This document shows, one piece after another, positions 1 to 64,000 of a stretch of DNA of 64,000 nucleotides. The DNA is from Deroplatys truncata (taxonomy: Eukaryota; Arthropoda; Insecta; Mantodea; Mantidae): positions 197,068,507 through 197,132,506 of the forward strand of contig CM060975.1 of the NCBI GenBank assembly GCA_030765065.1. The letters run 5' to 3'. The notes beneath the pieces were generated by a model. That model was given only the letters and a program-made list of their open reading frames with translations. It was not told the origin of the DNA and did not search any database. Each line of letters begins with the position of its first letter. Position 1 is the first letter of the stretch. Position numbers and translations under genes: made by a program.

Positions 1-886
1 CGTTATTCATTTTTACTTTCTCTACTACGTATAGTAAGTAGGGGAAGTATTGCATTCCACCCAAAAAATTCGATACCGAAATTTCACTGCAAATACATGT
101 TTTGAGAATCACTGAATCCAAAAAAAAAAAAAAGCATTTTTGGAAACATGTCCGTGTGTGTGTCTGTCTGTGTCTGTGTGTCTGTCTGTCTGTGCGTCTG
201 TGTGTCTGTGAACAGCATAACTCAAAAACGAACAGTCGGATAAACACCAAACTTGGTATTTAGGTTCAGTATCTTCCAGAGATGCGACACGAAGGTTTTC
301 AAGAAAATCCCCCCACCCCAGACTACCCTTTACATGGAACATTTTTCGAAAATTTTAATTTTCTCAAAAACGGCTCTAACGATTTTGATTAAAATATCAT
401 ATGTTTAAGATATTGTCATGACAAATAAAATGTATATCTCGAATTTTCTGGGAATGTCTCCAAAATATTCTTCTTTGTGAACGACTTTTGCATAACTGGT
501 AAACCATAAGAGATAGACAAAATTTTACTACACAAAAAATGTAGATCGCGTTAAAATACACAACTTATGTCATATACGTTTCTTTTGTTGAGTGAACCGT
601 TTTCGAGATATTGCTTGTTAAAATCGCATGTTTAAGATAATGTTATGAGAAATGAAATGTATATCTCGAATTTTCTGGGAATGTCTCCAAAAGTATTCTT
701 CATTGTGAACGACTTTTGCATAACTGGTAAACCATAAGAGATACACAAAATTTTACTACACATAAAATGTAGATCGCGTTAAAATACACAATTTGTCATA
801 TACATTTTTTTAGTTGAGTGAACCATTTTCGAGATATTGCTTGTTATTTCCTTAAATTTTCCAATACTTATACTTTTTCTCAAATG
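1..886 (-). mobile_element. Repeat H copy 1, head of a tandem pair
   Basis: Member of the most abundant repeat in the window, read on the minus strand. In order from low coordinates it shows the 3' terminal block with ACTTTCTCTAC and the TACTA/TAGTA hairpin, a GTCT/GTGT microsatellite at 150-210, a conserved block around 215-400, then an AT-rich core. The core segment at 401-627 is repeated at 628-855. The unit ends at 886, where the next unit begins with the same bases as position 1, so the tandem period is 886 bp. The distal left-end segment found in full copies is absent here. No coding capacity; frames across the microsatellite are low-complexity and not genes. It probably continues beyond the window start. 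Confidence 0.85.
401..855 (-). repeat. 227-bp internal tandem duplication inside H copy 1
   Basis: The segment beginning ATGTTTAAGATA at 401 recurs at 628. Both copies run through the same landmarks (a TTCTGGGAATGTC block and a TAGATCGCGTT block). The neighbouring H copy at 887-1699 has this segment only once, so the duplication arose in this copy. Confidence 0.8.
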
Positions 887-1699
887 CGTTATTCATTTTT
901 ACTTTCTCTACTACGTATAGTAAGTAGGGGAAGTATTGCATTCCACCCAAAAATTCGATACCGAAATGTCACTGCAAATACATGTTTTGAGAATCACTGA
1001 ATCCAAAAAAAAAAAAGCATTTTTGGAAACATGTCCGTGTGTGTCTGTCTGTGTCTGTGTGTCTGTGTGTCTGTCTGTCTGTGCGTCTGTGTGTCTGTGA
1101 ACAGCATAACTCAAAAACGAACAGTCGGATAAACACCAAACTTGGTATTTAGGTTCAGTATCTTCCAGAGATGCCACACGAAGGTTTTCAAGAAAATCCC
1201 CCCACCCCAGACTACCCTTTACATGGAACATTTTTCGAAAATTTTAATTTTCTCAAAAACGGGTCTAACGATTTTGATTAAAATATCATATGTTTAAGAT
1301 ATTGTCATGACAAATAAAATGTATATCTCGAATTTTCTGGGAATGTCTCCAAAATATTCTTCATTGTGAACGACTTTTGCATAACTGGTAAACCATAAGA
1401 GATAGACAAAATTTTACTACACAAAAAATGTAGATCGCGTTAAAATACACAACTTATGTCATATACGTTTCTTTTGTTGAGTGAACCGTTTTCGAGATAT
1501 TGCTTGTTATTTCCTTAAATTTTCCAATACTTATACTTTTTCTCAAATTCGTTTATTCATTTTTTTTTATGTCCTGAACATGCAAACAGAATGGAATTCG
1601 CCACATAGCAACCAGCGATAAAATATTTGACTATCGCTTAAAAGCTACCAATTAGATTGTACAAGAGTAGAGAAAGTCATGTCAGTGTAACACATCAGT
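887..1699 (-). mobile_element. Repeat H copy 2, full length
   Basis: Full H unit on the minus strand directly abutting copy 1. It has the 3' block, a CA/CAGA-type microsatellite (about 1035-1100), the core, and the left-end segment 1561-1699. The left end carries the second sub-terminal repeat (AGTAGAGAAAGT near 1665) and finishes with AACACATCAG followed by a T-run, the reverse complement of the usual A-run plus CTGATGTGTT start. Very similar to copy 1 in shared parts, suggesting recent tandem duplication. Confidence 0.85.
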
Positions 1700-1721
1700 T
1701 TTTTTTATACGCTACTATTTT

Positions 1722-1747
1722 AGTGTGTGTGTGTGCGCGCGCGCGCG
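1722..1747. repeat. (GT)n-(GC)n microsatellite
   Basis: A GT run passes straight into a GC run. A simple alternating purine-pyrimidine tract, possible Z-DNA former. Confidence 0.85.
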
Positions 1748-1774
1748 AGTACGTGCCTAGGAACCGTGCGCCAC

Positions 1775-1850
1775 AAGCCAAAACGACGACGTTATAGAAA
1801 AACTTTATCATTTGCCTACCGGCCAGGGACAACCGCTAAAAAACCTGAAA
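1775..1850 (-). mobile_element. SINE S1 core fragment
   Basis: Matches, on the minus strand, the S1 core ending in CTACCGGCCAGGGA...AACC, the reverse of the TGGTTTTCCC...GGC block seen in fuller S1 copies such as 34170-34230. No head or tail remains; old and diverged. Confidence 0.45.
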
Positions 1851-1912
1851 AAAAGCTCTAAGAGTATTCTAACGCTTACCGATCTGGAAAACCCTTGAAA
1901 ACAAGATAGTAC

Positions 1913-2004
1913 ACTTTTGAGATATTGCTTGTTATTTCCTTAAATTTTTCAATACTTTTTTACTTTCTCTACTACGTATAGTAAGTAGGGGAAGTATTGC
2001 ATTA
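1913..2004 (-). mobile_element. Repeat H junction fragment
   Basis: Begins with the core phrase GAGATATTGCTTGTTATTTC and passes directly into ACTTTCTCTACTACGTATAG, the 3' terminal block of another H unit. This is the same head-to-tail junction seen at 886/887 and near 19910, preserved as a 90-bp remnant. Confidence 0.7.
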
Positions 2005-2044
2005 GTTATTTTTTAAAAAAAAAGGAAAAAGACGAATAATATAA

Positions 2045-2100
2045 GTATGGTAGAAACAGCTTGCATTCGTCTACCAACCAGAGAAAACCCCCGAAACACT
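2045..2100 (-). mobile_element. SINE S1 core fragment
   Basis: GCATTCGTCTACCAACCAG followed by GAAAACCCCCGAAA is the minus-strand S1 core (compare 34196-34230). It sits just upstream of the pyrimidine-rich block. Confidence 0.45.
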
Positions 2101-2107
2101 AGTTATT

Positions 2108-3600
2108 TAAAATTGCTGATGAGTTCTGGATAGGCTTTTGCAAATCTTGTTGCTAGCAAAACTTACCTTTCCCATCACCTCCAACATACCCCACTCCTTT
2201 TTCTTTCCACCAATCATAATCTCTCTTATTCTCGCCAATCAGCAACCTTCATTTGTTCCTTTCCACCAATACCAACACTTCTTATTCCCACCAATCACAA
2301 CTTCACACGTCACTTTCTGTTATACTTTTTATCCCTCGTTCGCCATCTTTCCCCCTCTTTCAGCCCCCAACCTCCGCACAGACAACGTCTCACCGCTCCT
2401 TAACCTCAACTTCGTGCCTCCGTCATCTTATTTAGTTCCCATTTTTACCACCGCGCCTCTCATCTCCCAACCAGATTGCCGGCAAGAACAGATCTCGTTC
2501 ATTCGCACCTCGACGGTTGACTCGGCAGCAGCTACTGCGAACACCTACGTCGTACACGTTTTTGACCGCTTTCGACCGGCTATGAGAACCCTGCTCCTAC
2601 GTACGCTAGCGACCATCACGATGGTCCAGTACCAGGTTTTTGGTATAGTTAAATTACGCCTCTGCAAAGGGTGTCTGTACCGCTTTAAAAACCTAGGTAT
2701 ATCAGTGCGTAGTGATGTTGGTTGATCTTAAAGCTGGTTAAGCATTTTCAAAAACAGTTTGCTTTTATTTTTTCGCGTCGCGTGCCGCGCTTTTGGTGAC
2801 GCATCCACACCGGTAACAGGTAAGTACCACACGCATAATTATTTTTCGGACCTGCTTGGCGTAGGAATATATCCTTTCGTGTTTTGGTACTGTAACCTCA
2901 AACCTCCTTACCCACCTCTTGCGTCCGCCATCTTGTTTAGTTCTCACCGCATCTCCTTGTCGCAGACCCTCCGCCATTTTTAGTTCCCACTATTTTAACC
3001 TCAAAATCTACTCTTCTAAAACTCTTGCTACCCCCATCTTCTTTTAGTTCCCATTCTCACCACTGCGTCTCCTTACCCCCACCTCTTGCGACCGCCATGT
3101 TCACCACTAACCTCAAAATTTCCTCGTCCTTAAACCTCTTGTCTCAAACACCTTGTTTAGTTCCCATTTTCGCCACCGCATCTCATATCGCCCCCCATCT
3201 CTCTATCCACTCAAGAAAACTACCATCCGACGTTCAAAAATTGCTGATCAGTTCACGACAGACTTTTGCAAATCTTGCTGCTAGCAAAACTCACCTTTCC
3301 CATCACCTCCAACATACCCCACTCCTTTTTCTTTCCACCAATCATAATCCCTCTTATTCTTACCAATCAACAACCTTCATTTGCTCCTTTCCACCAATAA
3401 CATCACTTCTTATTCCCACCAATCACAACTTCACACGTCACTTTCCTTTACACTTTTTATCCCTCGCTCCCCATCTTTTCCCCCATTTCAGTACCGACCT
3501 CCGCACAGACAACACCTCGCCACCCAGCTCCTCTCCATCACGCGACCTCCATACTCCTCCATCTCCCTTCCTCCATCTCCCACCCCAAATTAACGAACCA
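2108..3600 (+). repeat. Pyrimidine-rich, CCAAT-dense duplicated block
   Basis: A 280-bp segment at 2108-2390 recurs at 3236-3514 as a direct repeat about 1.13 kb apart. Each copy carries four CCAAT boxes (near 2209, 2235, 2266, 2290 and 3338, 3363, 3392, 3419). Between them, shorter motifs recur imperfectly: CGCCATCTTG followed by TTTAGTTCCCA near 2927, with related units near 2415, 2965, 3035 and 3150. The upper strand is strongly C/T-rich. Long frames here (e.g. 2138-2725) are low-complexity, rich in S, T, P and F, with no recognisable domain. It may be the end of an unrecognised mobile element, a duplicated promoter-like region, or a decayed satellite. Confidence 0.6.
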
Positions 3601-3644
3601 ATCAAAACACTACACGTCACTTCCTCAATTCTTTCAACTCGTCC

Positions 3645-3785
3645 CGGATGAGCCAACCGATTTAACGATAATCCTAACGCTCAGGGCGCTTTTCAAACTT
3701 ACCGCCGCCGCCGTCGCACGCAGCGACACTAGCGACACTAGCGCCCCTAGCGGCAGGATTATCGTTAAAACAATTGGCTCATCCG
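3645..3785. mobile_element. 141-bp MITE with 30-bp terminal inverted repeats
   Basis: The left end CGGATGAGCCAA...TTTAACGATAATCCT (3645-3675) is the inverted copy of 3755-3785, with only a few mismatches. The 80-bp centre is CpG-rich and holds a GACACTAGC direct repeat. It has no coding capacity. A target duplication is not clear: the flanks agree for at most one or two bases. A non-autonomous DNA transposon by structure; superfamily not assigned. Confidence 0.75.
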
Positions 3786-3796
3786 CGACTATTACT

Positions 3797-4056
3797 ACTT
3801 ATATTTCACCGGAAATATAAACACAAAAAACATTAAAATTGGATTTAAGTCAGTACTTTCCGAAGATGCGACACGAAGATATTACCGAAAATTACTACAC
3901 CCCAACTACCCTTTACATAGAGCATTTTTCGAAAACTTTGATTTTCTAAAAATTGGCCATAACGATTTTGATTAAAATACTTACGAAAGAAGAATTTCTA
4001 TACCCACTTATTAGCTATGGAAAGTAGAGAAAGTCATGTGAATGTAACACATCAGA
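3797..4056 (-). mobile_element. Repeat H copy, internally shortened
   Basis: Begins within the 3' conserved part (TTTCACCGGAAAT), runs through the GATGCGACACGAAG block, skips most of the core, and ends with the left terminus (GTAGAGAAAGTCATGTG to CACATCAGA). About 260 bp remain of an element normally near 890 bp. No microsatellite is left. Confidence 0.7.
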
Positions 4057-5303
4057 CTTTTTGTTTCAGGTATTGTTAAGAATGAATCTCCTAGTTTCAT
4101 AATCTGTATTTGGTGCGTATTACTGGTTCTTGCAGGAGCTATTACTATACTTTTAACAGATCGAAATCTAAACACACATTTTTTTTGTGGTGGTGATTAG
4201 AAATAATTGTACACGTGATTTTAAATGCGCCTGCGCACACGGCCAGATAGCGTTTAGAATTTCATAGCTGTTTTTCTCGCTTTCTATTTTTCTTACATTT
4301 TTACGCGTTCAAAATGCTCCACACGATGCAATTTTTGTTTCATGTCCTTCAAATTTTGTAGCAAAACACCCTAAACTACAGGCATAAAAATGCTTGGAGT
4401 CATTTTTATTTATGGGTTATCACTGGAGGAATATTAATTAGAATATGTAATTAACACAGTCAAATTACTAAAAAATATTGTTTTTCCCAAGTTTATGATT
4501 TTTTTTAAAACTAAACATCAATAAAAATCCGTTTCCAACATTTTCTCTTAATTATTCGCTAGAGTCAAAATATATATTTATATTAGTACAATTTTAGCTT
4601 TTTTATCTTAGGGCCTATTTTGGCCTATAAAAATTGAAAATTTGTATGCATGTCAATGATCTGACGTGTTACTTGTGGTATAACTTTCAAAACCGCGTGC
4701 ATAAATGCAGAATTTGGAAATTTCACTTATGTGTAGCCTTGAAATTTGCAGCTATTTTTTTTTCATGGAGCCTTTTTATAACAAATCTCTTCAGTAAATA
4801 AAAGATCGAGGTAAGTTTCGGCAAGAAGCGATTAAATTTCCTTTTTCAGCGTTATATGAACACTACTGAATTGCTTTGTAATGCTAATGTAATGCATGAA
4901 GAACAAAGTTAACTGTTGGCCAACAATTAGTTTTCAATAATGTCGACAGTTTCAACTGAAGGAAGCAGGAAAAAATCAAGCATATTTTTAGCTTTCATAA
5001 CTATTTTCATTCCGGCTTTTAGCAGCTCTAGAAACGGTGCGGAGAAGTTAAAACCTAATTATCATTAACTTCTTTAGCAATTAAGTTTTTATTCATGCTT
5101 CCGACAGGTCAGAAATATCTGTTTTTAAAGCCGCAGAAACAACATGATGGGAGGAAGAGGGAATAAGAAATGAGTTCATTCGTTTATTTTTCCACCAAAA
5201 AACCAGCGAGTAATTTTTAGGATTAGAAGAGCGAAATACGAGTAACATGAACTTGTAATAGTGTTAGAAATTACAAGGGAGAAAGTGCCACGAAAATGCA
5301 AAA
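4057..5303. other. No gene or repeat recognised
   Basis: AT-rich DNA with T-runs and only short broken frames. I see no protein motif, tRNA-like head or inverted repeat. Confidence 0.5.
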
Positions 5304-5462
5304 TATACAGCGTGAACCATTTAAAATGAGACTATACAATATCTCCAAAACTAAGCGTTGTAGAAAGAAATGTCTTGATATTATGGGGAAAGTAATTGCC
5401 ATTAGTTGTGTTTTGTTTGGAGGACGTTATGATGGTCAGTTTAGGTTAATTTAATTTTTTAA

Positions 5463-5765
5463 ATGAGAACCTACATTTTGTATGTTTTCTCATTCCTCAT
5501 AAAAAACTAAACAACCTTTGTATAAAGCACCATGCAATTGTTCTTACAGACGTAAAAATGTTGGTTCCGAATTACGAAACATAACTTAAACCTCAAATGA
5601 CCATCAATGGATGGTCCAACCATTCATGCGCTCTTCGTACACAGTCACTCAGAATTTTCGTTGCTATTTTCGTTGGTGTAAGAACAAATGCAAAATGCAT
5701 TATATAAATATTGTTTAGTTTTTATGAAGAGTGAGCAAACAACATAAAAAGGTAGGTTCCCACTT
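5463..5765. mobile_element. MITE M, about 300 bp with 85-bp inverted repeats
   Basis: The left arm 5465-5549 (GAGAACCTAC...ACTAAACAA...TTCTTACA) is matched in inverted order at 5677-5764 (TGTAAGAACAAATGC...TTGTTTAGTTTTTATG...GTAGGTTCC). The arms are about 80% alike. The centre (5550-5676) is non-coding. It lies between the left arm of P and an H copy. The end motif (GGGTTCC...TTTAAAAAAA) recurs just before the H copy at 43362. Confidence 0.7.
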
Positions 5766-5772
5766 AAAAAAA

Positions 5773-6660
5773 TCTGATGTGTTACACTCACATGACTTTC
5801 TCTACTCTTGTACAATCTATTTTTACAAACGCCTATTCTCCATATGCTTCATATTAATCGAGATATCGAGATGTCAATCTTATTTGTAATTTTCTTGTAG
5901 ATGCAAGGGGAATATTGTAGGTTTTAAGCGATAGTCAAATATTTTAACGCTGGTTGCTATGTGGCGCATTCCATTCTCTTTGCATGTCCAGGACATAAAA
6001 GAATGAATAACGAATTGGAGAAAAACTATAAGTATTGGAAAATTTAAGGGAATAACAAGCAATATCTCGCAAACGGTTCACTCAGCAAAAGAAATGTATA
6101 TGACATAAATTGTGTATTTTAACGCGATCTACATTTTTTGTGTAGTAAAAGTTTGTCTATCTCTTATGGTTTACCAGTTATGAAAAAGTCGTTCATAATA
6201 AAGAATACTTTTGGAGACATTCCCAGAAAATTCGAGATATACATTTTAATTATCATGACAATATCTTAAACATATGATATTTTAATCAAAATCGTTAGAG
6301 CCGTTTTTGAGAAAATTAAAATTTTCGAAAAATGTTCCATGTAAAGGGTAGTCTGGGGTGGGGGGATTTTCTTGAAAACCTTCGTGTCGCATCTCTGGAA
6401 GATACTGAACCTAAATACCAAGTTTGGTGTTTATCCGACTCTTCGTTTTTGAGTTATGCTGTTCACAGACACACAGACACACAGACAGACACACAGACAC
6501 ACAGACACACAGACAGACACACACACGGACATGTTTCCAAAAATGCTTTTTTTGGATTCAGTGAGTCTCAAAGCATGTATTTCCGGTGAAATCTCGGTAT
6601 CGAATTTTTGGGTGGAATGCAATACTTCCCCTACTTACTATACGTAGTAGAGAAAGTAAA
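5773..6660 (+). mobile_element. Repeat H, best complete copy (reference)
   Basis: Used as reference. The 5' end is TCTGATGTGTTACAC after an A-run (5773). The first sub-terminal repeat ACTTTCTCTACT is at 5795-5806, and its exact reverse complement AGTAGAGAAAGT at 6646-6657. A CACAGA/CAGACA microsatellite occupies about 6467-6525. A small hairpin, TACTA-TACG-TAGTA, lies at 6636-6649, about 10 bases from the 3' end. Length about 888 bp, non-coding. Sub-terminal repeats, inner GTCT/CAGA microsatellite and 3' hairpin are the described features of DINE-1/Helentron-associated elements; assignment to that group is inference. Confidence 0.8.
6467..6530 (+). repeat. CACAGA/CAGACA microsatellite within H
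   Basis: Mixed CACA and CAGA units between two conserved flanks (TATGCTGTTCACAGACAC and CACGGACATG). The same slot varies from 0 to about 70 bp between H copies, so it is a length-variable part of the element. Confidence 0.85.
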
Positions 6661-6828
6661 AATGAAATTGACCCTAAAGTGACCATCACAACGTCCTCCA
6701 AATGAACACAACTAATGACATTTAATTTTTCTCATAATATCAAGCAACTTTTATTCAAGAAATTTCTTCTTACAACTATTAGTTTTGGAGATAATGTACA
6801 GTCTCAACTTAAATGGCCAGCCTGTATA

Positions 6829-7000
6829 TATAAATGTTGCAACATCCGAACAACATTGTACAACGTAATGGGTGATTGTTACGAGTGCGAGACACTTAAC
6901 CTGAGTGACATTTGCCCAAGGTGACGTTTGCTCGGAATCATCCTTATGATTTCTCACAAATTAGCTTGCTAACTGAACACGGATAATATTGAAGTTAGAC
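6829..7000. other. No feature recognised
   Basis: Short AT-rich stretch between element P and SINE S2; nothing identifiable. Confidence 0.4.
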
Positions 7001-7004
7001 TATT

Positions 7005-7125
7005 TCTGTGATCGTATGGTCAGCGTTCTGGCCTCTCCATAGGTTGCAGGTTCGATTCCGGCTCGGACACGGAATTTTTCTTCAACCAGAATCATTCCCT
7101 ATGCTCTGGTGTCGAAGTATGATTG
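7005..7125 (+). mobile_element. SINE S2, tRNA-like head
   Basis: A tRNA-like segment with box-B core GGTTCGATTCC near 7049 is followed by a body phrase AACCAGAATCATTCCCTATG. The phrase TCATTCCCT after a tRNA-like head recurs at 45120-45180. It has no acceptor-stem pairing that would make it a real tRNA. The tail is not clearly delimited. Confidence 0.55.
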
Positions 7126-7845
7126 TGAGTGCACTTAATATTAATAGTTATTAATCAATATTAAATATTTTCTGGAGACACTGAATTTCCGATGAAATTC
7201 CATACAGATTTTTTTGGATACAGTGTAAGAAAGAAAAAGGCAGCAAACCCCTCTGGTGTCGATAATGTAAATTAAGCTGTGCTACAGTGAAAACCAATGT
7301 GGTTCAGCCGTGTCGCTGAAAGCAGCGTTTTAGGTGCAACAAAAGACCTCTTAGAGAACTGATCCGTTGCAAAAACACCTGTAGTAAATCCTAAAAAGAA
7401 AACACCTCATAAAATGTTATCTCTCGTCCGCCACTCATGACGTGTTCTCACGTCCACACGCGATTTCTGTTCTAGGAAACAGTCAGCACGCTTTGGCTGA
7501 AATGTAAGGAAGTACCACGATTTTCAAATTGGCTACTGCCTTTTCTTTAACACCGTTTTCTTGTCACGCTACAGGGACTGCCCACAGGATGTGCCATTTC
7601 ATGTATTAAGCTGAGAAGCTTGTCTGGTAAGTTGACAGGAAAGAAATGTCAGCAATAGCAGTTCCTTATTTGCTCTGGGGATTTATAAAGACAGCGAGGA
7701 ACAGCAGTAGTTTGTAGCAGGGGTGTGATTTACGCCAGTTTCACAGCATTCGCATAGCCTTAGAACTGAGTTTTATAACTGGTAATGCAAGTAAACATCA
7801 AATTCTTTGACTTGGATTGAGGTACTGAACCACTGTTACTGACCG
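7126..7845. other. No gene or repeat recognised
   Basis: Mixed-composition DNA without a supported frame. Nothing in it matches other parts of the window by eye. Confidence 0.45.
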
Positions 7846-7849
7846 TAGA

Positions 7850-8290
7850 GAATCGTGCTAGATGGATCCATTGTACGTGTGAGGCTCGCATTCGGAAGGT
7901 CCCGGGCTCGATTCCCGTCTGGCCGGCCACTATAACCTTGGGTTTTTTCATGGTTTTCCCAGGTTGGTAGGCGAATGTTGGGGTAGTTTCTCTTCTCCCA
8001 CGAATTTCCTGCCAATCATTTCTTGTCATTTCCTTTCATCTTCATATGTTTTAGGGTTGTACAATCAGGCAACAGCGTTTTGTGCGTTGCGGCGAGACGG
8101 TCGAGTTCACGCTGTGTAAAGATTTCTCCCTGGTGATGGCGCTTGGCTGGCCGGCTGGACCCCCTTCCTGGGAGCGGCCGTTTCATTCCGGGACCTCCAG
8201 GTTGAACATGGCTAAGGCGAGATCGAGCCAACGTCAGGATTGATGTTATTCTGGAATCGTTAGTGACCCGCCCTTCATCCCTTCCTTCCG
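7850..8290 (+). mobile_element. SINE S1, tail type c, diverged
   Basis: The head has a tRNA-like box B (GGGCTCGATTCCCG near 7903). Next comes the shared S1 core (TTGGGTTTTTTCATGGTTTTCCC at about 7938-7962, then GGTAGGCGAATG), a TTTCATCTTCAT segment, and the type c tail starting GGGTTGTACAATCAGGCAAC. The type c tail is shared with copies at 35042, 49918 and 52131. Frames here on the minus strand are SINE-derived. Confidence 0.65.
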
Positions 8291-10554
8291 GCGCACTAAT
8301 CCTATGCAGACGTGATCACTTTTTTATTACGCATGCCTTTGATAAAGCTGCAAAAGTAAAGTTCTCTTGTAAAGAAAGGAAGATCAGAACATCATGAGCT
8401 CGCAAGACATGGAAAACAGACAAGTGTTGCTCTCTTGCAGGAGGAAATGTATTCTACTAGAAGGAAGACATGGGTTTCTGACAACAGTAATCTTTTTGGA
8501 TTCCATATGGCAGCAATGTTCAAAAGCCTGACCAGCTGATACAGTCCGGACTTTGCGCTCAGCGACTTCCGCTTCTCCTCGGCATTAAGAAGTGGAACCC
8601 TCACTATCACGTTGAAGCAGGAGTATGCATATTGGTCTATGACTAGGACACAGTTGCCCGGTGAGATTCATCAAGCTTGTGATGCTGAGGGACAATGCAG
8701 ATAAAAACATTAGTTTCTTTTTGTCCACCTCAATTTTTCTCTCTTGAGCAAAGTATCTTCCACTCGGGGAACTTATTTTCCGACTACCTGTTTATAGTCT
8801 GCTACCCCTATATTTTCCAAAAAAAAAAAATTGTCCAGAAAAAGCTGGTCAAAATAAAATCCAAATATTTTACTAAGCAACAGCGGCATCTTCTAGAGGG
8901 AAGAATCACGCTACTTTCTTCGAGCAGCATTATCTCTTTACTGCCTGAGGATGATCCGGATAGAATTATTACTACTCATTACGATAATACAATTAGAAGA
9001 AAACGAATACTAATGTGGATATCAACGGAAGGGTTTGGGTTCATAGAATATGTTTTATTCTACGTGGGCTTACTCTGCAATGATGGAAAAACTATAAGTG
9101 CTTAGTTTCCATAAGTATTTGTAAGGCCAGAACTGAAGTATTCGAAAATGAAGATTGTTAGCAATAAATGTTATTTGTTACTTACTAAGAAGGAGCAACG
9201 GAGACAATTACTAGAAAACGACCTCTTACATCGCATGAAGGTGAAAGCTTAGAAGAAAGGAGGCCCACATGATAGTAGTAAATACATACTTAGCTTTCAT
9301 CAACACACAGGTATGCGAAGAGACTGCTGATTGCCAATCATTGGATTTTATTGAACTAGTCGGTGAATTAGTAGAGTGATTGGTAATCCACATTCTATAT
9401 TTCTCCACTTTATTTAAATAAGTTATCTTAAACCGCATGAGATGTCCAAATCTTTCCGACCTTTTCACGATGCCATTCATTTCTAGAAATAAAGTAGTAG
9501 TCTTCAGATTACTAAGTGCATTACATAATAATCCACATCCGAATATTTTCAGCACTTTACTTGTGATTGTTGGCCCATAGGTGGTGCCCATATACTAATA
9601 GCACTATCACCAGTTATTAAGGAGTTATCTTGTATACAGGTCAGCCCATACTATACTACCTCGCAGAATTATTATCCAATGAAATGCCGCGTTAACAAAT
9701 AATATTTCTGTAGAAGGGCTGGAATGCAAAGAAGTGGGACCAACAAGACCGCTTGTTGGATCCCACGGGTTTCTGCTTCATGCCGCGGCAATTTAACGGA
9801 AAATAAAAGCTTGTGTCCTATAACGGACAAAAGATCTGCGATCTACACTGTCTATAAACACGTTCTTCAACACTAGAGACCACTGCCCACCGTATTTCAT
9901 ATCCATTCTGTGTTTGTTTCCACACTTTATTACTTCTGTAATTCTTGTACGGTAGATCAAAATGTTCTATTGTCCGATATTTTGGAATTCTGCACCTCAG
10001 CTACACAATGTTAGCGAACTGAAGGCGCTTTTCTCGGTTTATTTTGCTTGTTTTGGTTTTCCTTGTATTATATTCAGATACGTATATGATAAGTGGCAGC
10101 GTTTATCACCAGTTTTGCCGTTCTTCCTTGCTTATTTCAAAACTTTGAGCACTCTTTCACAGTTTTAATTAAAGTCTTTTTTCCCTATTTATTTTACGTC
10201 GCTTTAACTACGTTGTGATATCGCGACGGATCTGTTACGAGATACCTCGTGTATCGCGTGTGGCGGACAGTTAGCCTCTTGGGTATCATCCCTGTACCAC
10301 AGCATGCCTTCTTACTTCAACACGCGTCCACAGAGGCCTTAGTGCCAGGCAACTTACCTCTGCTTCTACACGTGCCGAGCATTGGCATTAGGGCGCCGTC
10401 CAATCTACCTGCTTTCATTATCTGTAGATAGATGGCAGAACATTCGCTATTATCATCTATTTTCAGTTTTACTATTGTTTTAGACTTAAGATGGAACTTT
10501 GGGTCGTGATATTAAATATCGAATCCGGGATTTATCGTGGCGACTGAGTAAACC
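8291..10554. other. Low-copy region, no supported gene
   Basis: About 2.3 kb without recognisable repeats. A 136-codon frame at 8695-9105 (+) and a 121-codon frame at 9226-9591 (-) are the longest. Neither shows a domain, repeat, membrane segment or flanking splice signals that persuade me, and their composition (rich in I, L, K, S, F) is what AT-rich non-coding DNA gives. It may be intronic or intergenic. Confidence 0.4.
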
Positions 10555-10555
10555 G

Positions 10556-10655
10556 CGAAAAAAAACCCGCCAGATTGGTCGGCAACGGGATTTGAACCCA
10601 GGATCTCCCGAATGCGGGCCACAGACATCGCCTGAGCCATTCCGCTAGGTACTAA
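10556..10655 (-). mobile_element. SINE S1 head only
   Basis: On the minus strand it carries the tRNA-like head of S1: ATGGCTCAGGCGAT, GGCCCGCATTCGGGAG, and a box B that reads GGTTCAAATCCCG. It is truncated inside the head-core boundary, with a GGTTTTTTTTCGCGG remnant of the core at the low-coordinate end. Confidence 0.7.
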
Positions 10656-12020
10656 AGATTTGTCTCCTAGCTCAGATTGTGAATTTGGAAGGTGTACTAT
10701 ATCTAAGTTTGTTTATCGCAGCAAAGGCCTGGATGATGCCAGAGAGAATTCGCAGTATCTGAAAGGGTTACATTCCGTTTGTGAATATTAACAATTATAT
10801 TCCTCTTTTCCACCGTTGCCTCCAACACTTTATATTTCTTTGTGACTATGATCAATTAACGAGAGAACAAAGTCCAAAAAACCTTCAAGTACGCCTTGGA
10901 GACATTACGATATGTTGAGTATGAGAGGTGCATTAAAGTTCGTTCCCATGTTTGCAATTAGACCGCATTCAAACTAAATTCAATAATGATACACAATGTT
11001 CATTAGAGATATTCATCATGAAAGCGTCTTGCAAGGACTGTATTCAAACCCTCACGCCGAAACCTACCTTCAAATTGTTGTGAGAGAAGCCATATGGCAA
11101 TATACCCATACAACAAATTCGTAACCAGCTTCAATTGCAACGTATCGAAATATGCGATGCAGATGGGCATCCCTGCCTGAAGTGGAGCGGAGCTCTACGA
11201 GTATTTCATCACTACCAGCCCGACTTCAAAACAGGCAGTTAATCAGGATTATCCAATCCAGTCAATTAACATTTCCTGTAGTTAAAATAGGAGTTTTTGT
11301 GCTCGTTTTCGGATACAATTGGCAGCTTACTTCTTGCGTGCAGCCCTTTTAAGGAAAATCTTTTCCATAAGCGAAATTTTTATATGGCTACACATAGGTT
11401 TAGGTCCAAATAGTTTAATACATCCCTTGTTATTACAAATATTCTTGGTGTTACAATATAAAAGTACAAAAACGCTTTTGTAACGGTTGGCTTAAGACAA
11501 AACCATACGAGTATCCTGGCTCTCTAGAAACACATACCTACCGTCTCTCCGACTTCTGAGGCCGACATCGCTGAGACACTTCCATATTAGTGAGCACCAT
11601 CTTCCAGAAATTTCTGAAGATGAATTGTAAGTATGATCATATGAAATCCTATGTTCGTAAATGTTGCACATATTATCTGGGAACTGCTGTAGAAAGCATC
11701 ACTTCCCTCAAAAGAAGTGATATTGCCTGCTAATCTAAGCCTTGGTGAAGGTTGTACTTCCAATTTCCATTCGTTTTCTTCGGATTTTCAGTTTTACTCC
11801 ATTCTAAACTCATGTTTCGTGAAAGGTTCTTCATATCTTCTAGCTTGGGATGTACATTTTAATGTCCTTTTTAATGCCATTAGACATTATTTGTGTGTTG
11901 CTTCCATTTTTCCTTATTAATTTGTTCATTTAAACCATTAAGTTTTATTCTCGATAGAATGCATTTTAACTACCGGTTCTCATAATACAATCTCATTATA
12001 ATAGTCTCTTGAGAAATGGT
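10656..12020. other. No gene recognised
   Basis: Unassigned DNA. The stretch 10920-11120 (GAGAGGTGCATTAAAGTTCG...) has the flavour of a mariner-type element end, but no inverted partner was found. Frames at 11152-11352 and 11717-11920 have no recognisable content. Confidence 0.35.
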
Positions 12021-12024
12021 AGGT

Positions 12025-12315
12025 TTTTTTTATTATCATTATTATTTATGGACGCTCTTTAACTACACCGTCCTTAACGTCCCATTCTGTATTTGGCATG
12101 AAAGACCGGAAATTATGCTCAGAGGCCCCTTTATCAGGCTAGAGGATCTTTTACGTGCCATAAATCTACGACACGGGACCACCGGCTTTACTTCCCTTCC
12201 GAAGGAAGCCATGCTAAGGATTTTTAAGCCCGAAAGATCCATCCCCTCCGCCGGGTTTGAACCCGCGACCTTGGGAACTAGAGGCTAGTACGGTACCACT
12301 AGTCCACCCCGGACG
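12025..12315 (-). mobile_element. SINE S3 copy 1
   Basis: About 290 bp closely matching 62308-62580 in the same orientation. The tRNA-like head is at the right end and reads on the minus strand as TAGTGGTACCGT..., with box B GGTCGCGGGTTCAAACCC around 12250-12270. The body holds GACACGGGACCACCGGC and CTTCCGAAGGAAGCCATGC on the plus strand. SINEs of this kind are widespread in insect genomes (recalled, not searched). The plus-strand frame ending in PSAGFEPATLGTRG is an antisense artefact of the tRNA-like head. Confidence 0.8.
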
Positions 12316-12319
12316 ACGA

Positions 12320-13420
12320 AATGGTAAATGGTAGGGATTCATTCACTCACTCACAGTGCCATATCTGAAAAATGCTCTTCAAACTATTTTCAAGAAACAA
12401 AGACATATGTTGGAAATGTATAACTAGCCTTCTATGGCAAAAAGTAATTATGAGTACTAAAAACATTTCTCAAAAACTTTATATTTTATTTCCAACGCTG
12501 GAAAGTCGGAAGTAGGAGGAATTCAAATGTTAATAATTATATTCAAAAAACAAATTAGTATATACCACAGCAATAGGAGGAAAATGGCGTGGGGTGACAA
12601 CCAGTAGCGGTGTAGAAGCAGTTTCTCTAAATTTAAATTCGCAATGTATTTTTTATACTCAATGACAGCAAAAGCATAAATATTTCATATTGATTATGTC
12701 CTACTTTCTGTCAGTGAAGTGTAAAGAAAATAGTCTCAATTTTGTATCAGGTTAGCTTCCACTTACACTTATTTTGCTTATAAATAACTGTTGCTTTCAC
12801 TCATAAGCATAATTAAAACAATTAAAGATAAGGCAATTTACCTGGTCTTAAATGCCCCAGCAGTTGTGAAAAATACAACATACAACCTCGATTGTGTTGT
12901 TACAATCCTATATCAATTGACATTAATGAGTAAAGATAATCATTGAAATAATCGACTTTCATGTACTCATGAAAATGACTGACATTTATTCGTGAAATAG
13001 TTGCAATAAATATAACTCAAGAATCAAAGTTTCTTAGATAACGTAATCTCAGAAGCTTTTCTGGTATTACTTATGATTATTTTAAAGAAACAGATATGTC
13101 GTAACATGCAACCCCCAGTTAAGGCTTTTGTAGCTTTCTTTTATTAATTGTAAAGGTATGTAAACTTCTAAAGTATTTTTAAAATTACAGGAATAAGTTG
13201 TATTACTTTGATCTTTTAAGCACAACTTTTTTCTATACAAACTCAAATCAATATCCAAAAATAAAACTCTGTTTAAATCTTGTCAGGGTGTATATTTGCA
13301 GCATAACTTAAACACACAAAAGGTTTTTAAGAGCAAATTCTCGTTTCAGCTACGTTACAGCTGTTTATGCTTGTGCATTTGAAACCTCGATTTAACAAAC
13401 ATGCACAGAAACATTATATT
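12320..13420. other. AT-rich, probably intronic or intergenic
   Basis: No repeats matched elsewhere in the window and no usable frames. The right edge passes into a splice-acceptor-like T-rich tract in front of the candidate exon at 13428. Confidence 0.4.
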
Positions 13421-13427
13421 TTTTTAG

Positions 13428-13526
13428 GGGTCTGATGACGATGGGGAGGAAAGCCGAGACTTCATAGAAGAAGGTTTTAAAAATGCTCGCATCATCCTTA
13501 GATGCTCTACAAAAGCTTTTACTGGG
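13428..13526 (+). CDS. Candidate internal exon of an unidentified host gene (99 bp)
   Basis: A pyrimidine-rich tract ending TTTTTTAG precedes an open stretch of exactly 33 codons, followed by a GTAATG donor. The peptide starts GSDDDGEESRDFIEE and ends ARIILRCSTKAFTG: acidic start, then a basic/hydrophobic half. The composition is unlike the spurious frames nearby and G+C is higher than its flanks. Length is a multiple of three, as for a cassette exon. I do not recognise the protein. No partner exon is visible in the window, consistent with the long introns expected in such a genome. It could still be a chance frame. Confidence 0.4.
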
Positions 13527-13929
13527 GTAATGCTGATAGGTATATTACACTAAAAAAATGAAACGCTTACCAGTTTTCCTCAGCAGGCACTGCACTACGA
13601 CAGAATTGACTTGATTCTTCGATTCATCCGCACAGTTCTTGGGGAAAACAAAAACACTCCAACAGATGTTATGATCCAAAGAGCACAATAAACCACACCC
13701 CCGTTAAGATGTTATACTCCAGCACCTCTTACTCGTCCCATTCTGGCACACTTACTTTTCACCTCACAAGAAAACACAATTTGGGAGAGTTTCTTGAAGA
13801 AATCAAACCAAATCTCGGAGAAGCCCAAGGATGTTCGAGGGCTTCCTTCTGGAGCGACACACCAACTACAATTTCATTCCCCTAACCACCCCTGGCCTTC
13901 CCTCACACCCACGTCTCTTGTGAAACGCA
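13527..13929. other. Sequence between candidate exon and CpG-rich stretch
   Basis: If the exon is real, this is the start of the following intron. A 70-codon frame at 13794-14006 has no recognisable domain. Confidence 0.35.
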
Positions 13930-14350
13930 CACCCACACACACGCACAGACAGCCGCCTCCGTCGTTTGCCTGGATTCCGAGTGCGCGAGCGATTCTCTGT
14001 GTGTGATGTCCTATTGATTTTTAGTGTGCGCAACTCCGACTGCGCAGGCCCGCCACTACCCTAACCTTCACCACCCTCCAGCAGACAGATTGTGTTTTGT
14101 CTATGGCAGGTCGATAAACGTGGGGCGCATGCGCTAGTAGATTAAGATTTAGCTCTTTTTTTTTGCGCTTTTGTCTTCTTTACCTTTGGCGAGTACCTCG
14201 TGGATGACTGTAACATTGTATCGTAGTCACGTCCTTCATCTTACGCACAAATACGCACGCATGCAACGTACTATAACCGGCCGGCTCTCACCGCGTACTA
14301 ATCCCCATTAGTCTTCGTTAACGAGAGCGTGCGCCAATTTAAAACCGAAC
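13930..14350. promoter_or_regulatory. CpG-rich stretch with NRF-1-like palindrome
   Basis: Locally high CpG density in an otherwise AT-rich setting. A GCGCATGCGC palindrome at 14125-14134 fits the core of the NRF-1 consensus, and a related half-site-like TGCGCAGGC lies near 14040. Other CpG motifs include GAGTGCGCGAGCG near 13978 and GAGAGCGTGCGCC near 14322. There is no TATA box or clear transcript direction. It may be a promoter of a neighbouring gene or merely an old GC-rich repeat. Confidence 0.3.
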
Positions 14351-14915
14351 AAATAAAGCACGAGTAAATAATTGTCGATACTGTATTATTTAAATTGAAA
14401 AGATAGGGAGGCGAAGGATCTAGTGATCTGACAGACGCTCGCTTGTCATTCGAGCAAACAAATGACAGCTTCTTCAGCTATTGACGTGTATAGAATAGCA
14501 CCAGGGAGCATTTAGCCTAATTGCTGGGGTTACTTTGACTAATCACCTAAGCTTGACTAGGCACTGTAAAAATAATGATTTTTGTGATTGAACCCAACAA
14601 CATAGAGCACTATAAAATGCCTCGTAAGTAAATTTGAGGAGGTTTAAAATTACCTGTCAGGCTCTTAAGAAAACACGAAACGGACAATGAGACAAAATAT
14701 CATTTGAGCAAATAATTTTTGTTCTCAGTAAACCAGGTAAACGAAGCGTGCAACTTTCTAAAAATGAACATCAATGAAAAATTAATTTTATTGGTGTGTT
14801 CTTTTGTTTTACCTTTTCTTTTTAAACAAGCCAGGTGTTAACTTTTTTTAATTTCCCTTGTTTGCCCAGTGTTTACTGTGCATTTGACCGCTTATTGCCG
14901 CAATTACACACACAA
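14351..14915. other. No feature recognised
   Basis: AT-rich, no supported frames and no matches elsewhere in the window. Confidence 0.4.
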
Positions 14916-14917
14916 CA

Positions 14918-15010
14918 CACACACAAACACCCATGCCCATGGCGGGACTCGAACTCGCGACCCTCAGCTTGGCCGAAATTATACGCTCCAGCGACCACAG
15001 CACAGTTTGG
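14918..15010 (-). mobile_element. SINE S6 tRNA-like head with GT/CA tract
   Basis: On the minus strand, an A-box-like TGGTCGCTGGAG and a box B GGTCGCGAGTTCGAGTCCCG are followed by GCCATGGGCATGGGTG and a GTGT run (plus-strand CA run near 14905-14925). A tRNA-derived SINE head. There is no convincing acceptor stem, so it is not a functional tRNA gene. Confidence 0.6.
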
Positions 15011-15535
15011 TGCAGTCTTATTAATTGAAGTTTCCCTTTAATAAAATAAATATAAAACTTGTGGACACAATAATTATATTTTAAATATATTTTTAAAAGT
15101 GGTACTGTACCTGACATTTTAACTGTGAATTCTACACTATTCAAAGAAAAAAATTGTATCTGGAATTGAGAGTTAAACTTTAGCCTTTCTTTTAGGGGAA
15201 GTTTGGTTCTACAAATTGGTACTACTGTTAAGTATGGCAGTTTCTGTGCGCTTAAGCCATGTGGTGTCTTTTTTGCAAATAGGTGAAAGTTTGTTTACTC
15301 CATTTTTGTTTTGAACAGCTTTTTCTGAGGACATTTTCTGATATAAATGACCCGTTTTCTCAGAGACTAATGGAGATAACTAAATTAAATTTCAGGATGA
15401 TAAAAACAACCTCGAAATGCTGTTGTGTTTCTAACAGGGTTGGTTCTTTAAAAGAATAAATGCTGATAAAAATTTAACCAAAAGATGCATAATAAAGAAA
15501 TTATCTCCATCTACCTTAATAAACACAGAAGTTAT
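15011..15535. other. No feature recognised
   Basis: AT-rich. It may include the decayed upstream part of the LINE that begins to be recognisable at 15540. Confidence 0.35.
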
Positions 15536-15539
15536 AAAA

Positions 15540-16570
15540 ACAACTCCTATTGCAGCAATGGAAACACTCTTAAACCTGACTCATTGCAACTAGTTGTAAT
15601 GAAGCAGGCAAGAATGGCACTCTATAGACTGCAGCACGCTAAGCTACTGAGATATCCTTAAATAGACTCAGGTTTGCTAACAATTAGGAAATACGTAGGA
15701 GATGCATATTTAGAAATGCCGTCAGCTTTATATAATTCAATTAAACACTTTAGAAAGTACATCAGGGTCATTATTGATCCTGAACGTTGGACGAATAAAA
15801 CTCTGGAAACTCCTGAGAAAACTTTGGTGTGGCCTGCAGACGGCTCAAAGAATGCCTCAGGAACAGGATCCAAGTATATTGCATAAGACGAAGCTGCAAA
15901 AAGTTGTTTCCCTTAGGTAAATATACTACTGTTTTAGAAACAGAAATTTATACATACAGGAAATCATGAGGAGAGCTCACACTGGTGAACAGCCAGACTG
16001 CACTTATGGCTCCAAGTAGTCATAAGGTACCACCAGGACTGTCTTTAAACTGCCTAAACATACAATCTTGGCAGAAAGAATGAAGTACAACTCATTTGGG
16101 TGCCGGGTCATAGTGGCATAGACGGAAATGAAAAAGCGGATGAACTTGCAAGACAAGGAGCAGCTTCACAATTTATTGGGCCGGAACCGGATCTAAGAAC
16201 ATCTCGATGATTAGTAGAGAGGATATTAAGAACTGGTCCAAAGCAAAACTTCATAATACCTGGCTTAACACTCCAGGAAACAGACATGGTAGACTATTTA
16301 TTAGAAAACCATGTAAGGAAAGAGCTGAGAGCTTACTTAAGCGTAATAGACTTCAGCTGAGGACAATTATTGTATTGGCTTACAGGAGATATACTGCTTT
16401 TGGGGATTTTTTTTAGACCAGAAGAATTTGAATGTTATGAGACTGTATTTCTTGTTAAAGGGTGCAGTTATAGTGAATTGGCTTTAAAACGATACAGGTA
16501 GCCTGAAGTGCGTAAGGAGCAATAGTAGACATTTGTATTGTATAAGAAAAGACAAGGCCAAAATAAATAA
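15540..16570 (+). pseudogene. LINE L: decayed 3' end of ORF2 with RNase H domain
   Basis: The end of an ORF2 from a non-LTR retrotransposon of the RNase H-bearing kind (Jockey/R1/I group by style; clade not settled). In order: TPIAAMETLL at about 15545; the first RNase H segment ADGSKNASGTG at about 15835-15868; a middle segment (PLGKYTTVLETEIYTI) at about 15910-15960; the last RNase H segment VPGHSGIDGNEKADELAR at 16100-16155; and the tail (LFIRKPCKERAE, LTGD) to about 16420. Several stops and frame shifts break it, so no activity is expected. A CYETVFLVKGC phrase at about 16430-16465 recurs in another fragment of the same LINE at 41606-41880. The 3' UTR ends near the A-rich AAAATAAATAAACC at 16560. 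Confidence 0.8.
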
Positions 16571-17284
16571 ACCAATTGTATAAAGTAGATTATCAACTTA
16601 GAAGGCATGCTTCTACATTCTGTAAAAATTTCAGCCGGATATCTTAAATTCTTTCTGAGACAATGGATCATGAATTTGGCAGATTTTACATGGGGCGGAT
16701 AGAAACTTTAATCTCCCATTAGGAAATGAAGAAATAAATCTCCAATAAAATTCACTTTGGAATGACCTATAACATACTCTTGGTACTAATGTATCCAGTT
16801 ACATGTAAGTAGCTTTTTCATGCGGTTTCGCCCCGTGTATAATTGATAAAATGGTATCAATTTTGTATACACCTAATAACCTGCAGCAAAGAGAATTGTA
16901 TCTTAGCAACCAATATCTGAAACACCTCGGGGAAATTCCAGAGTCATCTTCAGGAAGCAACCGTTTGATTCTTTCGCATTCCTTAGTCGGTATCCTGGGT
17001 GCTAGGAGGTGCAGCAGGGTTACTACTTTCCTCTGGCAAACCTAATATTGGAACCTTTGTGAGTAGGATTCTTCAGTTTAATTGCACTGGATAACGAAAT
17101 GCTATGTATGAGAAAGCTGATTTTGCTTTACTATTAAGTGTTTTACAACGGTTGAATAACAACTACAACGCCAATAAGGTTAAGAAGGCTATCCCTAAAG
17201 TATGAGAGCTCAGAATTAGAATGCAGATAACACGTGTCTCTGAAATACTTCGCCATAGAGCATGTTTCTTAAAAACATCTGATC
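16571..17284. other. No feature recognised
   Basis: Unassigned DNA between LINE L and an H copy. The frame at 16851-17045 shows no domain. Confidence 0.4.
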
Positions 17285-18026
17285 ATTTATTAGTGGGTAT
17301 ACAAATTATTCTTACAAAAGTTTTTTTTATCTACTTCATAAACCTTTGAAGAAATAAGTTACATTACAAATTTCGTTATAGATGCAAAAGAAGCAGTGAA
17401 AATCAAATGTTCAAGAATTGGACGCTATATACTCGACTTAAAATTCCATACTCTTTTCATGTAATCGCGAGAAAAAACTGAATGTCGACAGGACTTTAAG
17501 TATTGAACAATTCGAATATCTAGAAGTGACATGTCACAGAAAAGGTTATTTGGAATAAACTGTGTATTTTAAAGAGATTTATATTTTTTGTGCTGTACGT
17601 TTTCGTTTATAGTTTACCACTTATACAAGATGATGTAAAATTTCTTCCGAATGAAGAATAATTCACATATTCCTAAAAAACATTCAAGATATACATTTTA
17701 TTTACCATGACAATATTTTTAATACGTATTTTAACCAAAATCGTTAGTCATTTTTAAGAAACTAAAAATTTAAAAAAATGTTCCATGTAAAAGATAGCGT
17801 AGGGGGATTTTCTTAAAAGTCTTCGCGTCGCATATTTGGAAGATAGTGAAGTTAAATATCAAGCTTGACGATTTTTCGTTTTTGAGTTATGCTATTCGCA
17901 AACACACACACAAGGTATCTATCAAAGGTCTCAAAACGTTTATTTCCGGTGAAAACTGAGTATTGAATTTTTTGATGGAATGCAATACCTTCTCTACTTA
18001 TTATTACGTGATAGAGAAAGTAAAAA
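17285..18026 (+). mobile_element. Repeat H, diverged subfamily, 5' truncated
   Basis: Begins inside the left part (TTTATTAGTGGGTATAC), lacks the terminal TCTGATG, and runs to the 3' end GATAGAGAAAGTAAAA. The microsatellite is reduced to a short ACACACACAC near 17902. It belongs to the subfamily whose left end reads CTCTACCCTCTATCG and TTAGTGGGTATAC, distinct from the CTCTTGTACAA subfamily of the reference copy. Confidence 0.75.
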
Positions 18027-18429
18027 CTCGAGAAAATCAAGATCACTGTGGAACAAGAACCCTCAAAAACGGTACTTAGAAGGCCGTGATTGTAAAATAT
18101 CACTTTAAGATTGGACTTCCTTTTTCAATAACAATATATTTTTACGAAGCTATTAGGTAGTGTATGTCACTCAGTCAGGTTAGGCATTCACCACTGAAGA
18201 AATGATTCTAATCGGGTATGTAGTTTGCGAGATGCCTTTGAACAAGCTTGCTGCTACATTTCCTCTTTATATAGCCACAGGCTCAATAGGCACTTTCCCG
18301 GGATAATCTGATTAAAGGACCTTTTATCACCTGGTTCCGCGGAAGCGGTAAAAGCTGTTTCCCTAACCATGAGTTAGCTTTGAATAGGCATAAAAAAAGG
18401 AATTCCTTGTACAGAAGCTTTTAAACAAA
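18027..18429. other. Spacer between H copies
   Basis: No gene or matched repeat. It includes a CpG-containing patch (CCGCGGAAGCGG near 18338) that I cannot assign. Confidence 0.4.
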
Positions 18430-18757
18430 AATCTGGTGTGTTACATTCACATGAGTTTCTATACCCTCTCTATTTAATTAGTGAGTATACAAATTATTCT
18501 TACGAAAGCTTATATTCCTATGTACTTCATTTTAATCCAGATAAACGATTCCGGAAATAGCTGTATTGTACATTTCGTTATAAATACAAACCGAACAGCG
18601 ATAGTCAAAGTTTTTAAAACGGAACGCTATGGGCTGGGCTTAAAACCTTTCCATAACATAGCAAGAAACAATTGAAAATGACAGGACTTGAAAAGCATGG
18701 CGTGTTGAACCATTCAAACCATTAATAACGGATATCTCGCAAATGGCTGATACCGCA
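18430..18757 (+). mobile_element. Repeat H, left part only (array unit 1)
   Basis: Left terminus (ATCTGGTGTGTTACATTCAC) and upstream half of H. It is cut at the internal A-run that follows GGCTGATACCGC, where the next H left end begins at once. Confidence 0.75.
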
Positions 18758-19022
18758 AAAAAATCTGTGTTACACTCACATGACTTTCTCTACTCCTGTA
18801 CAAACTATTTTTACAAACGCTTATTCTCCATCTACTTCATGTTAATCGAGATAAACATTTGCACTCTATCTTATTGCTAAGTTTCTTGTAGATGTAAGGG
18901 GAAAATATATTTACAAGGGCAATATAGAAAAGAACATACATATCTCTTAATAGCTGGTTGCTAGGTACAGCACCATTCCCTTTGCCACAGATTATAACTC
19001 TTTGCATATCCAAGACAAAAAA
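18758..19022 (+). mobile_element. Repeat H, left part only (array unit 2)
   Basis: Starts TCTGTGTTACACTCAC after the A-run, shows the CTCTACTCCTGTACAAAC subfamily end, and is cut at the A-run of CCAAGACAAAA. The full H copy then begins. Confidence 0.75.
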
Positions 19023-19734
19023 TCTGATGTGTTACACTCACATGACTTTCTCTACTCTTGTACAATATATTTTTACAAACGCCTATTCTCCATATGCTTC
19101 ATATTAATCGAGATATCGAGATGTCAATCTTATTTGTAATTTTCTTGTAGATGCAAGGGGAATATGGTAGCTTTTAAGCGATAGTCAAATATTTTATCGC
19201 TGGTTGCTATGTGGCGCATTCCATTCTCTTTGCATGTCCAGGACATAAAAAAATGAATAACGAATTTGAGAAAAAGTATAAGTATTGGAAAATTTAAGGA
19301 AATAACAAGCAATATCTCGAAAACGGTTCACTCAACAAAACAAATGTATATTATATAAGTTGTGTATTTTAACGCGATCTACATTTTTTGTGTAGTAAAA
19401 TTTTGTCTATCTCTTATGGTTTACCAGTTATGCAAAAGTCGTTCATAATGAAGAATACTTTTGGAGACATTCCCAGAGATTTCGAGATATACATTTCATT
19501 TCTCATGACATTATCTTAAACATATGATATTTTCATCAAAATCGTTAGAGCCATTTTTGAGAAAATTAAAATTTTAGAAAAATGTTCCATGTAAAGGGTA
19601 GTCTGGGGTGGGGGGATTTTCTTGAAAATCTTCGTGTCGCATCTCTGGAAGATACTGAACGTAAATACCAAGTTTGGTGTTTATCCGACTGTTAGTTTTT
19701 CAGTTATGCTGTTCACAGACACACACACACACAG

Positions 19735-19766
<32 letters not shown>

Positions 19767-19910
19767 ACACACGGACATGTTTCCAAAAATGCTTTTTTTG
19801 GAGTCAGGAGGTCTCAAAACATGTATTTCCGGTGAAATCTCGGTATCGAATTTTTGGGTGGAATGCAATACTTCCCCTACTTACTATACGTAGTAGAGAA
19901 AGTAAAAATG
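19023..19910 (+). mobile_element. Repeat H, full copy (array unit 3)
   Basis: A complete H of about 888 bp, highly similar to the reference at 5773-6660. Left end TCTGATGTGTTACAC, microsatellite of CA and CAGA units at about 19712-19770, 3' hairpin and AGTAGAGAAAGT near 19892-19903. It is followed without spacer by another H unit. Confidence 0.85.
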
Positions 19911-20375
19911 AATAACGAATTCCCATTTTAGAAAATAAGTATTGAAAAATTTAAGGGAATAACAAGCAATATCTCGAAAACGGTTCACTCAACAAAAAAA
20001 ATGTATATGACATAAATTGTGTATTTCAAGTCGATCTACATTTTTTGTATGGTAAAATTTTGTCTATCTCTTATGGTTTACCAGTTATGCAAAAGTCGTT
20101 CACAATGGAGAATACTTTTGGAGACATTCCCAGAAAATTCAAGATATACATTTTATTTGTCATAAAAATATCTTAAAAATATGATATTTTAATCAAAAAC
20201 GTTAGAGCCATTTTTGAGAAAATCAATATTTTCGAAAAATCTTCCATGTAAAGGGTAATCTGGGTTGGGGGGATTTTCTTGAAAACCTTCGTGTCGCATC
20301 TCTGGAAGATACTGAACCTAAATACCAAGTTTGGTGTTTATCCGACTGTTCGTTTCTGAGTTATGCTGTTCACAG

Positions 20376-20409
<34 letters not shown>

Positions 20410-20561
20410 AAAGACACACAGACACACACACGGACATGTTTCCAAAAATGCTTCTTTTGGATTCAGGATGTCTCAAAACATGTATTTCCCTTGAAATCTC
20501 GGTATCGAATTTTTGGGTGGAATACTTCCCCTACTTACTGTACGTAGTAGAAAAAGTAAAA
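19911..20561 (+). mobile_element. Repeat H, tandem unit starting at the internal junction (array unit 4)
   Basis: Begins AATAACGAATT, an internal H position, directly after the 3' end of the previous unit. This is the junction type also seen at 886/887. It runs to its own 3' end (GTAGTAGAAAAAGTAAAA). The microsatellite at about 20375-20435 is mostly CA. Confidence 0.8.
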
Positions 20562-20731
20562 CGTTACTTGAAATAATTTTGTGTTTTAAAGAGATCCAAA
20601 TTCCTTGTGTAGTATGTTTTCGTCTATAGCTTAACGTTTACCAGTTATACAAGATTATACAAAATTCCTTCAGAATGAAGAAGATATAAAGGTTATTCCC
20701 AGATACACATTTTATTTTCATGTGGATATAT
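20562..20731 (+). mobile_element. Repeat H, upstream piece of a unit split by the LTR element
   Basis: Core of the diverged H subfamily (AAAGAGATCCAAATTCC...). Directly after AGGTGGATAT-like sequence it is interrupted by the LTR element at 20732. It resumes at 25542. Confidence 0.8.
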
Positions 20732-21214
20732 TGTGGCATGTGCACAGATTATAGTAATAGTAATACGTCCTCTGGTTACCCAAGTCGAAGGTTGGCAGTT
20801 TATCTGAGGAGGGGCGATTGAGGGGAAACAGTCTCATTGGTGGGGATATGGCGTTAGTGACGCCAAGCTTAGCGTGGGTTTTCTGAGCATTCTGTGACTA
20901 GTGTCCGCGGGAGTTAGACGGATAACTGTCTACGACATGGCGTCCTCGCCCGGCAGACACATGGGGTAAGAGAACATTTTATAATAAATCCAGCTATCCA
21001 TTTCTTTGCCGTTTTATTTATGGTAGCATAGAATCCTTGCCTCTCCCTTCAGCCAGGAATTATGTTAGTGTAAGAATATTTTTGAGATAACTTTATCTGC
21101 GTCCCTCGTCGTTGCCTCTCAAATTAACGTTCTTTGTTTGATTAACGATCCCTCTCATAAGCGAGTTGCCCTCCTCTGAAGTTAAGTAATTACAAAATAT
21201 TGAGGTACACGACA
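20732..21214 (+). repeat. 5' LTR
   Basis: 483 bp, starting TGTGGCATGTGCAC and ending TACACGACA. It contains an AATAAA at 20983-20988 that could serve as a polyadenylation signal in the 3' copy. Near-identical to 25059-25541. Confidence 0.9.
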
Positions 21215-21217
21215 AAT

Positions 21218-21235
21218 TGGTGTGAGGCGCCGAGC
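21218..21235 (+). promoter_or_regulatory. Putative primer-binding site
   Basis: TGGTGTGAGGCGCC and following bases begin three bases after the LTR. TGG at its start would pair with a tRNA CCA end. I cannot name the tRNA without a search. Confidence 0.55.
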
Positions 21236-24200
21236 AATTGGTTTGATTTGTTTTGAGATTTTAAGTGCAAAATTTTTTTTCCCTCCAAATTTAACGGTTT
21301 GTGCTCCGCGTGGTCGTGAAAAATGTAAAGTTCTTTCTGGCTGAAGGGTAAGGATTTTTATACTTTAAATTGTGATTCTCTTCTTCTAAATTTTGTTTCC
21401 ATCATTTCTGAAAGTCTGGTGTCGAAATTTCAATTTTGAGTTCATTTTTGCATTTTTTCCCATTGTCTGCCGGGTGACGCTAAAACTTCTGACTCCATTT
21501 TCCCCTTGTTTTGGCTTCATTTCCTTTAAACTATATCACTGTGTTCCGTTCTTCGTGCTGGTTATTTTCAAAAAAAATGTTTTGTGAAACTTGAGTAGTG
21601 AAACGAGCGAGATAGTTGTTTCAAAATGTGCTCGTCACGTGTTGGCTATCTGTTTGCAAATCTTGTTTTTTTGTGCTTATTAGCAGTGGTTTAGAAATGT
21701 ATAACTTTATATTCCAGTGATTGTGATTTCTAGCTATTTACTGCACTTTTCTGGGTCATTTTTCGTGTAACTTTTATGTACGCACGTGTGTTGTGTAATT
21801 CCCGCGTGGTCGTACATTTCAGCAATAATTTTTAGCTTGTGAAACCAGTAATCCTCAGCACGTGTTTTGGCGCGTTTATTTGCGTGTGCATATCAGATTA
21901 TATACATTTGATTTAAGAAAAAAAAAAGAGAAGTTTTGTGTGCTAGTTTAAATTACAAGTCTGTATTCTGCTCCTTTTTGAGAATATTAGCGGTGGTCAC
22001 AGTAAGTGTGACGTAGTTTTTTTTAACTTCCAGTTCGAGGTTTCTCACTGAAGCTATCATTTTGTTTTCTTCCATGTGTTCATTCTGATTCAAAATCTTG
22101 GTATTGTGTCCAAGTGGCTTGTGTAGCCGTGTGTTAGTTTAATTTTCTGATATTTCGCCGCGGGCGCCTTAATTGTGTTCTTTCTGCAACTTTTTATTTG
22201 GTTATGTTCTGATCTTGCTACTTACATTCATGTGATGCTATAAGTGTTTAGTTTGGTGTAATCTGTATTGCTTGGTCCTACTGTTTGTTTATTGGTTGCG
22301 TTATCTTTTGTGCTGCAATCATGCCTAAGCGACGTACTGCACAGAAATCTGATATAGTAATTGCTCCTGTTAGCGCGCACAGTGACGTAGACTCTTTGTC
22401 CAGTGTTAGTACGCCTGTTGCAAAGCAATCAGCTGTCTGCCGCCCGGTCATTGACCCCTCTCACGTGAAGAATCCCAGTAGGATGTCGGCGTATGAGTTA
22501 CTTTAGAATTTTGAAATGTAGGCTACTACTGCTATTGGCCGCTCTGAGAAAATCATAATGATGATAATTTTGCTTTACCGTTGCCAAGTTTGGTTTATTT
22601 AATTCCGCAATGCATATTTTTAGGGGAAAATCTTTTGCAGTTACTCATGTAAGTAAACGTTTCAGGAGCTACCAACCTTGCCAGTATCTGCACCTAATTA
22701 GGTTTGATGTGCTTCTGATATGGACCAGTACGATGTGGATGTTGATGAACCAGCTGTACGTGTGTTACCAGATTTTGGACAATTTGCACGGGAATTTTGT
22801 GGTAAACGAGTAAGAGGAAAGAAAAAAATCACCTGTAAGTATGTAATCATTGTGAGTGCTAAAGTTTGGATGAATGAAACAGTTTTACGACTCACACAGG
22901 TATGCTAAATTTATTGTTTCACTGACTGATGCTTAATTAAGCTTTGTTTTTCAGGAATATGTGATATGAATGTCTCTGCCAAATTAAAAGTGTGTTATTC
23001 TTGTGGGTGTAATTTAAATTTTGAACTGTGTTTTGGTAACTGCAAATCATTTGTTTTGTTTGTTGTATTATGCTGCAGGAATGTGTTTCAGGTGTACTAT
23101 ATGCTTAATTGAGCTTTCATTTTCAGGAATGTTATGTGACAATATTGTTTTGAATAATGATGTGATGTTGTTTTGTTGCATTCGATTTGATTTGATATGA
23201 TATGATTTGATTTTGGGTTTCATAATGATGCTGTGATCTTTATTTGCAGAAAATTGTTGCATGAATAGTGTTTGTATGTATGTGTGTATTTGAGGTTATG
23301 TGATATAGGTGAGATTTGCCTCGGTGGGAGTGCCAAAGTGTAACCCCGATGGCGTAGTGTGAGGTTATGTGAGAAATAAGAGTTGAGATTTGCCTCGGTG
23401 GAAGTGCCAAAGAGTAACCCCGACGGTGTTGATGTGAGATGAGGAGAGATGAGATGAGACGAGATGTCAGCTTCGGTGGAAGTGCCACAGTGTAACCCCG
23501 ACAGTTGTATCATTTCAGAGATTTTGCTTATTGGTGTTGCTGTAACGTGCCCAGTATAGCGTGTGTGATGAATTCCCACGAGAGATTATATAGATGGAAG
23601 TGAATGTAATGAAAATAATTTTTTTTCTCTGTTTATGCAACAAGTTTATTACCATCTTAGATAGCAAATGTTAATACCACCTGTTTTCCAGCTTAAATTT
23701 TCATTTTGAGGATGTAGATGCAACATTATAATGTCATGTTATTTGTGTAATTCCTGAATTGTTAATGTGATTTCTTGAAGGTTATGCCTATGTCAAATGT
23801 TTTGAATTTACAGCATGTTAAATGAGACACGTAAGTGCAGATGTTTTGTTTTCGAGAGAAAATTGAAAGATGATGATGCTTGAAGTAATGATCGAGATTG
23901 CACTATTACTGCTGATGATGTTGATAATGATTATGATTGAGTTGATGCTCATAATGAGATGAGAACGATAATGATGTGGACAAGAAGTTGTATTGGTGAC
24001 AAGAGTAGGACACTAGTAGTTGAAAGCATGTCACGTGGCGTAGTTTAGAAATGTATTGTGGATGTAGCTTGTAGTGATGCATACACTAGTTTGAGTAGAT
24101 AGTTAAGTCAGTGTTGTGTGTAATTTGGGGCCATGGTCAGTGTGAATGAGTTCATTTCATCGTCATGTGTGATTGTCTTGTAAGTGCACTTACTTTCTTT

Positions 24201-25049
24201 TGTTTGTGATACCAGCTGGTTATTGAGATGTAATATTGGGATCCCAAAACAAGGTTATGTTTCATCTCTGTCATGTTAATGTATTTTGAGTCTGTTTTAC
24301 TGTTATTTGGATGTAAAATTTCTTTCTTATGCCAATTTGTACTAATTTTTTCTTCTCTTTCTTTGCCCCATGTCATAAGAATTTTTTTAGTGTACACTTT
24401 TCATACTTTAAAATCTTTAATTGTAAATGACATACCCTTCTTTTATGTGTGATTGTTTGTGGGAGCATCCTGTTTATTGTGTGGTGGTTTTGTTTTAGTA
24501 TTTTGCTGTGGCAGAGAGCGAGAAAGTGCATCAGCATCCCCAGGGCACACCAGAAGTCAAGAAACACCACAGGGAAGCTGTCGGGCAGCCACTACACTGC
24601 CGTGGCATTAGGAGCCACCATGTCGGGGGGCAGTCCAAGCCAGCGACTGCCCACCCTGTTGTCATCACCAGAGACCTGCGGTGCTAATTCTACACCAGGA
24701 CAAATCGTCGTTGTGGGCACTGTCTAAATCCACCCACAAACAGTTACGGCAGACCATCACCATTTTGCGCAGTGTAGTGTGCCTGTGAACTAAGGCAGCG
24801 TGGTGTGTGCGTGTGCGGGATGCTAAAGATCAGTGCATTAACAATACTAAGTCGACAGCACTTACGTCGCTCGTCTCTCCACATCACCCAGCACCATTGT
24901 TTCGTCGGCTGGGTGCTTACCACACACATGTCTATTGTTATATTTTACTTCACACATTTGTATGTCATTTTTGGTATGTCTTTGTCTTGTTTTTTCATGT
25001 TTATTGTATTTATTTCTTTCTGTCGACGAGGACGTCGACTTCGGTGGCC
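21236..25049 (+). other. Internal region of the LTR element, no pol recognised
   Basis: T-rich for the first kilobase. Small frames occur at 22321-22506 (starting MPKRRTAQK) and 22720-22908 (starting MDQYDVDVDEP); neither is recognised. A three-unit tandem repeat lies at 23311-23503, and a GC-richer patch at about 24520-24800. No frame long enough for a retrotransposon polyprotein was seen. Confidence 0.7.
23311..23503 (+). repeat. Three-unit imperfect tandem repeat inside the LTR element
   Basis: The phrase CGGTGGAAGTGCCA followed by GTGTAACCCCGA occurs at 23321-23349, 23396-23423 and 23473-23501. Spacing is about 75-77 bp, with GAGATGAGATGAG-type filler before the third. Units are GC-richer than their surroundings. 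Confidence 0.8.
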
Positions 25050-25058
25050 AGGGGGAGA
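25050..25058 (+). promoter_or_regulatory. Polypurine tract
   Basis: AGGGGGAGA abuts the 3' LTR, the expected place and composition for the plus-strand primer. Confidence 0.75.
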
Positions 25059-25541
25059 TGTGGCATGTGCACAGATTATAGTAATAGTAATACGTCCTCT
25101 GGTTACCCAAGTCGAAGGTTGGCAGTTTATCTGAGGAGGGGCGATTGAGGGGAAACAGTCTCATTGGTGGGGATATGGCGTTAGTGACGCCAAGCTTAGC
25201 GTGGGTTTTCTGAGCATTCTGTGACTAGTGTCCGCGGGAGTTAGACGGATAACTGTCTACGACATGGCGTCCTCGCCCGGCAGACACATGGGGTAAGAGA
25301 ACATTTTATAATAAATCCAGCTATCCATTTCTTTGCCGTTTTAATTATGGTAGCATAGAATCCTTGCCTCTCCCTTCAGCCAGGAATTATGTTAGTGTAA
25401 GAATATTTTTGAGATAACTTTATCTGCGTCCCTCGTCGTTGCCTCTCAAATTAACGTTCTTTGTTTGATTAACGATCCCTCTCATAAGCGAGTTGCCCTC
25501 CTCTGAAGTTAAGTAATTACAAAATATTGAGGTACACGACA
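25059..25541 (+). repeat. 3' LTR
   Basis: 483 bp, the same length as the 5' LTR and matching it almost base for base. Followed by the ATAT target duplication. Confidence 0.9.
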
Positions 25542-25857
25542 ATATTTAACATATGGTATTTTAATAAAATTCCTTAGAAGCATTCTTTAGTAAATCAAAG
25601 ATTCCGAAAAATTTTCCATATAAAGGGTAGTTTGGTATAGGGGATTTTCTTGAAAATCTTAGTGTCGCATCTTTGGAAGGTACTGAACCTAAATACCAAG
25701 TTTGGTGTTTATCTTAATTTTCGTTTTGAGTTATACTGACATACACACGGACCTTTTTCTAAAAATGCTTTTTTTTATTCAGGGGCCTCAAAACATGTAT
25801 TTTCGGTGAAATATCTGTATCGAATTTTCGGGTGGACATATATGTGGTAGAGAAAGC
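25542..25857 (+). mobile_element. Repeat H, downstream piece of the split unit
   Basis: Resumes the interrupted H at ATTTAACATATGGTATTTTAA and continues to the 3' end GTGGTAGAGAAAG. There is almost no microsatellite in this copy (only ACATACACACGGAC). Confidence 0.8.
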
Positions 25858-26097
25858 AATTAATATTGTGTATGCTAGCAATCAGTTAGATCTTATATTA
25901 CATATCCTGTTTAACAGAAATATATTGATATGTTCTGATATTGCACTTAAAGTTGAAAGAAAAACTTCCATTCAGCTTATTAAGTATAAATTTCTGTGCA
26001 AATAGTAAAATCCAAAACTTTCAACTGATTAAGTTAAAGTTTGCTCATAAAATGTTTCACATTCATTTTCAATGAGCGTGTTTATCGTTTAGAATTC
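25858..26097. other. Short spacer, nothing recognised
   Basis: AT-rich DNA between two H copies. Confidence 0.4.
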
Positions 26098-26145
26098 TAC
26101 CGGGCGAGGTGGCGCTGCGGTAACATATGCGACTCGGGAGGTCCC
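26098..26145 (+). mobile_element. SINE S1 head cut by an H copy
   Basis: CGAGGTGGCGCTGCGGTAAC and GACTCGGGAGGTCCCG match the S1 type c head (compare 35046-35095). It stops abruptly where the next H left end (GATGTGTTACATTCAC) begins. Confidence 0.7.
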
Positions 26146-27040
26146 GATGTGTTACATTCACATAACTTTCTTTACCCTCTATCGTTTATTAGTGAATATG
26201 CAAACTATTCTCACTAAAGCTTATTTATATCTACTAGGTTTTAATCCAAATAAACATATGCAGTAATAGCTACATTACACATTTCGTTACCGATACAAAG
26301 GTAACAGCGACTGTCAAATGTTTAAGAACTGGACGCTATACACTGCCTTAAAATTCCATACTATTTCCTTGCAATCGCGAGAAACAACTGAATGTTGAAG
26401 GCACTTTAAAGTATTACCAAGAAACGAACAATTCGAACCCTTAATAACGGATATCTCAAAAATGGCTTAGGCCACAAAAAACTTATTTGAAGTAAACTGA
26501 GTGTTATAAAGAGATCTACATTCCTTGTGTACTACATTTTTGTCTATCACTTAACGTTTACAGTTACACAAGATTATACAAAATTCCTTCCGAATGAAGA
26601 GGACATCAAAGGCTATTCCCCGAAAATTCAAATGTACATTTTATTTATCTTGTAGATGAATATCTTTAATATATGGTATTTTAATCAAAATCGTTAGACA
26701 TTTTTTAGAAAATCAACATTTTCGAAAAATGTTCCATGTAGAGTAGTTGAGTGGGTTATTTTCTTGAAAATCTTCGTTTTACACTCTTGGAATACACTGA
26801 ACTTAACTATCAAGTTTGGTACTTATCCGACTTTTCGATTTTGAGTTAGGCTGTTCACAGACACGCACACATACGGATATTTTTCTGACAATGGTTCTTC
26901 TGTAACAAAATGTGTAATGCAGCGATTTTCGGTTTATCTCGAATATAATGAAGTAGATAGAAAAACAAAATGTCGTAAGAATAATTTTTATACAATAAGC
27001 GATAGAGGTAGAGAAAGACATGTGAATGTAACACATCTGA
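26146..27040. mobile_element. Repeat H, form with left-type ends on both sides
   Basis: Unlike other copies, both termini are the left-type end: GATGTGTTACATTCACAT at 26146 and its inverse ATGTGAATGTAACACATC near 27021-27037. Inverted similarity extends about 150 bp inward (CTCTATCG...TTATT, TCTTAC, CATTACACATTTCGTTAC against GTAACAAAATGTGTAATG). The middle is the usual diverged-subfamily core plus the block around 26800. So this copy has long terminal inverted repeats rather than 12-bp sub-terminal ones. Confidence 0.7.
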
Positions 27041-27655
27041 TTTTTAACCTCCTTCTTTAATTCTTGTACTTCCGACTTGCTTATATCTATTGGGGATATG
27101 CAACCGTTTTATGAAGTAGTTTTTCTTATAGCTTCTATTCACTGTCATTTAGACTATAGGATGTTCAAAATGCTATACACAAAGGCTTGTTATTTACTAA
27201 AAAACCAGCTTGAGGAACAAGGATCTCAGAAATATCAATAGTTAAGTTATTAAAGCATGGATATGATAATATTCTGGGGATGGAGTGCAATGTCTTCTAA
27301 GAATTTGGCAACTACTATTAACATTTCATAGAATATATTAGTGAATTTAGTGCAGTAAATTTTAATTACAAGCAGCTAGTCCCAGTAATTCTCAGAACAA
27401 AGCACTTACATAAAAATACAAAAAATTAGAATATATAAAGTTGCAAATTTGGCAGTCATAATTTTTGAGAAACTGGGATCTTCTAACATAATTAGACCTT
27501 CCTTATATAGCTTGTCACAATTTCTACTATACCTCACCAACCAACGATTTTCCCTTGAATAACAGAATTGGCAGACGGCAGCTTCCACGGCACTGCAATA
27601 CGAATCCGTTAGTGGTGGTGGACCGGCCCGCTATCACTAACGATGCGAAACAATA
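27041..27655. other. No feature recognised
   Basis: AT-rich spacer; the 60-codon minus-strand frame at 27406-27588 has no domain. Confidence 0.4.
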
Positions 27656-27659
27656 TGAA

Positions 27660-28310
27660 CATTTAACTCTTTACCTTTCGCTATAAAGATGTTCTAAATG
27701 ATGCTCCCCCTACGTCCATAAAAGCCTGACACATTTTGAGTACATTATTGACACTCGACGAATTTCTGCAGCCGAAATATTGGAAAACGCTCTCTAGATG
27801 CTGCCTTCTAATTTGTCGAGTACATGGGGTTTTGTCGCATAAATATTTATCTTTAAGCATTCCCGAAGGATCACACTTATTTAGATCTGGAGAGCGAGCA
27901 GGCTAGTCAATTATCCTGGATCACCAAAAACATATAATGTAAGGCAGCTATTGTTTTGGACTTCTTCCACGACATCCCCATATCTCAAAACTTTCCATTT
28001 TGACTATCAATGTTTCTTTAAATTTTTCTAATAACCTATAAACTGTGGATTTGCTAAGAATGCTGACATCAAGAAATTTCTGTATAAATTCACATGTAAC
28101 TCCGTGCGAACAAAACTTGACACAATAAACACACGTTGTTCTGCAGAATACCCATAATGTACCTGTTACAAAAATAGCACTTAAGTTACGTTTTGGCTGT
28201 CCCTGATGCGTTATAAGCAAGGCTCGTGCGTGGGTCACTCCCTTGCTTATAAGTATGCCACAGAGAAATGAGGGCCTCATAGTAGGTGAGTACAGATGGT
28301 TTTGGAACAA
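27660..28310 (-). pseudogene. Mariner-superfamily transposase relic with internal deletion
   Basis: Minus strand. N-terminal part at 28310-27950: a helix-turn-helix-like stretch (FIQKFLDVSILSKSTVYRLL, about 28080-28010). Then, with no space for the usual middle of the catalytic core, the C-terminal part at 27925-27690: PARSPDLNKCDPSGMLKDKY, then CTRQIRRQ and CQAFMDVGGASF. SPDL and the following D correspond to the last catalytic position of the IS630/Tc1/mariner group. The first and second catalytic aspartates are missing because the centre is deleted. The C-terminal frame is open across about 75 codons. Different in sequence from the relic at 29165-29515. Confidence 0.7.
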
Positions 28311-29035
28311 AGTGAATTACGCTCATCACCTGGGTGTTTTACATTCGTACCTCGCAAATATACCGGAACTATGGAGAGTTAAAGAAAGGGGTTGTGTGAT
28401 ATACAGCAAAAAGGTACATGTCGAACATATGAAGCCCTCTTTGAAGCACAAACTTGTAGAGAATTTCTGCAAGGAATATTTTATTGTAAGAGGAAATTTC
28501 ACTCCAAAATAGGTAAGGGCAGATAAACTCAATTTTTTATAAAATACTGTAACAGTAAAAATACAACTAAAATATTCATGATGCCAAGATAAACCCAACG
28601 ATTAAATCGGTTACAGAAAATAAAACTAGTGCCACTACAATTCATTGCAATACATTGTTTCCTCAAACGTACAAAATAGATAAATAATAGTTTCTCTAAA
28701 GCGATTATAAATATTCTGATGTAGATGCATTTATTTTCTGTGGAAATATAGAAGACGCTTTTCTTTCAACTCACAGAAACGTATCATTTTCTTTTCTTGT
28801 TTCCTTCGTTCTTGAAAATCAGTGCAGTGTATTGCAACGCTAATAAAATTACTTTAACTTAGGAGTATATCTATTAATACATTAGGAAACCTTGTTGCAG
28901 TTCACGAATACACGTTCAATGTTTCCTTTTTTAAACCAAGAACATTACTATTTCAGAATGTTAAAGCTTGTATAGCAATTAATTCCAAAACTATTTCTGC
29001 ACTAGGCATGTGTAATATTATTTGTGAATGCACCG
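28311..29035. other. No feature recognised
   Basis: An 89-codon frame at 28243-28512 (+) partly overlaps the transposase relic in antisense and has no recognised domain. The rest is AT-rich. It may hold decayed mariner flanks. Confidence 0.4.
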
Positions 29036-29164
29036 CTGTATTTTGTGCCTTAATGTACAGGGAGAACCAAAAACTACGAACCAGCTGCGTGGTGTTCAAT
29101 TTCTTTCGTGTCAACAGTTGACGCCCGTACATATATGATACAATTTTGCCCCTTTTTTTTTTAA

Positions 29165-29515
29165 AGAGAATTAACAGACAAGGAGCGTAATTTTGCCTTT
29201 TTTTCAAGAAGTCTCTGCAACAGCTTATACGGCGAATATTTTGATGAGAACAATTGAAAGTGCGTTTGAGGACAGAATTATTAGTAGAGATTTGTGGCCC
29301 CTCGGTCCCCCGACCTAACGCCCTGCGATTTCTATCTCTGGGGTAACTAAAAATAAAGTGTAGATACAAGGCAAACCCACACACCCTGGAAGAATAAAGC
29401 AAAATATCCGCCAAGAAATTGCCAGCGAAAACTACGGCGAGTGATGGATAGTTTCCTAAAGAGGTGCCAAAAATGTATGGACAATGACGGTAGCCAGTTT
29501 CAGCATCTCCTTTCA
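29165..29515 (+). pseudogene. Mariner-superfamily transposase C-terminal relic
   Basis: Plus strand. FFQEVSATAYTANI at about 29195-29240 corresponds to the FQQDGATAHTA block, with the catalytic D lost. TIESAFEDRIISRDLWP follows. A one-base deletion shifts frame before PRSPDLTPCDFYLWG at about 29308-29350. The end of the family is recognisable as FLKRCQKCMDNDGSQFQHLL at about 29454-29512. At least one frame shift and several stops make it dead. The long minus-strand frame over the same DNA (28953-29516) is its antisense shadow. Confidence 0.8.
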
Positions 29516-29556
29516 TAAATTGGTAAGGCCTTTAAAATTATTTTTAAAAATGCTAT

Positions 29557-29680
29557 ATGGCTTCATCCGCGCCTTTCTATGATAGCGGCAGACGGCAACG
29601 ACGCCGAGGACGCGGACAGGAAAAACACTGCGCAGCTGATTCGAGGTTTTTGGTTCTCTCTTTACTTGAAGGTAAAATGT
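29557..29680 (+). CDS. Weak candidate first coding exon
   Basis: An ATG opens a CpG-containing, arginine-rich frame (MASSAPFYDSGRRQRRRGRG...) ending before a GTAAAATG donor-like site near 29673. Composition differs from the AT-rich surroundings, but there is no partner exon or recognised domain. A chance frame is at least as likely. Confidence 0.15.
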
Positions 29681-29689
29681 TTAAGAGTA

Positions 29690-29920
29690 AAGGCACGGCC
29701 GTCCTACCTGCCTTCTGCCAAAACGAGATCTGCGGACACTTAACCTCATTCTTTTGAGTTTCCAGAGACGAGACTTGATTGTAAGCATAATTTTCATTAG
29801 TGTTTTAATTATCGAAACTTTATTTTTTATAAAAATATCAGTGGACCACAACCACCTGAACCTCAGTAAAGATTAAAAACACTCGCTAACAATAACAGTA
29901 AACCACATCAAAGAATACAA
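29690..29920. other. No feature recognised
   Basis: Mixed composition; nothing identifiable. Confidence 0.4.
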
Positions 29921-29924
29921 ATCG

Positions 29925-30120
29925 GCCTGGGTGGCACAGTTGGCTGAGCACTGACTCTCAGTGCGGGTTGCATTCCCCTCACTTAATTGTAACAGCCCCA
30001 CGGGAGAAGATTAACTGATAGGTATGTAAAACAACTGCTGCGGGTCAAAACTGGAGCTCACCGGCTAGTTTGATATGACACTTCATTGCCAGGATCGCCA
30101 GCAACCTTGCTAAAAAGTAT
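29925..30120 (+). mobile_element. SINE S4, degraded
   Basis: Starts CGGCCTGGGTGGCACAGT, a tRNA-like head with box B GGGTTGCATTCCC. A later block ATGTAAAACAACTGCTGCGGG resembles the GGCACGTAAAAGAACTCCTGCGG type body of a SINE common in insects (recalled, not searched). Confidence 0.6.
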
Positions 30121-31120
30121 AACACAAAAGGGCTGTTGGACCCTTTTTACAGCATCAAAATGTAATGATGGAATTGCGAAGGACTATAAACTTCTGCCAA
30201 AGAAACGCTTTCAACCGCAAAATTATACTTATTTTTAAATGTTAATGAGAACGCGCAGTGGAACATCCAGAAGTGTCTTATTACTGCGGATAGTTATTGT
30301 TCTAGACGTTCTGGCACACCAACTGCCAAGTATGGAGGGTGATCCTTTTGTGCAAAAGCCAGACCTCAAATGGATGAGTTTCAGGATTTCTCCTCAGAGA
30401 TCTGTTGATGCATAAACTGGTGTCGACATTGAAACTTCTCTTCCATCTAAGTAATAAACTCTCATGAAGCATTCTTCCCCTTTTGTTCCTTTTTGCTGCT
30501 CCTGTCATGATTTAAACATTATTGTCTGCTCTGCTTCCATGTCATTCAATCCTTTTCATGGTCCCCCACCGTTGCTCCCACCCTAAGATGTGAAAGTTAA
30601 TAACTCTTTGAGAGTATCTCGATTGTTCTGTTGCTGCTTCTGTGCGTAACTCTGGCAATGATGCCACATTGAAACTTGACGCCCACGTTGCTGTCCTAAA
30701 ACATTAATTTCTTGGAATATTCCTCGCAGGTGCCATTAATCTTCATATGCTTTCGCTGCATTGTATAGCTGTCTGTCTTTGAGTATGACTAACCTCGGTG
30801 TCGCTGGATAAACGAGATGATTTTGTAACTTTGAAGACAGTTTATATATATGAAACTGGGAGGGGGAATTATTGGAAGTTAAGATCATCTTAAAATGCTG
30901 CTGCTTAGACAAGATAATTCTTGGTGTTATTGCCCGTTTCACGGAACTGAGGGTCGGCAGTCGGTGCCAACTAATAAAGTTTTTGAGGAAAAAGTTGTAT
31001 TTAAAGCAAGCACGTAATTTATCTTAATTATCGTATTAATCGTGTCGCAGGCTCTTGATATACCCTTTAAGAGCATTTATATCAATTTTAGCCATAATCT
31101 TGTGATTTAAGCCTAACCTT
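30121..31120. other. No gene or repeat recognised
   Basis: Low-copy DNA. The minus-strand frame at 30302-30508 is basic but without a domain. Confidence 0.4.
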
Positions 31121-31124
31121 TGAA

Positions 31125-31680
31125 GGCCTGAGCAAAGGGAGTCGTGGTTTCGGTTCCCGTGGCCGACCTTCCTGACCAATGAGTTTTTTCGGAGGGTTTC
31201 CCGGGTCGCCAGGTGAATGCTGGGAACGATTCTCACATCCCCCGAATTTTCTGTCCCTCCGTTTCATCTCCATTCTCATTTCACTTCATCTTTCATCCAT
31301 TGGTTTCTTTCAGGATTGGAAGTGTCGGCGATGGTGTTTCGGTGCAGTGTGGCAGGGGAAAAGAATGCTCTTTGTGACTCTCTCCGTCCCTCGGCTTTCG
31401 GCTGGCTGCCGGGGGTATCCGAACCCTCTTGAGGGGCATTGGACCCCTTCTGTGCGGGGTGGGGTCCCCGGTCTGCCTGTCCGTCTGCCGGGGAATCTCT
31501 ATCTGGAAACTTAGGGACCCTGCCATTCCTGCGCCGTCATTCCTGGCTCCGGCCGCCCGGTGTCTCCTCTCGCCTCATCCTTCCTCCCGAGAACGCCCCC
31601 TTGTGAGGCGTAGGTCCAAATTCCCTTTGTGCATCAGTGCCGAGTCCCCTCCGTAGTCAGTCCAATCCAATTCAATCCAA
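31125..31680 (+). mobile_element. SINE S1, tail type a, nearly full
   Basis: Eroded head (GGTTTCGGTTCCCGTGGCCG), then the core (GGGTTTCCCGGGTCGCCAGG, TGAATGCTGGGA, CCCCCGAATTTTCTGTCCCT), a TTTCATC segment, and the full type a tail: GTCGGCGATGGTGTTTCGG, GTCTGCCTGTCCGTCTGCC, TATCTGGAAACTTAGGGACC, and the end GTGCCGAGTCCCCTCCG followed by AATCCAATTCAATCC. About 555 bp, long for a SINE. The many overlapping frames on both strands are not genes. Confidence 0.85.
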
Positions 31681-33175
31681 AGAATGGTGCTAAGGCTCTT
31701 CTACCATTAGTTATTTCAGAAAGATGGAGTTTTCTCTTAAGTAAGGGATAGGTGGTTCATAAAGAGTTCTCTTTTCTACTACCTCAATGTTTCTTTTGCA
31801 TGTATCTCGAATCTGAATGGTTGGGCGAGGGATACACAAATAGTATCTATTGTCCAGACACTTGGATGATCTCTGTTCTTATTTCTGTTGATCTTTATGT
31901 TCAATTCAGATGAGTTGAGGTTAATGCTGAACACTTATGCAGATTGTCCATATTCATGTTTGAATTTTTTTCATTGCAACACATTTAGGTGAAGCGTATG
32001 CCAATTTTGTGGTGCACATGTGCACACAAACACTCATATCCAGTCAACAATCGAAAATTTGCCACAGCTTCTTGTCTTTGTAATAAAAGCAGGGATACCA
32101 GCTTTCATGAACAAAAATTACCAAGGTTTATTACAATTTTTGGATCTATGTTTTTTCATCTAATTGTTTATAATAGTATTGTTTATAATTAATTTTGTAG
32201 CATAATTAGTTAACATTTTGGAGGGTTTTTGTAAGATTGGAGTGCATTTCTTCACGAGAGTATCTGCATATTCATTGTCTTCAAGGCCGTAATGAGCAGG
32301 TGCCCACTGATTTTTTGAGCTTCCCTTATTTCAGAGTTTATTTTGTGAAACAGTTGCTTGGATGGCTGCTGTTTAATCACTTAAAGTTGCTGCATTTTAG
32401 ACACGTTAAGTGTGTTACATTAAAAATTTCACCATTAAAATGCGTTGTTTTAATCCCAACTGATATATAGATATTTGAGTGAATCCTGCTCCAGCCCCAC
32501 TTTCTTTTCATCATACAGCGACCAATCAGTATAAACATGGAGTCACTCAGTCTCTGGACGCAAAGAAAGTATAGCTTACAGAGCCACAGCTTTCAATACA
32601 TCTGTTGTATATTATGTTTTTCTTACATATCTTCCAGAAATCAATTTGGAAATGTTCCAAAGGTGATAAATGGTATTAATTTTTCTATCTTGGCACTAGC
32701 AAATTGACTAGGTCTAAGTTCGTGAATTAGCGTTTTGAGTTTACAATTTTCTTGGTGCACTTTGATAACTATACCAGTAATTTGTTAAATATTCTTATTA
32801 GTTTTTCACATTGTATTAGGGCCAGTCTTATGATTTCTTGTTTATGTTATTGTTATGGTAATATCACTAAACTCAACATTTATTTGTGTTATTAATTCTA
32901 AAGTTTACATATTTTAACAGATAATAAACGCAATTTCGTTAAAAGCAAGTAAAGATTAAAATTATTAACCTTAAGATTTTCTTCTTCTTCCTCACTTCAT
33001 CACTATGCAAACTGCCTGTTCCGCCCTCAAAGTTGTTCTTTCCATCTTATAGGTCTTTCTAACTTACTTTTGCCCTTTGGTTTATAGTCACATGCTGATT
33101 TAGTAGTCTAGGTAACTCCATTCTTTTCAGACATTGCTTCCATTTTTTTTCAGGTAAATTCCTTGATTTTATCTT
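31681..33175. other. AT-rich, no gene recognised
   Basis: 1.5 kb with no supported coding or repeat match; frames near 31989 and 32237 carry no domain. Confidence 0.4.
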
Positions 33176-33179
33176 TACT

Positions 33180-33310
33180 GAATATGCCTCCTGAGGTTCC
33201 TTCACTTCGTACCTTCCTCCTTACGGGTGGTAGCCGCAATAGATCTCCCGTAGGTCGCAGTGCGCTAGATGCACCCCTCCGTAGTATAATCTATCCCTAT
33301 ATATTTAATT
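33180..33310 (+). mobile_element. SINE S1 type b tail end
   Basis: TTCCTTCACTTCGTACCTTC, GGTGGTAGCCGCAATAGATC and GTAGGTCGCAGTGCGCTAGA match the tail end at 58535-58620 (AGGCTGTTAGCCACAATAG, AGGCCGCAGTGCGCGAGG). Head and core are missing. Confidence 0.75.
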
Positions 33311-33855
33311 CTATTCTTATATCTTCATTACGTATTTTATCTAAATTTGTACAGCGCATCAATGAAGCTTGTACGAGTTACAACTTCTTTGTCATTGCCT
33401 AGATTTCGCACCACTAAACAACATAGGAACAGCTATAATTTAAAAAAGTATTTAATCTTGTATCTTTGGTCTTTCCTTGGATTCATAAAAATTCAAAAAA
33501 TAAAAAACAAAGAGAGATACAAGACATTAAGGGTTTTATAGTTTAAAATAAAAATATTGATCTTCTACATAAAAATTAAGTTATTAAAAAGGATTCAAAG
33601 AATTAGAAAATGCAAATAATATTATAACTTACAATTAAATAAAATTAAATAATAAATAATTTAATAACACCTCTCAGTTTATTGTGAATGTTCCATTCAC
33701 GTTTCGAGTAATCAATTCGGGATTAAATGCTTTGAATATGGACCAATCACAGTTGATCTTGTATTTTATTTTTAATTTTATCGATTTTATTTAATACTTA
33801 GAAATACAATTTATTTTTATCTTTCTCTTTAGGTTTACGTTATTATATCTCGCAC
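33311..33855. other. AT-rich spacer
   Basis: Strongly A/T-rich with AAATAAATAATTTAATAA tracts near 33640; nothing coding. Confidence 0.5.
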
Positions 33856-33857
33856 AC

Positions 33858-34250
33858 CGTAACCTACATAGGCTTACTGCGGCTATCACCAGGAGAAAGG
33901 GTTGAAATAAAGGACCACTGGGCGCAGGCAGACACGCCACAGAGACGCCCCGAACAGTTCAAGATTCGAATGCCCATCCCACTGCTTGAACTGCCTACAA
34001 AGGGCAATGAACGACTGTCGACCAAGCAGCCCTTTAGTGTCACGGGGAGTACTCTTTCCTTTGAGCATGCATCCATGCCATCTTCGGCACTGCCATACGC
34101 CACAAAACCTAGAGGCACAGCTGAAACATGAAAAGGAAACGGAATGAAAGGAAATTATGGAAAGGAAATCGTGCTAGAAGAGAAACTATCCCAGCATTCT
34201 CCTACCGACCAGGGAAAACCACGAAAAACTTCCGCGCTCGGCGCTATTTT
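33858..34250 (-). mobile_element. SINE S1, tail type b
   Basis: Minus strand. The core is at the right (ACCGACCAGGGAAAACCACG, 34202-34225); the type b tail to the left includes CACAAAACCTAGAGGCAC (the reverse of GTGCCTCTAGGTTTTGTG) and the GGTGATAGCCGCAG end near 33885. The tRNA-like head is missing. Tail matches copies at 46690 and 58341. Confidence 0.8.
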
Positions 34251-34900
34251 TCTCTTACTGTGGCCTAAATTCTATGTTTTCCCGGAAATCGTCGGCATTT
34301 ATTATTCAACTGTTGTGGAAAATTAAATTAACATATTATAGACTCCCTCCTTTCATTATTTAATTTGCGAAATGTTAAAATAAATGCAATTCAATTCTGG
34401 TGCTCTCGTCAGATTAACTTAAAGGTAGATATAAAAATAACTTTTATATGAATAGTCAGTAGAAGTTCAATAAATGCTAAAGGCTGCAGAAAGTCGCATG
34501 GCGGTTGCACGACAGATATTTTTCCTTTTAGTTCTGCAGTGTTAATTTATGTAGCTATTGTACAGCACTAAATCTTTTGTTTCCAAGCGCATTACTGTCT
34601 CTAGTCCCCTTTTTCTGAGAATTTAAAGGGTTCTGCATCTAGACTAGAGCATGACTCAGCCAAGTGACCCCTTACATCCCTTCTGGACGTGATGGATGGC
34701 TGACTGCATTAGCTAGAGAGACACTTTTTCTTCATGGCCACAGAAAAACCGCAGCTTTTAGCTTTGATTGTGGGAGATCCATTCGTCCCTCTTCAGCCGA
34801 ATCCAGTGAGTAGCAGCATAAACATCGTTTGTAATACTTTGTAAATGCGATTCCTTCACACTTCATTGGTCAAGCGCACGAGCATATCGTCTTTTATTAT
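34251..34900. other. No feature recognised
   Basis: Low-copy DNA, no matching repeats. Confidence 0.4.
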
Positions 34901-34902
34901 CA

Positions 34903-34950
34903 ACTAGCCGAACCCGAAGCTTGCGTTATTGCGTCAATTGCGGAAAATCA
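34903..34950 (+). mobile_element. Start of an RTE-like short element
   Basis: AACTAGCCGAACCCGAAGCT resembles the CTAGCxxACCCG start of small RTE-type retroposons of insects. It is cut off after about 45 bp by a CT-rich tract (34950-35040). A related start is at 59979. Confidence 0.35.
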
Positions 34951-35040
34951 TTCTTTCTCTCTCCCTCTCTGTTTCTGCTTTCCTCACTCTCCCTCTTTCT
35001 CCTACTTCAAACCTCTCTCTCCCCCTCTTTTTCCTCTTCT
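34950..35040. repeat. CT-rich simple tract
   Basis: Runs of CTCTCTCCCTCT and CCTCTTTTTCCTCTT just before the S1 copy; simple sequence. Confidence 0.7.
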
Positions 35041-35041
35041 G

Positions 35042-35640
35042 CGTACCGAGCGAGGTGGCGCCGCGGTAACATGTGCGACTCGCATTCTGGAGGTCCCAGG
35101 TTGGGTCCCCAGCGTCCGCCCACTCTGACACCTGGGTTGTTTATGGTTTCCCCGGGTCGGCAGGCAACTACTGGGGAGGTTTATCTACTACCACGACTTT
35201 CTTGCCCCTCATTTTGCTGTACCCATCATCTTCCTTGGTATCTATTTCAGGGTTGTAGAACCAGGCGACGGCGTTCGGTAGGTTGCGGCTGGGCGATGGA
35301 TGTGCCTTCTGCAGAGGTTTCTTTCTTAGCGCCGTTGCAAAATTGTCCAGTTAGGACTCGCCTCCGGTGCACTCGGGGGGTAGCCCCTTAGGGGGAACTC
35401 CGGAGATTAGGGGTTTATGGAAGGGCCCGATCGGCTTCGAATGCGTTTGATTTGGAAACTTTAGGGACCACGCCCATGATCTGATCGCCCTTCGGATCCT
35501 GTCTCCTGCATCCCTCCCAGGGGTCACGATAGAAACAAAAAGGGGCATTGTGGCCTACTTGCGATGCTCTATTCCGTTTCGGGGGTCCCTCTGTTCGTAT
35601 CTTTACCTCCTCTTCTCCGTCCCTATGCAACGTACATGTC
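35042..35640 (+). mobile_element. SINE S1, tail type c, full length
   Basis: Full head (CCGAGCGAGGTGGCGCCGC, TGTGCGACTCGCATTCTGG, box B GGTTGGGTCCC), core (GGTTGTTTATGGTTTCCCCG, GGTCGGCAGGCAACTACTGG), CATCATCTTCCTTGGTATC, and tail c (GGGTTGTAGAACCAGGCGAC, GTTGCGGCTGGGCGATGG, GAAACTTTAGGGACCACG). About 600 bp. It belongs to the same subgroup as 49918. Confidence 0.85.
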
Positions 35641-35644
35641 ACGT

Positions 35645-36655
35645 GATGTTTTCTAAACATGTGATACATTTTTATCCGGAGTGCTAATAAAACTTTTAAA
35701 AAAAGTTAAATCCTTTAAGCTTACTATAGGCAGGGGCAGAGATAGTAAAATTAGACGTTCACTAGATAACAAAGACTTCAAAGTAAAAGTAACCACATAT
35801 ACAAACAAAACAAAGTACGGCCTGAGATATTTCAATTGCCAAACATTCCATTATCCTGAAAAGATGAACGTCGGGAAACTCTAAGCTCTATGGGCCCCCT
35901 TCAACCATTTTATTCATTCATCGTGTAATGGAACCTACACGGCTTAATGAACGTTAAGTTTAAAAAACCTTATGGTAGCTTTAAAATTCATGGACACTGA
36001 GCCTGCAAAATTAATAAAAGCACCGTTTTATCACCTTCTGATTTATGTTGGTGATGCTGAAATAATCCCATGTTACGACCCAAAATTTAACTTGCCTTTT
36101 ATATAAAAGCTTTAAAGCGTGCTAATTATGTTCTCTATGGGAACACTCTAAATAAAAATTTGTAGCTCTAATTGTGAACACAAACAGACATAAATTAGGT
36201 TGTCGCCGTCGGATATTTCATTTTTCCGAGTGTGCTTTTCTGATAAAACCAACTGACGTGTCTTATTAAGTGCCCCTCCACGCGGCACTTGAAATAAACA
36301 AATATGTAAAGCTGTTCTCCCTACAAATCGTGATGCGAGTCGAATCCAATTAGCCACTGGACAAAGCGTCGCGCAAATGTTTGCAGCTTAGCACGAGATT
36401 ATATTTCGGTCCGGAAAGAAGGAAGGGTTGTGTGTCCCTTCCTGTACTGCAAATGACAGCTAAGAGAACCTCTTCTGTGCTGGATTTTCCGATGAGCCTA
36501 GCTTGAAGTAGGAGTATATATCCCAGTGATATTATGGCTTTGTCGCTTCCGACAATCTCCTGGTTTTTCGTAGGTAATATAGGAGGTTTGAGATCATCGA
36601 ATAAGTTCAAGCCTGGAATGATATTTATTATGACTTTTCAGGAATAAAAATAAAC
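35645..36655. other. No gene recognised
   Basis: Low-copy DNA. Frames at 35681-35884 (+, lysine-rich) and 36350-36610 (-) have no recognisable domains or splice context. Confidence 0.4.
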
Positions 36656-36658
36656 CGT

Positions 36659-37428
36659 TGTGTTACATTTACATAGGTTTCTCTACCCTCATTCATTTCT
36701 ACTGGGTCTACAAATTATTCTTACGAAAGTTTTTCCTATCTATTTCGTTTTAATCGAGATAAACCTTTCCAGAAATAGCAAATTTTAAATTTCTTACGCT
36801 CGCTTTAAAATCCGTACTCCTTCCATGATATTGTGAGAAATAACTGAAAATCGGCAGGACTTTAAAAGAATGACTAAATATTGAACAATTCAAACCATCA
36901 GTAACAAATATCTAGGAAATGGCTGATGTCATAAAAAAAATTGCTGGAAATAAATTGTGTGCTTTAAAGAGATCTGCATTTCTTGTGTAGTACGTTTTCG
37001 TCTATCCCTTAACATTTACCGTTATACAGGATAATACAAAGACTATTACCAGAAAATTCAAGATATGAATTCTTTTGTCAGGTGAATATCTTTAATATAT
37101 GGTATTTTACTAAAAATCATTAGACCAATTTTTTTAGACAAATAAAAAAATTTAGAACAATCTTCCATGTGAAGGGTAGTTTGGGGTGGGTTTTTTTCTT
37201 GAAAGTCTTCGTGTTGCATCTTCGGAAGGTATTGAACCCAAATATCAATTTTGGTATTTATCCTTAGTTTTATTTTTGAGTTATGCTGTTCACAGTCTCA
37301 AACACACACAATTGCATTTTTGAGATTTATAGGCCTTAAAATATGTATTTCCGGTGAAATCTCGGTATCGAATTTTTGGGTGGAATGCAATACCTTCTCT
37401 ACGTACAAAGTACGTGGTAGAGAAAATA
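36659..37428 (+). mobile_element. Repeat H, diverged subfamily
   Basis: Left end GTGTTACATTTACATAGG to 3' end GTGGTAGAGAAAATAA. The microsatellite is reduced to about 10 bp (AACACACACA near 37301). Differs from the reference by many substitutions and small indels, so it is an older copy. Confidence 0.8.
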
Positions 37429-37650
37429 ATATATACAAATAGTGTCATAATTACTAAAAACTACACACAGTAAATCTAACTTCCACTTGCGTTTAGTTTA
37501 AAAATCACCAAATCGCGAGTATTAGTAACAAGGGCAAAATGAAACAAGCCTAATTTCAAAAGCAAAGGTTAAGTGTTATTTACAATTACAATACAATGAA
37601 ACTGCAAAAGAACATTTATTTTCAAAACAACGAATAAAGCCTATTAGTTT
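37429..37650. other. AT-rich spacer
   Basis: Nothing recognised. Confidence 0.4.
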
Positions 37651-37654
37651 GACA

Positions 37655-38030
37655 AGTCAAGCTCAGCGGTAACTGTCAGGTTCTCAATCGGGAGGTTAGA
37701 TTTCCTGTGGGCCGGCCACTCTGACCTTGGGTTTTTTCGCGGTTTTCCCTGGTTTGTAGGCAAATGCTGGATTTCATTTTCTTATGTTTCAGGATCGAAG
37801 TATCAGATGAGTGGACGGCAGGCGAGGCGTGAGTCCGCTTTGTTGGTTGAACTGTCTGCTCTGGCGTTCGGTGTGTGAGGGGCCCTAAGAGAGCGATAGG
37901 CCGCCGGCGTCAGGTTGTAATACCTGAATACGTTAGGGACCCCGCATTTGTCCGGCCCGTCGTCCGGATCTGGTGGCCCTCTGTGTCCTACCTCTTCTTT
38001 CTGGTTGTTTCTAGAAGCACAATAGGCGAC
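37655..38030 (+). mobile_element. SINE S1, tail type c-like, diverged
   Basis: Eroded head (CTCAGCGGTAACTGTCAGG, TCAATCGGGAGGT), core (CCTTGGGTTTTTTCGCGG, TTTGTAGGCAAATGCTGG), TTTCAGGATCGAAG, then a tail ending ACGTTAGGGACCCCGC, GTCCGGATCTGG, GTTTCTAGAAGCAC, comparable to 35455-35540. Confidence 0.6.
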
Positions 38031-38299
38031 TGTATGCTTCAGTGTCGAAATCTTCCGCTTCTTAATAACCATAAACATTGCTCTTAATGGTCTCTTTTTG
38101 TGTTGAATCTCCCGCAATGGAAATCAAATCACGGATGCTATTCATTGCTTAAGGTTGTGCTTAAAAATGTAGCTAAGAGTCTTTCATATACGTGAATGCT
38201 GTAATTTATCTCCAAATAAGCACCGATTTGCTAGTATACAACATATTTTTAAACGCTATTCGTCCATATCGCAGTTATATCATAAGACTAAACTTTTTT

Positions 38300-38357
38300 A
38301 ACTCATCTACTACTTAGTTACCTAAACTAGAAGAAGTATTTCGTTGCACCCAAAAAA
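38300..38357 (-). mobile_element. Repeat H 3' end fragment
   Basis: CTACTACTTAGTTACCTAAAC and TTGCACCCAAAAAAA are the inverted 3' end of H (compare 41-68). The A-run is shared with the left end of the next, oppositely oriented H copy. Confidence 0.6.
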
Positions 38358-38358
38358 A

Positions 38359-39137
38359 TCTGATGTTTTACATTCACATGACTGATCTCTACCCTCTAGC
38401 GTTTATTAGTGGGTATACACATTTCGTTATAAATACAAAGGGAATAACGATAGTCAAATGGACACTACTGGCCTTAAAATTCCCTGTTGTTTTAGTGCAA
38501 TCGCGAGAAACAACTGAATATGAAAAGATTTGTAAAGAATGAGAAATATAGAACAATTCGAACCATTAATAACGGATATCTCGGAAATGGCTGATGCCAC
38601 AAAAACAACGTACTTTAAGTAAATTGTCTTTTAAAGAGATCCACATTTTTTGTGTAGTATATGCGTTTTTGTCTATCGCTTAACGTTTATAAGTTATACA
38701 AGATTATACAAAATTTCTTCCATATGAAGTGGGCTTCACAGACTATTCCCATAAAATTCAATATATGCATGTTATTTGTACTGCAAAATATCTTTGATGT
38801 ATGGTATTTTAATAAAAACCGTTAGAGGCATTGTTTAGAAAATAAAAGATTTCGAAAAATCTTCCATGTAAAGGGTAGTTTGGAGTGAGGATATTTTCTT
38901 GAAAATATTCCTGTCGCATTCTTTCGAAGGTACTGAACCCAAATACCAAGTTATCCTCCTTTTCCTTTTGAGTTATGATGTTCACAAACACACACAGATA
39001 CACTACACCTTTTTTCTAAAAATGCTTTTTTGTATTTAGGGGCCTCAAAACATGTATTTCCGTGAAATCTCGTTATCAAATTTTTGTGTGTAAGCAATAC
39101 CGTCTCTATTTACTATTTTCGTGTTAGAGAAAGTAAA
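38359..39137 (+). mobile_element. Repeat H, diverged subfamily
   Basis: Left end TCTGATGTTTTACATTCAC to 3' end GTTAGAGAAAGTAAA. A small deletion in the left segment joins GTGGGTATACA to CATTTCG. Microsatellite minimal. Confidence 0.8.
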
Positions 39138-39204
39138 CAAACATATCAATTGTTAACCAAATAAGTATTTTGAAATGTCTTAAAAACTAAAAAAACAATA
39201 CTGT

Positions 39205-39205
<1 letters not shown>

Positions 39206-39244
<39 letters not shown>
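39206..39244. repeat. (TG)n microsatellite
   Basis: About 19 perfect TG units between two H copies. Confidence 0.95.
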
Positions 39245-39245
<1 letters not shown>

Positions 39246-39289
39246 TGAGAAACAAAGGAACGGACATAACATTTCAAAAGTGTGTTAGT

Positions 39290-39835
39290 TTGAAATGGAA
39301 AATTCCAACCAATAATATGAACTATTCAGAAACAGTTAACGCTACAAAAGGATGATTTAACACAAGTAGTGTATTTTAATAAATCATATCTTTCTTAATA
39401 GGACTATGCATATCTTTCATAGTCCCATAGTTATATAAAACTAAACCAGAATGGAGTCTTCATAGGCTATTCACAGAAAATTCAAAATGTACATTTTATT
39501 CCTCAAATCACTGCGTCAGTCATATGGTATTTTAACCAAATCTTTGAGTTATTTTTGGGAAATTAAACAGAAAAGAAAAATGTACATGCACTGGGTAGTT
39601 TAGGCTGGGAGAATTTCCTAGAAAATTTTCCTGTAAATCCTTGAGAAATGTTGAACTTAAATACCGTGTTATTCCATCTTTCTTTTTTATTACTAACACG
39701 TGCGCGCGGACCAAAAAGGCTTTTTGGGGGGGTCAGAAATTTCAAAATGTGTTTCCGGTAACATCTAGATATCGAATTTTTGGGTGGAAAGCAATAGTTG
39801 GTCTAGCTAAAATAGGTAAATGTCAGAGAAGCTAA
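39290..39835 (+). mobile_element. Repeat H, very old copy
   Basis: Heavily diverged but collinear: CAGTTAACGCTACAAAA, GGCTATTCACAGAAAATTC, CATATGGTATTTTAACCAAA, CGAATTTTTGGGTGGAAAGC. The microsatellite slot holds only ACACGTGCGCGCGGACC. The 3' end is eroded (GTCAGAGAAGCTAAAA). Confidence 0.65.
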
Positions 39836-40109
39836 AAATCAACCATCGGAGTCTGCACTGTACCAAATGGAGAATAAGTATATGTAGAACATCAGTACAT
39901 AGGTATTTGCAGAATCATGAGAATCTGTAAGGAATTGCCTCGTGGTTCATACGCTTGAATTTTAAGCTAAAAGCGTTAAACAATGCAATAGGGATACATT
40001 TACATGTTATATTCGCTTACTAAAGTGACACTGGTTTGGTAACGCAATACGAGTTAATAAACATTTAACGTTTTCTTAGTCTGATTTTCGATCTTTAACT
40101 AAAAAAAAT
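39836..40109. other. Spacer, nothing recognised
   Basis: No repeat match or frame. Confidence 0.4.
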
Positions 40110-40935
40110 TGATGTGTTACACTTACATGACCTTCTCCACTCTTGTACAAACTATTTTTACAAACGCTTTTTTTCTCCATATCTTCATGTTAATCGAGAT
40201 GTTAATCTTATTGCTAATTTTCTTGTAGATGCAAGGGGAATTGGTAGGCTTTAAGCCATAGTCAAATATTTTAAGAGCAGGTTGCTATGTGGAGTATTCC
40301 ATTCTCTTTGTATGTCCAGGACAAAAAAGTGAATAACGAATTTCCATTTGAGAAAAAGTATAAGTATTGGAAAATTTAAGAGAATAACAAGCAATATATC
40401 GAAAATGGTTCACTCAACAAAAAAATGTATATAACATAAACAGTGTATTTTAACGCGATCTACATTTTTTGTGTAGTAACATTTTGTCTATCTCTTATGG
40501 TTTACCAGTCATGCAAAAGTCGTTCACAATGAAGAATGCTTTTGGAGACATTCCCAGAAAATTCAAGACATACATTTTATTTTGATGAAAGTATCTTAAA
40601 TATACGATATTTTAATCAAAATCGTTAGAGCCATTTTTATAAAAATTTAAATTTTCGAAAAATGTTCCATGTGAAGGGTAATCTGGGAGGGGGGATTTTC
40701 TTGAAAACCTTTGTGTCGCATCTCTGGAAGATACTGAACCTAAATACCAAGTTTGGTGTTTATCCGACTGTCCGTTTCTGAGTTATGCTGTTCACAGACA
40801 CACATACAGACACACACACGGACATGTTTCCAAAAATGTTTTTTTTAAATTATTTCCGGTGAAATCTCGGTATCGAATTTTTGGGTGGAATACAATACTT
40901 CCCCTACTTACTATACGTAGTAGAGAAAGCAAAAA
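40110..40935 (+). mobile_element. Repeat H, near-full copy
   Basis: Left end TTGATGTGTTACACTTAC following eight A, CTCCACTCTTGTACAAACT subfamily end, short CA tract at about 40797-40820, 3' hairpin and GTAGAGAAAGCAAAA. It is followed immediately by another H left end at 40938. Confidence 0.85.
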
Positions 40936-40937
40936 GT

Positions 40938-41606
40938 CTTAAGTGTTACATTCATATGACTTTTCTCCATCATCCTATACTTTTGTATAGCTTCCACAAT
41001 ATATTCTTTATCTTATATAATATTTATAATATCTTATTTTTCTATCTTCATGTTAATCGAGATAAACCTTTGGAGAAGCATTTAGTTTATTTACACGCAA
41101 TTCATTGCAGGTACAAGGAGGAAGCAAAAAAGAAAAGCGAGTCAAATGTTTAAAAGCAAATCGCTTTTACCCTGTCCTTGATATTTCATGCTCTTACCAC
41201 GAAATCGCGAGAAACAACTGAATAGCGACAGCACCTAAAAAAGACAAAGTTCTCAAAAATTCAAACCATTAAAAGCGGATATCATGGAAATGGCTGATGC
41301 CACAAAAATGTTATTTGAAATAAATTGTGTGTTTTAAAGAAATCAACATATTTTAAAATTATGATCTAGTTTGTCTCTATTAGTTTTTCAGTTATAAAAA
41401 AATTATGCAAAATTCCTTCCAAATGAAGAGGATTTCACAAGTTCTCTCCAAAATATTCAAGATATTTTATTTTCCATTTAAATATATTAAATGTATAGAT
41501 TTGTACTTAAAATCGTTGAGCTAGTTTTGAGAAAATATAATATTTTGAACAATTTCAATATAAAGGATAGTTTGGAGTAAAGAATTTTCTTGAAAATCTT
41601 CATGTC
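40938..41606 (+). mobile_element. Repeat H, 3' truncated
   Basis: Starts TTAAGTGTTACATTCATATG directly after the previous copy's end and stops in the conserved block (TTCTTGAAAATCTTCATGTC). LINE L sequence takes over there. Confidence 0.75.
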
Positions 41607-41883
41607 ATTTTGCGTTGTCCTATACGATACAGATTTCTATCATTAATCCGGATGCACCTCAGCCTTGGGCTTATTGTGCAGTCTGTATCGTTCTAAATCC
41701 AATTAATTACCCTTGCACCCTTTACCAAGGAATACAGTCTCATAACAGATATGATTACAAACTCTTCTGATTCTAAAGGCATTTTCCCGAAGGCAACACA
41801 TCTCCTGTGACACTTGGGCTGTTTCAGTTTTTCTTGCACAATCTGCAATCTAAGTTATCCTGAAACACTTCCATCATACAACG
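41606..41883 (-). pseudogene. LINE L 3' fragment
   Basis: Reverse complement aligns with the LINE at 16420-16560. TATGAGACTGTATTCCTTGG / GTAAAGGGTGCAAGG corresponds to TATGAGACTGTATTTCTTG / TTAAAGGGTGCAG, and a following GAACGATACAG block matches AAACGATACAG. Upstream it extends into a CRLC-type zinc-knuckle-like stretch (GATTGCAGATTGTGC). Several stops; dead. Confidence 0.7.
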
Positions 41884-41928
41884 CTCAGTTTTGGAGATAT
41901 TGTACAGTCTCAACTTAATGGTCCAGCC

Positions 41929-41931
<3 letters not shown>
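41884..41931 (+). mobile_element. Element P right-end fragment
   Basis: GTTTTGGAGATATTGTACAG then TCTCAACTTAATGG and CCAGCCTA match 6782-6823 of the P right arm, ending at a TA-rich target. Confidence 0.7.

Positions 41932-41975
<44 letters not shown>
41932..41975. repeat. (TA)n microsatellite
   Basis: About 20 TA units at the end of the P fragment, consistent with expansion of a TA-type target site. Confidence 0.9.
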
Positions 41976-41978
<3 letters not shown>

Positions 41979-42021
41979 TCGATACCTTTGCAAGAGTAAT
42001 TTACTCTCTCACTAATTATTT

Positions 42022-42141
42022 TTACGTTCTCTACCACGCACCTAGTAGATAGAGGAAATATTTCATTCCACCAAATATATTGATATCGGGATTTCACCGG
42101 AAATACATGTTTTGAGGTCATCTGAATCCAAAAAAAGTATT
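42022..42141 (-). mobile_element. Repeat H 3' fragment interrupted by another H
   Basis: Starts TTACGTTCTCTACCACGCAC, runs to AATCCAAAAAAAGTATTTTT, and is then replaced by the 3' end of the next H copy, ACTTTCTCTACTACG, at 42144. Confidence 0.75.
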
Positions 42142-43097
42142 TTTACTTTCTCTACTACGTATAGTAAGTAGGGGAAGTATTGTATTCCACACAAAAATTC
42201 GATACCGAGATTTCACCGCAAATTTATGTTTTGAGACCCCCTGAATCCAAAATAAAAACCATTTTTGCAAAACATGTCCGTGTGTGTGTGTCTGTATGTG
42301 CGTCTGTGAACAGCATAACTCAGAAACGAACACTCGGATAAACACCAAACTTGGTATTTAGGTTCAGTATCTTCCAGAGATGCGACACGAAGGTTTTCAA
42401 GAAAATCCCCCCCACCCCAGACTACCCTTTACATGGAGCATTTTTCGAAAATTTTAATTTTCTCAAAAATGGCTCTAACGATTTTGATTGAAATATCATA
42501 TGTTTAAGATATTTTCATGACAAATAAAATGTATATCTCAAATTTTCTGGGAATGTCTCCAAAAGTATTTTTCATTGTGAGCGACTTTTGCATAACTGGT
42601 AAACTATAAGAGATAGACAAAGTTTTACTACACAAAAATGTAGATCGCATTAAAATACACAATTTATGTCATATACATTTTTTTGTTGAGTGAACCATTG
42701 AGATATTGCTTGTTATTCCCTTAAATTTTTTAATACCTATTTTCTCAAATGGGAATTTGTTATTCACTTTTTTGTCTTGGATATGCAAAGAGTATTAATC
42801 TGTGGCAAAGGGAATGGTGCTGCACATAGCAACCAGCTATTAAGAGATTGCTTAAAGGCTACTGTATTTCTATATTGCCCTTGCAAATACAAAACAAGGG
42901 GAATATAGTACGCCTTAAGCGATAGTCTAATATTTTTAGAACTGGTGGCTATGTGTAAAATGTAATTCTCTTTGCATGTCAAAAGATCGTTTCTACAAAT
43001 GCTTATCTCGATTAATATGAAATAGATGGAGAATAAGAGTTTGTATAAATAGTTTGTACAAGAGTAGAGAATGTCATGTGAGTGTAGCACATCAGAT
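42142..43097 (-). mobile_element. Repeat H, full copy with extra left segment
   Basis: Complete from the 3' end (ACTTTCTCTACTACGTATAG) to the left end GAGTGTAGCACATCAGA. Short GTGTGT tract at about 42280-42305. The left region is longer than the reference: the AGCAACCAG/GCTTAAAGG block near 42830-42870 recurs in variant form near 42915-42955. Total length about 955 bp. Confidence 0.8.
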
Positions 43098-43104
43098 TTT
43101 TAGA

Positions 43105-43194
43105 AAAATATTTATGTTTTTGTGAGACTATGAACCCCTAACTCGAAAATGAAAAATCGGAGGAACACCTAACTTGGTATTTAAGTTCAGTATC
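43105..43194 (-). mobile_element. Repeat H fragment
   Basis: CTAACTCGAAAATGAAAAATCGG and AACTTGGTATTTAAGTTCAG are the minus-strand middle block of H. Joined at both sides to other elements. Confidence 0.6.
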
Positions 43195-43340
43195 TAAAAT
43201 GCAATATGTGGTAAACTGTTTATTAGAAAACCATGTAAGAAAAGAGCGGAAGGCTTATTTAAATGTAAGAGACTTAAGTTTAGAACAATTATTGCATTTT
43301 TTACAGGACATGCTGCTGTGAGAAAGCATTTCACCCTAAT
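43195..43340 (+). pseudogene. LINE L ORF2 fragment
   Basis: Matches 16280-16400 at DNA level (TTTATTAGAAAACCATGTAAG and AGACTT...AGAACAATTATTG). It reads LFIRKPCKKRAE, RTIIAFFTGHAAVRKHF, the post-RNase H tail of ORF2. Ends before the M end motif. Confidence 0.75.
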
Positions 43341-43361
43341 TGTGGGTTCCATTTAAAAAAA
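43341..43361 (+). mobile_element. MITE M end fragment
   Basis: GTGGGTTCCATTTAAAAAAA corresponds to the right end of M at 5752-5771, directly before the H left end as at the 5.7-kb locus. Confidence 0.55.
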
Positions 43362-44252
43362 TCTGATGTGTTACACTCACATGACTTTCTCTACTTCTGT
43401 ACAAACTATTTTTACAAACGTTTATTCTCCATATGCTTCATGTTACTCGATATATCGAGATGTCAATCTTATTGCTAATTTTCTTGTAGATGCAAGGGGA
43501 ACATGGTAGGTTATAAGCGATAGTCAAATATTTTAAGCGCTGGTTGCTATGTGGCGCATTATATTCTGTTTGCATATCCAGGACATAAAAAATTGAATAA
43601 CGAATTTGATATAAAGTATAAGTATTGGAAAATTTAAGGAAATAGCAAGCAATATCCCGAAGATGGTTCACTCAACTAAAAAAAATGTATATGACATAAA
43701 TTGTGTATTTTAACGCGATCTACATTTTTTGTGTAGTAAACTTTTGTCTATCTCTTATGGTTTACCAGTTATGCAAAAGTCGTTCACAATAAAGAATACT
43801 TTTGGAAACATTCCCAGGAAATTCAAGATATACATTTTATTTGTCATAAAAATATCTTAAACATATGATAGTTTAATCAAAATCGTTAGAGCAATTTTTG
43901 AGAAAATTAAAATTTTCGAAAAATCTTCCATGTAAAGGGTACTCTGGGGTGGAGGAATTTTCTTGAAAACCTTCGTGTCGCATCCTTGGAAGATACTGAA
44001 CCCAAATACCAAGTTTGGTGTTTATCCGACTGTTCGTTTCTGAGTTATGCTGTTCACAGACACACACACAGACAGACACACAGACACACACACAGACAGA
44101 CACACAGACACACACACGGACATGATTCCAAAAATGCTTTTTTTGACTTTCGGGGGTCTCAAAACATGTATTTCCGGTGAAATCTCGGTATCGAATTTTT
44201 GGGTGGAATACAATACTTCCCCTACTTACTATACGTAGTAGAGAAAGTAAAA
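43362..44252 (+). mobile_element. Repeat H, full copy in a second M-H-P unit
   Basis: About 890 bp, left end TCTGATGTGTTACAC, CACAGACAGA microsatellite at about 44058-44118, hairpin, and GTAGAGAAAGTAAAAA. It is followed by the P right arm exactly as at 6660/6661. Confidence 0.85.
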
Positions 44253-44407
44253 ATTAAATTGGCCCTTATATAACAATCACAACGTCCTCCAAACAAAACA
44301 CGATTTATGGAATTTATTTTCCCCCATAATATCAAGCAACTTTTATTAAAGGCATTTCTTTCTACAGCGCTTATTTTTGGAAATATTGTACAGTCTCAAC
44401 TGTATAT
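44253..44407 (+). mobile_element. Element P right arm
   Basis: TCACAACGTCCTCCAAA, TAATATCAAGCAACTTTTAT and TTTTTGGAAATATTGTACAG match 6686-6800 in order. It is cut shortly before the P terminus. Confidence 0.75.
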
Positions 44408-45080
44408 AGAATCATTAGCATTTAGCGTATCAATCTTCTTACAACTCTTTCTAAGAATATTTATCGTAAAAAAGAAGAAGAAAATTGATAAAATCCTCTT
44501 AAATGCTTATAAAGGAGGAGTTTTCATGAAGTTTTATTTGCCGAAAGAGAAGGGAAATCCCCTCGATGAAAGTTTTTTGTTATTTTCTGCAGCATCATAC
44601 GCCTCTATGGGTTTGCGGTTTACGATTTGCGAACCACATTTTGTACCGCAGTTCCCACATTATTGTACATAATTCAAGCACTTTAACGTGAATATAAAAT
44701 CTCGAGGACAATGCTCCACCCATCAGGACGTAAAAGTTGTAAGTTTTAAACTGCTCTCCTCTTTAGCATTTTGAAGGGTCTCGGTCTCGTTCCAAGGCAA
44801 ACTTTTGGAAGAGCAGTTCGTGTGTTACGGCCATAACGACTCAGGGTGAAGAGTGCAGCATAACAATAGCTCATCGTCTGGCGCAACCCTCCCCTAGACA
44901 TGTGTTATGACTGTCGCTAAAGTGTCAGGGCAGTGAATGTCTGGAGGGTGGCGGCGAGAGGGGTGACTGACCCCGACAGTTTTTTGTTATTACTTTTGAG
45001 TATGTGGGCTGCTCGTAAAGTTACACTCCACCAGAACTTCAGGATACAGTTAAAGAAATAATTGTTATAAAAATATATAT
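44408..45080. other. No gene recognised
   Basis: Low-copy DNA with a GC-richer patch at about 44870-44985 (TGGAGGGTGGCGGCGAGAGG). No domain in available frames. Confidence 0.4.
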
Positions 45081-45084
45081 AGAC

Positions 45085-45190
45085 TTCCTCTGTGCTCCAA
45101 TGCTCAGCATTCTGATTGGAGGTCCTGGGTTCGATTCCGGCAGGGGCAGGAAGTGTTCTTTAACTAGAATCATTCCCTGTCCTCCGTAGA
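45085..45190 (+). mobile_element. SINE S2 copy
   Basis: tRNA-like head with GGTCCTGGGTTCGATTCCGG (45121-45140), then TTCTTTAACTAGAATCATTC matching 7080-7095. Adjacent to repeat Q. Confidence 0.6.
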
Positions 45191-45194
45191 GTCT

Positions 45195-45293
45195 GTAACG
45201 GTGGTGGCTACTGCATAAGACGAAAAATCACGTGGGCACCCTAACTTTTGAAACCTTGCGGACTTTTTTTTTTCTACTTTCTTTTCTTTGAAT
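45195..45293 (+). repeat. Repeat Q, piece 1 of a broken copy
   Basis: GTGGTGGCTACTGCATAAGA ... ACCCTAACTTTTGAAACCTTG, ending TTTTCTTTGAATG, aligns with 52934-53020. An S1 SINE then intervenes. Confidence 0.65.
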
Positions 45294-46040
45294 GCTATGG
45301 TTTCTTCCAGCTCCCAAATTTTCTGTTCCCTCCATTTCATTCCATTCATCATGACGATAGTGTCGACGATGGTGTTTCGGTGCAGCGTGGCAGCGAAAAA
45401 GCATAATCTGTGTAAACTCTCTTCTTTGGACGTTGGACACCCTCTGTGTGGGGTGAGGTCCCTGGTTTGCCTGTTCGTCTGCGGGGGTGTCTACATCTGG
45501 AAACTTAGGGACCCTATCATTGCTGAAACGTTGCTCCTGGACCGGCCACCCGGTATCTTCTGGCCTCATCCTTCTTCTCGGAGACGTCCCCTCGCGGGGC
45601 GTGGGTACTGTGTTTGACTATGTTTAGCTATGACCTTGTAGTTGACGTAAGCGAACTTGAGCCAGCGCTGTATTGTTCTTCCCTATCGCTCTATTGTTTT
45701 ATACCTTGTCCTAAACGTACTTATCTTTTCTTTCCCGAAAATAAATATTACGCAAAGTAGCATCAGTAATACATTAATTAACGCGTCAAACAAAACAAAT
45801 ATGATCATACTTTCAATAACTAAACCTGAAAACCCTGGTATATTTAAAAGAATATAATTATGACCATTAACATGTGAAACTGCACTTGTTGATAATACTT
45901 CTGAACTGCTGGTGTTACACTATTTGCATCGTAGGCAAGAAGCTCTCGTCCACTGAACGCTTGCAGTTTAAGGACAAAGTCATTCTCCTGAGTCAACCAC
46001 AGTATCCACTCTGGTTTGGTGCCGAATCCCCTCCGTAAAT
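45294..46040 (+). mobile_element. SINE S1, tail type a, headless and interrupted
   Basis: Core and tail a at 45294-45610: CCAAATTTTCTGTTCCCTCC, GTGTCGACGATGGTGTTTCG, GTTTGCCTGTTCGTCTGCGG, ATCTGGAAACTTAGGGACCC. About 390 bp of unrelated DNA follows. The terminal block TTGGTGCCGAATCCCCTCCG reappears at 46017. So the SINE sits in Q and was itself interrupted. Confidence 0.7.
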
Positions 46041-46041
46041 A

Positions 46042-46200
46042 GAAGATAAGATAAGATAAAATGTGTAATTTAAAATCTATGGCGTTTAAATCTACCGAGC
46101 TGTTCTAAACTGGATGAAACAGGGACCCTAAAACATCTTGATTTGTGCAGGTTTTAAGGAGCTTCTGCCATGCTCATGCAAAAAGGAGGTATTTGAGAGA
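46042..46200 (+). repeat. Repeat Q, piece 2
   Basis: TAATTTAAAATCTATGGCG, TTTAAATCTACCGAGC, AACAGGGACCCTAAAACATC match 53039-53128. Confidence 0.7.
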
Positions 46201-46204
46201 TAGG

Positions 46205-46685
46205 CCTTTACGAGCGTAAATAGTTATAATTATTTCTTTGTTTTATGTTTTTCCCTTACACATAACTTTCAAGATTTGTTATGTGAAATTAGTTAACAAG
46301 ATGTTAAGTTGATGACTACATTTTAGATTGCTTCCCTATGGGAAATGCAAACTAATGCACTTAGAAATTTTTGCTTTAATGCACCATTGTTTTTGCAAAA
46401 TAAGCTTTGATGATTTATTTAGTATAAAGGTGATGTTTAAGACTAAGGTTAATTAATACATGAGCTATATGTTCAAAATAAAATAAAGAAAAAAAGAAAA
46501 TTCGTAAGCCCGTTTCCTCTATTCATTCCTTTGTCCTCTGCAGCAATAGCTATTCGTAGCTTTTTGGACTCTTGCAGAATCACGACGTTAGCAACGACTT
46601 GTATTTTCAATACATGGCGATTTACGCGACTTTGTGTTAGTAGACTGTGAAGAGAACCATAGGTGTATATTGCTCAATTGAGGGG
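46205..46685. other. Inserted DNA within Q, nothing recognised
   Basis: AT-rich with AATAAAATAAAGAAAAAAAG near 46485. No recognised element. Confidence 0.4.
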
Positions 46686-46689
46686 GACA

Positions 46690-47155
46690 TCTCGCGACTT
46701 ACAGGGATCTATTGTGCCTATCACACCCCAAGACGAAGGGATGAAGAGAAGGAACCACACAGGAGACAGACAGGCCACAGAGACACGCGGAAAACATTAA
46801 CATTTCCAGCTGGCAGATCCGTCCCACTGCTGGAGTCGCCGAGAGAGGACCATGAACGACCCACCAATCGAACAGCCCTCTGGCATCCGCGCAGGGAACA
46901 TGCATCCGCGCCATCTGTTTAGCACCGCCATACCCTAGAAACGTACCTGAAAGATGAGAAGGAAAATGGAATGAAAGGGAAATTATGGAAAGGAAATAAT
47001 GGTAGAGAAAAAACCACACCACCATTCGTATGTCGACCCGGAGAAAACACGAAAAACCCATGGGTCAGAGGGGTGGTCGCCGAGGATCGAACCCGGGACC
47101 TCCCGAATGCGAGTAACGAAGAGACCATAAAAATCGTTTGAGCTATCGGTGCAAT
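46690..47155 (-). mobile_element. SINE S1, tail type b, full length
   Basis: Minus strand. Head at the right (GGATCGAACCCGGGACCTCC, 47083-47102, and CGAATGCGAGT), core (CCCATGGGTCAGAGGGGTGG, TCGACCCGGAGAAAACACG), AAATGGAATGAAAGG, and tail b to the left (CGCCATACCCTAGAAACG, GATCCGTCCCACTGCTGG, ACACCCCAAGACGAAGGG). About 465 bp. Confidence 0.85.
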
Positions 47156-47261
47156 GTAACCGTCGTAATGCATACAGAACTTAGAGTAAACAAAGAAAAC
47201 AGTTTTGCTAAACTGATTTCCTGGAGTAACATAATACCTAATGGGCCAAATACATACAGGC

Positions 47262-47715
47262 TGTGCACACTTGAAGAAATGCACTAGCGCGGGAAGCTTT
47301 TTCCGCGCTCTGTTTCCACTATCAAACAATTTAACGTCAATTAGATGGTAGTTTACTACGGCAGAATACGAGTCCCTGTAGCAGAAATGGATAACATCCA
47401 TAAACGCAGTACTTGTTACGGTTTCTCCACATCATCCATATTCTCAACTACAATTTAATTTAACATTACCTACTTCGTTCTTGCCCTAACATAGTGTACT
47501 TAATTAGGTACACAATAACAAACATCCATAAAAACAACCCTTTTTTTCGTCAGACAAGTTCTGCATTATTATTGTTACTACCATTAATTAGCAGCTGCAT
47601 TTTATCAATTTGTTCAAAACCATAACTACGAAGCAGCAGATGCTATTTCATAATTTTTAAAATTTGGTGAACAACCAAAATGAAAACTCACAAATCGCTA
47701 TTGGCCTGGAGCTAT
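47262..47715 (+). repeat. Repeat Q, piece 3
   Basis: Collinear with 53226-53640: TTTCCACTATCAAACAATTT, GTTTACTACGGCAGAATACG, CTCAACTACAATTTAATTT, CGTCAGACAAGTTCTGCATT, ATCAATTTGTTCAAAACC, GATGCTATTTCATAATTTT. Diverged by perhaps a quarter of positions; an old copy. Confidence 0.75.
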
Positions 47716-47859
47716 GTTTGAGAGTGTGTTTAAAAGCGAAAACCAATTTAAAAAAGCAAAGTTAAGAAGCCCTACAGTTCAGGGAGTAAAAACTAAATTA
47801 GTTGTTTCTCAAGTCAAAGCACCGGATATGATCATAAAAGTTAAAGGGGGATGTTTTAG

Positions 47860-48459
47860 GACCCTGGATACAAAAACTTCATTTTTACAAAACGGTCCGT
47901 ATGTGTATGTGTGTGTGTGCGTGTGTGTGTGTGTCTGTGAACAACATAACTCAAAAATGAAAAGTTGGACCAATACCAAAATTCATATCAAGTTCAGAAT
48001 CTTCCAAAGTTGCGACATGAAGATTTTCAAGAAAATCCCCACCCTAATTACCCTTTACATGGAACATTTTTCAAAAATTTTGATTTTCTAAAAGTGGCTC
48101 GATTTTTTTTTTTTTTTTTTTTTTTTGTGGCTTCAGCCATTTCCAGATATCCGTTATTAATGGTTCGAATTGTTCAATACTTCTGTCATTCCTTTCAAGG
48201 CCTTTTGATATTCCGTTGTTTCTCGCGATTGCACGCAAAGAGTATGGAAATTTAAGGCCGAGTATAGCGTTCAGTTCTTAAAATTTGACTGTTGTCTTCC
48301 CTTTGTATCTAATACAAAAGTGCAATACAGCTATTTACGGAAAGGTTTAGTTCGATTAAAATGAAGTAGATAAGAAAATAAACTTTCATAAGAATAATTG
48401 TAATACCCACTAATAAGTGATAGAGGGTAGAGAAGGTCATGTGAATGTAACACAACAGA
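47860..48459 (-). mobile_element. Repeat H, core replaced by poly-T
   Basis: 3' conserved half with a GTGTGTGTGC microsatellite at about 47903-47935. A run of 24 T (48103-48126) then replaces the middle of the core, followed by the left half to GTGAATGTAACACAACAGA. The 3' terminal block itself is eroded. Confidence 0.75.
48103..48126. repeat. Poly-T run
   Basis: 24 consecutive T at the internal deletion point of the H copy, where other copies have GTGGCATCAGCC preceded by A/T-rich DNA. Confidence 0.95.
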
Positions 48460-48479
48460 ATTATTTTCCTCTTGAAGTT

Positions 48480-48660
48480 TAACGTCTTTTAACCCGGTAG
48501 GTCATATCGGGCGACAAATGAATGAAACAGGTGAAGTGATGTTCAAACGAGCCCTGGTCCTTAGAGCTTAAGATTACCCGAACATTCGTCCTCTTAGGAT
48601 ACGGGAAAACCTCGGAAAATCCTTACCCCAGTAACTCACCCTAACCGAGATTCGAACTGA
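48480..48660 (-). mobile_element. SINE S5, tRNA-like head at right
   Basis: On the minus strand: box-B-like CAGTTCGAATCTCGG (near 48646-48660), then GGTGAGTTACTGGGG, AGGATTTTCCGAGGTTTTCC, and a body with CTCTAAGGACCAGGGC. Structured like the tRNA-derived SINEs here but not matching S1-S4. Confidence 0.5.
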
Positions 48661-48684
48661 TGTCACTCTTCTTCTTGTTAATAG

Positions 48685-49240
48685 AGATAAAAATTCAATA
48701 CACATTTTGTTGTAGGCAGAAAGAAGGATAGTGTAGGCAAAAGCGATTTTTTTCGGAAATAGTTAAGGCTATGAAACATTTTGTCATAAATTGTGTGCTT
48801 TAAAAAATCAACATTTTTTTGTGTAGCAAGAATGCCTCTAGCTCTTATGGTTCACCAGTAATACAAAAGTAATGCAGAAAAACAAAAAACTTGACAGGTT
48901 ATTCCCAGAAAATTCAATATATTGTTTATTTTTCATCCAAATATTTTTACATATTCGGCATTTTAATGAAAATCCTTAGAGCCTTTTTCTTTGAAAATCA
49001 AATACAACGAAACATTTTCCAATGTGGTTTGAAATGGAGGGATTTTCTTGAAAATCCTGTGTCGCAACTTCGGAAATAATGAACTTAAGTACCAAGTTGG
49101 GTGCTCATCGGATTTTTTTGTTTTTGAGCTATGATTTCACAAACACTCACAGAAGATACACGGGGCTTTGCAACATTATTTCTGGTGAATCTCGATATAA
49201 GTTTTTGAGTGAAATAGAATTCTGGGTAGAGAAATTAAAA
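48685..49240 (+). mobile_element. Repeat H, very old copy
   Basis: Collinear but heavily diverged: GTGCTTTAAAAAATCAAC, GTTATTCCCAGAAAATTCAA, GGGATTTTCTTGAAAATCC, TACCAAGTTGGGTGCTCAT, CTGGGTAGAGAAATTAAAA. Confidence 0.6.
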
Positions 49241-49309
49241 TATCCATTTCTACAACTAATTAAGTCGATAATGTACTAAAACGACCAACATTATGAGCTT
49301 ATAGTTTGT

Positions 49310-49680
49310 ATTTTACTTTCCTTACCGCTTCCCTATGGTAGGTAGGAAGAATATTGCATTTCACTCAGAAATTAGAAATCGAAAGATACCCAATAAGTCT
49401 AGCATCCTCCAAGGATGCAACACGAAGATTTACGCAAAAATTCCTCCACCACAGACTACTTTTTACATTGAAAGTGTTTCATTACTTTTATTTTCTTAAA
49501 AATGACTGTAAGGATTTTGTTTAGAATATCATATTTTTGACATGTTGACTAGAGGAATAAAATGTAGGTATATTTTGAATTTTCCGTGTTAAAGCCCCTT
49601 CATTCTGATTGGATTTTGTATAAATATGAAACGGTAAGAGACGTCCTGTTGTTTGTCAGAATTTTCCAATATTTCAACCT
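49310..49680 (-). mobile_element. Repeat H, old partial copy
   Basis: TTTTACTTTCCTTACCGC 3' end, TATTGCATTTCACTCAGAAA, AAGGATGCAACACGAAG, TTTCTTAAAAATGACTG, fading out in the core. No microsatellite. Confidence 0.6.
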
Positions 49681-49915
49681 ACATGCCTTTGTTCTTTTGT
49701 TTCTCAATAGCTCATACAAAGGCCATTCAAACTTTCAAGTTCGGAATACATACAATGAGCTTGTTTTTAAACTCTTGACTGTCGTACTAGCGTTCTATAT
49801 AGGCACAACAGTATATGCTGCGTACTGGAATCATTTATCATGATTAAAAGGGAGTAGATAATTGAGAATTTTTACGAAACATTTATAGAACACATACGAA
49901 AGTAAACAATAATGG
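49681..49915. other. No feature recognised
   Basis: AT-rich spacer. Confidence 0.4.
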
Positions 49916-49917
49916 GT

Positions 49918-50482
49918 AGAGAGGTGGCGAACGAGGTGACGCCGCGGTAACGTGTGGACTCGCATTTGGGAGATCCCGGATTCGATCCCCGGCGAACGCC
50001 CACTCTGACCCATGGGTTTTTCGTGGTTTCCAAGGTCGGCAGGAAATGCTGAGGTGGATCATCTTCTACCACGACTCTCCTGGCCCTAATTCCTGCCCCA
50101 TCATCTTCCTTGTCATCTGTTTCAGGGTTGGGACCAAGAGACGGTGTTCGGCGGGGTGCGGCTGGACGGTGGCTATGCGCTTTCTGGAGGTTTTCTCCCG
50201 ACGTCGTCTCTGAGTGCTTTCGGGAAGGCGCTCCTTCGGGGACCCCCCGGATGCTAGGGACACAATGGGTGGGCTCGGGCAGCGTTGGAGATGTTCAGTC
50301 TGGGAACATTAGATACCCCGTACGTGCTTGCACCCGTCGTCAGCCACATCTGGTCGTCCTTCAGGTCTCTTCCCTGATCCCTCCCTCCCAGGGGCCACGG
50401 TAGAAACACAAGGTGCCGGATGGCCTGCGTGCGGTGCACTGTCCAGGTTTCGGGGGTCCTCCGTCCGTCAGTACCCTTACCT
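49918..50482 (+). mobile_element. SINE S1, tail type c, full length
   Basis: Head (ACGAGGTGACGCCGCGG, GTGGACTCGCATTTGGGAG, box B GGATTCGATCCCCGG), core (CCCATGGGTTTTTCGTGG, AAGGTCGGCAGGAAATGCTG), CATCATCTTCCTTGTCATC, tail c (GGGTTGGGACCAAGAGACG, GGTGCGGCTGGACGGTGG, GGGAACATTAGATACCCC, GGTTTCGGGGGTCCTCCG, ending CCCTTACCTATAA). The last part, from 50296, is copied at 51451. Confidence 0.85.
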
Positions 50483-50660
50483 ATAATGTGATTATAACAC
50501 ATCAGATTCTGCCATAAAAACTAAGTTCTTTGTCTATATAACATTTAAGTCGATGATGATGACGGGGGAAGGAGCTTCCTGCCCGATGGAACGTAAAAAC
50601 CCATGGGGATTGCCATTTCGACTAGGAAATCAGAATTGCGTTCAATCGAATTGGATATAT
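50296..50660 (+). repeat. 365-bp direct duplication, copy 1
   Basis: Begins in the S1 tail (CAGTCTGGGAACATTAG), passes a 27-bp H-end-like remnant (TTATAACACATCAGATT near 50497) and continues into non-SINE DNA (GTCGATGATGATGACGGG, CTTCCTGCCCGATGGAACG) to TTGGATATAT. Copy 2 at 51451-51814 is about 95% identical by eye. Confidence 0.85.
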
Positions 50661-51282
50661 CGATTGGGGGCTGGTGACTGCGGTTCCTGGTCGACCCTAT
50701 CCATATGTCACTTTCTATCTACCATGCCAAAGTGCAATCAGAAGGGTATTGAACGATACACAATTACATCACAAAATTTTGGAGAAATGAATTCTCAGTA
50801 AATTGCTTTATTAGATTAATGTCAAAATTAGCTTTCATATAAGTTGCTGACAACAGTACCAAATCATGCTGAGGTTAACGATACTGACCAGTTATGTCTG
50901 GTTATTAATCATTTTAAACACAAAATTTGTAAAATAGTTATAAATATGTAATGTTTCATGAATATCAAGTGAACTAGTCATATGTGGCTGAGGAAATTCT
51001 ATAAAGGAACTTTGTGGGAAACAAATTGTAAACATGTGACTTTCCTACCAACGTCAAATTAGTTGTACTAAATATTTTTAAACATGAACTTCTGTAAGCA
51101 TGCAGTATTTTATGCAGAACATCAAATAAACAAGTCACGTTAGGTTATGAATAATTTTAAGCATCAACTTAGTATAAAATACTTGTAAACATCGGCATTC
51201 ATATATGATCGAACCCACCCTTAACTCTCCTAGGCTGGATGATAAGTCATTTCATGCTAAATCGACAAATGGAAACAACAGC

Positions 51283-51318
<36 letters not shown>

Positions 51319-51450
51319 CGTAATAATAATTGCAGCACCTTTTCTGATTTTGGTAGGTGAATAATACTAATCTTCTAGACTCCAAAAGCTAACAAAATTT
51401 ACCCTTTTATGTACAGCAGAATCTTTATATTATAAATACCCAAAAGTTGT
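50661..51450. other. Spacer between duplication copies
   Basis: AT-rich. Holds an (AAT)n microsatellite near its right end; otherwise nothing recognised. Confidence 0.45.
51283..51330. repeat. (AAT)n microsatellite
   Basis: About 15 AAT units with one CG interruption. Confidence 0.9.
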
Positions 51451-51814
51451 CAGTCTGGGAACATTAGATACCCCGTACGTGCTTGCGCCCGTCGTCAACA
51501 CATCTGGTCGCCCTTCCGGTCTCTCCCCTGATCTCTCCATTACAGGGGCCACGGTAGAAGTACAAGGTGCCGGATGGCCTGCGTGCGGTGCACTGCCCCG
51601 GTTTCGGGGGTCCTCCGTCCGTCAGTACCCTTACCTTTAATGTGATTATAACACATCAGATTCTGCCATAAAAACTAAGTTCTTTGTCTATATAGCATTT
51701 AAGTCGATGATGATGACGGGGGGAGGAGCTTCCTGCCCGATGGAACGTAAAAACCCATGGGGATTGCCATTTCGACTAGGAAATCAGAACTGCGTTCAAT
51801 CGAATTGGATATAT
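51451..51814 (+). repeat. 365-bp direct duplication, copy 2
   Basis: Same order and nearly the same sequence as 50296-50660, including the S1 tail end, H-end remnant and unique flank. Both edges are abrupt. Because it includes DNA outside the SINE, it is a segmental duplication and not a new SINE insertion. Confidence 0.85.
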
Positions 51815-52130
51815 TATTACTATAAAATTAATTAAGATTACCAAGTACATTTGCTGGGGTGTATTTGCAAGCTTAAAGAGAGTACTTTCTTTGAATAAAT
51901 CGTTGCACCCTTATTTAAATTTACAAACTGATTTCTTTCACGGTTTTAGGCAAGAAATACAATGAAATCCGCTTCATCCCGGACACTTTGTCCTAGCGCG
52001 GGCGTATATTAGAATGGTGGTTGCTTGCCTCTGTGACGCCACGAAGGTCATGGGTTCACTGTGAAAGGAAAAGGCAACCTGTTTGTGCTGCGTCGGAGAA
52101 CAAGCTGTCGATGGACTGCTCTTATCTCCA
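51815..52130. other. Mostly unassigned, with a possible S2 head
   Basis: At 52010-52075, a tRNA-like phrase (CTCTGTGACGCCACGAAGG, TCATGGGTTCACTG) resembles the S2 head. It is too diverged for a firm call. Confidence 0.3.
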
Positions 52131-52650
52131 GGTAAAGGTAAAGGTATGTATCACAGAAGGGCCCCTGGAACCGGCGCAGAGCACCGCACACGGACCAGTC
52201 AGCCTATTATGCTTCCAACGTGACCCCTGGGTGGGAGAGATGGGGGGAGAGACCCGAAGGACGACCAGAGCCGGATGCCGACAGGCGAAAGCATGGACAG
52301 GGTCCCCAACGTTTCCAGATAGAAAGCATCCACGACGCGCGGTCCCTGCCCACAAGCCACCAACCTCCAGGGTCCCCTGGAAAGGGAAGAAACCTTTACA
52401 AAGAGCAAGCCCCCGCCCGCCGCAACCGTCGCCTGGCGCTACAGCCCTGAAACAGATGACAAGGAAGATGATGGGTGCAGGAAATGAGAGGAAGGAGAGT
52501 CGTGATAGATGAACCACTCCAGCATTCGCCTGGCGACCCAGGGAAATCACGAAAAACCCATGGCCAGAGTGGACGGTCACCGGGTATCGATCCCGAGACC
52601 TCCCGAATGCGGCCCACAGACGTAAACGCCTGAGCCATCCCGCTCGGTCT
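52131..52650 (-). mobile_element. SINE S1, tail type c, full length
   Basis: Minus strand. Head at the right: GAGCGGGATGGCTCAGGCG, GGCCGCATTCGGGAGG, box B GGGATCGATACCCGG. The core reads GGCCATGGGTTTTTCGTG. Tail c: GGGCTGTAGCGCCAGGCG, ATCTGGAAACGTTGGGGACC, CACCCAGGGGTCACG. It ends with a short (ACCTTT)n repeat at 52131-52145, a SINE-like simple 3' tail. Frames on both strands here are SINE-derived. Confidence 0.85.
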
Positions 52651-52920
52651 TATGTACAGGTAGGTACTCCATACACTAATACCAGTGAACCTCGCAGTGA
52701 ACTGGGACAAAAAGTCGTCTCTAATCATCATAAATCCGAAGAATACGAACTCTGCAAAATATATTACTCTGAATTATAACTGATGAACCTTTGTATATTA
52801 GCAACTCCACTTTTCATAGTAATCTAGGGATTCCGATGCTTCTACAACTCTCCCAGTTAGTTACAAGACTCTACAACTCATTTCTACAACACATTAATCC
52901 TTTACTATAAATATTAACAA
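52651..52920. other. Spacer, nothing recognised
   Basis: AT-rich between S1 and Q. Confidence 0.4.
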
Positions 52921-52924
52921 ATTC

Positions 52925-53640
52925 TGTACCCCGTGGCGGCTGCTTCATTAGAGCACAAGAGCACTTGAACACCCCAACTTTGGACACCTTGTGGATTTAT
53001 TTTTTCTTTGAATGTTATAAAACGTAGAGCATATGAGGTAATTTAAAATCTACAGCGTTTAAATCTACCGCGATATTCCTCTAAACTCGATGAAACATAT
53101 GACAACAGGGTCCCTATGACATCTTGACTAGGGCACATTTTGTGAGTTTCTGCGCATGCGCAACAAGTATGACGTAATTATCTTAGGGTGCCAAATAAGT
53201 ATAGAGGTCGTGCACCCTTCATGTGTGCACACACTGTTTTCACTATCACTACAATTTTACGTCAACGACACTAGGTGGAAGCACACTACGCCATAAGTTA
53301 GATTCACTGTAGCAGAAGTAGGTAATGTGAACAAGCGCGGCAACTTCAGCCGTTTCTCCATAGCATCCACAATTTCAACTACAATTTAATTGCAGTTCTT
53401 GACCTTACAGTGTACTTTATTATGTACACAAAACCAACGTCCACAAAAAACCCTTTCTTTCGTCAGATATGCTATACATTATTATCATTGTTATTAGAAG
53501 CGGCTACAGTTGTATCAATTTGTTCATAATCACAACTATTATGCAGCAGGTGCTATTTCGTATTTTCAGGGCTGTCAGTAAAATTTTGTGATCATCCAAA
53601 ATGTACGCTCACGAGCCGCTCCTGTCTATACTTATTATGC
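52925..53640 (+). repeat. Repeat Q, uninterrupted copy
   Basis: About 715 bp, used as reference for the broken copy at 45195-47715. Landmarks: CCCCGTGGCGGCTGCTTC, CACCTTGTGGATTTATTTTT, ATCTACAGCGTTTAAATC, ACAGGGTCCCTATGACATC, TTTCTGCGCATGCGCAAC, CACTATCACTACAATTTTAC, CAGGTGCTATTTCG. No coding capacity, and no terminal repeats found. Class unknown. Confidence 0.7.
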
Positions 53641-53744
53641 TAACAGAAAATTGAAAAGGAAAAGACCAATAGACTTAGTGTCATAACAGCAAACACCAAT
53701 TGGTATTACCAGTGGGTAACAACCCAAACGCATGTTACACGTTA

Positions 53745-54385
53745 ATTTTATTACTTTCTCCACCACGTACCTAATAGGTAGAGAAGGTATCTATTGCATT
53801 CCAACCAAAAATACGATATGGATATTTCACTGGAAAAACACGTTTTGTGACCCCTGAATACAAACAAAGGCATTTTTAGAAAAAGGTCCATTTGTGTGCC
53901 TGTGAACAGCATAACCCAAAAACGAAAAGTCGAATCAACACCAAACTTAGTATTGGTTCAGTACCTACCAAAGATACGACACGAGGATTCTCAAGAAAAT
54001 CCCCCTATCCCAAACCATCCTTTACATGGAACATTTTTCGATACTTTTTTGTAGCATCAGCCGTTTTCGAGATATCCATTAATAATGGTTCGAATTGTTC
54101 AATACTTTGCCATTCTTGTGAAACCCTGTCAACATTCAGTTGCTTCTCGGATTACATGGAAACAGTAGGGGATTTTAAGGTCATCGTATAGCGTCCAGTA
54201 CTTAAGCATTTGACTATCGCTGTTCTTTTCGAATCTATAACGAAATGTGTAATGTAACTATTTCTGCAAAAGTTTATTTGAATTAAAATGAAGTAGATAT
54301 AAAAACAAGCTTGAGTAAGACAAGTTTGTAGACTCACTAATAAACGATAGAGGGTAGAGAATGTCATGTGAATGTATCACATCAG
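53745..54385 (-). mobile_element. Repeat H, diverged, internally deleted
   Basis: 3' end TATTACTTTCTCCACCACG, conserved block at 53890-54040, deletion of most of the core (TTTTTCGATAC directly followed by TTTTTTGTAGCATCAGCC), left end GTAGAGAATGTCATGTG to CACATCAGA. No microsatellite. Confidence 0.75.
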
Positions 54386-54389
54386 ATTT

Positions 54390-55848
54390 TATTTTAGCAA
54401 ATGTGCACAACTATATTGTACAGACTGTTGTTCGGCAAAGATTCCTGAATGAATGTATAAATAAATAGAGTAGAGCAGAGTAGTGTAGAGTGGTATATTT
54501 ATTGGTCTTAAGCATTTTACATGTTCAAACTCAGACATCGCATGGGTCAGATAGACCGTACGTGCTAAATAATACATTGTAGTTCATATTTTTCAGACTA
54601 TACTCATCATACTGAACTTTAAAGTTAATGCTATTTACAAGAAATGAAAGGAAAAGAAAGAAAAAAACAACAGATAGACTAACAACAAGTCACCCAAATA
54701 AAACAGAAGAAGAAGAACACGCTATTATTTACAAAATAAACAAATACCCGCCCCTAAGTCACTAACCCTCCCCCTCCCAACCTTGGCCCTCTTCCTTACA
54801 CTCTGATCTGAGTTTCTTAACCTTTTGTAAAAATGTACCAATTAATTCCCACTCCCCTCTCCCAGCCAGCAAGATCCAACAAGTTTGTAACCCTCTCCTT
54901 GAGTTAACAAAGGACCTAACAGATACTTTCTCCTCAACTATTCTGTCTTAGTAGAATGCGCCAGAATATGAATCCAAGTTTCTTCCTCTCTACACCAGGA
55001 AGAGATTCTTATGCCTTCTTCGTTAACGAATTTTATCGCTCACCATGGTCCCAGTCTGAGCTAAGAAGTCCTAACAAAAGACTGTGTATGTTGGGGGAGG
55101 GGGCGGGAAGCGTTATGGTATACAAACATGTTACAAATAGACTACATTTATGGATTAATGGTTCACTTCATTTATGGATTAATTCTTATTTTCCAAAGCT
55201 TCCTCGCTGTGATGAAAGCCAGGTGGCACAAAATTTAAGCAGCCACGGGTAATTAGATTTATGCAATTAATAGTCCACTTCTACATTGACGTGTCTCATC
55301 CAAACAACTCCTGCAGACCGCAATAAAGATTCAAAATAAAGCCCATGATGTTCACTGACGGATTCTGCTCTCGCGTTTATCTGATATTGCTTTGGAATAT
55401 TAATTTTGACATCATGTGTGGTTTCTGCAGCCCTCAAATGTCCAACATCGCTGGAATGATATGCATATTAAATCCCATCACAGGATCAAGAGAGCTCTGT
55501 TTGGACACGTTCAAAAAATAATCCTCTTATCATTCTTTTTCATACGCTTCGTTTTATTGCTCCTTTTTGCATAAGCTTTTCGATAGGCACCGTGCCTCAG
55601 AGGAAATGTCGATAGTACACATAGAACAGAAAAATGATTTTCTTTCCTTTTCTACCTCGCTTTTTGAATAATTAATTTTATTGAAAATTTGCTGTATAAG
55701 GTGGTATTCGAATGACACGCTGTTATTCACTATATAGATACCACTACAATTGGAAAATGTAATACACGTTTTCATTTTATTTACACGAAGAGGCGAGTTC
55801 TTCTGTTTGAGGAAACCTATGGTGGCCAACAGACAGGTATTTCCATTG
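54390..55848. other. No gene recognised; possible retroposon 3' end
   Basis: At 54495-54505 the minus strand carries AATAAA next to a short TACTCTGCTCTAC-type repeat, and 54640-54760 is A-rich, hinting at retroposon 3' ends. C-rich CCCTCCCCCTCCC occurs near 54765. No domain was found. Confidence 0.35.
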
Positions 55849-55852
55849 CAAA

Positions 55853-56220
55853 ACCGAGCGGGATGGCTCAGGCGATAACGTCTGTGGCCCGCAATCGGAG
55901 ATGCCGGGTTCGATCGCCGTCGACCGCTCACTCTGTCCCATGGGTTTTCCCAGGGTTTTGCCGAGTCGTGATGTGAATGCTGTGGTTTCTTTCATCCCAC
56001 AAATTTTCTGTGTTGGACTCTGTGTGGGACGGGTTCCCCCGACTGCCTATCCTACCGCTGGGGTGTCTATATCTGGAAGCTGTCACTGTTGTGACATCAC
56101 TCCTAGTTCCGGCCGCCCGCTGTCTCCTCTTACCTTCTCGTCCCTACCGGAGGCGCCCCATTCCACATTCCTGGATCTGTGCCGAATCCCCTTCGCTTCA
56201 TAATACAATCCAGTCCATTG
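55853..56220 (+). mobile_element. SINE S1, tail type a, shortened
   Basis: Good head (CCGAGCGGGATGGCTCAGG, GATAACGTCTGTGGCCCGC, box B GGGTTCGATCGCC), core (CCCATGGGTTTTCCCAGGG, ATGTGAATGCTGTGG), then a deletion of the middle, then tail a end (TGTCTATATCTGGAAGCTG, CGGCCGCCCGCTGTCTCC, TGTGCCGAATCCCCTTCG, ATACAATCCAGTCC). Confidence 0.85.
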
Positions 56221-57585
56221 CAGGGATGTTATTTCGTATATTTCACAAAGACATGTGCACCCATAAAACCTATTTTAGCGTCGTATTTGGAGTTAAATAA
56301 TGTTAGTAGCGTAATCCGCAACTAATGTTATAAAAACTTGATGCTCTCCAGGGTGTAGTGCTATTTTATTTATTTATTTTAGTAAGCAATATCTGAACTA
56401 TGAGCTACTGTTTCCACGATCTAAAAAAAAGCCGAAAACACATTTAAATTAATTAGGATATACGTTGCTGTACATTCAAGATGAAGAAATTAAAGATTTA
56501 TAGTTTGAACTTCACTACTCCATTTTTCAAGTTTGGAATTACAAAAAAGTTTTTAAATAGTTTGCTTATATCATTTTAAGTTTATAATGTAAGACATAAA
56601 AAAGTTGTAAGCTTATGTTTATATACTGCAACGTAGCCAGGAAATGCAATTGTTAACTAGACACACACTATTAATTAGAATGTATTATCTCCATTCTTCG
56701 GATTTAGTTTCATCAAATGATGTTGTGTCAATCTTATCTTTCTAGTCCTTTTAGATTTATAATAAAGCACCGTTTTAGTACGACATTGTTTACTTCAACG
56801 ATTTCTACTTTTAAAAGCATGTGAAAATGCTATAATTACTTCGGAATAAAAGTTTCTTTTCTATTTCCTAATGTATAACTGCTCTAAAATAAAATTGTTA
56901 TTTTATATTGTTTCAACCTAAACGTAAAAGATTTGCATCAAGAAAAACTAATTTTCTTATTCTCAATTCCCTTAAGTGTCTGTATTGTAGTTTTAGCATT
57001 TTTACAGTAGGATAATTAACTATGTTTTGGGGGAAATACATTAGCCTCAAATTTTTGGGTGTATCACAAAAGCTCCGAAAGTTCAAGTAGGTATTTCAGA
57101 GCACTTACTGCGGTTCTAAGTTTACGTTTCCTCTGAGTGCAAAAATTCAAGAAATGTTGAAGTCAAAATGAATGAGCCAAATAATAAACCTCAAGAAGTT
57201 ATCCTCGTTTCGCAACCATTTGCCTACACAAAGCAGATTTGTTGCAGTAATAATAACAATAATATAATCATTATGAATATAATAATTATATACTATTACG
57301 ACCTTTAATGAATCTCATTAAGCCTGTATTTTAATGCAGTACGAGGCTATGAAAATTAGGCATTCTTTGCAAAAGAAATAATTAACATTCAGTTAATAAT
57401 AATAATTCAAACTTTATTATGTGACCCACGAAGATTTAAGGCACTAAATTACGAGGAAATACACTGCATGATCTAATTTATTTGGAACCTCTCGATAACT
57501 TAGAATATCTTCATAACTTTGAATCGATGATAGATGTACGTACCTGCTCGGTCAACTTAGATTTTTACAGCTGATGAAGCCGTGT
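56221..57585. other. AT-rich, no gene recognised
   Basis: 1.35 kb with TTTATTTATTTATTTTAG at 56362 and several AATAAT tracts. No supported frame. Confidence 0.45.
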
Positions 57586-57591
57586 TATTTT

Positions 57592-58645
57592 ATACGCCGA
57601 GCGAGAAGGCTCCGTGTGAGGCTCGCAATCAGGTCTCGGGCTCGATTTCCGGCGACCTCCCTCTCTGACTTTGGGTTTTTCGTGAAAATCTGGGATGGTT
57701 TCTCATCTACCATGATTTCCTTTCCATCATTTCCTTTTCAGTCTATTTCCTTCTCTTCAGCTCCAGTCCGGATCACCACCACAACCACGGAATCATCGCC
57801 AACAACTTCGACAGGAGCGGCGACGCTGGAAGTCATTCAGGACCTCCATGCGGAGTTCCTGAACTTCGGTGCCTGCTTAGCCACTCTTGAAGAGACCATC
57901 AGAGATATGACACAGAAACTTCACGACCTTCAAGACCTCAAGAATACCGTCGACTTACACAAACCAGCTGGAAACAGTGTGCAACCGCCTCTACGCCGTA
58001 AAGAATCTGACAGTAACCTTCCACAAGACCAGATGACCAGTTACTCCGATGAGGCACGAAGACGAAGGCTACTAGAACTTAAAGTCAGAACAACAGCCTT
58101 CTAATCCTACACCTACAATCACCCACAATCACTAGTGTTGTAGCACTTTCCAAATACTAACACGGGTGCTACGTGAGACCGCGCAACGTTTCGTTTTACT
58201 TCTCTCTTTTTCCTTCAATTTCCATCCGGTGGAGGTGTTTTAATTGGGTATGCCGATTATTGGTGAGTTCCACACTCCTAGTCCCCGACTCCCCTGGGGT
58301 TAGTGACTAAATCATTTTCTCCTCCACTCGAAAAAAAACAGTGTGCTTCTAGGTTTCGTGGCGTATGGTGGTGACGGTTAGATGGCGCGGATGCTTGCTC
58401 AAAGGAAACAGTATTTCCTGTGGACACTAAAGAGCAGCTTGGTCAACGAGTCGTTCTCGCCCTCTCTAGGCAGCTCCAGCAGTGAGAGGAATCTTCGAGC
58501 ATCTCTTTGGCCTGTCTGCTTGCGACCTAAAGCCTTCTGTGGTTCCTTCACTTCATCCCTTCCTCCTTAGGAAGGCTGTTAGCCACAATAGATCTATGTA
58601 GGCCGCAGTGCGCGAGGTGTCCCTCTGCGTTATGTAAGCCATACC
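57592..58645 (+). mobile_element. SINE S1, tail type b, split by an insert
   Basis: Head and core at 57592-57762: CCGAGCGAGAAGGCTCCG, box B GGGCTCGATTTCCGG, TTTGGGTTTTTCGTG, TTTCCTTTCCATCATTTCC. Tail b resumes at 58341: GTGCTTCTAGGTTTCGTGG, GGCGCGGATGCTTGCTC, AGGAAGGCTGTTAGCCAC. In other type b copies these two parts are contiguous, so 57763-58340 is extra. Confidence 0.75.
57763..58340 (+). mobile_element. 578-bp insert in S1 with an open frame and A-tract end
   Basis: Lies between the SINE core and tail and ends with nine A before CAG. CAG also precedes the insertion point, so a very short duplication is possible. From its start to a stop at 58104 it is open for about 113 codons: a T/S-rich start (TTTTTESSPTTST), then a heptad-like stretch (VIQDLHAEF..., LATLEETIRDMTQKLHDLQ) that looks coiled-coil, then a basic end (RRRRLLELKVRTT). 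There is no start codon near the left edge, as expected for a 5'-truncated retroposed mRNA. It could be a LINE ORF1 piece or a host transcript; I do not recognise it. Confidence 0.5.
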
Positions 58646-59974
58646 TATAACCTATATATGGATACTGTTTTTGAACCGTACGAAAAACTAATGTTTGTGG
58701 TAACGTTTTTCTTTCTATCGTAATTTCCGGTATTTTGTCTCTTTTGAAGTTTGTAACGACTGATCTCGTTCTTCCGTGTAACTGAGTCACTTGCACGACA
58801 TAAAGCGAAATATTCATCGCAAGAAAAGGTTATAAATATAAATATATGAATTTCCTGGTGCAATTATTGCAATGATTGCAATTTCAACTAACCTGTTAAC
58901 CATCTTGTATGTTTTTCTGGAAATACGTCGAAATTGTGTGACAGCAAGGGTTCATAGTAGTTGCTGAGGAACCACTAGATCTTAAAATTTAAATTTACCT
59001 TAATCTCCAAGACATTTACTCTGACTCCAACACTTAGCTGTTGAGACAGTTGCTAGATAGTGCAGTTACATAATGCTCTCGAAGAGTCTATTTCTGTTTC
59101 CCAAAAGCGCGCAGCAGGACAAGGATCTTTGACGAACAGTTACACCATCATTTGAATTTAGCCAAGTTTCAAGTAAGCTTCTCCACAGTGTTCATGTTTT
59201 TACACAATGAAAATCAACTTTCTAAACAATTGAAGGATCTGTAGAACGCAACTGAGATATTGTGAGGTGAATAAATTTCCACAGAAAGGTCAAATTTTGA
59301 CTAATTTTAGATGAAATACGCTAAACATACGTGCGGTAGCAGCATTTATCAGGCAGCAAAATCGGAATCACTATATAACGACAACTGTCAAGACACCCGT
59401 AGCAATGCAAGCTGTGTTGGGTTAACTTATTGCGGTCTAATGCCTTCATTCCCATTCCTTTCAATACATAATATCATCTTATTTTCGAGTATTCAATATA
59501 ATATTTTTCATATACTGAAATACGAAACACTTTCTTCTGTAAAATTATGAATGACTTATACCATTTCAGCTCTCTTAATTTACGATTCCTTCATCGACTT
59601 ATCTAAGAGTAAAAAATATTTTAATACCAGCTCTCTAAAACAGCTGTTTGTCGGACTGTTAACACGCCTAGCGGCCTAGACCACTTGATCATCAATGCTT
59701 CCTAAGAGGCGTTGGTACGGTTCATAACGTAGGATTCAGAGGAGCTGTGAGAATATGTCAACAAATGGCTGACTTATTTATACAGCACTTATATTACATT
59801 TACTTATTTTATTTGATATAATTTAGAGAGCTTTTGCTATTAACTATTGCATGCACAACATACATACGTAAAAGTTTTAGCAGACGAATTAAGTGTTTCG
59901 GACGAGGCGTAAGCCGATGATGTCTAAAGCCTTATTTTGCGCACTTGATACATAAATAGTTATTTGGTTTTATT
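58646..59974. other. No gene recognised
   Basis: Low-copy AT-rich DNA. Frames at 58548-58863 (-) and 59311-59550 (+) have no recognisable domains. Confidence 0.4.
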
Positions 59975-59978
59975 GATT

Positions 59979-61125
59979 ACTAGATGAATACCCGGAGTTG
60001 CCTGTGATTTGAAGGTTTATCCCTACAACATTTAGCCTAAGGTTGCACTTACCCAAACTTGCGTTTCTTTGAAGGCATTTAAGCATTATTACACAAGATA
60101 CTTGAGAAAAAACACTTAAGGCTCTATGGAAAACAAAAAAATTAAAATACTGAGAAAATGCTATAAAAATCACTGCTAAACAATCACAAGTACCCTAGTT
60201 TGAAATGATTCCTCGTGAACTCAGCTGAGTGATATCCATGTTGTCACATTTTGACTTCCACGTCGTTATTTGCAGAGAAAATCTCAGTTATGAAGTTTGT
60301 CAACATAACCTTGTTCATTCTCAGTAACCAGCATAAACAAAACTGCTAAGAAAGCACACCAAAGACAAAATAAAATGAAGGCCAAAATTAATACGCAAAG
60401 AAAAGAAGAATAACAGTAAGAAGAAGTACTTCGACTGGTTTTATTCTATTGTTGTTCATACCCACTGTCAGTTTTATCAATCACTCGGTTTTTGTTTTTC
60501 AAATTTCCATAGAGAAAGAAGACAGCTGCTTACAAAAACTGAGAAACTGCTAATTATAATATGAGAATATCCGATCGTAGAGAGTATGTATTACTCTTAA
60601 GTTAGCAATGTTATGTTAGCAACATAGAGACTTTTGTAGTCAATGCGATTACGTTTAATGTTTTTGTGTTATTTTATATCCATGCACAATAAATAATCAT
60701 ATGAAGATAAAGAAGAAGTGGTATTTTGTCTAATTTGATGCTGTTGCTGTTTTCATACGTGGAATAGTTGTAATCATTTATTTGATTGTGTTATTCCATG
60801 ATCAAGTCAGAGAGGACATCAACGAATTTGTGAACTCGCTGTTCCTTTGTTATTTTGTGCGGCCGTGAAAGCCTAAGTAATTGTTATGTTGACTATGTTC
60901 GATCTATTATGATTATTGCTGAGAAAGATATAGATGGTATTGCGAGCTTCTGTAGCCATAATATAAAATTAATTAATTAATCGTGTAGAATGGGGCATAA
61001 TTTGGAATTCTAACCTGGACAGTAATATTCGCCTTGTGTCAAAAGTTATCTGTGCCAAGGTTGGTCGAAATCGGTGTAACGGTGTAGAAGCCCATTAGGA
61101 ATAACAAACACACTTTTATATATTA
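59979..61125 (+). mobile_element. Possible RTE-like retroposon
   Basis: The left end ACTAGATGAATACCCGGAG resembles the CTAGxxxACCCGG start of small RTE-type insect elements. The right end TCTGTGCCAAGGTTGGTCG, AAATCGGTGTAACGG, ATAACAAACACACTTTTATA resembles the matching 3' end. The 1-kb interior shows no reverse transcriptase. The two ends may belong to one element or to two; no target duplication identified. Confidence 0.4.
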
Positions 61126-62305
61126 AGATTTATAAAACTTCTTCTAAAAAAAATCATATTAACAATAATGTGATGTATGTTTTATTTTGTCCATCCTATT
61201 ATTTGCGATAATATGCCGAAAACTTTTAATACAATTTCAGCTCCCTATAAGCAGTGGATGTTCGCTTTGACTTTCAAAAGTTCAACCCTCTAGAAACACG
61301 CATAAAATAAAATGGAAGAAGATAATATAAAAGAGACAGTTAAGCGAAAAGGATGGAAACTAAAGATATTTCCATTTCACAGAATAGAGAGCAGTAGCAA
61401 GATCTAACTGGAACGACGGAAGAAAGGAAATTAACCATCAGAGAAGATCTAGACAAAGGAGAATAGGTCTGGCGGTGGAGAGGTTAATGGCCGAAAAATC
61501 CGCCATAAAGAGTTAAGATGAATTGGAGGACGAATATGAAGGAGATGTGGCAGTGATGCAGAAAATACGACTTTTGGGACCAGGGTTGCCTAATGTACTA
61601 CTACTTTTATCTCAAAAAACGGCCCAAACTATACTTGAATTAACGTAACTTCTCAATTCTGACAGTTGCTCCCCTGCCATGTGCGTTTCAGCTACGCCAC
61701 GCGTGAAACATGCGGTGTTGTCGGCTCGTCCGTCCGCCGGTCGTTCGTGTAGAGTGGAAGAGGAGAGGAGAGCTAAACGAAGATAAAAGTTCTTCGTTGT
61801 GCCTAATGAAATGACGTAATTTTGACATAATATACTACACTAAACATCTCTATACACTTCTAAGGATACAGTGTACAACACGCCTGTCAACTAGTGCATT
61901 ATGTTCATGTTCATTTTCGTGCTATGTGAGAATAAGCGCATATTAAATATTAATAGTTTTAATACCTTTTCACCTTGTATTATTTTATCCTAGTGCTTGT
62001 TTTCCATTTTGTATCCTTTAAATTCCTTTGCGTGATGCTTTAAATGTCCGTACGTAATATTATATTACCTATATAGAACAAAGCTTTAAAGTTGATCTTT
62101 CCGCTTTGACTTTCATTATATTTCTAAAATTTCAAAATGTGCTACTCGACAAAAGTTTTTAATACTATTGCAAAACTTTCAAATAGCAAATTATTCAAGT
62201 CAGTACCGCATTTACTCTGAAGTTCTTATTTTTACTGTTATATATTTTAATTCTCAATTAGATAAGACAAACTTTGCATTTAAAAGTTAAATTAAATTGA
62301 GTTTT
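61126..62305. other. No gene recognised
   Basis: AT-rich with a GC-richer patch at about 61680-61780 (GTCGGCTCGTCCGTCCGCCG). No repeat match. Confidence 0.4.
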
Positions 62306-62307
62306 AT

Positions 62308-62580
62308 TTATGGACGCTCTTTAACTACTGTGGTCTTTAGCGTCCCATTCTATTTGGGCGTGAAAGACCGATAATTTTGCTCAGAGGCCTCTTTATCAGG
62401 CTTGAGGTTCTTTTACGTGCCGTAAATCTACGACACGGGACCACCGACTTTACTTCCCTTCCGAAGGAAGCCATGCTAAGGATTTTTACAGCCGAAAAAA
62501 TCCATCGCCCTCCGCCGGGTTCAAACCCGCGACCTTGGGAACTAGAGGCTAGCACGGTACCACTAGTCCACGGAAGACGA
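62308..62580 (-). mobile_element. SINE S3 copy 2
   Basis: About 270 bp, roughly 90% like 12040-12315: GGACGCTCTTTAACTAC, CTCAGAGGCCTCTTTATCAG, CGACACGGGACCACCGAC, CCTTCCGAAGGAAGCCATG, CGGGTTCAAACCCGCGACC, TAGCACGGTACCACTAGTCC. The head is at the right end, read on the minus strand. Confidence 0.85.
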
Positions 62581-62659
62581 CAGCATTTAAAAGTATGAAG
62601 TAATTGTGTTCTTTCATAATAACTATAGGTACATATAGCGACGAATAGCATCTACTTGG

Positions 62660-62965
62660 AAGGCACCTAGATCTGTAATAATTTTTGACGATGTTTGGTT
62701 TTTCCTGGGGTTTCTAATATTACTTTTGAAGATCCAGACTGCGATTTCTCAGCTTATTCCTCTTTTCTTTCTTGTTCTTTCCTTATATTGACGACAGTCC
62801 GTTTATTTATTTTAAGTGCAGCTGCTGTCCTATCTATGACTTTATTTACATCAATCATTGGTCCACCGTTTTCTCTTTCCAAAATATGCCCTTAAAGCAT
62901 ATACTATCTCACGAGCTTGGCCGCGAATTGCAGTACCTTGTCCAAGCTTAGCGTATTTATTCTTT
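62660..62965 (-). pseudogene. Transposase N-terminal (helix-turn-helix) relic
   Basis: Minus strand. YAKLGQGTAIRGQAREIVYA at about 62950-62890, then, after a frame shift, ENGGPMIDVNKVIDRTAAAL and KINKRTVVNIRKEQERKEE at about 62867-62760, a stop, and KVILETPGKTK at about 62720-62690. The order (QARE-IV-Y, helix-turn-helix, TPGK) is that of the N-terminus of IS630/Tc1/mariner-related transposases repeated in many insects. No catalytic core follows; S3 lies next downstream. One frame shift and one internal stop. Confidence 0.6.
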
Positions 62966-63490
62966 GGGGAACGAGTTCGTGGTCATCCCCAACGCTTTTG
63001 CCCGGGATCAGACATTGTCAATCACACAGAAAGTTCAGCACAGGTTATATATTTTAAAATATTATAATTACTATAACACTGGTCATTCGCTACACTACAG
63101 CTACACGTTTAGGACTTAAAAAATAACATTGATATGCAGTTGCACAGTTCACTGACTTAAAATAGTTGTATGCTTAAACTTTAAAATATCGCGCTACACT
63201 ACAACGATACACAAATCACGCAAATATCTGATAAATAAAACAAAACAACGTTTGCCATGTGGCAACACTTCTCCTGAGCTCTGGTGAAGGGTGTGGAGGG
63301 GGCTTAAATGGCGATTGGCTACTTCAAGGTCAACCTCGGTTGTCATGACAACGGGCCCACATACACGTGCGGAAAGTACGCTGAGCTAGCTGTCAGAATT
63401 GAGAAGTTACATTAATTCAAGTATAGTGCAGTTCTCTCATATGTTTGTGTTTTGCAAGATGCATTTCAAATGATAAAGTAACGCCGCACC
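62966..63490. other. Mostly unassigned; holds promoter-like motifs
   Basis: No frame with a domain. Contains the CCAAT and X-box-like motifs annotated separately; could be the upstream region of the minus-strand transposase or of an unseen gene. Confidence 0.4.
63312..63352 (-). promoter_or_regulatory. CCAAT box plus RFX X-box-like palindrome
   Basis: AGCCAATCGCC on the minus strand at 63311-63321 lies 18 bases from GTTGTCATGACAAC at 63339-63352. This perfect palindrome fits the RYYNYY-N(1-3)-RRNRAC X-box pattern bound by RFX factors. On the minus strand the order is X-box then CCAAT, upstream of 62965. Function is inferred from motifs alone. Confidence 0.35.
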
Positions 63491-63492
63491 AG

Positions 63493-64000
63493 GCCCGAGC
63501 GGGATGGCTCAAGTGGTAAGGTCTGTGGCCCGCATTCGGGAGATCCCCGGCGACCGCCCACTCTGGCCCATTGGATTTTTTTCGGGGGTTTTCCCGGTTC
63601 GTCAAGCGAATGCTGGAATGGTTCCTTTCATCCCCCGAATTCCTGTCCCTCCATTTCCAATCATTTAATTCATCCTTCACTACGTTTAGTCTATTTCAGG
63701 GTTGAAAGTGTCCACGAAGGTGTTGCGTGGCAGGGAAAAGGATGCTCTCAGTGGACTTTCTCTGTCCCTCGACCTTCGGCTGGTTGCCGGGGTATAAGGA
63801 CCGCCCCTTGGAGGGGTTATTGAACCCTATGTGAGGCGCGGCCCCCGGTCTGCTGTCCGACTGTCTTTGCGTATATATCTGGAAACTGTAGGGACACTGT
63901 CATTGCTGTGTGGTCCGGTGTCTCCCTTGACCTCATCCCTCCTTCCTGGGGCCGCCCAATCTGCATTCACTGGATCGGTGCCGAATCGCCTCCGCTTCAC
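63493..64000 (+). mobile_element. SINE S1, tail type a, running to window end
   Basis: Head CCCGAGCGGGATGGCTCAAG and GGCCCGCATTCGGGAGATC, with part of box B deleted (GAGATCCCCGGCGACCG). Core GGGGGTTTTCCCGGTTCGTC and CCCCCGAATTCCTGTCCCTC. Tail a: GTCCACGAAGGTGTTGCG, CTCGACCTTCGGCTGGTTG, ATCTGGAAACTGTAGGGAC, end GTGCCGAATCGCCTCCGC. About 508 bp in view. Confidence 0.85.

Follow-up and report, generated by a model that had tools for sequence, protein, structure and literature searches.

The 888-bp element H at positions 5773-6660 of the window (the whole 64-kb stretch of DNA that was analysed) is very probably a HINE, that is, a short element without coding capacity, mobilized in trans by an autonomous Helentron that resides in the same genome and has nearly identical ends. 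On the basis of sequence comparison we place the probability of this reading at about 0.95. In kind, H is likely to be ordinary, belonging to the known DINE-1/Helentron type, and the coding partner described below is its likely driver. The initial annotation had already proposed a non-autonomous, DINE-1/Helentron-associated class, and this is supported by the anatomy of H, by the partner and by the T-run insertion sites. The novelty of the family was judged by words rather than by sequence, in a literature search that ran without Repbase; among the matches listed there for Helentrons together with stick insects or cockroaches, no Helentron was named.

Anatomy and polarity of H

H runs on the minus strand, with its 5' end at 6660 and its 3' end at 5773. 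This polarity is well supported, since the ORF of the partner and the order of the partner's ends place the 5' end at 6660, and it is the reverse of that in the initial annotation, in which 5' and 3' were swapped. For DINE-1 elements without an ORF, the 5' and 3' labels are treated as arbitrary in the part of Yang and Barbash (2008; PMC2374699) that deals with them, and a single window can mislead as to the orientation of such elements. The order of features described for DINE-1 and HINEs in the available text of PMC2374699 and PMC7492417 fits H in one orientation only, that of the minus strand.

Read in the orientation of the element, with all features on the minus strand, a run of five T's (6658-6662), which extends beyond the bounds of the 888 bp first annotated, is followed by the 5' subTIR ACTTTCTCTACT (6646-6657), starting three bases in. 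Ten bases past the subTIR begins AGTAGGGGAAGT (6624-6635), a partial inverted repeat of it that is complementary at 10 of 12 positions, and the palindrome TACTA/CGTA/TAGTA (6636-6649) is located between the two. A GTCT/GT microsatellite (CAGA/CA on the plus strand) occupies 6464-6531, or about bases 130-198, in the first quarter of the element. The 3' subTIR AGTAGAGAAAGT (5795-5806) ends 22 bases from the 3' end and is closely followed by a candidate hairpin, ATGTG-AGTGTAA-CACAT (5777-5793), with a 5-bp stem and a 7-base loop, 4 bases from the 3' end; the terminal CAGA then gives way to a run of seven T's (5766-5772). With the T-runs set apart, the minus-strand ends of H read TTTACTTTCTCTACT and GTAACACATCAGA.

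Several of these features had been noted in the initial annotation. An exact 12-bp inverted repeat between 5795-5806 and 6646-6657 was confirmed, and an exact 12-mer inverted match between the outer 60-base ends of H was obtained in 0/2000 composition shuffles; the inner CAGA/CA microsatellite is likewise present. The sequence TACTA-TACG-TAGTA was correctly reported but is not the 3' hairpin it was taken for, as it sits in the 5' module; the 3' hairpin proper would be that at 5777-5793. Similarly, the letters TC do occur at 5773, but they are the complement of the 3' end and not a 5' terminus. When folded as a single strand, the 5' module of H gave a z of -2.69. The fold energy of the 3' hairpin was about that of shuffles, and its arms are retained in most other copies of the window and in the coding partner.

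The termini of H in element orientation are TTTACTTTC and CATCAGA. Terminal inverted repeats are absent (TTTACTTTC versus CACATCAGA), pairing being confined to the subterminal repeats. Neither a 5' TC nor a 3' CTRR terminus was found on H in this orientation, and central tandem repeats were not found in H except for the microsatellite.

This plan resembles that of DINE-1 (INE-1) of Drosophila as it appears in the available text of PMC2374699, which includes subTIRs of about 13 bp (12 in H), a partial inverted copy next to the 5' subTIR, a GTCY-rich microsatellite in the 5' block, a hairpin a few bases past the 3' subTIR (a candidate hairpin in H), the lack of an ORF and insertion into T-rich sites after W. 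The two differ in sequence, in the stem of the 3' hairpin (7-11 in DINE-1, 5 bp in H) and in the central tandem repeats, which H lacks apart from the microsatellite. Cg_HINE of Crassostrea gigas, as far as it is covered in the text of PMC7492417 available to us, shares with H a 5' subTIR with a complementary inverted repeat, a GTCY-type microsatellite and a palindrome past the 3' subTIR; unlike H, it has satellite-like central repeats, and its authors could not link it to an autonomous element.

The coding partner

Helitron_like_N was found in at least 152 places of the element's own genome (150 of 291 candidates scored) and in 0/14 control genomes, and in 18 of the matches listed it lies in an open frame of more than 2000 residues. 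Five of these 18 loci, picked for a plus-strand match and a long frame, were examined with 10 kb on either side. They contain an element of about 10 kb with both H ends (the 12-bp 5' subTIR and 11 bp of the 3' subTIR), so that a search for a Rep/helicase element sharing both ends, as suggested in the initial annotation, was successful. In 5/5 copies the H 5' module precedes the ORF on the same strand, and in 5/5 the 3' end reads GTGTAGAGAAAGTTATGTGAATGTAACACATCAGA followed by T's. Measured from their own 5' ends the partners are 9789, 10988 (with a whole H inside), 10033, 9854 and 10020 bp long. Each of the others was compared with the first, and over 7 kb including most of the ORF the five are 98.7-99.3% alike. 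The ORF is open in four of them, at 2324, 2408, 2408 and 2345 residues, and split in the fifth (459 + 2108). A repeat with a 63-base period lies inside the ORF, at about 8039-8948 of the joined 20-kb stretches (L079/L080 and other copies). The lengths of the open frames (2324, 2345 and 2408 residues) are spaced by multiples of 21 residues. Another set of Helitron_like_N loci (L047-L066) has the best Pfam scores and mostly broken or short frames, and is perhaps an older family.

The partner protein was scanned in one copy as two pieces, the first 1042 residues and the next 1366. The second piece matched Helitron_like_N (E 4.2e-28), PIF1 (E 1.5e-27) and further helicase models, placing Rep and PIF1 helicase in one ORF. 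The Rep reads YYQRVEFQMRGSPHEH, with the motif RGSPHEH, and the S of RGSPHxH is given as a Helentron mark by Thomas et al. (2014; PMC4067079). A second mark is present in part, the partner having Y-Q-R against the F/Y, w/l/y/k, R of that text. The C-terminal 263 residues matched Exo_endo_phos_2 (PF14529) with E 5.5e-6 and 26.7 bits, just below the Pfam cut-off of 27.4; the family was not listed for the longer second piece at E 0.01, and among solved structures these 263 residues had no match (best E 0.48). From its sequence, the C-terminus is likely an AP endonuclease in the same ORF, and in the available text of PMC4067079 the same Pfam family is reported for mite Helentrons. Counting against the Helentron reading, no second ORF of at least 200 residues, comparable with that for the RPA of mite Helentrons, was found in the partners outside the span of the main frame.

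Solved structural relatives were not found for the first piece, in which Herpes_teg_N (E 2.1e-9) and DUF6570 (E 5e-17) were matched as well (L079:6875-10000). For the second piece they were PIF1 helicases and Helraiser, an element from a bat. The helicase part of the partner (residues 647-1104 of the second piece) matched this canonical Helitron (PDB 7lcc) with E 3.4e-25.

The part that H and its partner have in common consists of the 5' module and the final 33 bases. Over the first 60 bases the partners are identical to H at 59/60 positions in two copies, 58/60 in one and 56/63 columns in two; identity amounts to 86-87% across the first 688 H bases and to 94% over the last 33, and over the last 60 bases 45/66 columns are identical. 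According to the rules of Thomas et al. (2014; PMC4067079), 11 identical subTIR bases define a family and 80% identity over the last 60 bp a subfamily, and by these rules H and its partner would belong to the same family and to different subfamilies. Since the last 60 bases of the partner are less than 80% identical to those of H, a closer driver may exist.

The pair is comparable with HINE-Mo and Helentron-Mo of the mite Metaseiulus (Thomas et al. 2014), for which the available text of PMC4067079 describes non-coding elements sharing their ends with a Rep/helicase/endonuclease element, T's of varying number at both ends and an unmodified target. Unlike in H, the mite subTIRs are palindromic, and the 3' subTIR and palindrome lie 38-60 and 8-35 bp from the 3' end, compared with 22 and 4 in H. 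An abundant HINE family with many near-identical copies, together with a coding element that has the same ends and a long open frame in several near-identical copies, makes a good starting point for studies of Helentron transposition.

Insertion into T-runs

All 44 full copies from the genome sample (see below) have a right T-run of 5-9. Their left T-run is 5 long in 33, exactly as in H, 6 in 8, 7 in 2 and 2 in 1, and the base preceding it is A in 33, C in 10 and G in 1; the chance that a random window position starts a run of at least 5 T's is 0.006. In the window, where older copies are included, at least 4 T's directly follow 11 of 16 3' ends (background 0.017), with no T at the next base in four, and a run of at least 4 precedes the subTIR at 12 of 17 5' ends.

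By flank alignment, a paralogous empty site of 5773-6660, and in part of 43362-44251, was located at 5378-5529 (plus strand), with one run of six T's. The joined flanks of 5773-6660 align with it over bases 4-160 of 160 at 80%, and those of 43362-44251 over bases 57-160 at 79%. The empty run of six T's compares with 5 plus 7 T's in the filled sites, i.e. about 5-6 extra, and bases other than T are not repeated. When the flanks of 19023-19906 are joined, they match the unbroken H copy at 42700-42847 at 93% over 149; a single C/T difference lies next to the run. Neither the empty sites nor the nested insertions examined show duplication of a base outside the T-run, which agrees with the reading in the initial annotation; a duplication confined to T's may nevertheless have occurred.

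Copies of H also land in one another. Judged from 10 bases on each side, 12 of the 44 full copies are located inside another H copy, at its run GTTATTCA-T-ATGTCC or a close variant of it. Nine further matches lie at a second block of T-runs and were given less weight, the right side in L035 and L046 being a tandem copy and not the parent, and L030 missing one A beside the run. The internal T-run turns H-type elements into targets for their own kind. One T-run of a host repeat is occupied at both 5773 and 43362, where the flanks are 77-80% alike and the elements 92%, and this suggests two separate insertions into the same run. The host repeat in question is found at 5303-5771, 6658-6829, 44249-44401 and 41874-41942 and is partly self-inverted.

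As for how such insertions might arise, we infer that the HUH Rep would nick the element at its T-rich 5' end, for which the subTIR and its inverted repeat serve as marks, that the PIF1 helicase would peel a single strand off and that replication would stop at the 3' hairpin beside CAGA. The strand would then be inserted at a T-run, probably at the junction of its first T with the base in front, which is usually A.

Alternative readings

One alternative is that a DDE transposase mobilizes H as a MITE-like element and duplicates only T's at the target. The 5-6 extra T's at the filled sites (5 plus 7 versus 6) would also be expected from such a duplication, and a TT duplication is discussed for DINE-1 in the available text of Yang and Barbash (PMC2374699). 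This reading is nevertheless very improbable, given that the termini of H are not mutually inverted and that the element with the H ends, for which the initial annotation had named a DDE type as the contrary outcome, codes for Rep/helicase instead.

Still less probable are two further readings, to each of which we give hardly any credence. In a SINE-like retroposon the A-runs that flank H copies in plus orientation would represent target and tail; H contains one loose A-box match and no B box, the bases outside the run are not duplicated and the Rep/helicase partner has the same ends. A derivation from a canonical Helitron might be read from the TC at 5773 and the palindrome near 6649, but that TC is merely the 3' end read on the complementary strand, the CTRR end is absent, and the partner has the Helentron S residue in its Rep and a C-terminus resembling an endonuclease. 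Canonical animal Helitrons, in the text of PMC4067079 available to us, have TC/CTRR ends and lack the endonuclease.

Nested units of H and its partner

In 5/5 loci a truncated H (bases 1-659) directly precedes the coding element. These inner truncated copies are 98.5-99.8% alike, while nine outer 300-base flanks are mutually dissimilar (the right flank of the fourth locus, where more H copies follow, was left out of this comparison), and it is therefore most likely that the moved unit includes the truncated H. The unit stands alone in the first locus, and in the other four it lies between H(1-662) and H(657-888), at one T-run; in the last locus it is inside H twice over, and in the fourth more H copies come after it. 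Similarity among the outer left H copies is 96.6-98.1%, and 94.3-95.0% for the second such copy in the last locus; among the right parts it is 91.3-99.1%. Since the outer H parts are mostly less alike than the inner ones, the sequences favour, without deciding the matter, separate landings in the same H T-run over one composite that spread; one pair of right parts at 99.1% points to a single spreading composite instead. We consider it possible, at somewhat less than even odds, that the moving autonomous unit is a fusion of H bases 1-659 and a complete coding element, with two tandem 5' ends, which relands in one T-run of H. The HINEs would then be landing pads for their own driver, building up Russian-doll arrays.

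H copies in the window and in the genome

The initial estimate of some 25 copies was about right, as H matched 38 nhmmer segments of the window, with one H end in 17 copies and the other in 16 (one weak row of 5.5 bits dropped), and the H end motif with at most two mismatches gave 16 matches against a mean of 0.06 in 100 shuffles. Two age layers are apparent, the long matches to 5773-6660 being 82-95% identical in young copies and about 57-73% in older ones. On the minus strand, a full copy at 19023-19906 interrupts a further H copy (18766-19022 and 19905-20560) at a T-run, a near-full copy with small deletions lies at 40108-40933, and a full copy at 43362-44251 occupies the same kind of host repeat and T-run as 5773-6660. 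The plus strand carries a copy with an internal deletion (898-1699) and a head-to-tail pair at 42021-43096, made up of a 5' module only (42021-42144) and an H copy with an internal insert (42142-43096). Older divergent relatives with similar ends are found at 36656-37428 and 38360-39137 (both minus strand) and, shorter inside, at 53751-54386 (plus strand).

Among nine two-ended copies in the window, the subTIRs pair at 12/12 bases in four, at 11 in one and at 7-10 in four, the young copy at 40108-40933 being one of the last four. GTCT/GT occurs within bases 115-203 in 6/6 H copies of the window, and in three older copies the GTCY-type microsatellite is represented by 8 bases in one, scattered matches in one and nothing in one. 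Older copies often end the 5' subTIR in C and begin the 3' subTIR with G, against T and A in H, a difference that reads as a change on both subTIR arms. Pfam gave no match in the 28 scanned of 101 stop-to-stop frames (at least 80 residues) in the window, none of the Helitron_like_N matches listed genome-wide lies inside it, and Rfam gave no match. The H end motif had no match in IMG/VR contigs or prokaryote genome contigs, and H had none in phage records; these collections are non-animal, and the results carry little weight.

A DNA search of the 4.29-Gb, 818-contig assembly returned 3281 first-look H candidates, a number that precedes scoring and is not a copy number, and 40 were scored. The sample taken from it comprises 38 loci with 44 full H copies besides those of the window, and being the best-scoring rather than a random set it is uninformative on older copies. 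With gaps left out, pairwise identity among the 44 has a median of 99.3% and a minimum of 95.2%. A recent phase of activity of H in this large genome is probable. The constancy of their ends carries no evidential weight, because the copies were selected as full length.

Head-to-tail arrays (five copies in L045 and two each in L035 and L046) were at first taken as possible proof of rolling-circle concatemers. This reading was dropped because junctions of the same type also arise when an element inserts at the A|T boundary of a T-run that follows a 3' end. Within the array of five, identity to H is patterned (two copies at 99.1%, two at 96.5% and one at 94.7%), as might result from the duplication of a pair. 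Elsewhere in the window, a 74-base tandem repeat of 2.5 copies is located at 23310-23502.
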